A stretch of 64,000 nt of DNA from Chelydra serpentina (taxonomy: Eukaryota > Chordata > Testudines > Chelydridae): the NCBI GenBank assembly GCA_037349315.1, contig JBAIAC010000004.1, forward strand, positions 30,879,001 through 30,943,000, in the 5' to 3' direction. Below the pieces are notes generated by a model. The model was given only the letters and a program-made list of their open reading frames with translations. It searched no databases and had not been told where the DNA came from. Of this stretch, positions 1-64,000 are shown piece by piece (within the stretch, counting starts at the first letter, position 1; each line of letters starts with the position of its first letter). The translations under genes and the position numbers were made by a program.

Positions 1-592
1 GCCTAGTGGGTGCGCCAGCCCTGCCAGCTGCTTGTGCCGCTGGGGAGCGGCGGGCCTTTTAAAGCGCCGCCAGAGCCCCGCTGCCGGAGCTCCGGCGGCG
101 GCACTTTAAAGGTCCCGGGGCTCCGCAGCGGCTGGAGCCCCGGGCCCTTTAAAGCGTCCCAGGGTGAGTACAGGGGAGGGGGAGGCGCCTTTTTATAGCG
201 CCGCTCCCCCTGTGCTCAAGACCTAGCTACACTACTGCAGAGAACTCCGGGGCTGCAGGCGCCGGTGTTCTCTGTCCCCGGCAGGCGGGGGGCTGCGGCT
301 TCCCTCTCCACTGCCCAGAACTACTCCCCCCCCCCCAAAAGGTAAATAAAAAAAGAGCACATTCACATGGTAAGGTGAAAGAATAATTGTCGAATAATTT
401 AATTAATACCTTTTACATGTAAAATTACCTTTTGTATCTTATGGATTCATATATTATGTAATATTAAATATGATGGTTTTCATATTATTTAATGTACAAA
501 TACAAAATAAGTATTGAAAAATTGTTGGCGCCCGCCACACTCTTCTGAAAACATGAATGTGCTCTTGGCCACAAAAAGGTTGGGGACCACTG
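1..592. mobile_element. hAT-type non-autonomous DNA transposon, cut by the window edge
   Basis: Bases 1-320 are strongly GC-rich with repeated CTTTAAAG-like boxes (60, 105, 148), unlike the AT-rich surroundings. The right end at about 560-592 reads as the inverse of CAGTGGTCCCCAACC, a terminal-repeat sequence common in hAT elements. The other end is outside the window, so neither target duplication nor length can be confirmed. The long open frame at 10-198 is composition-driven and is not called as a gene. Confidence 0.55.
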
Positions 593-1835
593 TTGTAACC
601 TATGAAAAACATCGTTTTATTTTTTCCAACCGTTGTAAAAATGTGTGTGTTAAAATACACATGCACATAATATTATTTTAAAGGAAGCTTTTTGGGTGAT
701 CCAAAGGCAGACTAAGGCATTAAAAACAAGTGCAACTGTGAAAGGGAAAGCAATGCTCCTTGGACACTGCATAATCAGGTGGCTTTAATTGGGTTATTGG
801 GACGTATGCAGTAGGTGAGATATTGATTAAAAAAAACTGGTCTACACATTTTGGGAAGAACAACAAAGTGGACTGAAAAACAAAAAGTGTGTATTTTGGG
901 AAGTAAGGCTATTCTCCCTGTTGTAACATTCTTTTATGTTTGTATTATCCCATAAATGTATATATAATGAAAATTCAGATATTAGTATTATAATTAGCCA
1001 CTGGTGTTTTCCATATGAGACTAAGCTGTATTTATCCATGTTCTACAAATTTTAACTCACCCGCGTTGCACAGATATAATAGTTTCAATTGCTAGTTAGA
1101 TTGTCTGAACTGTAGCATAAGGCAATGGCTTTCAAATAGTTTCAGCCCAAAATTCTGATATTGCTGACCAAAATTTAAGGACCCCTTGTCAAACTCTTTT
1201 GAATGCAATTACTCCTTCCCTCCCATCTGTCTCTGCTATCTTTCTAGGATTTCTTCAAGGGACTTGTGGTTGTAGGTTATTTTTTCTTTTCATGGCTGAA
1301 GAGGCACATGCAAAACATTGTGGGTGAGAGTTCCTGACCAGAACAGTATGGGACCTTATCCATACATAGCGGGGAGTTTCTGCTCATGGATCTATCCCTT
1401 CTTTGTGGAACAGGAGCCTAGCAGCCTAAGCAACAGTGATCCACACCCTCATTTTCAACTCAGCAGAGATTACGCTGAAATTGGGAATGTGTGTGGGACG
1501 GGGGAGATCTGGGGACAGGAGTTATTAGGACAGAGGCAGGGATTATTACCTCACAGGTCCTGCAGAATTTACCTCACAAAAGATAATACAGCTATGGGCC
1601 TATATCTGTATTATCTTTCAACATACACATCCACCTTTAAGGATTGTTACAGGTACACAACGTAGGAGTCCTATCAATAGAGCAGCACTACTCAGAGGAA
1701 CTGCAAGTGGCCCAGACCTGGCCTGGGAACAGGGAGTAAATCCTCTATGCAGAAAACTCTGCTGCATCTGGGCATTTAGCTAGGTCCTGATTTGCTCCCC
1801 AGAATAGGAGGTTAAGAGGGTACACCCAGCCATCT
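593..1835. other. Intronic stretch with no recognised feature
   Basis: AT-rich sequence with short open frames only. No splice-flanked contactin exon, RNA gene or clear transposon end was seen. Confidence 0.5.
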
Positions 1836-1939
1836 TGAAAAGGTCTTTGGTCTTGTTGTTAAGGAACTGGCCTAGACACAGGAGACCTGAGATCAACTCC
1901 CTCCTCTACCACAGACTTTCTTGGGCAAGTCACTTAGGG

Positions 1940-2144
1940 TCACTGTTCCCTCTAAGCCATGCGCGTGTGCGCTCACACACAGATCCTAAACCCCGCGCAC
2001 ACAGCGAAACACCATGCGTACAAAAGTTTACACAGAAGCACAACAATTTGCATAGAAGAAATTTTTTGCCCACACAGCCTGTCAAAAATTTGCACAGAAG
2101 AATTTTTTTGCGCACACGGCCTGTCAAAAATTTGAGGGAACATT
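1940..2144. mobile_element. Short hAT-type MITE with 8-bp target duplication
   Basis: The element is bounded by inverted ends related to CACTGTTCCCTC (left) and GAGGGAACATT (right). It is flanked by identical ACTTAGGG at 1932-1939 and 2145-2152. The interior has two imperfect copies of a unit containing TTGCATAGAAGAA / TTGCACAGAAGAA. It sits inside the SINE at 1836-2400. Confidence 0.72.
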
Positions 2145-2149
2145 ACTTA

Positions 2150-2275
2150 GGGTGTGTCTGCACTGCAGATAAAAACCCATGAAAGTCTACACCACAATTT
2201 TAAACAGCCTCTTAGCCTGAACCCTGTGAGCCTGAGTCAGCTGGTATGGGCCAGCCATAAACATTTAATTGTTCT
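2150..2275. mobile_element. PIF/Harbinger-like fragment, same family as 37576-38221
   Basis: GGGTGTGTCTGCACTGCAG resembles a Harbinger-type terminal repeat. The following text (AACAGCCTCTTAGCCTGAACC then GTGAGCCTGAGTCAGCTGG) is nearly the same as 38138-38190. Only part of the family consensus is present. Confidence 0.5.
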
Positions 2276-2399
2276 CCATCCCTAAAATAGGGATAACAGT
2301 ACTTCCTTTCCTCACAGGCTTGTTGTAAGAATAAACAAATACATTAGAGATTGGGAGGCGCTCAGATACTACTGTGATGGGGGCTATTGGGTTTCTCCT

Positions 2400-3542
2400 C
2401 AGGAGGGAGTGATGATGCCCTGAGTAATTTTCAATGGGGAGGATAAATCTTTTGTAGATGGAGCCTCAAGTTTCTTCCATGGGAAAAATTTTCACATTGA
2501 TATAGATTTTTTACACACAACATGTATAATTCCTATCAGGTTAGACTGAGCTTGGGGGCTTTTTTTTTTTCAAAATGCTTTTTAGTTTTTTATTTGAACT
2601 TGTACCTTAATCGTAATAAGTGTCCTAACATGCACTTAATAACATTCAAAACATGGCTTGGAAGAGGAGCAGCAAGAAAAGGAAATGGAAAACAATGTTT
2701 TCTGATTTACTGAGCTGTTAGCCTCAAAGAACCTCAATACTGAACTGTGAAACACAAAAATGAATGCAGCATGAACAAACTCAGATTACTGCATACAGAA
2801 CTGAGGGTCTAGAATATAAATATGAAGGATAATCTGTAATTTTTGTTTAAAAAAATTGTCGCTTGTCCTTTCCCATGCAAAAATAGCCTTGAAAACAATA
2901 CCAATATAAACCAATGACTAGGGTTAGAAGTTTCAATGTCATTTTGTCCTAAACTTTATGTGCTATTCATGTTTCCCTTGCCAATTCCCTTAGGACTCAT
3001 GGAATTCATGGATCAGTAGACTTCAGTGCAATTCATGGTCATTATGTATGGTGCCTCTAGGATGCTTTCAATAATCAGACCCTTTGAGAGAAATTTGGGG
3101 CCCTGGTATATTATGTTTGCTGCGTCCCCACCCACTCCTATTTCACCCCATTTATACAAATGTTACAGATGTTTTGCAGGGCCCCTGAGCTCAGGGCCGT
3201 GGTACAATTGTCCCTCCCCTCTCATCAGCCCTGATGATAGTAATAGGACAGCTTCCCAGGGGCTACCTGCAGCTCAATCAGGCTCTTTGCTGACCTCTCA
3301 GCACAAAGGGAACTATACAGTTTTGTTTGTTCTCAGTGTAGTTTCCACTGGACAAACGTCTACATCCCAAACCCACCACCATAACAAGCATTATTGGCAA
3401 TTCTGTGGGCAGTCACGGCCAAGAAGCCAAGGATTAATGTGCGTGGTGACTGATTTGATCCCTCAGACTTATAAGGGGCTCTTTGTAGAACAGGGCTGAG
3501 GCACTTCCATGATGCCTTGTCTGTATCCATCTATTGTGTCTT
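2400..3542. other. Intronic stretch without recognised genes
   Basis: Mostly AT-rich. A 157-codon open frame begins at 3026 but has no recognisable domain and no splice context, so it is taken as chance. Confidence 0.45.
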
Positions 3543-3547
3543 GTCTT

Positions 3548-4042
3548 TGTTACGGAGTGTAGGGGAGTTTGGCCCTGCACCCCTTTTTTCCGTATTTACT
3601 GGGAGTTTTAGCCAGCCAGTAGAACAGAAGGTTTATTAGAGATGCCAGGAACACAGCCCAGCCAGAGCTTGTTAGTACATTCAGGACCCCTTAGTCGGGT
3701 TCTTTTGGGGGGCAGGGAGCTTAGACCCCAGCCTGGGGCTCCCTGCATTTTGCCCCACAGCTCCAGACGGGGCAGGGAGGCCAGACCCTGTCTGCCTCTC
3801 TCCCCTTTTCTCTGGCCAGCTTTAAACTGAAACCCAAAAGCCAAACCCTTCAGCAGTCTTTTTTCCCCTCCCCCTGGGCCCCTCCTCTAGCCTGTTACCA
3901 TTTTTTCAGCCAAAGGTGTTACCTTCCAACCCCCGTCCTGGCTTATGTTACAGCCTCAGGTAAAGTCTTGCATTTTCAATGCAGCCTGTCCTAATGCAGT
4001 TGTTACTTAGGTCAGATTCATCTTGCTTTTTACTTCGTTACA
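3548..4042 (-). repeat. 3' LTR (element sense), hypermutated copy
   Basis: 495 bp with no indels against its partner. Hand alignment gives 29 differences. 26 are C in the partner and T here on the + strand, 3 are transversions, and none is the reverse transition. 23 of the 26 follow a T, and the other three follow a C. Confidence 0.9.
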
Positions 4043-4056
4043 TTTCTTCCCCCTTT
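4043..4056 (-). promoter_or_regulatory. Polypurine tract
   Basis: In element sense the bases just before the 3' LTR are AAAGGGGGAAGAAA, an all-purine run directly abutting the LTR. It would prime plus-strand DNA synthesis. Confidence 0.8.
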
Positions 4057-4259
4057 GAGACTGAACTGAGCGGGGTTACTTTAGCTAGTGACCTGGGGAA
4101 GTTTGAACCCGGTTACACCAGGCCGTTACAGTTTGACGAGCTTCCTTAGGTTGGGTGGGCTGGATGGCACCCGCAGGCCGCATGTGGGAAGGGTTATGCG
4201 GCCCGTGCCCTTTTTTTATTTTTAAACCCCTGGGGTTTAAGCTGAGATGAGCTTTTTTT

Positions 4260-4990
4260 TTAGCGCTTCAGTTTGGAGGGCTGTAGTTTGGGCTTTTTTG
4301 GTTAAGAGCCTTCCTTTTGATTTGGTTTCCTTTTTGACCACGTGTTTGTGTTACCAGCCGCTTGGCATCGGCCCCTTTTTCTGGATGCAGCCACTTTGGG
4401 GCGAAGTGGTGAATATACACTGTAAAGCGCCACCCAAATAGATTTGGCTGATGCTTTTTAAGGGCCTGCCCCATGGCCAGGCATTTCCTTTTTATGGCCG
4501 GACCGCTTTGCCTTCAGGGCAGCAGCTTCTTGCTCAGATACCCGATGGGGCGTTTTCCCCGCTTTGCATAGGCCTGCATTAGCACCACGCCCAGCCCTGT
4601 GTTTGAGGCTTTGGTGAACACTGTACAGGGCTTGGCCCCGTTTGGGTTTACTTGATTTATAGGGCCCTGGATTAGAGCCTTCTTTAGCGCACAGAGAGCC
4701 CTTTGGCCCTGCTCGGTTTAGACTGCCTTGTTTGGCTTTCTTTTTTTACCTAGCTCTGTGATGGGGGCAGCTAGGGAGCTAAAGGGGGGTACAAACCTTT
4801 GGTGGTACCCCGCCATTCCGCTAAAGGCCTGGACCTGTTTTTTGGTTTGGGGAACAGGCCAATTTTTGATTGCCTTTGCCTTGGCCAGCCCAGGGCTGTT
4901 GAATGACTGGTTTACCTTTAAAGCCAGCCTGTTTTTGGCCTTTTTTTCAGGTTTTGGGCTTTTTTCCCAGTTACTTTGACTGGGGGACAC
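4260..4990 (-). pseudogene. RT thumb and RNase H remnant of the gypsy-type element
   Basis: The 4990-4718 frame carries the RT thumb-connection text KAIKNWPVPQTKKQVQAFSG then GYHQRFVPPFSSLAAPI, highly typical of Ty3/gypsy and retroviral RT. Further down, about 4640-4560 reads as the start of an RNase H (CTVFTKASNTGLGVVL, then GYLSKKLLP). The 4474-4268 frame continues with FTVYIHHFAPKWLH. The RNase H Asp positions are changed (TKAS, YIHH). The RT fingers/palm with its catalytic motif is absent. Several stops and frame changes exist, and the region is very poor in TC on the + strand. Confidence 0.78.
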
Positions 4991-5030
4991 CTGATGGAAG
5001 GATGGGCTTTCATTTTAGGGGAGAGATTCA

Positions 5031-5555
5031 TCAGGGTTTTTTTTTTATTTTTTTTTTATTGTTTTTTACCGGTTTTAGGGGTTTCCTTACTTTTTTTTTA
5101 TACCACAGCTTGAAAGGGAAGCCCCCTGGTGATTTTTGGGGCACTTCCTTGTGCCATTGGTGGGGCAGGTACTTGTTTAAGTCCTGTGGATGCTGATTGA
5201 TGCAAGTTTTTAGCATCAGCCTTATGGTTCCCTGAACTTTTTTCACCAGCCCATTGCACTGGGGATGATATGCTGAGGCCCAACTGTGCCGGACCCCACA
5301 TTTTTTCCACAAGCACCGGAGCAGGGCCGACATGAAGTTGGACCCTTGGTCTGTTAGGACTTTTTTGGGGAACCCCACTCGGCTGAAAATGGTTAGCAGC
5401 GCATCCGCCACGGTGTCTGCTTTAATGGAGGATAAGGGCACCGCCTCGGGGTAGCGGGTGGCGAAATTTACCACCACCCGAATGTACTTTTTCCCCGACT
5501 GGGTTGCCCTGCTGAGGGGGCCCACCCTATTCATAGCCACCTTCTGGAAAGGTTT
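5031..5555 (-). pseudogene. Integrase domain of the gypsy-type element, catalytic residues lost
   Basis: The C-terminal 175 residues of a 435-codon open frame (6338-5031) read as a retroviral/gypsy DDE integrase core: VVVNFATRYPEAVPL, then LTDQGSNFMSALL, then ASAYHPQCNGLV. Of the catalytic triad only the second Asp (residue 330) is present. The first position is Asn (291) and the third is Lys (366), with the D-x35 spacing kept. Residues 251-435 contain 28 Lys but only 8 Asp/Glu, unlike a normal integrase. The frame is nevertheless free of stops, as expected if changes were concentrated at GA dinucleotides, which mostly turn Glu/Asp codons into Lys/Asn. The C-terminal tail is almost pure Lys/Asn/Pro. 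It precedes RT, as in Gmr1-like elements. Confidence 0.85.
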
Positions 5556-6199
5556 CTCCCTGATGGGCAGGGACCTCCGGGGATTTTCTCCCTTACCCTG
5601 GACCAGGTACAATAGCCGGTGATGATACTTTGGGTGCCCCACTGGCTGCCTTTTGATTTCCCGCAGTTCTACTTCCCCTTGGGAAGCCCATTTTCGGCAC
5701 AGGAATCCCTTCTCCCACAGGGATTTGTCTTTGCAGTTTTCCCCAAGGGGGTTTGCAGCGCCGTGGCCAGCAAGTTCCCTTAGCTTTTTTAAAGCGGGAT
5801 CCCTCTGCAGCTCACTGGCCAGGCCTGGGGTCACCGCCCCACTGAGCCCTGTCCCTGGTGGCTTTTTCCCTGCCGTGGAATCACTTCCCGGCAGCACCTT
5901 TGGACCAGGCAAGTCTGGTTGGCAGCCGTTCTGCCCTGCCTGTGTGTCCCCCCACTTAGCTGGGGTTTTTGCTCCCCCGGTGCTCATCTTTGCCCTGGCT
6001 GTCCCTGTGGGGCCAGGCAGCGAGCTCGCTGCTTTGGTCACAGCATCAGAGACTGCCTGAGCCACCTTTTTATTGTGCAGGGGGGTGGGGAGCATCTCTT
6101 TGTCCCACCCCGCCCTAGGGGTCTGGTTACAAGCAGGCAGGTAACCAGGGCCTGGCAGCTCCTTTCCCCTGCCAGCCAGGTTATTTGCATTTTTACTGA

Positions 6200-6645
6200 C
6201 CATTTTCCTTTTAGCCAATTGGTTTTTTGAGTTTAAATTTAAATTCTTGGCCGTTACAGGGCCTGGATCCTGTTTCAAAGATACACAGTTACCCCCCAAC
6301 AGCACCTTACCGCTGATATTTTGGAGACCCCCAACCACTAGCCAGCCTGACCCCCTTCTGGGTCTGCACAGGGATCTGGGCCATAGGCAGGGCGAATGGG
6401 TCCGTCCCTGGGACCCTCACCCAGGTCACACAGCCCCTTAGCATCTGGTGGGGGTGCACCACCCGGGGCCTGACCACAATTTTTTTTGTTCCGGGGTCTT
6501 GCCGCCCCCCGAATGTTTTTTCATTGACCATTAGCTTTCGCTTCCACTGGGGGTCCATAGGGCTTGAGTTCAGGGCCAGGAGTGGAAATCCGTTCACCAT
6601 TCCACCCATTTGGCTGGTGGAGTTTATGGCCTTGGGACCCAGCAA
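6200..6645 (-). pseudogene. Protease-like segment of the gypsy-type element, damaged
   Basis: The segment runs across two frames, 6645-6307 and then the start of the 6338-5031 frame. It contains VNGFPLLALNSSP, where an aspartic protease would carry its D-[ST]-G site, and further on ISGKVLLGGN, resembling the conserved C-terminal protease region. At both places the expected Asp reads Asn, which a G-to-A change would explain. The frame switch means at least one frameshift. The assignment rests on position between Gag and integrase and on these weak motifs. Confidence 0.45.
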
Positions 6646-6687
6646 GGGGGTTAGATCCCGGGGCTTTTCCGCAGGGTCTTCCTGGTT

Positions 6688-7359
6688 TTAATTACCAGCC
6701 TGCTTCAAGGCAGTGAGGTGGGCCTCCACATCCCCACCCTCCTTAACCACGGGCAGCAATTTAGGATCGAGGTTTCCTGCGGAGCTGGCACCCCGGGATC
6801 TGTTCCCACTTACCCCTGGCCAGTCCCCTATGCCTTTTCGTTTTACCACCACAAGTTCACACTGCTGCTTTTTTTGTAGGTCTTTCTCGGGCTCTTGCTG
6901 TCTTTTACTGTCCTCTTGCTCTTTCGGACTTAGCTCTAGTTCCATTTGTCTCCGATCCCCTGCTGGGGAACCCGATCGTGAAGACCCCCGTCTGGTTGGG
7001 GACCAGACTCTTGGGGATGCCAGGCTATTACTCCAGCTGCTCCCAGATTCTGCTGTAGCCCCATTGGGGTCAGGAATCTGCTCCCTGGAATGGTCATCCT
7101 CCTCCAGCCGCGTGATTAACTGGGCTTTAGTGACCTTTTCAATGGGTATCCCTTTCTTTTTGCACAGGGTTACAATGCTCTTCTTAAGGAGAAGGCGATA
7201 CGCCATCACGTCACTGCTCCCAAGTTGCTGTGGATCCGCAGGCCTGTGTGCTTTTAGCTCCCCACGGTTTCCAGGATGAACCCCAAGTGTGCCAGCCTTT
7301 CTCCAGGTCACCGCCTCTTTGCCAGGGTCGAGCTGCAGCTCCTCCGCCCCTGGGTCCAC
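6688..7359 (-). pseudogene. Gag-like open frame of the gypsy-type element
   Basis: A 223-residue open frame is the first frame after the primer site. Residues about 52-89 (YRLLLKKSIVTLCKKKG, then AQLITRLEEDD) resemble a small helix-extension-helix DNA-binding motif of SAP type; this is tentative. A Ser/Arg-rich segment (residues about 107-135) and a charged, probably coiled-coil segment (about 138-175) follow. The position argues for Gag, but no capsid or zinc-knuckle signature is visible and the downstream part of Gag is probably deleted. This end of the element is only lightly affected by GA-to-AA change. The true start is uncertain. Confidence 0.55.
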
Positions 7360-7648
7360 TCACGGCACCCCCAGGGGAACCCTGTCACTGCAAAATTCCT
7401 TCTCTCTCCCAGGGCCAAGCCGCAGGCTCCTCCGCCCCTGGGACTGCTCACTGCAGTCCCCAGGGGGACCCCATCATTGCACAGTCCTTCTCGCTGGTCA
7501 CACACTCCCAGGGGTTAAGCGTAGCTCCTCCGCTCCCCGAAACCGCTCCTCCGTGAGCCTTCAGCACGCCTGGTCCTCGTTAGCCCCCCTTTGTTTTACT
7601 GCTCCCCAGTTACTTACTGCAGGAAGCGCCGTTCACGGGGTGCAGAAC

Positions 7649-7666
7649 ATCCCACCGCTGCCACCA
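7649..7666 (-). promoter_or_regulatory. Primer-binding site matching the tRNA-Leu 3' end
   Basis: The + strand reads ATCCCACCGCTGCCACCA, which equals the 3' end of vertebrate tRNA-Leu (AAG/UAG type) including CCA. The minus (sense) strand is therefore complementary to that primer over 18 nt. It lies two bases inside the LTR edge, a usual spacing for LTR elements. Confidence 0.8.
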
Positions 7667-7668
7667 GT

Positions 7669-8163
7669 TGTTACGGAGTGTAGGGGAGTTCGGCCCTGCA
7701 CCCCTTTTTCCCGGATTTACTGGGAGTTTTAGCCAGCCAGTAGAACAGAAGGTTTATTAGAGATGCCAGGAACACAGCCCAGCCAGAGCTTGTTAGTACA
7801 TCCAGGACCCCTCAGTCGGGTTCTTCCGGGGGGCAGGGAGCTTAGACCCCAGCCTGGGGCTCCCTGCATTTCGCCCCACAGCTCCAGACGGGGCAGGGAG
7901 GCCAGACCCTGTCTGCCTCTCTCCCCTCTTCTCCGGCCAGCTTTAAAGTGAAACCCAAAAGCCAAACCCTCCAGCAGTCTTTCTTCCCCTCCCCCAGGGC
8001 CCCTCCTCTAGCCTGTTACCATTCTCCCAGCCAAAGGTGTCACCTCCCAACCCCCGTCCTGGCTCATGTTACAGCCTCAGGTAAAGTCTTGCATTTCCAA
8101 TGCAGCCTGTCCTAATGCAGTTGTCACTCAGGTCAGATCCATCTCGCTCTCTACTCCGTCACA
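7669..8163 (-). repeat. 5' LTR (element sense) of the gypsy-type element
   Basis: 495 bp, TG...CA, lying next to the primer-binding site. It keeps the C residues that are T in the other LTR, so it is the unedited copy. On the minus strand it should carry the element promoter; no core promoter motif is assigned. Confidence 0.9.
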
Positions 8164-8300
8164 GTCTTATACTTAGATTGTAAGCTCCTTGGAGCAAGGG
8201 CTATCTTTCTGATCTGTGCTTGTACAGCACCTAGCACTGTGGGGTCCTTGTCTATGTTGGGAGTCCTAAGTGCTATCACAGTACAAATAATAATAATAAT
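8164..8300 (+). repeat. tRNA-SINE tail split by the gypsy-type insertion
   Basis: TTAGATTGTAAGCTCCTTGGA, then TGTACAGCACCTAGCAC, then a (TAA)n run near 8287-8298 are the widespread 3' end of reptile/bird tRNA-derived SINEs. The left part of the same SINE lies before 3548. A second tail of this kind is at about 59465-59550. Confidence 0.6.
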
Positions 8301-9457
8301 GGGTTATCTCTGGTCAACTCCTGAAGCAATCTTCTTTCCAATATCTATCCTATAACCGCCTTTAATCACAATTCTTTTCCACCTGACAACTTTAGCCCTA
8401 AGGTAAGGGGTGAGAAGAAAAAGGGGCTGTGTAGCAAAATGCCTAGGGAATATCAGCCATGAATTGGAGGCAGTGATATGTGGCTGCTGTGCATAGGATC
8501 TTTGGCTTGGGACCCAGAGTAGTGGGCAGGCCTGGGTTCCCCCACTGGGGCCTAAGCTCCGAGAAGGGGACATAGTTTGTTGAGAAGTCTGAGTGTTAAA
8601 AGGACCCAGAGATGGGGCTGAAGACCCTGTGAGGGCCGACAGTATGTTGAACTCTTTGTTACCCTGGAAAGGGTTAGTCCACTTGATTGTGTGACTTGGC
8701 TGGAGAACTGCGCCACTGAAGACCCACCTAGTGAGGTCAACAACCTATAGGGGTTGCCAGGGGCAGGAAAATATTGTAGTGTCATACCAAGCCAACAGGA
8801 GACACTCACGAGCAGTAAATTTTGTCGGTCACAGCATGGATCCTCTGATACCTTTCCTAAAAAGGTGTGAGGTAATGGCTGAAATGGCTATTCTGGTGGC
8901 CTCATGAGGAGGATTCCTCTGTCTGTTTCTTTCTTCACTGTCCAGTCACTTTTATTTTATTTTTACAATTCTACCAGTGTAGAGCTCTTTACAGAAGGAA
9001 ATTATTTCAGAATAATGTGAGCCTTAAACTAGTCTTCTGAAATTAAAGTTCACAGTGCATTTTTTCTAGCATTGTGAAATCCAGAGAGATTTATTTTTCT
9101 AACAGTTGGAAACAAATTTCTTCAAAGAATTCTCCTTAAAATGTAAGGGTGGAATTCCCCCTGAGCAGAGGGCCAGCCCAAAATTTGTGACCCACATAAA
9201 TCCTTAAAAAGGTTTAAATGGTGCCTACCCAGTGTGTTGGTCTTCCGCACTGGGGTGAGTTCACCCTAAGTGAGTAAGGGTTAGTTTTAATTAAGTGTTT
9301 GTAAATGCTGTTTACTACCACTCATATGGTACTGACTGTACATCTGGTGGTTTAATTGGTGGGATTCCTAAGAGAAGGCTAAGCCACACAAATGTCTCAG
9401 AGTTACAGACCCAGTCTGTAAAGTATTTGGCAAACACTAAAGTAAGCCACGGAGAAT
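8301..9457. other. Stretch with a possible old LTR-element leader, otherwise unrecognised
   Basis: 8490-8880 has text such as TGTGTGACTTGGCTGGAG that partly resembles 40019-40035 in another unidentified repeat. No coding similarity was seen. Confidence 0.3.
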
Positions 9458-9614
9458 GATACCAGATGCTAGGACTGGACGGCAGGGGATGGATCATTTG
9501 GTTATTTCTGTTTTCATTCCTTTTGAAGCATCTGGAACTGGCCACTGTTGGAAGACAAGATACTGGGCTAGGTGGACCATTGGTCTGACCCAGTATGGCC
9601 ATTATGTTCTTATG
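9458..9614 (+). mobile_element. CR1 LINE 3' fragment
   Basis: This is the terminal CR1 segment, with GGATGGATCATTTGG, GGCCACTGTTGGAAGAC, and ACCATTGGTCTGACCCAGTA ending TTCTTATG. It is severely 5'-truncated. Sister 3' ends occur at 13407, 15446 and 18854. Confidence 0.85.
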
Positions 9615-12160
9615 CCAGGGTATAGGAGGAAATACATTCACTGGCTGGGAAATAAACGTTGAGAGCTTGGTTGTAGACATTTTGAAGCTGGTGAATCTGT
9701 GTCTGCCTTCCACACACACGGCAGAATATATCAGAAGTCCTATCACTAGGATAAAAATGTCATCATTTTTAGATAATGTCAACTGAATTTGTGGTTTTTA
9801 TAAAAGCTTTATTGAGAGTCACAATGGGGGCATGCACACAGCTGCCTTGAAATACAATTATTAGAGGTATAGTCAGAACACTGCTGTGTCAAGGCAAACT
9901 TGTCTATTCTGAGAGAGAAAATGCACCTAAAACTCATTCAGTGGCTGGAAAATCTGTGATTTTAATTAAACACTTTAATTCAAATTTCTTGCTTCTACAC
10001 TCAACCCAGTTTAAGGCAACATTATCACCTTTTATGTACAATGCAGAACAATCCCTTATAAGGAAAGTAAATAAACTTTTCCAATGCAGAATTAATTAAA
10101 CAACATAAGTGTGAAACGTGCAATTACCACTGCTCCAAATGAATATGTAACTTGCAAGTTTTATAAACCTGTTAAGCTTTAGTGTGTTCATTTTTGTATG
10201 TATGATCTCTCCTTGGTAGACTCTTCCCTTCCCTTTGAGTTTTCAGTTGGGCTTTGAGTACTTTCTTAGTGACACTTTCAAATGTTTCACTGAAATACAT
10301 TGCAAACTCTTTCATCAAGAGGTTATCTGCACCTCTCATGCTAGATAAATAAAAATTTGGGATAATTTTCAGGCACTTTTTACAGGTCTCTTATAACTAA
10401 TTAAATTTCCAAAAGTTACAGCTCACATGGAGTGAGTATGATTGGAAAAATGTTAGATACTGTCCTAAATAAGCAAGAAGCTATTTAAAGAATAGAAGAT
10501 TGATATGTTGAAAACATGTTCTCGAAAATAAACCTGAACTATTACCCTGTCTCTCTCTAATCTGAGCAGATTATTGTTTCCTCTTTTAGAACACTTATGT
10601 TTTAATGGTAAAGATCATGGGCTAAATTTTACTTACATTTATGACAGTGTAAATTGGAAGTAGCTCATTTGAAATCAGTGGACTTACACTGGTTTTACAT
10701 GAATGTAAGTCAAATCAAAATCTAACCCCCTGTATTTAGTGACATGCATTATACTAAATTTCATAATTAATCATTTATAATGCTTGAGAGCCTATCATGG
10801 ACCAGGATCCCATACTGTATAAACACAAAACAAAGAAACAGTCTCTTCTCCAAACAGCATACAGTCTAAGGCAGGAGATAACAGGTGGAATCAGACAGAT
10901 ATGGGAGGACAAGGAAACAATTAGACAATATTGGTCAGCATGGCAGGCAGTGTTCTCGGCACACCAGCTGCCTAACAGGTGCCAAGTTTTGTGTAGACAT
11001 TGCAGCAAAGAAAAGTTGTAAGGAAGGATGTGAAGAAGGAGAATGAGGAGAATTTGAAGATGTTTAGGAGGAGCTCGTCCCATGTGTGAGGGGCAGCACA
11101 GGTTTGCACATGGCATGCACAAGTAAATCAATAAATTACATCTCTTATGTAAACTGCTGTTTTTTTAAAAAAAATGGCTTGTGGACATGTGCATACTATT
11201 TAATTTGTGTATTAGTTAGACCTTTGCAAATCATATGTAAATCATTAGTTCATATAAATATAAGCTGTGCTAACTTCACCAAATAACTAGACATTGAGCA
11301 CTGATAGATATATTTGTGTGGGAAGAAGAGGTGGAAATAGTGATTTCTATTACTCTAATTATTTTCATTGATTTGTTGTTGAAATAGTTGACCTTTGCTG
11401 CTGGGCTTTCACAATTGGTGTTCACAATTGACAGCTCACCCTGATGTTAAGCAGACACAGGGAAAATGAATTATGGTTTCAATTAGAAGCATGCCATGTG
11501 GGCCAAGCAATGGATCTTATATCAGTAATGTTGCACGCTTTGCTGCATCACTGGCTATCTGACGAGCATTGTCTTGTTCTTTAGAGAACTTGACATCTGA
11601 TACACTCTAAAAAAAAGCCCCTATAGACTGTGCTTGAGAGAACTCTTCAAGCTGCTCTATCATTGGGTCCAGCCGGCTGTATACCTACCTATTAAATTGC
11701 TCTCCTATCTCCAGTGACTGGAGATCACAGGGTATGCGGAAACATCTGATCCAGTGTTATTTGAGAAGTCTAAACTGGTTAGTACTGAGAGGACCTAATT
11801 GTGGGCATATGGCATGTATAAAATGTTTGTTTTGGACAGAGGTGAAGGTAAGGAGAGAGAGACCCCAAAGTGTATGGAGAAAATGTGCCCCTTTCTTACT
11901 GCAACTCCCCATGCTGCTCCCACATCTTCCCTAAATTAAATGTCTGAATACAGCTATATATACACAGTAAAAGGTGTTTAAATCAAATGCACCTAAAAAT
12001 TAACTTGCCACTCTGATCTGTATTCCGCCCCATGTCCTTTCCAGATTTCCATTCCTAGCTCCACTTGTGGATGTGAGTCCAACTAAATATCTAACCTAAT
12101 GTAAAAGTGTTTTCAGGACCACCAACCAGACCCACAGGTAACCATATGAACCTACAAAAG
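9615..12160. other. Intronic stretch with small repeat remnants
   Basis: 10616-10725 is a palindrome-like repeat (GTGTAAATTGG ... TTACACTGG) of a kind common in reptiles. 10780-10900 looks like a minus-strand SINE tail. The remainder shows no feature. Confidence 0.4.
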
Positions 12161-12960
12161 TAGACCACCACTATTTGCTATAGCAGACAAAAACACCGCT
12201 AACTCCAGAATTCAGATCCAAGGAACGGGTTTATTTCAGCATAGGTACAAAATGCCACACCCCAGTGATCAGTTGAGGATGACTGGCCAATGCTCTGGCT
12301 GAGTCCATACAGACTAGTCTGTATACAAACAAAGGCAAAAACTTACATCTCAGTACACTTTTATACCCAAGATGGCACCCTACTTTCTATCAACACGCCC
12401 TCCTTTTATTAGTTACATACTAATTAATAACGTTCCGTGACCAAACATAAGACTGTTACACCCTAAATTATAACTTATTTATCTACTTATTAGCAATAAC
12501 AAAACTATCAATCTTAATATTTTACAAGGACTTTGGGACATTCCTTGTTTATTCTGATTATATTTGCCTGTGTTGTCATTATCTGTCATCGTAACTTGTC
12601 CTTGTTCTATACCCAAATATCAGGCACATTTCAAGAGCTGAACAATGAAATATTTAGTATGCCAAATCCTGATTAGCCATATGACTTTGTTTTGTGCTCC
12701 TGCCTAAAAGAGTTATTCATAGGCCACCCTAAAAACTAGTCTACCCATTGTATTCATTGTATTGGTTATGCACTAGCTTATATATCACATATTAGTAATC
12801 TTTATATGATGTTTTAAATACACTTAGACCCTTACCATTTTATATGAAGTAAATTCACCTATTCAATGTCTCACCTACATACACCTAACACATGCACTCT
12901 GCCAGCCAACCTGGGACAAATAAGAAAAACCCACTGTGACTGTCCCCTTCAGTCCAGTCA
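12161..12960 (-). repeat. Possible old LTR or LTR-element fragment
   Basis: A distinct block has GGGTTTATTTCAGC (inverse AATAAA-type signal) near 12225 and TTTTATACCC near 12359, arranged as in a minus-strand LTR. No paired LTR, TG/CA ends or target duplications could be fixed. Confidence 0.3.
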
Positions 12961-13406
12961 CTGGCAAAAAAAGCACCAGTCAGCTTAATGCCACTTTCCC
13001 CGGGGCACAAATACTAAAAAAAAAAAAAAAGGAGGGGTAGGGGGAAGAACATAGTTCAGCAGCTACACTAGGGAAAGTGAAAAACCCTCCTTGACTAACG
13101 ATGGGAGTTCAACCAGCATATCAACAGGAGAGAAAGGTGTGTGTGAAACCTCTTTCCATAACTCTTCTTGTAGAGTTGAACACCTTTCAATGTTCAGCTC
13201 CTGACTACACACATGAATAACGATTGCTGATAAATAAATTGTGCATATCTGTAACATTGAAGGCAAATTCTCAGGCTAGCCATTTTACAGGGGCTTATGT
13301 AACATGTTTTCATTAAACGTCAGAGAGTACAGGAATGCTATCAAGTTTTCTCACTGTGGTAACCATTGCTTCACATAATGTAAATGCTTGTTGTGAAAAC
13401 TGGAGA

Positions 13407-14108
13407 TAAGAACATAAGAATGTCCATACTGGGTCAGACCAATGGTCTATCTAGCCCAGTATCCTGTCTTCTGACAGTGGCCAATGCCAGGTGCTTCAGA
13501 GGGAATGAACAAAACAGGGCAATTATTGAGTGATCCATCCCCTGTCATTCACTCCCAGCTTCTAGAGTCAGAGGCTAAGGACACCCAGGGCATGGAATTG
13601 CATCCATGACCATCTTGCTTAATTGGCATTGATGAACTTATCTTCCGTCTAATTATTTTTTAACCCAGTTATAGTTTTGGCCTTCACAACATCCCCTGGC
13701 AATGAGTTCCATTGAGTGTTGTATGAAGAAGTACTTTCTTTTGTTTGTTTTAAACCTGCTGCTAATTAGTTTCATTTGGTGACCCCTAGTTCTTGTTATG
13801 TGAAGGGGTAAAAACACTTCCTTATTCACTTTCTCCACATTATTCATGATTTCAAAGACCTCTATTATATCCCTCTTTAGGCACCTCTTTTCCAAGCTGA
13901 ATAGTCCCAATCTTGTTAATCTACACTTATATGGAAGCTGTTCCATACGCTTAATAACTTTTGTTGCCCTTTACCTTTTCCAATTCTAATAATTTTTTTG
14001 AAATACGATGACCAACACTGCACACAGTATTCATGGTGTGGACATACCATGGATTTATATATAAGAATGTATCATGGGGAGGGGACCCAATATTTTCTGT
14101 CAAATTGG
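13407..14108 (-). mobile_element. CR1 LINE fragment, 3' end and late RT region
   Basis: On the minus strand this carries the C-terminus of CR1 ORF2: [21 protein letters not shown], broken, at 13946-13653, followed by the CR1 3' untranslated end. The orientation is opposite to CNTN5. Confidence 0.85.
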
Positions 14109-14446
14109 AGTACAATTTCAAGATATTCAAAGAAAAAAGTGTTACAGTAAACTGACTAAATTTAGGCTTGGTGTGCAGCAATTTTGAGAGATGTTAGGAA
14201 TAGTATCTCTTTCCAGTGTAATTTTCATCTTTCCTCAGCAATCTCCAACAAGAAAAGTGTGAAGTTCTAAACAAGACAGTTCTGTTTATTTCACCATTTG
14301 ACTACTGTTGGGGATATACAGCATAACAATGATACCCAGCACATACTAGAGAAAATGCTCCAACTCAAGATGCTAACGCTATGCTAACAAACACTTATTT
14401 TCCCTCGGGACATATATTATGCAATACCAATGTTAAAAAATGGGGC

Positions 14447-14518
14447 CACATGATTCCACCCGTTATGTTATCAGACCTATGCTAACACATGATTCTACCC
14501 GTTATGTTAGCAGATGTT
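14447..14518. repeat. Short imperfect tandem duplication
   Basis: Two roughly 38-bp units both contain ACATGATTC(C/T)ACCCGTTATG. A partial related unit may precede them. Confidence 0.55.
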
Positions 14519-15445
14519 ATGATAGTCAAAGTCAATTCATCTTAAAAAATGATAGTAGGAATATAACTTGTATGTTTTGAATTGTATTCCCTATCTTTAT
14601 TTTTAATCTTAGAAAGAATATGAAAGTACTTGTCTCTTGAAATGCATATCTATTCATAATCTGAGTGAAAATCTGTTCAGGAATTAGATGGCAATTTGTT
14701 TTCAACCAAACTTGCCTTAAAAGCTTTGTAGTAATAACATAAACCACAAGAACCCGGTATGATTGGATTTTATGTGTCACTAGAAGACTTGAGACAAAAA
14801 TATAACTTCATAATATGTACAGGTGCTGTGGTTTGTATATTTTATAATGTAGAATGTTAGGTAGTAATAAAACACATCCATAGCAGAGACTTCTAAATGC
14901 TTACCCAACAATTTATCACTTTTTGATTTGTTGAATATATTTCTTTCTTCAGTCTACAAAATTCTATCTTACTCTGTTTAATTTTATTTTTCCTTATAAA
15001 TTCACTTAATTTAGTAGCCAAGAGAGGTGCCAGGTTGAAAAATTGTGATATAATTCCCTGCATAAAAGATACAGGGCCAGTAGTAATGCAAGCTTCCCCA
15101 CTCTTGTTACCCGACACCCTCACTAGAGAAGTGTGGGGAGGGGAGGGTTCTGACTCATTCTAACACAGCTACCACTAACTGGCGTCCATATTAGCAGTGT
15201 CAGAAAATGCACCGTGAATTCGGAGATGGAGATTAATCTGGCTATTTCTAAAAAAAATTTCCTGCAGCATAATAAAATTCTCTTCAATATTTAGAGAGAA
15301 TACCAATAATTAAACCTGATTCAATCCCAAAAGATACGTGGGGAGCAGTATGCACCCCTCTGACACAGAGAATAAAACAGTTCAGCATCAAAAACAAATA
15401 TTCACACTTGAGTTCCTCAATATGTTGCTTAATGTCTCACTGACT
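14519..15445. other. Intronic stretch with no recognised feature
   Basis: AT-rich sequence with only short chance open frames. No transposon ends were recognised. Confidence 0.45.
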
Positions 15446-17045
15446 ATGAGCATAAGAATGGCCCTACTGGGTCACACCAGTGGTCCATCTAGCCCAGTAT
15501 CCTCTCTTCTGACAGTGGCCAATGTGAGGTGCTTCAGAGGAAATTAGCAGAACAGGCAATCATTGAGTGATCCATCCCCTGGTGTCCACTCCAAGATTCT
15601 GACAAACAGAGCTAGCGACACTCAGATCATGGGGTTGAATCCCTGACCATCTTGGCTAATAGCCATTGATGGACCTATCCTCCATGAACTGTATCTAATT
15701 CTTTTTTGAATCCACTTATAGTTCTGGCCTTCACAACATTCCCTGGCAATGAGTTGTGTGAAGTTCTTCCTTTGGTTTGTTTTTAAACCTGCTGCTTATT
15801 AATTTCATTGGGTGTTCCTTGGTTCTTGTGTTATATGAAGGAGTAAATAACATTTCCCTATTCATTTCCTTCACACCATTCATGATTTTATAGACCTCTA
15901 TCATATCCCCTCTTAATCATCTCTTTCCAAGCTGAAAAGTCAGTCTTTTTAGTGTCTCCTCATATGGAAGTTGTTCTGTACCCTGAATACGTTTTGTTGC
16001 TCTTCTCTGTACCTGTTCCAATTCTAATATATAGATGGCGTGGCCAGAACTGCATGCAGCATTCAATGTATATAGATTTATATAGTGGCATGAGATGTTC
16101 TATCTTATCTATCCCATTCCTAATGGTTCCTAACACTGTTAGCTTTTTTACTGCTGCTGAACACTGAGAAGATGTGTTCAGAATATTATCCCCAATGATT
16201 CCAAGATCTTTCTTGAGTGCTAATTTGGATCCCCTAAGTAGATTATGTTTTTCAGTGTTCATTACATTGCATTTATCTACATTGAATTTCATCTGCCATT
16301 TTGTGGCCCAGCCACCCAGTTTAGTGAGGTCCCTTTGTAACTCTTCACAGTCACCTTTGGATTTAACTATCTTGAGTAATTTTGTGTTATCTGTAAATTT
16401 TGCCACCTCACTGTTTATCCCTTTTCCCAGATCACTTATGAATATCTTGAGCAACACCAGTCCACGGACAATCCCTGAGAGACCCTGCTAATTACCTCTC
16501 TTCACTGTGAAAACTGACTATTTATTCCTACCCTTTGTTTCCTGTCTTTTAACCAGTTACTGATCAATGAGGATCTTCCCTCTTATCCCATGACTGCTTA
16601 CTTTGCTTAAGAGCCTTTGATGAGGGATCCTGTCAAAGGCTTGTTGACCCTCTCAAAGGATTAGATAGGTGAGGCATGATTTTGCTTTACAAAAACCATG
16701 TTGACTCTTCCCCCAACAAATTGTATTCATCCATGTGTCTGATAATTCTGTTCTTTGCTGTAGTTTCAATCATTTTGCCTGGTACTGAAGTTAGGCTTAT
16801 TGGACTGTGATTGGCAAGATTGCCCCTGGAGTCTTTTTTAAAAATTGGTGTCACGTTAGCTATCCTCCAGTCATCTGGTACAGAAGCTGATTTAAATGAT
16901 AAATTAGATACAACAGTTAGTTGTTCTGCAATTTTATATTTGAGTTTCTTTAGAACACTTGGGTGAATGCAATCTGGACCTGGTGATAGTTCATAGTTTT
17001 CTCTTTTGTTCAGAGGTTTATCCTCAACTTCATCACTCTCTCAGG
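15446..17045 (-). mobile_element. CR1 LINE, 1.6-kb 3' part with RT remnants
   Basis: In sense, the element runs from the mid RT region (fingers/palm text around 17040-16500) to the CR1 3' terminus at 15446. One surviving frame (16457-15960) reads FISDLGKGINSEVAKFTDNT and TKWQMKFNVDKCNVM, the RT segment after the catalytic loop. The FADD-type motif is altered to FTDN. There are multiple stops and frameshifts. Confidence 0.88.
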
Positions 17046-17611
17046 GTATGATTAATCTTTACATTGGTATAGGCATGCCCCAAACAGCCTCCCTTCCATC
17101 TTTCAGCCCCTGGGACAGCTGCACAAGCAGCACAGAGGTAGCATGGCTGTCTCTACACATTGGCATAGGGGTTTATGTCCCCTGGTGTTTCCCAGGGAAG
17201 ACATGCATGTCATAGCTGGCATAAAGGAGACTCAGAACAATGACAAATCTGGCACACACAGTTTTGTTTTGTTTTGTTTAAAACATTAAGACCATGCACA
17301 TGCATCAAGAAAATACTAAACCAAAACAAATGATGTCTCAAATATTGAATGTAACACCTTAACCTTTGCTGATATTATCTGGACTTAAGCTTTGCCATGA
17401 TAAACTTTTCAGAAAGGTTATTTACACAGAAGAGGAGTTATATCCACGCATCCCCTAATGCTTTTCATAATCCTGACTGTTCTGAATAATTCTGGCCTTT
17501 TCAACTTTTCCATCTTTTTTCCCCCCAACTGAATATAATCAATGTATCTGTAGCCTACACAGAGCCAGAAAAAAGTAGCTTAACTAGTTGCGATCTCTGC
17601 GTACTAACTAG

Positions 17612-18854
17612 TAGGTCCTTCACCAAAGGCTCTTAAGTAAAGGAAGCTGTCATGGGATAAGAGGGAAGGTCCTCTCATGGATCGTTTCCTATCTTTTAAC
17701 CAGTTACCAAAGGATAGGAATAAATGGTCAGTTTTCAGAATGGAGAAAGGTAAATAGTGGTGTCGCCCAGGGGTCTGCACTGGGACCAGTACGATTCAAC
17801 ATATTCATAAATGATCTGGAAAAAGGGGTAAGGGTGAGGTGGCAAAATCTTCAGATGATACAAAACTGCTCAACATAGTTAAATCCCAGGCAGACTGCGA
17901 AGAGCCTCAAAAGGATCTCACAAAACTGGGTGACCGGGCAACAAAATGGCAGATGAAATTCAATATTGATAAATGCAAAGTAATGCACATAATCCCAACT
18001 ATACATATAAAATGATGGTGTCTAAATTAGCTGTTACCACTCAAGAAAGAGATCTTGGAGTCATTGTGGATAGTTCTCGGAAAACATCCATTCAATGTGC
18101 ATTAGAGTAAAAAAAGCAAACAGAATTTTGGGAATCATTAAGAAAGGGATAGATATGAAGACAGAAAATATCATATTGCCTCTATATAAATCCATGGTAA
18201 GCCCACATCTTGCATACTGCATGGAGATGCGGTCTCCCCATCTCAAGAAAGTTATATTGGAATTGAAAAAGGTTCAGAAAAGGGCAACAAAAATTAGTAG
18301 GGGTATGGAACAGCTTCCTTATGAAGAGTGATTAATAAGACTGGGACTTTACAGCTTGGAAAAGAGACAACTAAGGAGGGATATGATAGAGGTCTATAAA
18401 ATCATGACTGGAGTGGAGAAAATAAATAAAGAAGTGTTATTTACTCCTTCTCATAACACGAGAACTATGGGTCACCAAATGAAATTAATAGGTGGCAGAT
18501 TTAAAACAAACTGAAGGAAATATGCCCCCCCTCAGCACACAGTCAACCTGAGAAACTCTTTGTCAGAGGATGTTGTGAAGGCCAAGACTATAACAGGGTT
18601 AAAAAAAAATAAAACTAGATAACTTCATGGAGGAAAGGTCCATCAATGGCTATTAATGCCAGGATGGGCAGGGATGGTGCCCCTAGCTTGTTTGCCAGAA
18701 GCTAGGAATGGGCAACAGGGGATGGATCACTTGATGATTGCCTGCTCTGTTCATTCCCTCTGAGGCACCTGGTACTGGCCACTGTCGGAAGACAGGGTAC
18801 AGGGCTAGATGGACCTTTGGTCTGACCCAGTATGTCCATTCTTATGTTCTTATG
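17612..18854 (+). mobile_element. CR1 LINE, 1.2-kb 3' part, inverted relative to 15446-17045
   Basis: Starting at CTTCACCAAAGGCTCTTAAG and ending TTCTTATGTTCTTATG, this is a + strand CR1 3' portion of the same subfamily type. Its RT frames are broken. It overlaps in content almost all of 15446-16640 in the opposite orientation. Confidence 0.87.
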
Positions 18855-18982
18855 CAGAGTTTTGTTGGCCTTGTTCTTGCTCACTCATGATATTTCCTCA
18901 CTTCTCAAACAGCTATTGAAAGCTAAGGTCTTGGTTTTGAATTATAAAGCCATTCATTACATGGGACATGGCTACTTGAAAG

Positions 18983-19150
18983 TAGAGTTGGCTGAAAAGG
19001 TTCCATCAACATTTTTTCTGATGGAAAATAATGGTGTCTGCATTCTGAAAAAAAAATTATAGGACAACTGAATTTTCAGGCAAAACTTTGTCAAAAAATA
19101 GAAAACTCAAAACCTCAAAGTCTACGTTTTCCCACAAGGGGGAAAGAAAT
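18983..19150. repeat. Low-complexity-rich interspersed repeat
   Basis: AGAGTTGGCTGAAAAGGTTCC and the A-rich tail with GTCAAAAAATAG belong to a repeat type (GAGCTGG(C/G)(C/T)GAAA...) also suggested at about 37228-37390 and 63490-63610. Class uncertain. Confidence 0.4.
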
Positions 19151-21829
19151 GTCAACCAGCTCTCCTTGAAAGGTTAACTGTCTCTCCATCCCATATTACC
19201 ACATTCATGATTAGAGAAGTTGATGAGGTGCAACAACTGGCAGGGCATTATTTGTGAGGACCTTTCAACTTGGGAATTCATTTCCTGCCACAGTTTTAGA
19301 AAAAAAGCTCTGTAATTGGGCCTTCAATGCACATCTTGTGACCAAGTAGATGATACCAGTAGGCTTTCCTCAGTTTCACATTTTGTTCCAGTTCAGAGGC
19401 TCTCCATTTTTGGAGTAGTAAGGGGGTTATACCCTAAGATCCTGATGGCCCTCTGATGGGTCTTCAGTAGTCAGTCCCAATACCTCCCTCTTCCTTCATC
19501 ACAGAAGGAACAAAAGTACATCAAAACAGGAGCCAAAATAAAGCCCAATAGCCTTAATTAGGACCTGCACCGTGAATCAGCAGTCTTTCTCTCCACTTCA
19601 ACATCAGGGATGATAGTGGGACCTAGGCCCCCCTCTCCTCTGTGTCCCACCCAGCCTAGTGGCCCTGTGTTAGGCAGTCAAAGACTGTGGGCTTAAGTTT
19701 GCAGCTGCCTCCCGGTGCTGCATCTTACCTATGGCCTTTGCAGGCATCTGCTGTATAGCAACCTTCCCAAAATCCTTCTGCCAGCAAATTGGGCTCTTTA
19801 GGCTGTTTCTCTCTGCCCAGTACTGCAATACTCCTCCACAGTATCTCTCAGCCTCTATCTGGGTTGCATTTTTTTATCCCAGCTGTGGCTAACCAGCCTT
19901 TTAGACACAGCTGAGGGGGTGGGGGTCATTACCCTATTCATTAACTTCTTACTGTTTCCGCCATGTGGAGATGATACCCCCCATCACAAGCCAAAATGTG
20001 TAGCCCTTGCTGTGTACAGTGATGGTCTATCTATTTACCCAGACCTTTTGTAGGAGTAGTCAGTACAATAGAAGTTTGATATTTGAGAGGGAATGGTTTG
20101 GTTTTGGCTCAATTTATTGTGATTGATTACTTCTGGTAGTGGAATTGCTGCTGGTTTTACTATAATATTTATTTTTAGCAAATATGTATAATGCCCTGGA
20201 CTGGAACTCTTAAAATTAGATTTATTAGAAATAAATCAATATGTAAATGTTAGGAAAGTTGATCGATGTAACTTACAAACTTAAGAGACTGCAGACTTCT
20301 TCTCCCCCCCCCCACTGCTATAGTTCATTTTTTAAAAAATTTCAGTATGTAGAGGAAATGTAATAAGTGGAGTTTGGGTTTAACTGAAGTATAAAATAAC
20401 TCTCTGATGGACATAATCAGCTCATATTGCGGTTCATAGTGATCACAACATCAATTGAGTCTCTTAAATAATCTCAGATATTTAGGGAATAATCAGAGAG
20501 ACTTATATGTTATCAAGTAATCTAAAAACGTATATGCAGAGGAAAGCCATGAATACACATTGAACTAGGTGGAAAAGAAATTGCTTTCTATAAAGCTCAG
20601 GGACTACAGTACCAATATCCATCATTTGCAGAGTGAAGTTACATGTTTTTATAAGCCTGAGCAACAGAAGAGTGAACTCTTCCACTGGAACAATGTAATT
20701 AAAAGTTACCAAAAAAAAATGGGTTAGAGTTCTTATTGACATTTCACTAAACATGCTAGCTAGCAGGAATATACAAATGAAGGTCACATTTGCAAGTATT
20801 ATAAGACACATTATATTTTAATTAGTTATCTGATAAATGTCATTGAGTCTTAGCCATTGCCCTACTGACACTTAAAAAAACAGAAACAAAAAATGCCACC
20901 TACAAAGTCAAAATCATTTACTTAAGAGTTTATTGTCATTACATTTAAAACTGTAGACATGACAGGAGACATAATAATGTAGCAAACTCTGGGTTGACAT
21001 ATTCTACTGTTTTGACTAAAAACTGAAATTCTGTTGCAGATTGGAGAGTATTTTTTCATAATTTATTGAATATCACTAATGAAACTATATTCAGATATGT
21101 TCTAGCTTTCTATCCAATCCCGGAATCATACATTTAACAAATTATCATCTTGGTTCTGTGTTTAGTGCATCGACACTATATTGCTGGAGCTTGTTCAGGC
21201 ATGTTATTTGTCATCTTTGAGAAAAAGTGTGTTTTTCTTTTCCCCTGCCTCCAATTTTTTCCCCCAGTGAAACACATGTAATTCAGTGTTTGAACAGACT
21301 GAAAAATGATGATCTCTTTAAAATCTACAAATTTTTACTCCTTCCAAATAACATTAAGGTGGTTTGTTGCCTCTTTAAATGAAATAGAAAATCAAATTAG
21401 TTCTTAGTTATCTAATTTTCTATTGAAACTGAGATTTCAAACCAATAAAATAAAGTTTCTTTGTCTATATTGACTGTGGTGTCATTTTGGCTAGTTACAT
21501 CTAAATCTGACCAGTGAATGGGTGACCAGTGGCATGTGCCGGAAGCAATAGACTGGCATCACTGGATTATCTTTTTGTTACGAGCATGGCTTTTTTGGTC
21601 AGGGATGTTCCTTTTGCTATTCCCATGAAAATCCACCTATGTTTAGCCAAGTTATAAGCCTTTGAAAAAATGCAGTTCACACATGCTCAGTAAAGACTTG
21701 CTAGAGTATTGCCCATCTATGCGGAGCGTTTAGGGCCAGAATTAATTTCTGGGCTCAGAATGGGCAGATATAGGCATGATAGGTCCTGCAGTGAGAAACA
21801 AAATTGCCTTACTCAACACACAATTTCAG
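19151..21829. other. Intronic stretch, mostly unrecognised
   Basis: 19560-20000 is more GC-rich and could be an old LTR, but without termini or duplications. The rest is AT-rich and no gene-like segment is seen. Confidence 0.35.
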
Positions 21830-22625
21830 GAAGAGAAAGGAAAGTCTCATGGTTAAGGCAGTTGAATGCTGCCCTGGGGAGCTGAATTCTATCCCTTCTC
21901 TACTACAGAGTTCCTATGTGATGCTGGGTAAGTTACTTAAATGAAACTTTTCACAGGTGGCCACTATATGTGTGTGTTCCTTATTTTCTTGGTGCCTGAC
22001 TTGAGACACCTGGGTCCGATTTGCAGAAGTGCTGAGCACTCAGCTGCAAGTGAAGTCAGAGGGAGCTGTGCTTTGAACATATAAAGTGCTATAAAATACT
22101 CACTGCTCTGAAAAATCAGGCCCTAGTTATCTCAAAGTGGGTACTCAAAATCTGTGTACCTTAATTTCTTAATTTCTGTGGCCTCACTTCCTCATCTGTT
22201 AAATGGGGTAATGCTTCACAGAGGGTGTTGTGAAAATAAATTGTTTGTGAAGCAGTCAGAAACTATGATGAGCACCATAGGAAAACCCATGGGAATATTA
22301 ATAATTCTGTATTCAGAGCAGGGATTGAATAAAGTATAGTAAATAAACCATGGAGACACACGTTGAAAAATGAGAATGAAACAAAACATTGAATTGCTGT
22401 TTATTCAGTGAGTGCTGTCCATTCTGTGCACTGAAAGAGGCACAGATTTTTCTCCTGTGGAAAAAACAGCCTGATCATATAATTGAAGAGAGCATCATAA
22501 TACAAATGCACAAGGGGGCAGATATAAAGTGGCACAGGAAACCTTAATTCAGGCATTTCTTAACTTTTAAGCACTTGACTTTGCAACCTAAATGTTTCTT
22601 TTAATGTATTTTTCTGTCTAAAGTG
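21830..22625 (+). repeat. Composite tRNA-headed repeat, copy 1 (about 0.8 kb)
   Basis: The head (GGTTAAGGCAGTTGAATGC, then GAGCTGAATTCTATCCC) looks like tRNA box A and box B. The middle has MIR-like text (CCTCATCTGTTAAATGGGGTA). The tail has CACAAGGGGGCAG and GACTTTGCAACCTAAAT. All parts occur in the same order at 40945-41735. Confidence 0.6.
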
Positions 22626-22769
22626 TGTGTGTGTATGCAGAGAGAGTATGTGAGTATACATACCCACAAATTTTGATGGAAAATGACTGAGGTGGCAGGT
22701 ATATCACACCTCCAAGCTCTAGCAGTTTGTGATTAAGTGTGGACTTTAAACTATGTATTAACCCATCCA

Positions 22770-23677
22770 ATGGGGGGGAACATCCAATGTGACAGGTGCC
22801 TGCTGGTGGAATCTCTCAGGCAGCAGGTGGGAGAGCTACAGGAGGAGGTGGCTAGATTGAGGAGCATCCAAGTCCATGAACAATTCCTGGACAGTGTCCA
22901 TGTGGAGACAGCTGAGGTAGCTGTCCCAGTACACAGGACTGCTGACACACCACTGGTGGAGGAGGAAATGGCTCAGGGTGGACACTGGCAGCTGGTTACT
23001 TCTGGCAGCAGGCAGTGCTCCACCCCTGCTCCAAACCCTGCCACCATGGTAATAGGAAACCGTTATGCTCTTCTTGATACAGGAGAGAAGGAATCTCCCC
23101 CTACAGCAGAGGAGGAGAAGCCTTGTACCCCTAAGGCTGGGAAGTCTGCTGCCACCACTGCGAATAGGAAACGTAGGGTAGTGGTGGTCAGAGACTCTCT
23201 GCTGAGGGGGACGGAGGCGCCCATCTGTTGCCCTGACATTTCATCTCAGGAGGTATGCTGCCTGCCGGGGCTCGTATTCGAGACATTACGGAGGCATTGT
23301 CAAGGATTATCCGGCCCTCTGACTACTACCCCATGCTACTCATCCATGTGGGCACAAATGATACTGCGAGATGTGACACTGAGCAGATCAAGAGTGACTA
23401 CAGGGCTCTGGGAGTACGGGTGAAGGAGTTTGGAGCGCAGGTGGTATTCTCTTCGATCCTTCCTGTCAAAGGTAGGGGACCGGGCGGAGACAGGTGCATC
23501 GTGGAGGTGAATGCCTGGCTGCGAAGATGGTGTCGCCAGGAGGGCATTGGCTTCCTCGACCACTGGATGCTAATCCAGGAAGAACTGCTAGGCAGAGATG
23601 GCGTTCACCTTTCGAGGAGGGGAACGACCCTATTTGGATACAGACTGGCTAACCTAGTGAGGAGGGCTTTAAACTAG
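22770..23677 (+). pseudogene. CR1 ORF1 with SGNH/GDSL esterase domain, one frameshift
   Basis: The N-terminus has a CxxC pair (IQCDRCLLVES) followed by a predicted coiled coil (LRQQVGELQEEVARLRS). A spacer and a basic patch (NRKRRVVVV) lead into an SGNH-type esterase domain with DSLLRG, HVGTND and DGVHLS; the last carries the Asp/His pair. The residue before DSLL is Arg, where the family usually has Gly. The frame breaks at about 23272: the first frame runs to 23423 out of phase, and the second continues from 23255 to the stop at 23677. A one-base loss in the GGGG run at 23270-23273 would account for this. In CR1 elements ORF1 binds nucleic acid, and the esterase role is unclear. Confidence 0.85.
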
Positions 23678-23835
23678 GTTCAATGGGGACAGGTGAGCAA
23701 AGCCCACAGGTAAGTGGAGAACATGGGGACCTGGGAGCTGGGTCGTAAATAAGAGGGGGCATGGGCTCTAATGATAAAGAGATAGGAGGGTCAGGGCAAA
23801 ACTGGGAGGCAAGATCAAATCAGTATCTTAGATGC

Positions 23836-26589
23836 CTGTATACAAATGCGAGAAGTATGGGTAATAAGCAGGAAGAACTGGAAGTGCTAATAAATAAATT
23901 CAACTATGACATTGTTGGCATCACCGAAACTTGGTGAGATAATACACATGATTGGAATGTTGGTATGGATGGGTACAGCTTGCTCAGGAAGGACAGACAG
24001 GGGAAAAAGGGAGGAGGTGTTGCCTTATATATTAAAAATGTACACACTTGGACTGAGGTGGAGATGGACATAGGGGACGGAAGTGTTGAGAGTCTCTGGT
24101 TTAGGGTAAAAGGGGTAAAAAACAAGGGTGATGTCATGCTAGGAGTCTACTACAGGCCACCTAACCAGGTGGAAGAGGTGGATGAGGCTTTTTTTAAACA
24201 ACTAACAAAATCATCCAAAGCCCAAGATTTGGTGGTGATGGGGGACTTCAACTATCCAGATAGATGTTGGGAAAATAACACGGCGGGGCACAAACTATCC
24301 AATAAGTTCTTGGACTGCATTGCTGACAACTTTTTATTTCAGAAGGTTGAGAAAGCTACTAGGGGGGAAGCTGTTCTAGATTTGATTTTAACAAATAGGG
24401 AGGAACTCGTTGAGAACTTGAAAGTAGAAGGCAGCTTGGGTGAAAGTGATCATGAAATCCTAGAGTTCACAATTCTAAGGAAGGGTAGAAGGGAGTACAG
24501 CAAAATAGAGACAATGGATTTCAGGAAAGCGGATTTTGGTAAGCTCAGAGAGCTGATAGGTAAGGTCCCATGGGAATCAAGACTGAGGGGAAAAACAACT
24601 GAGGAGAGCTGGCAGTATTTCAAAGGGACACTATTAAGGGTCCAAAAGCAAACTATTCCGCTGGGTAGGAAAGATAGAAAATGTGGCAAAAGACCACCTT
24701 GGCTTAACCACAAGATCTTGCAAGATCTAAATAATAAAAAGGAGTCATATAAAACATGGAAACTAGGACAAATTACAAAGGATGAATATAGGCAAACAAC
24801 ACGGGAATGCAAGGGCAAGATTAGAAAGGCAAAGGCACAAAATGAGCTCAAACTAGCTACAGGAATAAAGGGAAACAAGAAAACTTTTTATCAATACATT
24901 AGAAGCAAGAGGAAGACCAAGGACAGGGTAGGCCCACTACTCAGTGAGGAGGGAGAAACAGTAACAGGAAACTTGGAAATGGCAGAGATGCTTAATGACT
25001 TCTTTGTTTCGGTCTTCACCGAGAAGTCTGAGGGAATGCCTAACATAGTAAATGCAAATGGGAAGGGGGAAGGTTTAGAAGATAAAATAAAAAAATAACA
25101 AGTTAAAAATCACTTAGATAAGTTAGATGCCTGCAAGTCACCCGGACCTGATGAAATGCATCCTAGAATACTCAAGGAGCTAATAGAGGAGGTATCTGAG
25201 CCTCTAGCTATTATCTTTGGTAAATCATGGGAGACAGGAGAGATTCCAGAAGACTGGAAAAGGGCAAATATAGTGCCCATCTATAAAAAGGGAAATAAAA
25301 ACAACCCAGGAAACTACAGACCAGTTAGTTTAACTTCTGTGCCAGGGAAAATAATGGAGCAAGTAATTAAGGAAATCATCTGCAAACACTTGGAAGGTGG
25401 TAAGGTGATAGGGAATAGCCAGCATGGATTTGTAAAGAACAAATCATGTCAAACCAATCTGATAGCTTTCTTTGATAGAATAACGAGTCTTGTGGATAAG
25501 GGAGAAGCGGTGGATGTGGTATATCTAGACTTTAGTAAGGCATTTGATACGGTCTCGCATGATATTCTTATAAATAAACTAGGGAAATACAACTTAGATG
25601 GGGCTACTATAAGGTGGGTGCACAACTGGCTGGATAACCATACTCAGAGAGTAGTTATTAATGGTTCCCAATCCTGCTGGATAGGTATAACGAGTGGGGT
25701 TCCGCAAGGGTCTGTTTTGGGACCAGCTCAGTTCAATATCTTCATCAACGACTTGGATATTGGCATAGAAAGTACGCTTATTAAGTTTGCAGATGATACC
25801 AAACTGGGAGCGATTGCAACTGCTTTGGAGGATAGGGTCATAATTCAAAATGATCTGGACACATTGGAGAAATGGTCAGAGGTAAACAGGATGAAGTTTA
25901 ATAAGGACAAATGCAAAGTGCTCCACTTAGGTAGGAACAATCAGTTTCACACATACAGAATGGGAGGAGACTGTCTAGGAAGGAGTACGGCAGAAAGGGA
26001 TCTAGGGGTTATAGTGGACCACAAGCTAAATATGAGTCAACAGTGTGATGCTGTTGCAAAAAAAGCAAACTTGATTCTGGGCTGCATTAACAGGTGTGTT
26101 GTGAGCAAGACACGAGAAGTCATTCTTCCGCTCTACTCTGCGCTGGTTAGGCCTCAACTGGAGTATTGTGTCCAGTTCTGGGCACCACATTTCAAGAAAG
26201 ATGTGGAGAAATTGGAGAGGGTCCAGAGAAGAGCAACAAGAATGATTAAGGGTCTAGAGAACATGACCTATGAAGGAAGGCTGAAGGAATTGGGTTTGTT
26301 TAGTTTGGAAAAGAGAAGACTGAGAGGGGACATGATAGCGGTCTTCAGGTATCTAAAAGGGTGTCATAAGGAGGAGGGAGAAAACTTGTTCATCCTAGCC
26401 TCTGAGGATAGAACAAGAAGCAATGGGCTTAAACTGCAGCAAGGGAGGTTTAGGTTGGACATTAGGAAAAAGTTCCTAACTGTCAGGGTGGTTAAACACT
26501 GGAATAAACTGCTCAGGGAGGTTGTGGAATCTCCATCTCTGGAGATATTTAAGAGTAGGTTAGATAAATGTCTATCAGGGATGGTCTAG
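23836..26589 (+). pseudogene. CR1 ORF2 (APE endonuclease and reverse transcriptase), two in-frame stops
   Basis: All parts lie in one frame. The endonuclease has YTNARSM, GITETW (catalytic Glu), VMGDFNYPD and GESDHEI. The reverse transcriptase has [32 protein letters not shown] and the catalytic FADDTKLG, then the CR1 C-terminus. A TGA at 23935-23937 follows TETW where Trp is usual, and a TAA at 25096-25098 separates endonuclease and RT. No frameshift is seen over 2.7 kb. The RT half alone (25156-26589) is a continuous 477-codon frame with the catalytic Asp pair intact. The exact start is uncertain. Confidence 0.92.
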
Positions 26590-27039
26590 ACAGTAATTGG
26601 TCCTGCCATGAGGGCAGGGGGCTGGACTCGATGACCTCTCGAGGTCCCTTCCAGCCCTAGAATCTATGAAGCTATGAATCAAACCCATTTTCCTGACACA
26701 CTTCATGTTTTCATTATCTTTAATTGCATTATTTTGATTGCATTATTTTATAGTGATTGACACCAACATCTTCTGATTTGTATTAACTTTCCTTAGTGCA
26801 GTGTTGCCCTCTTACAGGAATGTTTTCCCAGTATGCCTTTCTTGGGCTGGCCCTTTAAATTCAGTAGAACCAAGTGACTACAGCCCTGTAATGGCCATTT
26901 TGGAATTAGCAGCTGCTGGGTTAGGATACAACTTTATCTCTTCTTGCTAGTAAGTACCTGGCATGTCCCCCTGCTGCCCCAATTCTCATTTTCTTATTTC
27001 TGAGGAGATGAAATATTCTTTAACTGTATTAGGGAGAAA

Positions 27040-28305
27040 TTGCAAGTCACATGCTAATAAATAATGGGTCTCTCTGGTTGCCCCACATTCAGTGGTCAAA
27101 GTAGAAGAGCTCTTTCTACAAAAAAGGTGGTTCATAGTACATGTGCAACTTCTGTAGACTCTTGGAAGAGTCAGATCAACAGCCTTCCTCAAGGATCAGT
27201 TCTTTCACGGATACTGTTCAAAGTGTACATCAAAGACTTGCACCTATATTCTTGCACAAGTTTATCTATGCCAATGACATCTGCTGCAGCTTCCAAGCAT
27301 AATCCTTCTCACAATCCTTGTCACAATTGACAAGGTCTTGAATGAAAATATGAAGCTCATGGCAGACTATCATAGTCGATGGCACCTTCAGCTGAGCTGT
27401 TCTAAGACAGTTCCTAGTGTATTCTATCTGCGTAATGCAAGCACAAGCTACAAGTTAAATGTTTTCCACAATGGCTGATGCCTTCAGCATCCAAACCTGG
27501 TTTACCTCGATGTAACATCGGTTAGGTCATTAACATACAGCAACCACTTGAGGAAGATGACAGCAAAAGTCAGCACTCAGAACAACCTGCTCAGAAAATT
27601 GGCTGGTTCAACCTGAGGAGTGAGTGCCCGGATGCTTAGATCATCAGCCCTGGCCCTCTGCTATTCAACAGCAAAATACTGTGCTCCTATCCGGTGTCGC
27701 TCATCGCACATGAGGCTGGTCGATGTAGAGCATATCAAAGCTATGTGTATTGTTACTGGGATTTTACAGGCAACTTTGTTGCCATGGCTACCAATATTTA
27801 ATAACATAGCAACACCCCATGTTCACTGTGAAAAGGCCTCTGTCACACTGCTGGTTAAGTTTCATGAGAATAGCAACCTGCCATTGTATGCAGATCTCTT
27901 CAACCACCCACCAGCTCTCCTGTCTTTTAGACACTCTTTATGGCCATTTATGGCACCATAGGGCATGATGGTGGAATCTGCTTGGCATAATGAGTAGTCA
28001 GTGATAACGGTCGTTAATCACTCTCTCATCACTGATCCAATCATCTGTCCACCAGGTTTTGATCTGCCAAGGCACCTTTGGTCATCTCTGAACTGGTTTC
28101 AAACAGGACAGGGAAACTGTGCAGCCAGTCTCTTTAAATGTTTTTTTTTTAATAACCCATGATGCAGCTGTGCTCAACTTCAGACATTGTCGAGTGGCCA
28201 CTGACTTATTTGATGGCTGGCTACTGACTCTCCACCTGGCTGATGATGATGCCATTCAGAGGCGGAGCACATTGTGCATATACCCCTGATAATGATGATG
28301 ATGAG
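27040..28305 (+). mobile_element. Decayed non-CR1 LINE, RT C-terminal half
   Basis: Broken frames read LPQGSVLSRILFKVYIKDL (RT motif) and, at 27640-27960, RSSALALCYSTAKYCAPI then ATLLPWLPIFNNIAT, a conserved RT tail different from CR1. Coding similarity runs almost to the 3' end, which finishes in a TGATGATGATG tail. A short 3' end with a simple repeat resembles RTE-like elements, but the clade is not resolved. It has multiple frameshifts and stops and is older than the neighbouring CR1. Confidence 0.7.
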
Positions 28306-30180
28306 TTGCACTACCCAAAATTTAGGCAGGAATCTGAAATAAAATACAATTTTGAATACATATTTTATTAAGATTACATATTTTAAGCAAAATTATAGTT
28401 TAAAAAAGTAAAGATACTTATCATAGTGGGCATACCAGCCTTCATGAACCAATCATGAACTAAATTCTGCATTAAAAATAAAAATATGCTGTATATGTAA
28501 TGCATTTCCATAAGACAAAATATAAATTAATTAAGAAAAATAACCAAGCTTAGTCCTGGAAATATTTCAGGACTTTTAAAGTTGTATTACAATAGCCTTA
28601 ATATCTAAGTTTAGGATCTCAATATGCTATGCACTGTATAGACCCATATTAAGAGACAATCCCTGCTCCAAGTTGTTCACAGTATAAATTGACAAAACAG
28701 ACAGGAGAAAAGAGATTAGTCCCATTTTGTGGATAGTGAACTGACAGTGAATATATTGAATACAATTTTCAAAAGCCTAAGGTCAATTTTCAAAAGTCAT
28801 ATGTGACAAAGTCTTATTGAAATTCAATATAATTTAGGTGCTTACATCATGTTTGAAAATGGTATTTAGGTTCTTAAGTCTTTTAGGCACATGAAATTTG
28901 TATCCTAAGTGGCTTGCCAGAGGTCACAAAAGAAGTTGGTGACAGAGCTGGAAACTGGTTTGAAGGGCAACATCTAAAATATCACAATGCAAATCATGTA
29001 CTTAAGTACTGAAAAGAAAAAATCAGCTCTCATAGTACAGCAATCTAATCCACGCCAAATTAGAGAAATAAATTTGTTTAAAAGCACCAATGAAAAGTGT
29101 GTTCTAATTAAGCTACCGCAAATAGACAATTTAGCAGTCTAAATCCCTGGAGGGGAGTACATGGGTTTGGAAATGGGTTTTGCTTTCAGGTAAGGCTGAT
29201 TTCTGCTCTGTTGGCAATGATAAACACAGAGTACTGGCTTTCAGTAAACAAAATAAGAAATGTTTTCTTATGTATAATTTATTAACCATTTCTAAATATG
29301 CTTTACAAGAGCTGCTTCACTGGGACACAGCAGCCTCACAAGCATGATAAAACAGCTGCAGTTAAAGTAAAACTGCACATTAACACGAACAGTAATCCCT
29401 ATCAAACAGAGGACACTCTTAGCAAATATACCTCAAAAGGTCAGAAACCAGATTGCTTTATGCTGACATTAGTGGAGGATCTCGCCACCATGGTGTAGCA
29501 TGACTCTTTTGTCTGTACATTAATATTACACAAGCCTTTTACCCTTTCCTAGCCACAGCTCTTTTGATTTGTGCCATTTGAGCTGGTTTTGTTTGTTTTT
29601 AACTCTGGAATTATTATTGATTGTTTCTCATTCAAGTACATAATAAGATCTTTAAGATTTGTAAAATGTTCTTTTCTCTTAAAATAAGGCTAAAAATGGT
29701 TAAATTATCCTGGCTTGGAGGCAGCAAAGAATACATTTTAGCAATCCATCTGAAAATGCAATTTCAATAACAAAAGAAATTGTCAAAACTTGTTTGCAGT
29801 TCAGGGTTGTTGAATTCAATTTCCTGGTGCAGATTACTACCTTGCATCATGACAGTATTCTTTTCAATAGCACTTCAGTGGGATATGCATATAGTATACA
29901 GCACAGCAGTAGAGTTCTATTTTTCTTGGAGACGTGCATATGCCAGCTAGTCTTGATTCAGATCCAAACATCTGCAGTGTTTGGGATTGTACAGATCTGA
30001 AGACTTGGTTCTGTCTCATTTTTAGTTTTGCCCTAACTGTGATATATTTGGCAACACTTAAGCAGTTGATTAAAATATAACGTGGCTAACTCATGAATTG
30101 TTTTAAAGCACTTATGTCCATTTTGACTTACTTTCTTAGGTAGTAAAACAGGACACTTTATCATCTGGCCTAGTGTTTAA
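28306..30180. other. Intronic stretch with SINE-like traces
   Basis: 28613-28960 contains minus-strand SINE-like text (AATCCCTGCTCCAAG, CATTTTGTGGATAG, TTGCCAGAGGTCACA) interrupted by AT-rich sequence. Nothing else was recognised. Confidence 0.4.
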
Positions 30181-30560
30181 AGAGCAAGAGTAGGAGTTGG
30201 AAATCTGTGTTCTGTTCCAAGTTCAGCCACATGTTGCATGGTGTTGGGGAAAAGTCACTTGGGTCTAAAACTTAACAATTGGCCATTTATTTTGTGTGCC
30301 CAACAGGAGGACTGATTTTCAGTTGTGCAGTGCACCTGCATCTCTCTCTGACTTCAGCTGGAATTATCCATATTTCTGATAATCAGACTGTCAGGATGAG
30401 TCATGCTTGACATCCAGAAATTGAGATACCCAATTTAGTGGCCACATTGAAAATGTTGGTCTTAGTCCTGATGTCAAAGAAGCTAAACACCCACAATTGC
30501 AGTTAAAGTTAATGGGAACTGTGGGTGCTTATTGCCCCCAAAATCAGGCCACTTAGCTGT
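30181..30560 (+). repeat. tRNA-headed repeat related to 21830-22625
   Basis: The head (CTAGTGTTTAAAGAGC, then TCTGTTCCAAGTTCAGCC) and body (GATTTTCAGTTGTGCAG, AATCAGGCCACTTAG) follow the first part of the composite repeat. The MIR-like and tail parts are absent. Confidence 0.45.
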
Positions 30561-30679
30561 TTAAACATTAATTTAGCTACCAACCATTAGGCACCAAAGT
30601 TTTAACTTTTTGACCTTAATATGTAACAGTGAAGTTAATTTGGAAAATTAACATGGGAAACAAGAAGGGAGACTAACTG

Positions 30680-30960
30680 CATAACTAAGAGTGTTAAGAT
30701 GAAAGTGAACAAAGGAAAACTTACAATGAACATCAGGTAAAACTTTCTAGTGAAGAAATTTGATAGACTGTTCAATAGTCTCCCAAGGAAAGTGGTGGAA
30801 GTCTCATCATTTGAGTCTTTTCAAACTAGAATTAACAAAGTACTAAAATATGCTGTAGGGAACAATCCTCTATTGACAAAGAGAATGAACTACATGGCCT
30901 AAGAGGTTTTTAGTCTTCAATTTCTAATTTCAGTGATGGTCTGAATAGACATAGGCTAGC
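30680..30960 (+). mobile_element. CR1-like LINE 3' fragment, old
   Basis: TAGACTGTTCAATAGTCTCCC, then GAAGTCTCATCATTTGAG, then a final ATGGCCTAAGAGG follow the CR1 ORF2 C-terminus and 3' end, but are diverged. Confidence 0.55.
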
Positions 30961-31653
30961 TCTGATTGCAATCAAATATCTAATTTGTTTTGGAAAGCTC
31001 ATTAATGTGTATAGGTTGTACTAAGGTGTCTAAACCTCTGGTAGATCCACATTTTTCTTTATCAAAAGCTAATTACAAATGTTTGGAATTCACCTATTTA
31101 GTGCCTCTGGCAACTGTTGATCTCATTAAGGATTCGTCAAAATCTTTCAGCCTTTAAAACAGTCCAGGAGGTCAGGTGAGTTTTATTGGGGTTATGTTTT
31201 ACTAGGAAAGAAAGCTTCTTTACTTGAAAAGTGAGAACTGCTGTGATTTTGTTCGATCAGATGTGATTGTCATTTTAATTTAGAGAAAAGGCAAAATGGG
31301 TGCGAGGGTGAAGAACTGAGCTCTAACTAAATGCACACCTCCGGTCTCTGTTTAACAGCCACTTTGCCCAGGTTGACCTTTACATACAGAGCATTAGAAC
31401 AAGAAAATTATAACCTAGTCCTGGGCCACATGATCTTTGGACCATGGGAAAAGGGTAGCCAAATGCAAGCTTTATTGTTTATCTGTACCCACAAGCAATT
31501 TCTGTTTCTTACCAAATAATAATATTTATTATGATTATATCCTTTTCTTCTTTGTTTTAAAAATGAACATAAATGTACTTTTAAGTCAAGCATGTTTCTG
31601 CAATCCCTATTGAAAGGGCTCCTGAAACTGGCCTTCGGTGTCACCTTAACTTA

Positions 31654-31949
31654 GGGCTGGTCCACACTAACCCCCCGGTTCGAACTAAGATACGCAACTT
31701 CAGCTACGTGAATAACGTAGCTGAAGTCGAAGTATCTTAGTTCGAACTAAAAGGTACTTACCGCGGGTCCAAACGTGGCAGGCAGGCTCCCCCGTCGACT
31801 CCGCGTACTCCTCTCGCGGAGCAGGAGTACCGGTGTCGACGGTGAGCACTTCCGGGGTCGATTTATCGCGTCTAGACAAGACGCGATAAATCGATCCCAG
31901 AAGATCGATTTTTTTCCCACCGAACCAGGAAGTAAGTATAGACGTACCC
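31654..31949. mobile_element. PIF/Harbinger-type non-autonomous transposon
   Basis: The termini GGGCTGGTCCACACTA and (inverse) GGGTACGTCTATACTT are imperfect inverted repeats flanked by TTA on both sides (31651-31653, 31950-31952), the target duplication of this superfamily. Inside are two near-perfect palindromes, about 31677-31747 and 31859-31895. The second is built around the inverted pair ATTTATCGCGTCT / AGACGCGATAAAT. No coding content. Confidence 0.75.
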
Positions 31950-31952
31950 TTA

Positions 31953-33512
31953 GAATCCTCTGGAAGTAGTTTAGACCTGTGTCAACAAGCTGGTCAGTTT
32001 TTCAGCTCCTTCTTCATTCCTACTTTGAGTCTAGATTCCAGATCCTGTTTCATTCTTGGGCTGGGAGAAGTGGGGGTTGGGGAGAGGGAGAATGCCCTCC
32101 TCTTTGTATTCATGTTCCTATTAACCCCTAGTGAACCCTTCCTCTATTTATGTAGAATATGCATATCCCATCACAAATGCTTTATGCTTTAAATGTTACT
32201 TCTGAAATTTTCCCCACAACCCATTTTACTTGCGTACCCCACCAAAATATATATAAATGAAAGAAATTGCTTCCCCTCAGGTAGGCCAACAACTCACAAT
32301 TATTTTTAGGCCAATCTATTTTAGGGGAAGCGATAAGCCAAAAAAGTAAAACATCGGCCTCACTGAGTGATTTTGATGGGGCAGGGTTTTGTCATGTAAC
32401 TTTAAAGCTTATTCTCCTCACATTTCCTAGGAAACTTCTACCATTGGAAGAGCTATAATGTGAAATTTAAGGGAGATTGTTGAAAATGGGGAACTGCTGT
32501 CGACCTTAATTATGTAGCGGCTGACACTGGTTCACAATTATGGGAACTACTGACACTGTTAGTTTTTAGTTTCCAAAGGGTTAATGATTTTAGGCTATGC
32601 CAAGAGATACATTTCAAGGATAGTCTTTGCTGAGCCTCCGGTTCCAGGTAGAAATATGGACCAATCTACCATCTACACCTTTTGGGACAGCGTAGATCTT
32701 GTTAGAATATGTTAAGGAATATATCAAGAGACAATGAAATATATTTTATTGTAAAGAAAACCACATTGTATTAGTATTCCAGTGGTAGCATTGCAAGTCC
32801 TATAAGCAGTATTCCCATTCTTCATTTCAGGTTTAATGTATCATGGAGTAGTTCTATTTCCCCCTGCCCTCCCCCCTTTATGGATCAGGCAAGATATTGT
32901 TATAGAACAAGACGATGCATTCCATTATGAAATAGATGGCTTCTGAGACCAAAATGAGAAATCATGTCAAGGCAGAATTCTTCTTATGTATGCTTTTCTA
33001 TATTACCTTACACGTATACATGCCAAAACTCGTGTTTTAAAAGAGACTCTAAGACTCTTTTAAGACTCTTAAGCAGTTTGCCTAGGAGGAGATGGCTATT
33101 TTCAGATAAACTTGATCTGCTTTTGTCAGGCATTTTCCTCTAAAGTAACAGCAACATAACAGGGATCTTTTAATGCCTCCTCATGGACACTAAGCATTGT
33201 ACTGATAAGGCATAGTCCCTGTCTTCAAAAACTGCAAGCATCTCAGAGTTCACTGTCATATACTGTCAGAGTTCACTGTGTAAGTATAAAACAAAATGCA
33301 CATTTTTATCATTTTAAATCAAACTACAATGCAACCATAACAATTACTTACATATAAGGGATCTTTCCAAGAGTTCTAAAAGCTCTTCAGAGTGGAAGAT
33401 GACACAAAGTTTGGAGAAGTTTTCAGTTACTACATCTTAACTGAAAGCTCTTGTCATGGGACACTTTCAGTAGGGGGCAATCTAAGATTTGAATTATTCA
33501 TCCTCTGAAGGA
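31953..33512. other. Intronic stretch with no confident feature
   Basis: A possible SINE-tail trace lies at 33170-33280 (CATAGTCCCTGTCTTC). Otherwise AT-rich without recognisable genes or transposon ends. Confidence 0.4.
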
Positions 33513-33520
33513 TGTTCATG

Positions 33521-33792
33521 CATAGGTGTCGACTCCGTGGGTGCTCCGGGGCTGGAGCACCCACGGGGAAAAACTGGTGGATGCTCAGCACCCACCGGCA
33601 GCTCCCCGCCAGCCCCGGGGCCCGCGCCCAGCTCACCTCACCACTGGGAGACGTTCCGGGGCCCCACCCCCGACACCGGGCGACGTTGCGTCGGGGTCGG
33701 GGCCCCGGAACGTCACCCGGCGTCGGGGGCGGGGCCCGGCGTCGGGGGCGGGCGTCAGCCCCCACCGGCGCCACCGGAAGTTGGCGCCTGTG
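33521..33792. mobile_element. GC-rich hAT-type MITE with 8-bp target duplication
   Basis: The ends CATAGGTGTCGAC and (inverse) CACAGGCGCCAAC are inverted repeats. The flanks are TGTTCATG (33513-33520) and TGTTCACG (33793-33800), one mismatch. The interior is CpG-rich with an inverted GTGGGTGCTCC/GGAGCACCCAC pair, unlike the surrounding DNA. Open frames on both strands here come from composition only. Confidence 0.75.
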
Positions 33793-33800
33793 TGTTCACG

Positions 33801-34809
33801 CAAGGTGTGAAACAAATTATCTATTTTACCAGCATTATAGTAACGCAAGAATGACCTTTTTTTCTGCCATACTGTCCCCTAACCCCACTAAGGAATCCTT
33901 TTCTTTACAGATGTTCCTTTGATATCCAGTCTACTCCCTCTGCCCATTAGCATAAATGAATGTATTTTACAACAATCTGGGAACTTCTGCATAACATAAC
34001 ATGTTGAGTCTCTAGCATGTAGAGAACTCCTGTTGATTTAAATGGGAGTTCTCCCTGCTGAGTTGCTGCAGAATAGGTTGTTGTAGATATAATTTTAATC
34101 TCAGCATTATTTCAAAGAATATGTTTATTTCTAATGTTTGGCATTGTATAAGACACAAAAGTAAGGACAGTTTCTGATTTGTGGCACTTGCAATGTAAAA
34201 TACACAGACAGAAAAGACAAAAGGCATTGAGAGAGACAAAAGAGTAAGCGACCTCGTTGTGAGTATCTACTTGAGCTCTCCTGAATTAACTCACTTCACC
34301 TCTACGGTAATGTTGGAGTCAGGATGGTGTTTCACCTAGGTCAATATTTTTGGGCTACTTCTAAAAAGTGAGCCTTAAGGAGAGAGGATAAACAAGGAGA
34401 GACTATAGGGGCTTGGTGAGGAAGGCAATGAGAAGGGCATCACAGTGAGCTAATTAATAGTTGTCACCACAGATTTATGAAGTCTGATATCACTACAGGT
34501 GGACTTCTCTTTCCAGCTATCTTGTGGTTTTATACTGCCAGCCATCACCATAGTACCTAAGTGCCTTCCACCTAAAATTGATAGTCATAGCAAGATCCCT
34601 GGTGGACTTCATGGAGTCAGGAACTTCTCCCTTTTAGGGGTCAAAACTCTGCTGTGAATTGATTTATTTTAAAGACTTTATTAATTTCCTCCCTTTTTCT
34701 CACTTTTGCACTTCCTGGCTAAAATATTATTTAGGCAAAAAGAGCATCTCCTTTTCCCCTACTCTTATCTATTTTATCCCCTACTCAGAACTCACTACTT
34801 CTTTTACAG
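33801..34809. other. CNTN5: Intron 3' part before the CNTN5 linker exon
   Basis: AT-rich with no transposon ends recognised. The last 60 bases form the pyrimidine-rich acceptor region with two candidate AGs: one in CTACTCAG about 20 bases upstream, and the one used here. Confidence 0.5.
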
Positions 34810-35028
34810 AATATTCAGCAGCTGTTCCAGGCCTCCCAACTTCATATGCTGCTATCCTAAGAATTAAATCTGCCAGTTCATCTGCAGCACTCTTTAATTC
34901 AAAGAACAGACCACGATTAAGCAGCCCTTCATTAGGAAGCATATCTTCACCAGGCTGGAGAGGAACAGCACAACACTATCGCTCACCGACAAACCTCTAT
35001 CACTTCTCAGAGGCCTTCAAACATGATG
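34810..35028 (+). CDS. CNTN5: CNTN5 (contactin-5) coding exon: N-terminal linker before Ig1
   Basis: This exon encodes about 73 residues of the mature N-terminus of contactin-5, a GPI-anchored neuronal adhesion molecule of the Ig/FNIII contactin family. The translated text runs from EYS through [15 protein letters not shown], then a Ser/Ala-rich stretch, SSPSLGS, and [12 protein letters not shown]. This order matches the N-terminal segment known for vertebrate CNTN5. It follows a pyrimidine-rich acceptor ending TTTTACAG and ends at a consensus donor, G|GTAAGT. Both boundaries are phase 1 and the length, 219 bp, is divisible by three, so skipping would keep frame. The last base G joins the AA that opens the next exon to give Glu. 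The signal-peptide exon should lie upstream, and I did not find it in the first 34.8 kb. A DNA transposon begins 17 bases downstream of the exon. The reading frame is open upstream of the acceptor, but that part has no contactin similarity. Confidence 0.93.
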
Positions 35029-35044
35029 GTAAGTCCAGTTCTCC

Positions 35045-35168
35045 TACGGTGACCAACGTAGCAAGTGTTAAAAATCAGGACAGGGGATGGGGGTAATAGG
35101 AGCCTATATAAGAAAAACACCCCAACATCGGGACTGTCCCTATAAAATTGGGACATTTGGTCGCCCTA
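35045..35168. mobile_element. hAT-type MITE abutting the CNTN5 5' splice site
   Basis: A 124-bp element has inverted ends TACGGTGACCAA / TTGGTCGCCCTA-like and an interior with GGACTGTCCC. It is flanked by identical 8-bp AGTTCTCC at 35037-35044 and 35169-35176. The left duplication begins at intron position +9, leaving only the donor core between exon and transposon. Confidence 0.75.
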
Positions 35169-35176
35169 AGTTCTCC

Positions 35177-36700
35177 CCTCTGAATCTTTGAAGAGACAGT
35201 GTATATATGTGGCTTTGACATTTTTCAAAACTGGTACATTTTTATTAGGATTCTTCAGTTTCTCACATTGGTAACATTGGATTTCAGTAAACATCACATA
35301 GTAAAAATGAGCTTCCTTCTTTTTAGAGTCCTTAAATTAACCTTAAAGTCAGCAGTTTAAACTTTCTCTCCTACAGGTCCCTAAAGGGATTTTATTTTAT
35401 TATTGCAGCCTTTGCAATGTAAGAATGGGAAACTAGAAGTGGAATAAAATTGCACTACAATCCAATTTGATCTACTCAACTAATGTCTATACATTTGAAA
35501 GGCACTGCAATGAAATTTCAATCCACCTTTTATGTTTTTTTTTCCCAATTGCTCTGGTATTTTTCATATTTACTCCCAAATGATAGTTAGGTGGATTAAA
35601 GCTGCACAGTGCTTCTTATGAAACTATTTTTCTTCAAATCTAATATAGTCTATAATCCTCTCACACACGAAATACAATGTGGTGTCCCTTTTTTAGATGC
35701 AGAAATTCTCAGCTATAATAAATATTTCCTGTCATTCAAATCACATTTGTTTTCTCTTTATCATCTTGTTTTCTTTAGGGTGAGCCTTAAGAGAGTGTTA
35801 ATAGCATTTACAAATTACAATATTCTTTCCCCCATGTAATCCCTATCTCAACAAAAAAGAAAGGCAAGATTATTTAAATTTAGCAAACCAAGGAGCTGAC
35901 AGAAGGCAGCATCACAAACAGTATAGACCAATAGTAATACCAGGATGATTACAGTAGCCTTTTCAGAAAGGTACTTTAGAGTGTACTTAAATGTGGCACG
36001 TTATGCTTAAGAGTTTTCATGAAGAAGGATGACTTAAGCATGTGCTTTTCTGAATTGGGGTCTATGTTAGCCCTAGCTAGGAATACAGATAAACTGAATC
36101 CTGAAAGCAATTGAATTATGACCTTGTTAGAACTGGATTTTGTTTTCTGCACTTGCATGTGCTGTGTAATGTTCAGTGTATTTACAAAACTCAGGTACTG
36201 TCTATGTCCCTGAGCTTGCTGACTCCTCCCCTGCAAACCCATGTACAGGCAAGAATCTGGAAGAATCAAAGTAGTGGAATGAGGAACCAAAGTTGGCTGA
36301 CTTTAGCAGTAGTATGTTGGCCTTTCACAGCAGGTGTGTCTGGAAATTGGAGGTAGAAGGCAGCAATTGGTTGCTGGAAGAGGAAAGAAGGCAGATTTTA
36401 TGAATAACATAAGCTGGAACTATGAAGGAACTTCCCTGTGAGTAACCCTGATGACGCCTATGGAGTTGGGGCTGAAAGTCTGGTAAAGAGGCCTTTTATT
36501 AGGATTAAATGCCCACAGTTTGGTGATATTTATACATCCACGCATCTGGAAAACAATGATTTTTGTCAACTGGTTTGTGCCTAGGTTTAATGCAGCCTGC
36601 TCTGCAGTAGGAGGTAGAAAGCGTTCTCCTTCTCTCCCCAGCCCTGACCTAACGTGGCCCACATGAGGGCTACTTGGGTTGGGACTTTGGAGAGTGCATG
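35177..36700. other. CNTN5: Intronic stretch without recognised genes
   Basis: A weak palindrome-type repeat lies near 35985-36062 (CATGTGCTTTTCTGAATTGGG). No other features were seen. Confidence 0.4.
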
Positions 36701-37183
36701 TATAACCCACATACTTCCTGGTTGTGGCATTTTGTCCCATCTACTGGCACCGAGACCACTTAGAGAGAGAGGTAAAATGAGTCTCCTTTACAGACTTCGC
36801 TAACCGCCAGTTGGCTTTTAGATTGTGCTGTAGAGGCTCATGCACTAAGCTCCAGAAGTCCCAGATTCGATCCCGACAATGACCAGGGTCTGTCGGCGTT
36901 ACTAGTGGGGGCTTGTCTGGGATTTCAACTGGGAAGTCTCTGATGCTCAGGATGTGCTTCCTCAGCTAGGAGAAGTATGTAATCCACACACCTCCTGGGT
37001 ATGGTGTTCTGTCCCATCTAGTGGCACTGAGACCACTTAGAGAGAGTTAAATGAGTTTGCTCTACAGCCTTAGCTAACAGCCAGTTGGCTTTTAGCTCAT
37101 GCAGTAGAGGCTCATTGCACTAAGCTCTAGAGGTCCCCCGTTCAATCCTGCCTGCTGGCGACCAGGGTCCGTCAGCGTTACAC
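36701..37183 (+). repeat. Tandem dimer of a tRNA-derived SINE
   Basis: Unit 1 (36701-36975) and unit 2 (36976-37183) share CTGGC(A)CCGAGACCACTTAG-type text, then TAACNGCCAGTTGGCTTTTAG. Both have tRNA-like promoters: a box-A-like GTAGAGGCTCAT region and a box-B-like GATTCGATCCC (unit 1) or GTTCAATCCTG (unit 2), ending near GTCGGCGTTA. Unit 1 carries an extra 75-bp tail that unit 2 lacks. It resembles turtle tRNA-derived SINEs. Confidence 0.7.
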
Positions 37184-37575
37184 ATGGCCTGCATTGTAGT
37201 TGTTCATGTAAATGGGTAGACAAAGCCATGACTAGAGCTGTACAAATAATTGGTTTTTTTTATTTTGCTGGCAGTTCCAAAAATAATGTTTCAGAAGAAC
37301 CCCAAACCAACTTTTTTAGAATTTTTGCTACATTGGAAAGGCAGGGGGAAATATTTGAGATCAAATGAAACATTTAATTACATTTGCATTCACTACCATC
37401 CTGGTTCTTTGTTACCTACAGTTAAAAGAATTGTTTTTCATCACCACTTAATTTAGTCTTATTAAATTTCTTACTCTAAACATGCATTTAATAGAGTTTA
37501 GTACTTGCTAAAATCAAGCTACTTATCAAAACATAATGTTGTGATTAAAAGAAATCTACATAGAAAACATCACTC

Positions 37576-38221
37576 GGTCTGTCTAAACTGCAATTAAAAC
37601 CTGCATCTGGCCTGTGCCAGCTGATTCAAGCTAAGGGGCTGTTTAATTGCAGTGTAGGCGTTCAGGCTCGGGCTGGAGCCCAGGCTCTAGGACCCTGTGA
37701 GGCGGGAGAGTCCTGGAGCTCAGGCTGCACCACAATTAAACATAGGGTGGTCGGTTTTCGACTGGAAACCTAAAGTCTGCTTACTGCAAGTGGGGGATAG
37801 GAGGAGGCACCAGGTCATCACCCGCTCCAGCCCCTATTTATCCGGGGCCACCTCCTACCTTCATGGGCAGGTGCAGCTTCCAGCCCTGACTTCACAGGTG
37901 AGTCCATTCTGACCCGGGTGGGAGGGGAGAAGCAGTGAGCAACAGGGAGGAGGGGGAAAAAGGAGTGGATGGGGGTGGGGACTCAGGGGAGAGGTGGGAC
38001 GTTGTGGGGACTGGCAGGGGGGGAATAAGAGGAGCAAGGGTGGGGCCTTGGGGGGAAGAGGCAGGGCAGGGGAGGTTCTGGCACTCCTGCTGGAGTGTCC
38101 AGTTTTTAAATATTACCAAGTTGGCAACCCTAATTAAACAGCCCCTTAGCCTGCACCCTGTGAGCCTGACTCGGCTGGCACAGGCCAGTTGCAGGTTTTT
38201 AATTCCAGTGTAGATATAGCT
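37576..38221. mobile_element. PIF/Harbinger-like element split by a hAT insertion
   Basis: The outer ends GTCTGTCTAAACTGCAATTAAAA (left, first 18 bases used) and AATTCCAGTGTAGATATAGC (right) are inverted. The inner arms, with GGCTGTTTAATTG and AATTAAACAGCCCC, are also inverted. The left and right halves become contiguous when 37742-38131 and one duplication copy are removed. Confidence 0.6.
37742..38131. mobile_element. hAT-type element nested in the Harbinger-like repeat
   Basis: This 390-bp insertion ends AAGTTGGCAACCCT and begins (AT)AGGGTGGTCGG, a weak inverted pair. It is flanked by identical 8-bp AATTAAAC at 37734-37741 and 38132-38139. The interior is G-rich on the + strand. Confidence 0.72.
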
Positions 38222-39580
38222 ACTGAGTGCTAGATTGAGCATTTACAAGTCTGAGTTAGTTGAAATACCTGTAGAATATCTTATTGCCAGTCAGCTTCCT
38301 ATTATAAATGCTTGCATGGAGAATGTTGGCTGATGTTGTATGGGCCCTGGATATCTTCCTCTCCCAAACCTTACAGCAGATGTGTCTATTTCAAATGGCA
38401 GGATTGAAGAACTTGTTCAGGGAGTACCATTAGCCTTCAGAATGTGGCACCGCTGAAAGAGGCTATTAAGATAATGTAGAGTGTATGTGTGCATCTGCTG
38501 TTGGGAGAATGGGAGAATACCAGCAGTCCAATAACTTAGTCTTCTTGTGTGAACTTGCTAAATACATGGTTCTATTTTATGGAGACAAACATGAAAATTT
38601 GAGGGAAGAAATTTGCAACATGAGGCCCCTGATTCTTCACTGGTGCACCAGCATCTCTAGCTACACTGAAGTCAATGGAAATCCACGTCATTGCAAGTGT
38701 CTGCCCTCACAGAACATGCTGAAGACCTCCAGTGACTCTGTTAACTAAAGATAACTGAGGTCTTCTGAATCTTAAGTTAACTAAAATCAGCCAAGTACTT
38801 CCTAAGTAGATCAGCTTTTTCTATTTTTATATATAATATAATATATAATATAATATATATTGGAAATTACAGTCCCTTGTATTAATACGGTGAACATTAA
38901 CTTTACATAGATCAAATAATGCTGTCTGAATTTGGAATAATTTGATATTTTGCTCTGCAGCACTTTAGAGGTATTTCCTTTTAGATTTTTGAGAGGATGT
39001 TATGACTTGACAGAATGGCATTATCAAAATGGATGCTACCATTTCATTCTCAGGTGTTGAGTCAAAGCTGCTGCTACTGCTAATGTAAACTTGTAAAGCA
39101 AAAGTATCAATGTCACAGTCCTTTATTAATTTGAAAAAGTTTGTTTGAGGGCTCTCCTAATCTTTAGATCAAAAAGGTAATTTATTTTTTTTAAATAACT
39201 GATTTTTAATATGACTGAATTATTTTTAAACCCGTTGTCTCAATACACTGAACACTCATCATGAGATTTCAAAAAGTGATTAACGGATTAAATTGCCTAT
39301 TTCCACAGTAATAAAGGTTAATTGAAAGACCCTGAAGAGTCACCTCAAGAAAAAGCCAGTGTAGATTAAATCCGAACAGTGAAAGAATAAGTATTGAATT
39401 GAACACGATATTGAGCAACAAGTAAAACCTGATTCACGTGAACCAGTGATTCTTTCTCGTCTTAAAAGCAGATTCCCCCCCCACACACAATTTGAGTATA
39501 AAATGTCTGTGTGTTAATATGTGCAATATCCCAGCAACTTGCCTGTCACTAGGTGACTGGTCCCTATAGAGGGAGATGGG
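38222..39580. other. CNTN5: Intronic stretch with an AT dinucleotide-like tract
   Basis: 38616-38700 resembles a reptile repeat with ACTGAAGTCAATGG. 38829-38868 is an (ATAATAT)n low-complexity tract. No genes were seen. Confidence 0.45.
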
Positions 39581-39589
39581 CCCAGCCCA

Positions 39590-40150
39590 ACCTGTGTCAC
39601 AATTAATTAGCTGCTTCCCCAACTGGGAGATGGGACTGGGAGTCGGGTAAGGGGTTTAGTTGATACCTAAAGACACCAGGCCCTTCTAAAAGAGCTGAGA
39701 GAGCTCAATCTGGGGGCTGAACTACAGCTACTGAGCAAGCTTCTGTGAAAGACCCTGAGTCAGGGTGTGCAGGAGGTTGGGTACTCTGGTGGAATGAGCC
39801 TGGGGACCCAGCCCTCTACACCAGGGAGGGTGTAGGAGAACAGTGCTTCAGGGGGATTAGCCCGGGGGCCGAGTGCATAGTACCCAAGCAGAGGAAAGGA
39901 CTCAAAGGGGCCCAGATGGAGGGCTGAAGAAAAGCCCACAAAGAGTTGAAGAACTTTTTTGCTTATTTGAACTTCTTAGTTTAACTTTTTTTAATCCTTG
40001 AATGGTTTAAGCTTGTTTCTGACTTGGCCAGAGGGCCAAGTCACATCTACAGCAGTGACCCATGTGTGTAGAGCTCATCAAGGAACCCTAAGAAGAGGAG
40101 ACTGAGGCAGGGCATGCACATCAGAGTCACCCCTGGCCACAAAGAGGTGC
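39590..40150. repeat. Unidentified interspersed repeat, possibly an LTR-element leader
   Basis: The block is GC-richer than its flanks, with AGGGAGGGTGTAGGAGAACAG, GACTTGGCCAGAGGG and CTGAGGCAGGGCA. It shares short text with 8490-8880. No termini or coding similarity could be fixed. Confidence 0.35.
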
Positions 40151-40944
40151 TTGGTAGGCATCCACCTTCTTCTATTACTTTTTTTTCCCCCCGAGGCTGT
40201 TAATTTCCAAGAGTGATCATGTGACTCTTCAGCATAGACATGGACATCTTGATGGTTCTGTGACCTGTCAAGTACTTGTGGTTCTGTTTATTTGGTTGGG
40301 TGGTCTTATTAAAGGGAAACTGATAGCGACCTCTCTATTTAGGTTTCCTAACACTATGCATTGTTAAAAAAATATCTTGTGATCCTTCTTTCAGGAGCTC
40401 TACTATCTCCATTGTTTGCTAGGGAACTCTGAAAAATTTGGCAGGGAGAAAGCATTGGGGCCGGAAAGGAGCATTTTCTTTGTCCCATAACAGTCCTGTA
40501 ATACAAGCTGTGCTGCAGCACTGAAGATTCAGGGTTAAAACCCAGCCAATGATGCATAATGGATGTTCTTACAATTGCAGATTGTAGAATTTATTACTAC
40601 CTTTTTCCTTTCTACAAAAAATGGAAAACTATATGCAAACTCCTTAGATTAACTGAACACTTCATTTGCAAAGTCAAACACTTGAAATTATAAATGCCAG
40701 AATTCAGGTTGCCTGTGCAACCTTGATTATGTCCTCTTGTGCATATGCATTATGATGGTCTTTAATTACATGATCACCTATTATTTTTTCCACAGGAGCC
40801 CCATGTCATTCAGAGCACAGGCTGCAAGATGCTCTGGTGATGAATCAGGGCTCTGTAGTGAGGAAAGCTGTTTGTAGGACCCTGGCCTCATTTTATGTAG
40901 AACTTGAAAGGCCTTTAAAGAACAAAGCAGGAAACTGCATAAAG
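40151..40944. other. CNTN5: Intronic stretch with no recognised feature
   Basis: Only short chance open frames; no transposon ends or exon signals were seen. Confidence 0.45.
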
Positions 40945-41735
40945 AGAAAGGTTAAGGCAAGTGAATGCCACAAAGCAGAACTCTGTTCTATCCCTGCCTC
41001 TGCCACACAGTTCCTATGTGATGATGAGCAAGATACTTGAAACAAAATTTGGCAATTGGTCCCTATTTGTATGTGCCTCGTTTTCAAGGTGCCTAGCTTG
41101 AGACGCCTAGGGCCTTATTTATAGGAATGATGGGCTCTTTCCACTGCAACTGAAGCTAATGGGACTTGAGTATACTCAGCATGTCTGGAGGTAAAGGCAC
41201 AGAAATGAATGCATGGATGGCAGTCATGAAGGTCTGGAATTCTGACCTTGGCTGTACCACATGTTCATTTGTGTGGCCTCAGAAAAGACTTTTTGTCTTA
41301 GCTTACCCATCTGTAAAATGGGGATAAAAACACTCTTTGCTCACAGCGAACATAAATTCATTATTTGTGTGACACTCAGATACCTTGATAATGAGCTCTT
41401 TAGAAAAGACTATAAGGAAATGGGTAATCCTTTATTCATTGCATGCTGTACTGTAAATAAGGCTGGGACCACTAACTGAATGATGAGCATAAAAATATCA
41501 AACATCTGCATCATTCCCTGAGCACAGTCTATCTTGTGCAATGAAAGAGGCACAAATAATTGTAAGCGATCATGTAATGAAAGACTGTATCATAATGCAT
41601 ACCCGCAAGGGGGCAGAATTAAAGCTGAACAAATAATTTATAATTAGTATTTCCTAACTTTTGAGGGCTTCATTTTGCAACCTAAATAACATCTGTTTAA
41701 CTTAGGTGTTGTGGTTTTTTGTGTGTCTAAAATGA
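40945..41735 (+). repeat. Composite tRNA-headed repeat, copy 2
   Basis: This has the same orientation and part order as 21830-22625: a tRNA-like head (GGTTAAGGCAAGTGAATGCC), TTCCTATGTGATGATGAGC, the MIR-like CCATCTGTAAAATGGGGATA, then CGCAAGGGGGCAG and TTTTGCAACCTAAAT. The two copies are diverged, with indels. Confidence 0.6.
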
Positions 41736-43020
41736 AAAATATGGAGGATATAGATTTTAAATACTAAATATTTGCCTTTTCAAGAAAATATGTAACTAAT
41801 GAGGGGGCAGTAGTTGGTGGAATACAGTGCAAAAGGGTGTTCCAAGTGTCAGGTCAGGGTTGGTAAGGAAAAGAAAGAGGCTATTACTGTAAATTATTAT
41901 ATTATTCTTTTAAAATAGATTGTCTATGACAGAAATTTGAAAATCAGCCCAATAATATGTTACAGTTGTTGTACAGGCTTTGTGTTCAGTATGTGTAAAG
42001 TATTGGTGTTCTTAGCCCAGTTCCCAGTGGGTGAGTGTTAATAACATCCATGTTGTCTGTTGCAGATAAAAAAGCCAAGGATTAGATGAGCATTTTTCAG
42101 ACATGGCATTGTGATACTCTGGTTACTTGTGCTACATTCACATTTCTGATTATTGAACATAACGATCACATCAGGCCAGTTTATTTATATATTGTAGGAT
42201 AAGACACTTCCCAACTCAGTTGAGGTTTTGGCTGTCACATGCTGTACCTTACTCCCTTATTGAAATAAACTGCCCACCATCATATACAAAACAAAGATAC
42301 ACTTACTGTCAATGAGCCAATATGGTTCAGAATCTGGTGAGCATAAAAATGCATTGGAGAATCCTTTGCTACCAGAGTAGTTAAAAATTAGCTCATATGT
42401 CAATGAATATAAGTGTATAGTTGGATTCCTTTTAAAATTTTGTACCCAAAAGTTGCTTGTTAAAATCATATAATATATTTTAAATTTAAGAAAAATACTT
42501 TAAGAAATATTCCCAATCCACTATTTCCTGCACAATGCCAATTCAAATAATTCTATTAATTGTGGTAATTGGCCAGATTGCTGCTGAAAAAGAGAACTTA
42601 CCATTTTAAATGTGTGCACAAACTGGCTGATTCGTTAGCCTTACCTGCAATATGTACACATGCATTCTCCAAGGTAGACATGTCATTGTATAAAATATGA
42701 TCACTACCATTCCAGGTAAGTAGATATAGAGATCTGGCAGGGTGTTAATAAAAGGTCTGACGATGAACAAAAAATGTTGCCTGTGGGAAATTAAAATAGT
42801 AAGTGATGGCATATGCCTGCCTACACCTATTTCTCAACGGATGTATCTTGGTTAAATAAAGGCTTTGATTTATTGTTTATCAACATCGTTGTTGTGACAC
42901 TTCATACCTTTTTTATCTCTTCTCATTTTATGTTCTTGCTCACATGTTAGAACAGAAAAAGGAAATACAACTTAGTGTACAATCAGTTTGTGGAATTCAA
43001 TGCCTCAGATTGTTAAGTAC
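41736..43020. other. CNTN5: Intronic stretch; contains the donor of a local 60-bp duplication
   Basis: 42649-42708 recurs at 43190-43249 with two mismatches. Otherwise no recognised features. Confidence 0.5.
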
Positions 43021-43189
43021 TATGATTCATAGATTCTAAAGCTGGAAAGGACCTTTGTGATCATCTAGTCTGACCTCCTATAAAACCCATCCCATGGAAC
43101 GCCCCCCAAAATAATTAATCTAATCTTAATTTAAAAATCATAATTGATGGTGAATCCACCACAACCCTTGACAAATTGTTCCAGTGGTT

Positions 43190-43249
43190 AATATGTACAC
43201 ATGCATTCTCCAAGGTAGACACATCATTGTATAAAATATGATCACTACC
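43190..43249 (+). repeat. 60-bp copy of 42649-42708 inside the LINE
   Basis: It begins AATATGTACACATGCATTCT and ends TGATCACTACC, with two differences (TG versus CA) from the upstream copy in the same orientation. It interrupts LINE 3'-end text after TTCCAGTGGTT. Confidence 0.85.
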
Positions 43250-44457
43250 TCACTGAGGAAATAAAGTGTAAATGTTTAAGTCTGTATTTTTCAAGCTTCA
43301 ATTTCCTGCCACTTGATCCTCTTCTACCTTTCTCTGCTAGACTGAAGAGCCCATTGCTAAATATTTGTTCCCCATGTAGGTACTTGCAGATTATACTCAA
43401 TTAACCTTTTCTTCGTTAAGCTAAATAGATCTAGCTATTTGAGTCTTATCACTATAGGGCATGTTTTCTAATCCTTTACTCATTCTTGTGACTCTTCTTT
43501 GAACCCTCTCCAATTTATCAACATGCTTCATGAATTGTGGGCACCGAAATTGGACATAGTATCTTAGCAGCAGTCATGCCAGTGCCAAAGAGAGAGGTAA
43601 AATAACCTCTCTATGCCCTACTTAAGGTTCCACTGTTTATGCATCCCATGGTTGCAATAACTCCTTTGACCTACAGATTCACAGTGGGCGCTCATGTTCA
43701 GCTAGCCATCCTCTACGACCCTCACATCTTTATCTGAGTCACTGTTTCCTAGGATAGTCCCACATACTATAAGTATGGCCTACATGCCTTGTTCCTAAAT
43801 GTATACACTTACAATTAGCTGTATTAAAACACATTGTTTGCTTGTGCTCAGTTTACCAAGTGATCTAGATCACTCTGAATCAATGACTTTTCCTCTCCAT
43901 TATTTACCATTTGTGCAAACTATATCATTGATTTTGTTTTCTTCCAGGTCATTGATACTGTTAAATAGCGCAGGGCCAAGAACCAATCCCTCCGGGACCC
44001 CTTGGAAACACACCTGCTCGATGACAATTCCCCATTTATAGTTACATTTTGAGACCTATCAGTTAGCCATTTTGAATCCATTTAATGTGTGATATGTTAA
44101 CTTTGTGTCATTCTAATTTTTAATCAGAAAGTCATTTGATACCAAGTCAAATGCCTTACATAAATCTAAGTATATTGCATTGGTACTATTTATCAACCAA
44201 ATTTGTAATTTAATCAAAAATGAATGCACTGCATTCGAGAAGTTCATTAACAGAGTTGTGCAAAATTATAACAAGAAACCAAGAACGATGTAGATATAGT
44301 ACTTCATAGTAGGCTTGTGTAGCCCACTTTAATTTCTGTGATGATTTAAAAATGTGAGTTAAATCTAATAAAATCATTGTGGAACATTTTTCGGTTTTTA
44401 CTATGGTGCATTACAGCCCACCTTCACCCTAACAGTCTCATCCCTCATCGGTCCTCA

Positions 44458-44505
44458 CTCTCTCTCTCTCTCTCACACACACTCTCACACACACACACAC
44501 CTACC
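44458..44505. repeat. (TC)n/(CA)n microsatellite
   Basis: About 22 bases of TC repeats pass into CA repeats. Confidence 0.9.
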
Positions 44506-45186
44506 TAACTGTATTTTTGAACACCCCTCCTAATTTAAATAACCGGGGAAAACACTGGTTATTAAAAGTCAGCCTTAATGGTCCAGCAAGCTCCTCAGTC
44601 AGCTCTTTTTAATGCTCTTAAAAGAAAGTTATCTGGACCTGTTAATTTAAAAAAGTTTAAGTTTAGTCACTTCTGTTTAACATCCTCCAGAGATACTAGT
44701 GAAAGGGAAAGAGTTCATCATCACCATATGTATAATCTCTTTTCCCCCCAAGTACAGAACCGAAATTTTTCTTTAACACTTCTGTTTTTTTGCCATTATT
44801 ATTGTTCCGCATATGATTTTTTAAAACTCCTTATTGTCCTTAATTCTGCTGGCCATAGATTTATCATTCTTTCCTTTTGATTCCCTTAACAATTTTCTAC
44901 AATTCCTAACTTCTGATTTAAGTTCCTTACTATTAACTTCTCCTTTCTTCCATTTGTCATATAGTTTGTAGCTGCCTTCACTTCCCCTCTAAACCAGGTT
45001 TTTATTTTATTTTATTTAACTAGCACAGCCTTCTTCCTTAGTTGTGGGATTATGGGTTTTGGTCATCTAGTAAGACGTTCTTAAATGATTCCCAATTTTC
45101 ACTCACATTTTTCTGATTAAATTCTTCCTCCCAGCTGATTTGGCTCATAATTGTTTTCAGTTTTGTGAAATTGGCCCTATTAAAGC

Positions 45187-46690
45187 ACTTATTACTGGTC
45201 AGTACAGGGATTGTAACCTGTCCTTTAAATCGGCTTCTGTACCCAATGACTGGAAGATAGCTAATGTAACGCCAATATTTTAAAAGGACTCTAGAGGTGA
45301 TCCCGGCAATTACAGACTGGTAAGTCTAACATCCATGCCGGGCAAATTAGTTGAAACAATAGTAAAGAATAAAATTGTCAGGCACATAGAAGAACATACA
45401 TTGTTGGGCAAAAGTCAACATGGTTTCTGTAAAGAGAAATCATGCCTTACTAATTTATTAGAGTTCTTTGAAGAGGTCAACAAACATGTGGATAAGGGCG
45501 ATCCAGTAGACATAGTGTACTTAGATTTCCAGAAGGCCTTTGACAAGCTCCCTCACCAAGGCTCTTACGTAAATTAAGTTGCCATGGGATAAGAGGGAAG
45601 ATCCTTTCACGGATTGAGAACTGGTTAAAAGACAGGGAACAAAGGGTAGGAATAAATGGTAAATTTTCAGAATGGAGAGGGGTAACTAGTGGTGTTCCCC
45701 AAGGGTCAGTCCTAGGACCAATCCTATTCAACTTATTCATAAATGATTTGGAAGAAGGGGTAAACAGTGAGGTGGCAAAGTTTGCAGATGATACTAAGGT
45801 GCTCAAGATAGTTAAGACCAAAGCAGACTGTGAAGAACTTCAAAAAAATCTCACAAAACTAAATGATTGGGCAACAAAATGGCAAATGAAATTTAATGTG
45901 GATAAATGTAAAGTAATGCACATTGGAAAAAATAACCCCAACTATACATACAATATGATGAGGACTAATTTAGATACAACTAATCAGGAAAAAGATCTTG
46001 AGGTCATCGTGGATAGTTCTCTGAAGACGTCCATGCAGTGTGAAGCGGCAGTCAAAAAAGCAAACAGGATGTTAGGAATCATTAAAAAAGGGATAAAGAA
46101 TAAGACAGATCATATCTTATTGCCCTTATACAAATCCATAGTGCACCCACATCTTGAATACTGCATACAATTGTGGTCTCCTCATCTCAAAAAGGATATA
46201 CTGGCATTCAAAAAGATTCAGAGAAGGGCAGCTAAAATGATTAGGGGTCTGGAACGTGTCCCATATAAGGAGAGATTAAAGAGGCTAGGATTTTTTTAGC
46301 TTGGAAAAGAGGAGACTAAGGGGGGATATGATAGAGGTATATAAAATTATGAGTGGTGTGGAGGAAGTGAATAAGGAAAAGTTATTTACTTGTTCTCATA
46401 ATAGAAGAACTAGGGGGGCAACCAATGAAATTAGTGGGCAGCAGGTTTAAAACAAATAAAAGGAAGTTCTTCTTCACACAGCACACAGTCAGCCTGTGGA
46501 ACTCCTTGCCTGAGGAGACTGTGAAGGCTAGGACTACAACAGGATTTAAAAGAGAACTGGATAAATTCATAGAGATGAAGTCCATTAATGGCTATTAACC
46601 AGGATGGGTAAGGAATGGTGTCCTTAGCCTCTGTTTGTCAGAGGCGGGTGATGGATGGAAGGAAAGTGATCACTTGATCATTACCTGTTA
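45187..46690 (+). mobile_element. CR1 LINE 3' part nested in the older LINE
   Basis: A + strand CR1 carries RT motifs: NYRLVS-type text near 45310, QHGFCKEKSCLTNL, VYLDFQKAFDKLPH (45335-45577) and, after a frame break near 45565, EVAKFADDTKVLK, TKWQMKFNVDKCKVM and HLEYCIQLWSPHL (45748-46299), then the 3' end near 46690. The catalytic FADD is intact. There are about two frameshifts and several stops. Confidence 0.88.
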
Positions 46691-47330
46691 GGTCATTATG
46701 AAAGTGATCAAAGTATTTTAATTTTTAATTCGATGATCAGTTCCTCTTTATCATCCTAATAAAGAATTCCCCTATGTTGGCTGTAACACTTTCTGAGTAA
46801 GGAAATTGCCATCTATAATATTTTAGAAATTGCAAGGATGTTTTAATACTGGCGGCATGAGATTTCCAGCATGTCACTCAAACTGAAATCCCACATGATG
46901 ATGCAGCTTTTTTCCCTACACATTATAAATAGGTTCATAAGGAGGTGGTCAGCCTGTTTCCTATTGTGTTTTGGTGGTCTGTAGCAGACACCAACTAATA
47001 CCTCATTTTGTGTTTTATCTGTTAGGATATTGATCCATTAACATGCAAGATCCCTTTCTTCTGAGTTATCAGTGAAACGGGTAATGCTATTTTTGACAGA
47101 GTGCCACTCCCCCTCCCCTTTTGTCCACTTATACTTCCTCAATAGGTTTTAACCATGAATTAACATTCCACTAGTGTGAATCGTACCAGCAGGTTTCAGT
47201 AACACCAACTAGACTGAATTTATGCTTGTAAGTGAGCAATTCCAGTTCCCCCTGTTTGAGAATCAGGTTCCCACCCTTGCTGTGTAAGCAATTAAGGAAT
47301 TTCTTCACTTCATGTCTTTTGGTTCCTTGA

Positions 47331-48286
47331 TTAATTTTGTTCGCAACATCTCGATTTTGAGCTGAGTGCCAATAATATGACCCCCAGACCAGCTGTGCCC
47401 ACGAGACAGTTCTGTCCAGCCCCCAAAGGCACAAACAAAATGGTGTCCTATGCACAGTGTGACTGTACATGCTCCATACATGTGAGGTCACACTGCATGG
47501 AGGATTCCGTTTTCCATGCAAGCGTACAGTTGCATGCCTGACTAAACATATCATGGCACACCACTGCTGAGTCCTCAGAGTGGCCAGCTTTCACCCCGCA
47601 CGTATCCCCCCGACCACCAAAAATACTAGATCATTTCTCCTTTAAGAACATTTGTAATTATGGATGTTCAAATAATAGGTTTATAATAGCTGTAATCAAA
47701 TATTATGCTACATTGCATAAACTGAGCCTCTGCACGGATTGTGAAATATATACCCCTTCTACTGCTCATCATATACACCCTTTGCAGCATTGCATAATCA
47801 GGTGCGATTTCAGAGGACATTTCATTTTTTCCCTGGAACAGCAGTTTTTTACCACAGCCAGGATTCCAAAATAATGATCTAATTTGGTACAGCAAATCCT
47901 CTGTTTCTACTTAACTTTTTCTAAAGGAAGTAGTCAATTAAGTAGTGAAAAAAGTTTTTTTTAAAAAAAGTAAAAAAGCCCCTTAGACTAAAAGTATTGT
48001 TGATAAACTTTTCCTAGTCATCTTATTTCACCTGCTTATTTGCTATCAATCTTTGAAATGCCTAGGGCTCTGATCCTGAAAACACTTTAACTATTTGAAT
48101 AACCCCATTTACTTCTATGATACAAGTCACATGTTCAAAGCTACTGATGTGCATAAGAATTTGCATGATCAGGCTCTTCTGTTGGCACTTGGCAGACACC
48201 CAGATTCAAATCTAACCTTGTAACTTTGCTTCCTTGTGGGACTGAGATGAAGATACTGATTTAATTATGTGATCAAGCTATAGAAT
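47331..48286. other. CNTN5: Intronic stretch, mostly unrecognised
   Basis: 48055-48180 resembles a reptile repeat built on GATCCTGAAAACACTT and its inverse. The GC-richer part, 47380-47540, is an unidentified repeat. Confidence 0.4.
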
Positions 48287-48740
48287 TATAGACGTGTAGG
48301 ACTGGAAGGGATCTTGAGAGGTCATCTAATCCAACCCCTGCACTTAAGGCAGAACTATGTAAAAACTAGACTATTCCTTAGAGGTGTTTGTCTAAACTGT
48401 TCTTAAAATCCTCCAATGACTGGCACTCCACAACCTCTGTAGGCAATTTGTGCCATTGCTTAACTAGTGTGGCAGTTAGGAAGTTTTTCCTAATATCCAA
48501 CCTAAACCTCCCTTACTGCAATGTAAACCCGTTGCTTCCTGTCCTATCCTCAGAAGTACAACCTTTTATATACTTGAGAACTGTTATCAGGTCCCTTCTC
48601 AGTCTTCTCTTCTTCAGACTAAACAAACCCTGTTTTTTTTTCAATCTTCTCTCATAGGTCATGTTTTCTAGACCTTTAATAATTTTTGTTGCTTTCCTCT
48701 GGACTTTCTCCAATTTGTTCATATCTTTCATTTTCATACA
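48287..48740 (-). mobile_element. CR1 LINE 3' fragment
   Basis: The minus-strand frame 48737-48513 reads [20 protein letters not shown] and LFSLKKRRLRRDLITVLKYI, the CR1 ORF2 C-terminus. It is followed by the 3' end with the inverse of CTCTCAAGATCCCTTCCAG. Confidence 0.87.
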
Positions 48741-49170
48741 TGGGAAGACTCAGAGGAAGACTCATGGGAAGACATGTTTTACAGGAAGATGCTCTCTTCC
48801 CCATAAATGCAGAATGGTCTGGATTAGGCCTGGGCCTGACAGCCAGAATTCCTTGTCCTGTTGTTGCAACTGTCACTTATTTGCTGTTCATTATTGGGCA
48901 ATTTTTTAAAAGATCTCTTTTTTTAAACATCTGTTTTCCACAGAATCACTAGGAATACTGTGATTATTAGTCAATGTATCACTGTAAAACTTTCCTCTGT
49001 CATCAGAATACATGCATGAATTGTTTCTAGTGGTGATGGCTTGCGTTGTGCCATTCACACTCTCTTATCTGGTCACCTGTGCTCCAGTAGCATCCATTCA
49101 CAAGACAGCTGGCAGAGGTTAGGGTGCACTCTGTGGCCACTGATGTGGAATCAATCTGGGTGCCCTCTGT
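48741..49170. other. CNTN5: Intronic stretch with no recognised feature
   Basis: Short chance open frames on both strands; no repeat termini seen. Confidence 0.4.
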
Positions 49171-49262
49171 GGTAGTAGACAACTGCTGTGTCTGCATCTT
49201 CTTGCTAGGCCATTGTAGTAGACAACTGCTATGTCTACATCTCCTTGATAGTCATTGTAGTG
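49171..49262 (+). repeat. Two-copy tandem repeat, about 46-bp unit
   Basis: GTAGTAGACAACTGCTGTGT and GTAGTAGACAACTGCTATGT start successive units, each followed by CT(G/A)CATCT(T/C)CTTG and CATTGTAG. Confidence 0.65.
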
Positions 49263-49559
49263 TGCTACTATTGTCCACCATAGAAACTGTTGGGCTCTTC
49301 ACTATCGAACCAATAGCTGGGAGCACGGGTCAGGGTGGTAGGTCTGTTTACCACGCCTTTGGGGCCCCTTCCTGCTCCAAGATCCCTTGCAAAGTTTGCC
49401 TGGGCATGCAAGGACCCAGTTACCTGTTCGTATCACTCAGGAAGTACTGCAAGGGTCTTGCCAATGAATAGGCTATATACCATCAGGTAGGACATATTAA
49501 CTCAGCCTCCTTTTCATTGCTAGCTGGTGGCCATCGATAATAGTAAGAGAATCACTACG

Positions 49560-49676
49560 GGGCAACTGGCAGATGGGAAGTGCTGGGAGGGAGGGGGGAG
49601 CTGATAGCGGGATTGCCTGTGGGTGCTAAGCACCCACTAATGTTTTTCCATGGGTACTCCAAAATTGGTGCCTATG
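49560..49676. repeat. Fragment of the CpG-rich hAT-type family
   Basis: GGGTGCTAAGCACCCACTAAT and the right end GGTGCCTATG match the 3' part of 56825-57209. The left end and target duplication are not resolved. Confidence 0.5.
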
Positions 49677-50930
49677 GCCAAGACCCTTTTACCCTCACTC
49701 TGTTTGACTTCATTGGGACAGTGTGTGGGTGCTGGATTGTGTGCTAGCAAATCTCATTGTATCAGTACTGCCACCCTTAACTGATCACAAATTATAAAAT
49801 TGACCACCAAAAATCCAGAGATTGCCACCCCCGCCCAAACCAAGACTTCAATTTTAGAAGATATTGTGGGGGGGTTGTCTCTCCTGATTTTTGAATTCCC
49901 CCTGCCCTTCCCCAGACAATTAGTGTTGCCCACTCTCCCATTTTCATTGGGAAAGTTGATTTTGGGCCCAGCTATAGGAGCTCTCAGCCCCACATTGGCC
50001 CATCCCCTGCAATGAATTCTGCCTCCACCCAGTCCCCACCCCTAGCAGTTCAGTACCCCTCAGTTCAGCTCCCCATCAGTTCAGTTCTTCTCAGCCTCTG
50101 CTTCTCATGGGATTCTTCACCCCCTCCTTTCCCAGGGTCGGGGGGCTGCAGCAAGTCCTGTTGTATTAATTTAGATGGTCCACAGGTGCTAACATAACCC
50201 AGTTACTATCCAACATTAAACAGTTTTAAACAAGATTCAGGTGTTGGTAAACAGAGAACTGAGCCTGCTTAGTACCATGGCTAACACACCATGGAAAATC
50301 CTTTCATTAATATACAAAAAAAGAAGGAAAAACAGTTACAGCATTTGAAATATAAAGTAGTAAGTAAGGGCTTTTATTTTAACAAGATCCCTTGGTCCCT
50401 TTCCCTTTAGCCACAGAGAGGTTTTAGGAGGAAAAACACCCTTCTTTGACAGTCTCTTAGATGGTATCAAAGATAACTGTTCTTTTGCGGGGAAAAGAGA
50501 ATATATTAGTTGAAATGAGCTGGAGCTGTAGTTATTGCTGTTGCTGTTAAAGTCCGTTCCTGTTTCTTAGAGAGAGAAAAAAGGCAAACACACACAAAAG
50601 GAGAGAGGAAAGAACAACAAAGATAGAAGCTGCATTTTCTATCTCTGATGCTGACTTTCACTTCCCCCCTCACTACTGGAAAAACACAGGCACATCACAC
50701 CATCTTATTAGCCACTCTGAGACCTGGCAAACTCATCATGGCATCGGGCTGTTTAGGGCATTGATTTAGCTGCCTCTTTCTGGTCACCGGCTTACAGCAC
50801 TGTTGCAAAAGATGCTGTCTTGACCGGCACAGCCAGACTTTTTTTAAATAGAAGGAAAAAGGAGAGAGAGAGAGAGAGGAATGAGAACAAATACGATAGG
50901 GAAGGAAAAAGGACACATTCCATAGAAGTG
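49677..50930. other. CNTN5: Unassigned stretch, includes (AG)n tract
   Basis: 50200-50840 is a compositionally distinct block that may be an old LTR-element fragment. A short (GA)n run lies at 50860-50879. No coding similarity. Confidence 0.35.
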
Positions 50931-51110
50931 TAGGGGCGGCAGGAACCTAGAGAAGTCACCAAATCTAGCCCACTGCACTGAAGCAGGACCAATTAAACCA
51001 AGAGCATCCCTGGCAGGTGTTTGTCTAACCTGTTCTTAAAAACCTCCAGGGATGGGGATTCCACAAACTCCCCTGAACGCTTATTTCAGAGCCTGGGGTG
51101 GTAGTGGGCA
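50931..51110 (-). mobile_element. CR1 LINE 3' fragment
   Basis: Text near CAAATCTAGCCCACTGCACTG and GGTGTTTGTCTAACCTGTTC is the inverse of the CR1 3' end; strongly truncated. Confidence 0.75.
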
Positions 51111-51116
51111 GACAAA

Positions 51117-51306
51117 GGGCATGTCTACACTGCCCCACAGTTTGGAGTAAGGTGGTATGAATAGCAGTGTGTACCGAAGTGCTGCACTGTAACGTCTCTC
51201 CCCCATATAGGTACATTTACATTTGTGCCTGCAGCGTCCACACCGGGAAGTTATAATGCAGTACTTTGGTGCCTTATTTAAAACGGCAGGGCAGTGTAGA
51301 CGTCCC
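51117..51306. mobile_element. Harbinger-like MITE
   Basis: The ends GGGCATGTCTACACTGCCCC and (inverse) GGGACGTCTACACTGCCC are long inverted repeats of the type seen at 31654-31949. The 3-bp target duplication is not preserved. Confidence 0.62.
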
Positions 51307-52924
51307 AGGTCTCACATCCCTGGGGGTGGATGGGATTCAGCTGGAGCTGATGGAGGTGGCTTTATGAGGACATTTCTCAGGATTAGGATGAAGAAGGTCA
51401 GAGATCCCAGGAAATGGTGGGAGTGGTAGTAGTGCTCAAGTAGCCAAATTTTCTCCCTTAGAGTCTCCTTTTTAAGGCCCCCAAAAGGGAGTGATGGGTG
51501 GAATGGCCTGGCCCCTCATTACTTTATCTGGCAATTAGGCCCAACATACCAATTTTGGTTTATTGATTTTTGATCCTCAACTTCTTTTGTTTACAAGGCA
51601 TGATCTTAACATAGTCTTTGAGTTATGCTAGTAAAGCCTTTTTGTATGGACTGTTTCAGCTATTCTGTCTCCCTTTCATACCGTTCCCATCAGCATGTGT
51701 TATCAGTTATTGTGATATCTTATAAACTTCCACTGTTCTCAGCTGCGCTCCCAATTAGGGTAAATTTGTTCGCCCAGTATTACAATAGCCTCCTCTTCCC
51801 CTTCCAGGATGGGGAGTGGGCAGCTCCAGAAGCTCTTCACCCCTTCCCAGGCAGGTGTTGCAGGGAGGGATGAGGAGCAGAAGTGCCATCCTGTCCTCAT
51901 TTGCCCACAGCAGGGGCGGGGAGAGGAGCCGCCCTGTGGGCTCTTTAGCACCCTTCTGTGAGAATGGCTTTGATTTGCTATGGGGAGGAGAGAGCTCTGC
52001 GACAGCTTTGATTGGTTATTTTGCCCCAGGAGACAGGCAAATGGTGCTGCCATCCAGAGGGCACAAATTCTCAACAGGCCTAGAGCTTCTTGCGTTATCA
52101 AGAGACTGGCTCCAGCCCCCTCAAATCATGTCATTGGTGAAAAAAATCATGGAAGTTGATAACTTCATTGTATGAACAGGTTTGAGAGGCTGCCTCTAAT
52201 CATACGCTCCATTCTGACAACTGAGATATATTTCTTAGTAATACCTAGATCTGTGCTCAGTGGCACTAGCAAGAGTATGATTTGCAATCACTGGGATTTT
52301 ACAAGAATTTGGATTAACCAAATGACTTCTAGTTTTTGTTTGTTTGTTTTTTCCCCAGGCACCAGTGACATTTTGTAACAACTAAGAAATTTTCAGAAAA
52401 TGTGTAAGCCCATTTATTGATCGTGGGAAATTAATTCCACCCACTGAACCAGACTTTTTTAAATTCTGAGCTGCAACTGTGGTTTCTTAACTTCCCATTG
52501 CATCAAGTTGTTGCATGCTATGTATAAATACTCTGGAAATCAGATACATGAATATTTTTCTTAATACAACTTTATATTGAGATATCAAAAATTGGTCAAG
52601 AGATACAAAAGAAACACAACCCTGTAAAAGTTTGACCCTGAAAATTAGTAGTTTATTCTGCAAAGACCAAAGCACATGCTTAACTTTATGCATTGTGGGT
52701 AATCCTGTTTATTTCAATAAAGTTCATAAAACTAAAGACGTGTGCAAGTCCTTTCAATGTCAGGGCTTTAAATTGTTTAATAAATCATCTTATCCCATCC
52801 TCTAATTTTGTTGCCCTTTGATCAAAATAATAGATATGCACCAATGTTTTTGTAAGACTCTAAAGAAGACTGTCATAACAAGTTACATCTAACTTGTACA
52901 TCTATCTCTTTCACACCTGTGTGG
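51307..52924. other. CNTN5: Intronic stretch with no confident feature
   Basis: 51780-52100 is GC-richer with overlapping chance open frames. 52600-52740 resembles a reptile repeat (GCACATGCTTAACTTTATGC). Confidence 0.4.
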
Positions 52925-53160
52925 CCATCTTGTTTATCACTTCAAAGGTTTTTCTTCCCCTGCTCTTATGGTTCCTCTCAATTAATTAGCCTCTTGAGGT
53001 TGGTCTATGCACCTCCACCTTATCATGTTTCTCTGACTGTATAAATATCTGTCTACTGTATATTTCATTCCATGCATCCGATGAAGTGGGTTCTAACCCA
53101 CGAAAGCTTATGCTGAAATAAATGTGTTAGTTTCTAAGGTGCTACAAGTTTTTCTTTCTT
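52925..53160 (+). repeat. Widespread amniote interspersed repeat end
   Basis: GCATCCGATGAAGTGGGTTC, ACCCACGAAAGCTTATGC, an AATAAA and GTTTCTAAGGTGCTACAAG form a text seen in many reptile and bird repeats. The element class is not settled. Confidence 0.5.
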
Positions 53161-54595
53161 ATTTTCAAGTTACATCTAGTCGGTGAAAAGTACTTATTGA
53201 AGAATTTTTGCAAAAAAATATTTTAAAATATGTGAAAACTAAGTTAGATTTCTTCTAAAAAAAAATCCTTAAAGAAATGTAAGAAAGAATTCCAAAGAAA
53301 GACAGTTTACCTTCTATAAAAACATTCTAAAATCCTCCCACTTGCAAGCTATTTTAACGCGTTTAAAAAAAAAAAAAGCACTAGTCAAAAAAATTAGTTC
53401 CAAAATAATCCTAAATATGTAGGTTAGGAGGTGGTGTGTCACAAATTAGTCCTTCTGGATGGAAACCTTGAGATTTCTCTGCTTAATTCAAAAATTGCTG
53501 CATTTAAAAGCAGTGGTGGGGAGTGGGTTGAGGGGAGAATGTGAAAGGCTTCAAGGTTCCAAAGTCTAGGCTTTCATCAATTCATAGAGTTTAGGGCCAA
53601 AAGGGATAATTATGTCATCTAGTCTGACTGGCTGTACATTACAGGCTGTTAAGTTTTACCCAGTGATATTGATATTGAGCCCAATAAATTTTGTTTGCGT
53701 AAAGCATAACTTACCTACGGTCTTATCTAGGGTTTCACTTGGGTGTCTTTAGGCTCATCATAGAAGTTCCCTTCTGTCCAATTATTTTATATTAGTCCTG
53801 ATGGTCTGGTCCAAAAATAGTTCAGTCACTATAGCCTCAGAGTGGGGAACATTTCCCATCCCATTCTACCTCTCTGCTTGAGCCTTCAAACTAATGTTGT
53901 TCCACACTCCATTAAAATGCAGAAAAGCAACTGACTGCACCTCACCATCACTCAGAAACGTGACCTTCATTCATTGACTCTTCCATATTACTTTTAATTT
54001 TTACTCCAGACGTCAGTAAAACCCTCCATGTTATAGCAGGGCATTCAAGTCATAGGAATGGGACTGGTCAGTTTGTAATTCTGAGGTTCTACTGTAGCTT
54101 TTGTTTGTCCTTTTCCTATATGGGAAGAACTGAGTAAACAAAAAGACTCTCAGATCTTAATAGAGTGCAATTTCCTGTGATCCTCATCCTTTTTTTCATA
54201 TCCTAAGGCCCCCTTTTGGTATATTAGAACCCCTACTCCCAGAATCCTTCTACTGTCTACCTGCATAAACCTCCCATTTAGAAATATAGAAAGTCATGAT
54301 GCCCAGGTTGTGTACCCCTCGCCCATTAAAGCAGTCCTAAATTATTAATGGATTTAAAATGGACAGTGCCACAGCAGTTACCATATGGAGTTTTAAAAGG
54401 GTAGTACCACTAGAATAGAATTAGAAGGTTCTTTCCCCATCAAAAGTTATCATTTGTCAACACTTGTCTCAATATTACCTCAGATTACCCACTGTTTTCC
54501 CTATATGTAGAAGAGGAGGTGTTTGTGGTAACAGTTTGTTACCCGGGGTTCTTTCAACCTGAAGCTCTTGGTAACTTTTACTCTGTGCGAGGTGG
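53161..54595. other. CNTN5: Intronic stretch with one old CR1 3' trace
   Basis: 53578-53640 (GGGATAATTATGTCATCTAG) looks like a minus-strand CR1 3' end. No other feature. Confidence 0.45.
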
Positions 54596-55253
54596 TGTCA
54601 GGAAATAAATCAGGGGAGACACGGCCGTCTGACCGATAGATGGCTGGCACAAACAGGACAACACAAGAGTGCTTTCACTTAAAGCTAAACTTTACTTAGT
54701 CTCAAGCACTTACACACGTCCGCAACAGTTTAGTAAAACACCCCCAACCCTCGATAATTACCGAAGCTGAGTGTGGCTCTTGAGTGGCACAGCAGCAGCC
54801 CATCTGCTGCTGGGGACTGCAAGCTGTATCCAGAGGGAAAGTTCAGAGAAGTCCAACTACCTCAAACTTTCCCACCTATTTATACGTTAGTTATAGAATG
54901 ACATGTCCCTTAAAGAAAAACTTGTTACAAGCAGTTTCAATGGTCCAGCAAGAGGTTCCTTCTGATTATTGATTAACCAGGTGTGGGTTTTTCCAGAGTT
55001 TGCAGCCTTGAGGCCCTCAATAGACATTCCTGGGGCACATCCTGCTCTTCTAAAATGCATGTATCAGCAACTTCAGCACAATTCTTATCAGGACGGACGC
55101 GGGGTCAAGCTGCACTCTCTGTAGCACCAAAACCCCTGCCCCTCCTGCCTTGGTCAAGCTGAGGCTGTGATTTGGCCAATTTACAGCCTGCTGACTTGGC
55201 TGCTTTTAGCAATAAGCCATAGTAGTTTCAGGCATTTTACTGGTTTGCTGACA
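54596..55253 (-). repeat. Retroviral-type LTR (658 bp) with adjoining polypurine tract
   Basis: The LTR opens TGTCAG and closes CTGACA on the + strand, perfect inverted hexamers. Read on the minus strand, GGGGGGA directly precedes its start (55254-55260), as a polypurine tract would. Minus orientation is supported by an inverse AATAAA-like area near 54700 and a TATA-like TTTATACG near 54879. No second LTR or coding region is present, so it is a 3' LTR remnant rather than a clean solo LTR. Family not identified. Confidence 0.55.
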
Positions 55254-55260
55254 TCCCCCC

Positions 55261-55742
55261 GTACAAGTTGGCAAATGTTAATATTATAGACTCAATGTTA
55301 CATTAGGTCACTACTGGTAAAGTATAAGTGCTTTATTGAACTATGCATGGATCTATTGCTCTTTTTAAATTTAGATATTTGTTTTTAAAACTTGCCATCA
55401 TATATCAGTGTTATGGTAACGAGCACAGTGGTATTTTATTTCTTGATCCTGTAAAGGAAGAAGTCACTGTTCTTCTTTCTTTTTCTGCTCTGATTGGTCT
55501 CTCTTGTGCATTTGTCACAAGACTCCTCTATCCCATATATATAGTTTTGTGTAATCTTTACTCTAAAATGCTGAGAGCTCTATAATAGTGAACGCAAATT
55601 TGTATGGTTTAAGTTCACTTATTTAACCTAGGTCGAAAGATCTGACAAATGCCCATTACTGAAAAACAGAAAAAAAATATTTTCAGCTTTTTTATACAAG
55701 TGTCCACCTGTTTTAAAACCAGCTTCTATTGTGAGTTGAATC
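55261..55742. other. CNTN5: Intronic stretch with no recognised feature
   Basis: AT-rich; no repeats or exon signals recognised. Confidence 0.4.
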
Positions 55743-55750
55743 ACTTAAAC

Positions 55751-56012
55751 CGGTGGTTCTCAACTGTGGTCCACCGCTTCTTCAGGGAAAGCCCCTGGCG
55801 CGTCGGGCTGGTTTGTTGACCTGCCGCATCCGCAGGTTTGGCCGGTCATGGGTCCCTCTGGCCACGGGATGTGCTGTTCACCGTGTCCCACAGCCCCCAT
55901 TGGCCTGGAGTGGCGACCGGCCGAATCTGCGGACGCAGCAGGTCAACAAACCGGCCCAGCATGCCAGGGGCTTTCCCTGAAGAAGCGGTGGACCACAGTT
56001 GAGAACCACTGA
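55751..56012. mobile_element. hAT MITE with very long inverted repeats and perfect 8-bp duplication
   Basis: The two outer 97 bases are near-perfect inverted repeats (C(G/A)GTGGTTCTCAACTGTGG...), leaving a short central loop. Target duplications ACTTAAAC are identical at 55743-55750 and 56013-56020. GC-rich, non-coding. Confidence 0.93.
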
Positions 56013-56391
56013 CTTAAACAGTGTTCGTTTGGATTATGGACCAGCCCAAACTGTGCAGCTTTGTGTACCTTAATTCACTTAGTGCAGTTCACCAAAAGCT
56101 AGTCCTGGGGTAGCTTATTTTTAGTTTGGAAGCCTGCCCTGATAGAAGGGTGATAAGGAGCCAACTGCCAACATGTGTTTCTACAAATATATTAGGCTGA
56201 CTTAAACAGCCTAATGCAAAATGCACTCCCCAAGACCTTTAATGATTTTGGACAAACCTTGGAGGAGTTTTATTATGTGAACATGTAAAACTATGATAGT
56301 TGAACCCCTGCTTCTCTGTGTTTCACTGTGTGAAATGGGAAAATTTCCCCCAAATCCTTAGACCAGTAATTGCAAATTAAATTACAGGCAC

Positions 56392-56583
56392 TGGCCCAAA
56401 TTCAGAAGGTGAGTCTAAGAGAATTGGGAGGGAATCTAAATTGGTATAAATTACACTGTGTTTTACTTCTACTACCCTGTATTACACTTGCTGAGACTTA
56501 CATGATCAGACACATTATACTCACACTTACTTACTAATTTGAAATTTACACTCCTTCTACACACCACATCGAGATTTGGCCCA
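56392..56583. repeat. Small palindromic repeat
   Basis: The ends TGGCCCAAATTCAG and GAGATTTGGCCCA are inverted. This is a type of reptile repeat often found near other palindromes; duplications not seen. Confidence 0.45.
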
Positions 56584-56824
56584 TAGATTCAATGCATACC
56601 AATCTCCCTCAGTTCAGTAATACTAATGTTTATATACTAATATACCAAATTCACAGGTGACATGGGAGGAAACGTGCATTTTAGATTTCAATATACACAC
56701 AAGTATGGCAGGACTCACCAGCTGGTGCTGTTACAAATAATTTTACAAGTTCTTTTCCTTAGTGTGAGAGTACTTTACAGCCCTGAAATAAAGGATGTTG
56801 TGGTGTTTATTTTGTGCTACAATC

Positions 56825-57209
56825 CACAGGTGGCGACTTTCTGATTTCCTTGGAGGTGCTCGACCCCCGCTATGGCCCAGGCCCCACCCCAGTCCACCCC
56901 TTCCTCCAGACCCCCCCCCCTGCTCTTCCTCTTCCCACCCCGCCACTTCCTACTCCCGCTCCACCCCAGCCCGTTCTTCCCCCTCCCCCAAGTGTGCCCT
57001 GCCCTAACCCCGCCTCTTCCTGCTCCTGCTCCTCCCTCTCCCCCCAGCATCTCCTGCCCGACTCTGAACGGCTGATCAGCAGTGGGTGGGAGGCACTGTG
57101 GGGGAAGGGGCAGAGCTGATCAGCGGGGCCCACTGGTGGGTGCTGAGCACCCACTATTTTTTTCTGTGGGTGCTTCAGCCTCGGAGCACCCATGGAATTG
57201 GCGTCTATG
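56825..57209. mobile_element. CpG/C-rich hAT-type element with perfect 8-bp duplication
   Basis: CTACAATC flanks both sides (56817-56824, 57210-57217). The ends CACAGGTGGCGAC and (inverse) CATAGACGCCAAT pair. The right part has GTGGGTGCTGAGCACCCAC. It is the same family as 33521-33792, but with a long C-rich interior. The open frames on both strands are compositional. Confidence 0.85.
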
Positions 57210-57753
57210 CTACAATCTCTTTTGGGGGAGCTGTTGAAAGCAGCAGGAGAGTTTCCTTAATCTCTAACTAAAGTCAACTCTTGGGGAAGAATTGCTTCTT
57301 GGGAACTGTTTATAGATGTATATATAACTGTATATAGGTGCATAGAGTGTAAATAGAACAAGTTACACTAAGAAAATACCCGGAGTCCATGTCACTGATT
57401 TGTTATCCAATGGGAAACTGACCTATGAAGCCCCAATATCTGCCGTTGCTCAGCAGTAAGGCAATGGTACATGACCTTTCCCTATGCTTTAAATTATTTA
57501 TTATCCTTACAAACTAAGTTAGTAAATCTGTAAGAAAACAATATTCAAGTACCATTGTCTCTAAATTTACTGCAGTGGCATTTCCTTATCATTTTTTAGT
57601 TTTTAAATCCACAGCATCTGGAGGAATTTGATGTTCAGTCTGTGGAAAGAACATATACAATGTTGTGTGGTATTATAACCTGAGTATATACGAGCTCTGA
57701 TAAGGTAACATTTACTAAGAGTTCTGAAACTCGGGCCCCTTGTGTTTCTGCAG

Positions 57754-57877
57754 AAAGTGTTGATTACGGGCCGGTGTTTGTACAAGAGCCAGATGATGTG
57801 ATTTTTCCTACTGATTCTGAAGAGAAGAAAGTGTCTCTGAATTGTCAAGCACGAGGAAACCCTGCTCCTATTTACAG
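57754..57877 (+). CDS. CNTN5: CNTN5 coding exon: first half of Ig domain 1
   Basis: The exon encodes about 41 residues starting [14 protein letters not shown] and ending NPAPIY plus two bases of Arg. It covers the A-to-C strands of the first Ig domain and includes the first disulfide cysteine (SLNCQARG). The sequence is recognisably contactin-5, closer to CNTN5 than to CNTN3/4/6 in the [12 protein letters not shown] segment. The acceptor is TTTCTGCAG and the donor is CAG|GTATAG, which is weaker than consensus. Incoming phase is 1 and outgoing phase is 2, so skipping this 124-bp exon alone would shift the frame. The preceding intron is 22,725 bp and the following one 4,565 bp, in keeping with the large introns of contactin genes. 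Confidence 0.95.
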
Positions 57878-58185
57878 GTATAGTGAGTCCATTGAGAATT
57901 TTTTGCAGCTTTCAGACTGTTTGGCCAGCATGCTCTCCTTCTGAACAGCAGCATGTGGATGGGGAACAAAGTAATGGAAAGGCTCAGCAGACCAAGCACA
58001 ATTTCCCTGTTCCTTGGGCTCTGGGACCAGTGGGGACTTTAAGGAGGCAAGTGGAAAAGGGAACTGGCAGGAATTATAGCCCCACACTCCCAAAATGTGT
58101 CCATCCATGTGGAGGAGTCTCTATATAATTATCTGACCCACATCATTTTGATATCTGAAGAGTTCAAAATCAGTAATGGATTTTA

Positions 58186-58365
58186 TTCCCAAGTGTGAGA
58201 TTAGGAAGTGCTATCCCATTTTACAGATGAGGAATTGAGGCAGTAGGTAAATTAAGTGATATGCCCAACGTCACACAGGAAGTCTGTGGCTGAGCCAGGA
58301 ACTGAACCCCAGTTTTCTGAGTCATAATCCAATGCCCTATCCTCTACATCACTGGTTATACACTG
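58186..58365 (-). repeat. MIR-like SINE
   Basis: CATTTTACAGATGAGGAATTG, then CCCAACGTCACACAGGAAG, then GAACCCCAGTTTTCTGAGTC is the inverse of a MIR-type core and tRNA-like head. Confidence 0.75.
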
Positions 58366-59671
58366 AGAAAATGGGTAGACTCTTGCCTCTAAATTTCCAT
58401 GCAGACCTCCCCCAGCCATAGAAACACAGAAGGACTAGGTGTGCTGCTATTTGCTCACCTCACTACCACCTGCTCTTTGCAGGGATCAGCTACCCAACTC
58501 CACTGGTCATGGGCAACACAAACACTTCCCGCAGGCCCCACTGTCTCTATACAGATTAGTGATGGGCATACTCCAACACTCTGAGCATCTCCCTGGAGTG
58601 TCCAGTCCCTTTTCTGCTGGACACTCACAGTATTCACAGATCCGGGCTCCTAGAGAAACTGTACATCCAGCGTACCAGTTCCACCTCAGATCACGCTCCA
58701 CTTAACACACAGTACATAGATATATTTATACTTTATTTCCCTATAAATATATGTAACAAAGGATAGAAATTCCAAGTAGAAGTATTGGAAACAAATGGTT
58801 ACATATAAGCATTGAAAAGATTCCAAAAGGCTTGATTGTGATATGCTGCTATTTGAAAATGGGAAAAGGTTAAAAACTATGCAACCATTTTTTCTCCTTC
58901 CCACTCCCTCTCACCCCTCAAGCCAACCATTCCTCAACTAAGTGTTGTGTGTTCCTCATGCAGAAACGAGCATAGGTTTTTCATTCTTAAACACCAACAT
59001 CTGAGTAGCATAAAACTAATAAGTAAAATATTACTATTACTGTCAGCCTTTAGGCAAAAATGAGATTTTCTTTCACTAGTCAACTAGATCTCCATTTCAT
59101 TTGACATCTCACCTGAAAATCTATCTTAACTCTGTAACTGTCTTATTCATGATACACTTTTTTTGTTTAATATTTTGCACCTTTCCACCCTAAGCCCATC
59201 CCACATCCCTTCCCACTTCTCTGGGCTCATCCCCTGGCTTTCTTAACAGCTCCCCTTTTCTCCCTCACTCAACGAAGACTTCATTCTTTCTGACACCCTC
59301 ATGCTCACAAAGGCCTCCGAATCAATCTTCTTCAAGCTCCTTTCCCACCTCTCCCTTCAAAAACTCATCCCCCTCCCTCACTTATTCTATGAACTATTCT
59401 TTGTACAATAACCATGCACCACTTGGTGTTTGCATTCCATTGTATACCGCTATGCCATCCTCATGTTGTAAACTCCTTGAAGCAGAAACGTCTTGTTTGC
59501 TTTGCTGTAGATTGCTCTGTAAACTGGTGGTGCTATAGAAATAATATGATAACACATCTGAGCGCTCACTTGAAAGTTCCTGATGTATGACTGCATGAGG
59601 TTGTTCTTATGCAAATGTATCCTTTTGTGTTGGCAGTATGTGTCAGCAATAGCACCATACAGCACTAGATA
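58366..59671. other. CNTN5: Intronic stretch with one SINE tail
   Basis: 59465-59550 (TTGTAAACTCCTTGAAGCAGA, then GTGCTATAGAAATAATATG) is a + strand SINE tail like that at 8164-8300. Nothing else was recognised. Confidence 0.45.
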
Positions 59672-60570
59672 CTCCTCCTCCTGTAGCTCTACCACCTGCT
59701 TCCTGAGAGATTCCACCAGTAGGCACCTTTCACACTGGATGGTCCCCATAGCCTGGCTTTCTGTGAATGGGAAATGCAGGCCATGGTCTCTGCAAGTCCA
59801 CACGAGGATCTGGGTAGAGGCATCCATGGTTAGGTTGTCTGTCTGGACACAGGCACAGGTGGAGGAGATAGGAGCAGCATTGGAACTGGCGATGCGGCAC
59901 TTCCTAACCATAGCGATTATATTACAACTCCCTCACAAACTCCCCTGTTCGCTAGCCCCCCTTGGTCACTTAGCCTCTGGCTTTTAAGGCCTTCTCTCCT
60001 AGGTTAATCACACAGCTGGGAGGTGATTCTCGAGGCTGGTCAAAGATCATCAAGGATGATCCAGGGAACAAAGGCTCAAACAGTCCCCAGACACACAATC
60101 CCAACTGACCCAGTAACTGAAATAACTGAAATAATCTGAAAGAGGAAGAAAAACACAAACAGCCAAACAAACCTACTCACCCCAAAGTTAGTACTTGCAC
60201 CTGGTTCGTTCAGCAGGGGGATCTCCTTCTCCCCCTCTCAAACTCCCCTGTACACCTACTAGCTGCTCAAAGTGCTAGTCTCAGTCCATGCATCCTAGTC
60301 TCCTCTCCTAGCCAATTTCAGTCTCCCTCCCACACCACAGCCCAGATTCTTCATCGCAGTCAATTTTCCTTGTTGCCTCTCCCACAAGTTCAGCTCTTGT
60401 GCCCTCTGCATTTGAATCAAGCAGCTTCTTCCTCTATGGCTCCTGGGCCTACCACGGTGGGTCATTCAAAGCCTGGGGGAGACAGACTCCCTGCTTTCAG
60501 TTCCAGTACCTGCAGCAGCCCAGACCTGCAAACAGGAGTTTTGTGAGGAGCATGAGAGGCAGATACACCC
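59672..60570 (-). mobile_element. CR1 LINE 5' end: 5' UTR and start of ORF1
   Basis: The minus-strand frame contains MGTIQCERCLLVESLRKQVV, the same CxxC-coiled-coil start as ORF1 at 22770. Upstream of it (to about 60570) is a long leader with repeated CAAACTCCCCTGT text at 59935 and 60238, read inversely. The element is cut off just after the coiled coil, so it is a 3'-truncated piece, unusual for LINEs. Confidence 0.75.
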
Positions 60571-60579
60571 AAAAAACAT

Positions 60580-62072
60580 TCTGTAAACTTAGGTCAACAA
60601 CCACCCCCCTTCCAAATAAAAAACACATGCACACACTCAGACACACACACAAGTACACCCTGCAAGAGTAAAAAAATAATGCAGGCAGCAGAGTGGGGCT
60701 ATCCAGTTTATTGCACTGAATGTAGCATGTATGATTACCTGCCTTTTGGGTTGGTGGTGTATATGTACATTCAGTGCAAGCAACACATGGCCCTCAGAAT
60801 ATGGGCTCTTGCGACCAGAGTGGCTGAACTGGAGGAACTAAGGGAGACAGAGAGGTACATAGATGAGACTTTCTGGGACACAGTGGAGCAGTCCCACCTC
60901 CAGTCAGACAGCCCTTGTGATATTGAGGAGGATGAAAGTCTTGGGGAAGGAGAGCATCAAGCTGGAACAGAGGGAAACAATCCCGTAGTTGGGACCTTCC
61001 TTCCAGATGATGTGGTATCTTCTCGCACTGAGGATACCTCTTCATGGGAGGGAATCCCACTTATTAGAAAGAGACAGTTACAATAATGGGGGATTTGATT
61101 ATTAGAATATAGATAGTTGGATTTGAGATGACCAGGAGAACCACATGGTGAACTTAAATCAGTCTCTGTACCAGATGAATGGCATATAGCTAATGTAATT
61201 ATTTGAAAGAGGCTCCAGAGGTGATCTGGCCAATAAAGGCCAGTAAGGCTAACTGCAGTACCACGCAAATTGGTTGAAACTATTGTAATGAACAGAATTA
61301 TCAGATATGAAGATAAACACAATATGTTGGGGAAGAGTGAACGTGACTTTTGTAAAGGAAAATCATGCCTCACCAATCTATTAGAATTATTTGTGGGTGT
61401 CACCAACTATGTACATCCAGTGCATGTAGTGTACTTGCACTTTCAGAAAGACTTTGACAAGGTCCCTCACCAAAGTCTCTTAAGCAAAATAGGTAGTCAT
61501 GGCATAAGAGGGAAGATCCTCTCATGGTCAGTGACTGGTTGAAAGATAAGATAAAAAGGATAGGAATGAATAGTCTGTTTTCACAGTGGAGAGAGGTAAT
61601 AACGGGGTCCAGTGTTGATCAGTATATTCATAAATGATTTGGAAATATGGATAAGCATTGACATGGCAAGTTTGCAGATGATACAAAGCTACTCAAGATA
61701 GTTAAGTCCAAAACGGACCATGAAGAGTTACAAAGGGATCACTCAAAAGTGGGTGACTGGGCAGCAAATGGCAGCTGAAATTCATTGTTGATAAATGCAA
61801 AGGAATGCACATTGGAAAACAATACACCTCTGTATACAAAACGATGGGGTCAAAATTAAATATTACCACTCAAGAAAGGGATCTTGGAGTCATTGTGGAG
61901 AGTTCTCTGAAAACACCTGCTCAATGTGCAGCTACACCGTAAAATAGTTAACAGAATATTAGGAACCATTAGGAAAGGGAAAGATAATAAAAAAGAAAAT
62001 ATCATAATGCCACAATAGAAATGCATGGTACTCCTATACCTTGAATACTGCATGCAGTTCTGGTTACCAGTC
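60580..62072 (+). mobile_element. CR1 LINE with a different ORF1 and internally deleted ORF2
   Basis: The + strand frame 60679-61086 reads QAAEWGYPVYCTECSMYDY, then RVAELEELRETERY, then SSWEGIPLIRKRQL. This is an ORF1 with CxxC and coiled coil but a different sequence from the first type. RT text follows directly from about 61170: ERDFCKGKSCLTNLLELF, LHFQKDFDKVPHQSLL, and FADDTK-equivalent bases near 61672. The endonuclease and esterase parts are missing. Many stops. Confidence 0.78.
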
Positions 62073-62170
62073 CATGAGAGGACCTTCCCTTTTATCCCAT
62101 GACAGCTTACTTTGCTTAAGAGCCTTTGGTGAGGGACCTTGTCAAAGGCTTTCTGTATTTTTTCATATTT
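62073..62170 (-). repeat. Inverted duplicate of part of the same CR1 RT region
   Basis: The minus strand encodes KAFDKVPHQRLLSKVSCHG, corresponding to 61446-61535 of the + strand element, and abuts that element directly at about 62072. Confidence 0.75.
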
Positions 62171-62442
62171 TCGAAACAATGTATGTTCCCCTACCCTGGT
62201 TCTCAGAAATGTCTAAAAGTTTCCACAAAAAAAAAAATCATCTCAAACTGTTAAAGTTTGGCAGAGTTACAAACAATTGAAAACAGGATCTTATCATGGG
62301 AAGTATCTGGCGACCTTAATAAAGACATTGGTATGAGCACTGCCTATAATAATCATCTTGACTCATTTACATCTTTTATATGGTTTCAGAAGTGTCCTTT
62401 CCCAGACAATTGCTGAACTAGTCTCTCCCATTTTCTCCCAAG

Positions 62443-62618
62443 ATGGCTACGAAATGGAACTGAAATTGATATTGAAAGTGATTACCGCTACAGTTTGATA
62501 GAAGGAAGTTTTATCATCAGCAATCCCAATGAAGCAAAGGATTCTGGGCAATATCAATGTTTAACCACCAACGTGTTTGGAAGTATTTTGAGCAGAGAGG
62601 CCACCCTTCAGTTTGCAT
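62443..62618 (+). CDS. CNTN5: CNTN5 coding exon: second half of Ig domain 1
   Basis: The exon completes Ig domain 1. It starts by finishing the Arg codon and then reads [17 protein letters not shown], followed by the F-strand motif [12 protein letters not shown], and ends REATLQFA. The invariant Ig Trp (RWLRNG), the D-x-G-x-Y-x-C signature and the second disulfide Cys are all present. NGT is an N-glycosylation sequon. The acceptor is TTTTCTCCCAAG, a less common AAG form, and the donor is CAT|GTGAGT. Incoming phase is 2 and outgoing phase is 1. Together with the previous exon it gives one complete I-set domain with no stops or frameshifts, so the gene looks intact and under protein constraint. 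The next exon, the start of Ig2, is not in the remaining 1.4 kb. Confidence 0.95.
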
Positions 62619-64000
62619 GTGAGTAACAGTATTTTAACATGGATTCAACTATTACACTGCTTAATAAGGTTCTGTTCTGTAATTTTAAAATGCCCTATAG
62701 AAAAAGCATTATTATGTACAGACTTTATTATTCCAGGAAAAATGAGAGGGTTAGAAATAAACTACTTTGTTTATGAGAGAGAGCTGTTACTTGTGTAACT
62801 TTTAAGAGACTGAGACTCGCTAGAGGAATCTTGTAAAAACCACGGTTGCTGTAAAATTTAATTTTCAGTTTCTACATTCTCCAATGATATTTTTCATGTA
62901 ATGCTAATTTTCTGATGACCACATAATTTATTTTATCATACAGAGCTTTGTGTGTAAATAACCTAAATTCATTTTATCCATCACTATAGCTTTGTGTACA
63001 CACACACACTCACTCAGCTATAGGAGACTGTGATAAAATGAATTACATTAATGTCAGAAAATTGGAATGAAATGAATGATCATTAAATAAATGAAAAATT
63101 CACTAGTGAATGTAAAAATAGAAAATTAAATGATCCAGCATCTAAGATAATGTGTTGTCTGCAATTTATATATATCTATATATGTAGATATATAGAGAGA
63201 TATCTTTGTCACTACATGTGTGTATTTATATCTATAAAAGATATAAATATATATATCCATTTCATGATTCAGAGTAATATTCTATAGATGGTTAAGAAAA
63301 TATTATTGTTTAAATATTTCAGCTTTCTCATGAGCCACTAGTTGCCATTGAGAAAATGCACATTTTTTCACAGATTCAACAGTGGCTTATCCTTGTTGCT
63401 TCTCAGGAAGGCAAACATCCATTCTATGACACATCAAGTCATATTTTGCAAGGATTTAGTAAGAGATGGGGATGCAGGAAGAGTAAGAGCTGGGCAAATA
63501 ACTGATATTTTTATTTGCTGACACTTCTGGAAAATAAAAAAAAAATCAGTTCAATCCAAACCAAATATGAAAATTGTGAAAAATGTCAGCATATCTAAAA
63601 AATCAGTTTCAGGCATTTTCAAAAGGCTAGATTCATTAAACAAGAAGCGGCAATGGCAAGCAGCAGCAGCAGCAGCTCCCATATAATGTTTAGCCCAAGG
63701 GTTACTGCACTCACACAGAGTATGAGAGACCTGGGTGCAATTCTCCCTCTGCCTAATGGGAAGAAGGAATTTGAACTTGCATCTAACCACTTGGTTATAT
63801 GATATTCTGGTGTAGGCTGGCTCAATCTCTGTGGCTGCAGCTGTTCCACTTCATATAAATAATTAAATAAGCATTAGAACAGAACTTGAAGTTGGGTTTT
63901 CCTCCCCCCAGTTCGATGCCCTAATCTCCAGTCTATATTCATTGAACCAGGAAAAGAAAGTGAGAATGAGAATCACAATTCCTTGTTATTCACAGTCACT
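62619..64000. other. CNTN5: CNTN5 intron after Ig1, start only
   Basis: Begins GTGAGT. Contains a (TA)n-rich tract at 63163-63256 and a repeat of the GAGCTGGGCAAATA type at 63488-63610. No exon for Ig2 is seen before the window ends. Confidence 0.6.

Follow-up and report, generated by a model that had tools for sequence, protein, structure and literature searches.

Strand-biased 5′-TC hypermutation of a Ty3/gypsy-group LTR retrotransposon in a turtle genome, very probably arising during reverse transcription

Endogenous MMTV in the mouse (Mtv17, 21, 61, and 62) carries 3′-LTR-specific G-to-A hypermutation by Apobec3, and the edits found only in the 3′ LTR have been explained by a second single-stranded phase after plus-strand transfer, according to the excerpted sections of Shaffer et al. 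(2025, PMC12548423) that we draw on. Among non-mammalian vertebrates, APOBEC editing of zebra finch LTR elements was described by Knisbacher and Levanon (2016, as cited in excerpts of PMC6523648), apparently also the source of zebra finch entries in a table of PMC12548423. For the green anole, the excerpted text of Lindic et al. (2013, PMC3880073) describes G-to-A editing of LINE1, but not of lizard L2, CR1, or LTR elements, and presents lizard APOBEC1 as a DNA mutator and proposed anti-retroelement factor. Among the matches listed in the open-licence literature, we found no report of APOBEC editing in turtles and none of a reptilian gypsy-type element edited by APOBEC enzymes. The element described here lies in a 64,000-nucleotide stretch of the Chelydra serpentina genome (hereafter, the window). 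Like the mouse Mtv loci, as covered by the excerpts of PMC12548423, it combines edits in both LTRs with edits unique to the 3′ LTR, a TC-type context, an edited interior, and consecutive edits within C tracts; it differs in host (turtle), in element (Ty3/gypsy group rather than betaretrovirus), and in editor (probably APOBEC1-type rather than Apobec3). As in the zebra finch, in the part of PMC6523648 consulted, a vertebrate other than a mammal has LTR elements with C-to-U edits; as in the anole (PMC3880073, excerpts), the host is a non-mammalian amniote. The combination of shared and 3′-LTR-only edits is therefore already known from the excerpted mouse report (PMC12548423); the turtle host, the Ty3/gypsy-group element, and the probable involvement of APOBEC1 are new. 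We consider it very probable that the cDNA of a recent insertion was edited during reverse transcription by a single-strand DNA cytosine deaminase with 5′-TC preference, most likely an APOBEC1-like enzyme.

The element is bounded by a target-site duplication, GTCTT, whose left copy (3543..3547) abuts position 3548 and whose right copy (8164..8168) lies directly past 8163. The preliminary description had read it on the minus strand, with the plus strand as its first-strand cDNA, and this polarity is borne out by a minus-strand integrase frame and by the sense purine tract AAAGGGGGAAGAAA (4043..4056, minus strand) beside the LTR at 3548. This tract, the 3′ polypurine tract (PPT) that serves as plus-strand primer, has a corresponding tract in 13 of 13 copies. 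The orientation makes 3548..4042 the 3′ LTR, opposite the 5′ LTR at 7669..8163 (both minus strand), and the window's plus strand the first cDNA strand. A 15-base primer-binding site (PBS), TGGCAGCGGTGGGAT, was read from the sequence at 7649..7663 on the minus strand and is presumably complementary to tRNA-Leu. The integrase core domain (rve, PF00665, E = 4.1e-11) occupies 5262..5555 on the minus strand, residues 288-385 of a 461-amino-acid open frame (5031..6416, minus strand) whose nearest relatives are turtle proteins, including one from Macrochelys suwanniensis with 81% identity over 86%; Ty3 Gag-Pol is also among the matches. With its TG..CA LTRs, 5-bp duplication, PPT, and rve integrase, the element is a short Ty3/gypsy-group LTR retrotransposon. 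We infer that its insertion was recent. The family has many copies in the 2.28-Gb assembly, and a viral contig scan with one LTR piece returned no match.

In Gmr1-like Ty3/gypsy elements, the integrase precedes the reverse transcriptase (RT). By eye, from sequences and domain lists, the turtle relatives P0012 and P0014 follow this order, and some turtle relatives of the integrase frame carry RT or RNase H domains. The window element likewise has an RT/RNase H-like piece after its integrase frame in sense order, but the four frames tried besides the integrase frame gave no Pfam match. Judged by eye, the 4.6-kb element seems to lack an RT core and was probably mobilised by the machinery of other elements. 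Its 5′ part contains a local duplication of about 79% identity (7315-7407 and 7402-7495) that is also present in seven sister copies. Elsewhere in the window, long open frames at 22737-26589 and 45544-46299 resemble, by eye, the endonuclease and reverse transcriptase of non-LTR retrotransposons.

Comparison of the two LTRs reveals the direction of change. A recount agreed with the preliminary description that both are 495 bp long without indels and differ at 29 positions: relative to the 5′ LTR, the 3′ LTR shows 26 C-to-T changes, no T-to-C change, and three transversions, with 23 of the 26 following T and two of the three CC cases adjoining another changed C. The 26:0 asymmetry has a binomial p of 3e-8. 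Had the related copies carried T at these sites, the direction would have been misread; instead, all 29 other LTR copies have C at 23 of the 26 sites, and C is found in 26, 28, and 28 of them at the remaining three. The T state is derived. The same copies exposed 12 additional sites, each following T, at which both window LTRs carry T and the other copies carry C (29/29 at 11 sites, 28/29 at one). The earlier view that one LTR had been edited thus holds for the 3′ LTR but not as an exclusive statement, as the whole element is edited and the 5′ LTR carries 12 edits, all common to the 3′ LTR. The number of C-to-T changes in the 3′ LTR is 38 or 36 depending on the reference; the lower figure comes from a reference without L032 and L037, both edited, and from a count that skips end columns and any column below 90% agreement. 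The 5′ LTR has in addition one G-to-A change at 7996, where 29 of 29 other copies have G, which we read as CpG decay. Since 26 of the 29 LTR differences are edits, the divergence of this pair would overestimate the age of the insertion roughly tenfold, and LTR-divergence dating can fail badly with edited elements of this kind.

Shared and 3′-only edits occupy different positions within the LTR (Mann-Whitney p = 9e-4). The U3/R/U5 boundaries were set by two motifs, a TATA-like TTTAAA at sense position 217 and AATAAA at position 406, so that the R/U5 limit used in these counts is a presumed one, and duplicate rows were removed before the per-region LTR and CC-run counts. The 5′ LTR is edited at 7/7 TC sites in U5, 2/10 in R, and 3/35 in U3; the 3′ LTR is edited at 7/7, 6/10, and 19/35, respectively.

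Across the whole element, 260 C-to-T changes were counted against 19 other changes, with 4,407 of the 4,616 columns scored and 209 left unscored. By context, edits fall on 213/411 TC, 46/632 CC, 0/196 AC, and 1/313 GC sites. The opposite strand has two G-to-A changes against the 260 (TC 1/174, CC 1/413). Equal change in other contexts, or in both directions, had been named as grounds for abandoning the hypermutation reading, and neither was seen: AC and GC together gave 1/509, and the CC edits lie mostly behind an edited C. In a scoring that left out the element's middle, an edited C preceded 33 of 38 CC edits, as if a first edit created the next target in CC runs. The base after TC has little effect (A, 41/76; C, 80/172; T, 75/133; G, 19/34). 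When 1-kb stretches across the window are ranked by TC depletion, the top seven all fall over the element. Mild GA depletion and TC depletion (>2 SD) are also present at 52501-54250 and 56001-57000 and could mark further edited elements.

The context also speaks to the class of enzyme. The preliminary description had invoked AID/APOBEC-family editing, and the two halves of that proposal part ways here. The APOBEC-type half agrees with the TC preference. AID prefers WRC sites, and only 1/247 of these are edited. That AID itself edited the cDNA is very unlikely, even with an AID gene present beside the APOBEC array described below, given the absence of edits at AC (0/196), the single edit at GC (1/313), and the 213/411 at TC.

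Editing is not uniform along the interior. From PBS to PPT, the edited fractions of TC sites are, in order, 3/43, 16/44, 17/35, 15/16, 10/31, 15/35, and 93/103; the series is lowest at the 5′ end of the interior (7169..7668, minus strand), which is almost unedited, highest in its 3′ part (4043..5309, minus strand), where editing is near-saturated, and irregular in the middle. The transition at the 5′ LTR is abrupt: its U5 (7669..7743, minus strand, a boundary drawn from AATAAA) is edited at 7/7 TC sites and the adjoining interior at 2/21 (p = 3e-5). Kataegis-like chromosomal deamination after insertion, apart from reverse transcription, deserves consideration because such clusters also show TC context and strand bias. 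We regard it as exceedingly improbable, as the edits are distributed along the axis from PBS to PPT with a step at the LTR boundary, the 1-kb TC depletion peaks over the element, and edits track the strand of the element in 25 further stretches of the family.

The gradient is also not smooth, with 25/66 TC sites edited at 5310-6161 versus 15/16 at 6162-6360. Allowing a single reset improved on a monotone gradient, with the optimum lying between 6164 and 6161, and 11 of 300 simulations matched the gain. This position falls within an internal purine tract (6159..6170, minus strand) that has a 9-base core in common with the 3′ PPT in sister copies. That this tract primes the plus strand internally, as a central polypurine tract, is a tentative and rather unlikely proposal. 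The drop recurs in the four edited copies that span it, a fifth (C154) falling short of the place; when 15-17 edited copies are considered, the contrast is weaker, about 0.9 versus 0.5, and the 9-base core is missing from a colder zone at 6357-6445. In the comparison with the next 20 copies, C154 was omitted below 6361. Common hot and cold sites explain the drop at least as well as an internal primer. Over 5600-6700, hot and cold TC sites are consistent among 15-17 apparently independently edited copies.

We propose that a deaminase with 5′-TC preference would act on the first (minus) cDNA strand while it is single-stranded during reverse transcription, and that copying would fix the resulting uracils as C-to-T on the window's plus strand, equivalent to G-to-A in the element sense. 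The LTR end of the minus strand would be edited before being copied into plus-strand strong-stop DNA, which would place edits in both LTRs (the 12 shared sites). Transfer of plus-strand strong-stop DNA to the far end would return the minus-strand DNA that is to become the 3′ LTR to a single-stranded state, and during this second phase further edits would accumulate at the 26 sites restricted to the 3′ LTR. The interior gradient is broadly in line with such exposure, with its minimum at the PBS and its maximum upstream of the PPT, and the edited state is derived and discrete. A fully edited U5 beside a nearly unedited interior would be expected if U5 were edited as minus-strand strong-stop DNA and then carried over by plus-strand strong-stop DNA. 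The timing of edits within reverse transcription is our reconstruction from these patterns, and early U5 editing is not general: in another edited element, C34, edits near the U5 end are confined to the 3′ LTR but for one. Editing of this extent would be expected to reduce the spread of the element.

Further edited copies had been anticipated in the same genome, and we found 25 more edited stretches, perhaps 24 separate insertions. Two of 36 other LTR copies are edited, namely L032, with 17 C-to-T of 18 private changes, and L037, a solo LTR, with 8 of 9; private C-to-T changes number 0 to 2 in each of the other 34. Not all LTR copies are independent, since some loci look like one insertion on two contigs (L003/L005 and L007/L009 have common flanks). 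At the L032 locus (C272:59803-60297), the edited LTR is followed by ten PBS-side bases and then by sequence unlike the family interior. When the edited interior served as query, edited copies ranked closer than unedited ones among the best 40 of 2,259 candidates: the top four matches after the window were all edited, as were 19 of the next 20; two of these 19 agree in their counts and could represent a single insertion present on two contigs. We drew a sample selected independently of editing, using a 16-base pattern without TC or CC that occurs exactly at 459 places. Every second of the first 79 of 100 listed places was taken, giving 40 copies, of which 39 were comparable (L132, aligning over 19 bases, was left out). 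Three of the 39 were edited (exact interval, 1.6-20.9%), in a sample that spans the first contigs in a listing by contig and, through its exact pattern, favours young copies. These three were already among the best edited-interior matches.

Editing in this sample is all-or-nothing, with 21-30 of 32 TC sites edited in the three copies versus 0-1 in the other 36. This discreteness bears on methyl-CpG decay, already discounted in the preliminary description, and on gene conversion with another copy as donor to one LTR, readings to which we give next to no credence. Beyond the change at 7996, nothing specific favours them; CpG sites after A or G are changed at 0/30, which excludes CpG decay as the main cause, and no donor with the site set of the 3′ LTR was found among the best 40 matches to that LTR. 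Overall, the hypermutation reading of this locus is supported, as ancestral C, TC context, a single direction, and other edited copies were each confirmed, with the extent of editing and the role of AID corrected.

The shared sites by themselves fit inheritance and fresh editing alike. The element could descend from an already edited parent, from which it would have inherited the 12 shared sites together with part of the interior, leaving only the 3′-LTR-only sites as new, and the mouse offers a precedent in Mtv23, copied from edited Mtv17 (PMC12548423, in the excerpts). We consider such descent quite improbable for the window element. The full shared set occurs in 0/36 other LTR copies, the maximum being 3/12 in the edited L032, although a parent outside the best 40 matches scored per search is possible. 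Nor is any pair among 16 edited copies, compared over 65 TC sites of the middle region, alike beyond site and copy effects (largest value 2.24, null 95% 5.98; C154, with fewer than 40 sites, was left out). Sister copies were apparently edited independently, with the proviso that ancestry common to all would be masked by the site effects of the model. Because editing is all-or-nothing and apparently independent, the order of steps in reverse transcription could be read from this family as from a natural recorder.

LTR pairs were also compared in other edited elements. Fourteen, including the window element, were tried, and 12 pairs were directly comparable; C154 and C26 were left out of the tally (15 and 21 bases aligned). 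From 5′ to 3′ LTR, the C-to-T:T-to-C counts are 26:0 (window), 48:0 (C34), 15:0 (C108), 7:0 (C231), and 6:0 (C248), followed by 1:0 each in C20, C3, and C51, 0:0 in C57 and C214, 0:1 in C9, and a reversed 1:7 in C98 (L112/L113), whose right flank is cut so that its duplication is uncheckable. The pairs of C51, C3, C20, C214, and C231 aligned over 92-307 bases only. A strong 3′-LTR excess is thus seen in five elements; several have none, and in one the bias is reversed. Three unedited control pairs gave 2:1, 0:0, and 0:0, and two of the control elements, C236 and C443, are apparently the same insertion. Matching duplications flank the window element, C34, C108, C248, and C9; C57 has none, and the flanks of the others are cut or mismatched. 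Edits shared by both LTRs together with 3′-unique edits occur in the window element (12 shared sites), C34 (2), C108 (6), and C248 (16). When C248 is compared with the majority of other copies, two 5′-only sites appear as well, which its direct LTR pair lacks.

We searched the genome for possible sources of the editor. A profile search returned 13 APOBEC_N matches, seven of which, one with stops, form a same-strand array on contig C8 (130.734-130.867 Mb). Five array members were read and all five are APOBEC1-like. For one, L050, the best match of the domain in the PDB is APOBEC-1, and turtle relatives are named APOBEC-1-like. Three opposite-strand matches beside the array look like one gene, and the one read matches AID best. 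Two further matches, L046 and L052, we take to resemble APOBEC2 and APOBEC4. No APOBEC3 was recognised in the eight of 13 matches read. By context and elimination, the most likely editor is an APOBEC1-like protein from the array beside AID, which singles out a specific gene array as a candidate source. First-strand editing with LTR-specific timing, described for mouse Apobec3, would thereby be extended to a reptile whose eight deaminase matches read include no recognised APOBEC3. Whether turtles use an APOBEC1-based counterpart of the mammalian APOBEC3 defence, combining an expanded tandem array, near-saturating germ-line cDNA editing, and LTR pairs in which the timing of steps in reverse transcription is preserved, is in our judgement evenly poised. 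Within the array and its surroundings (C8:130734158-130877517; L047-L051 and L053), L048 and L050 are identical over more than 90 residues, suggesting a recent duplication or conversion.
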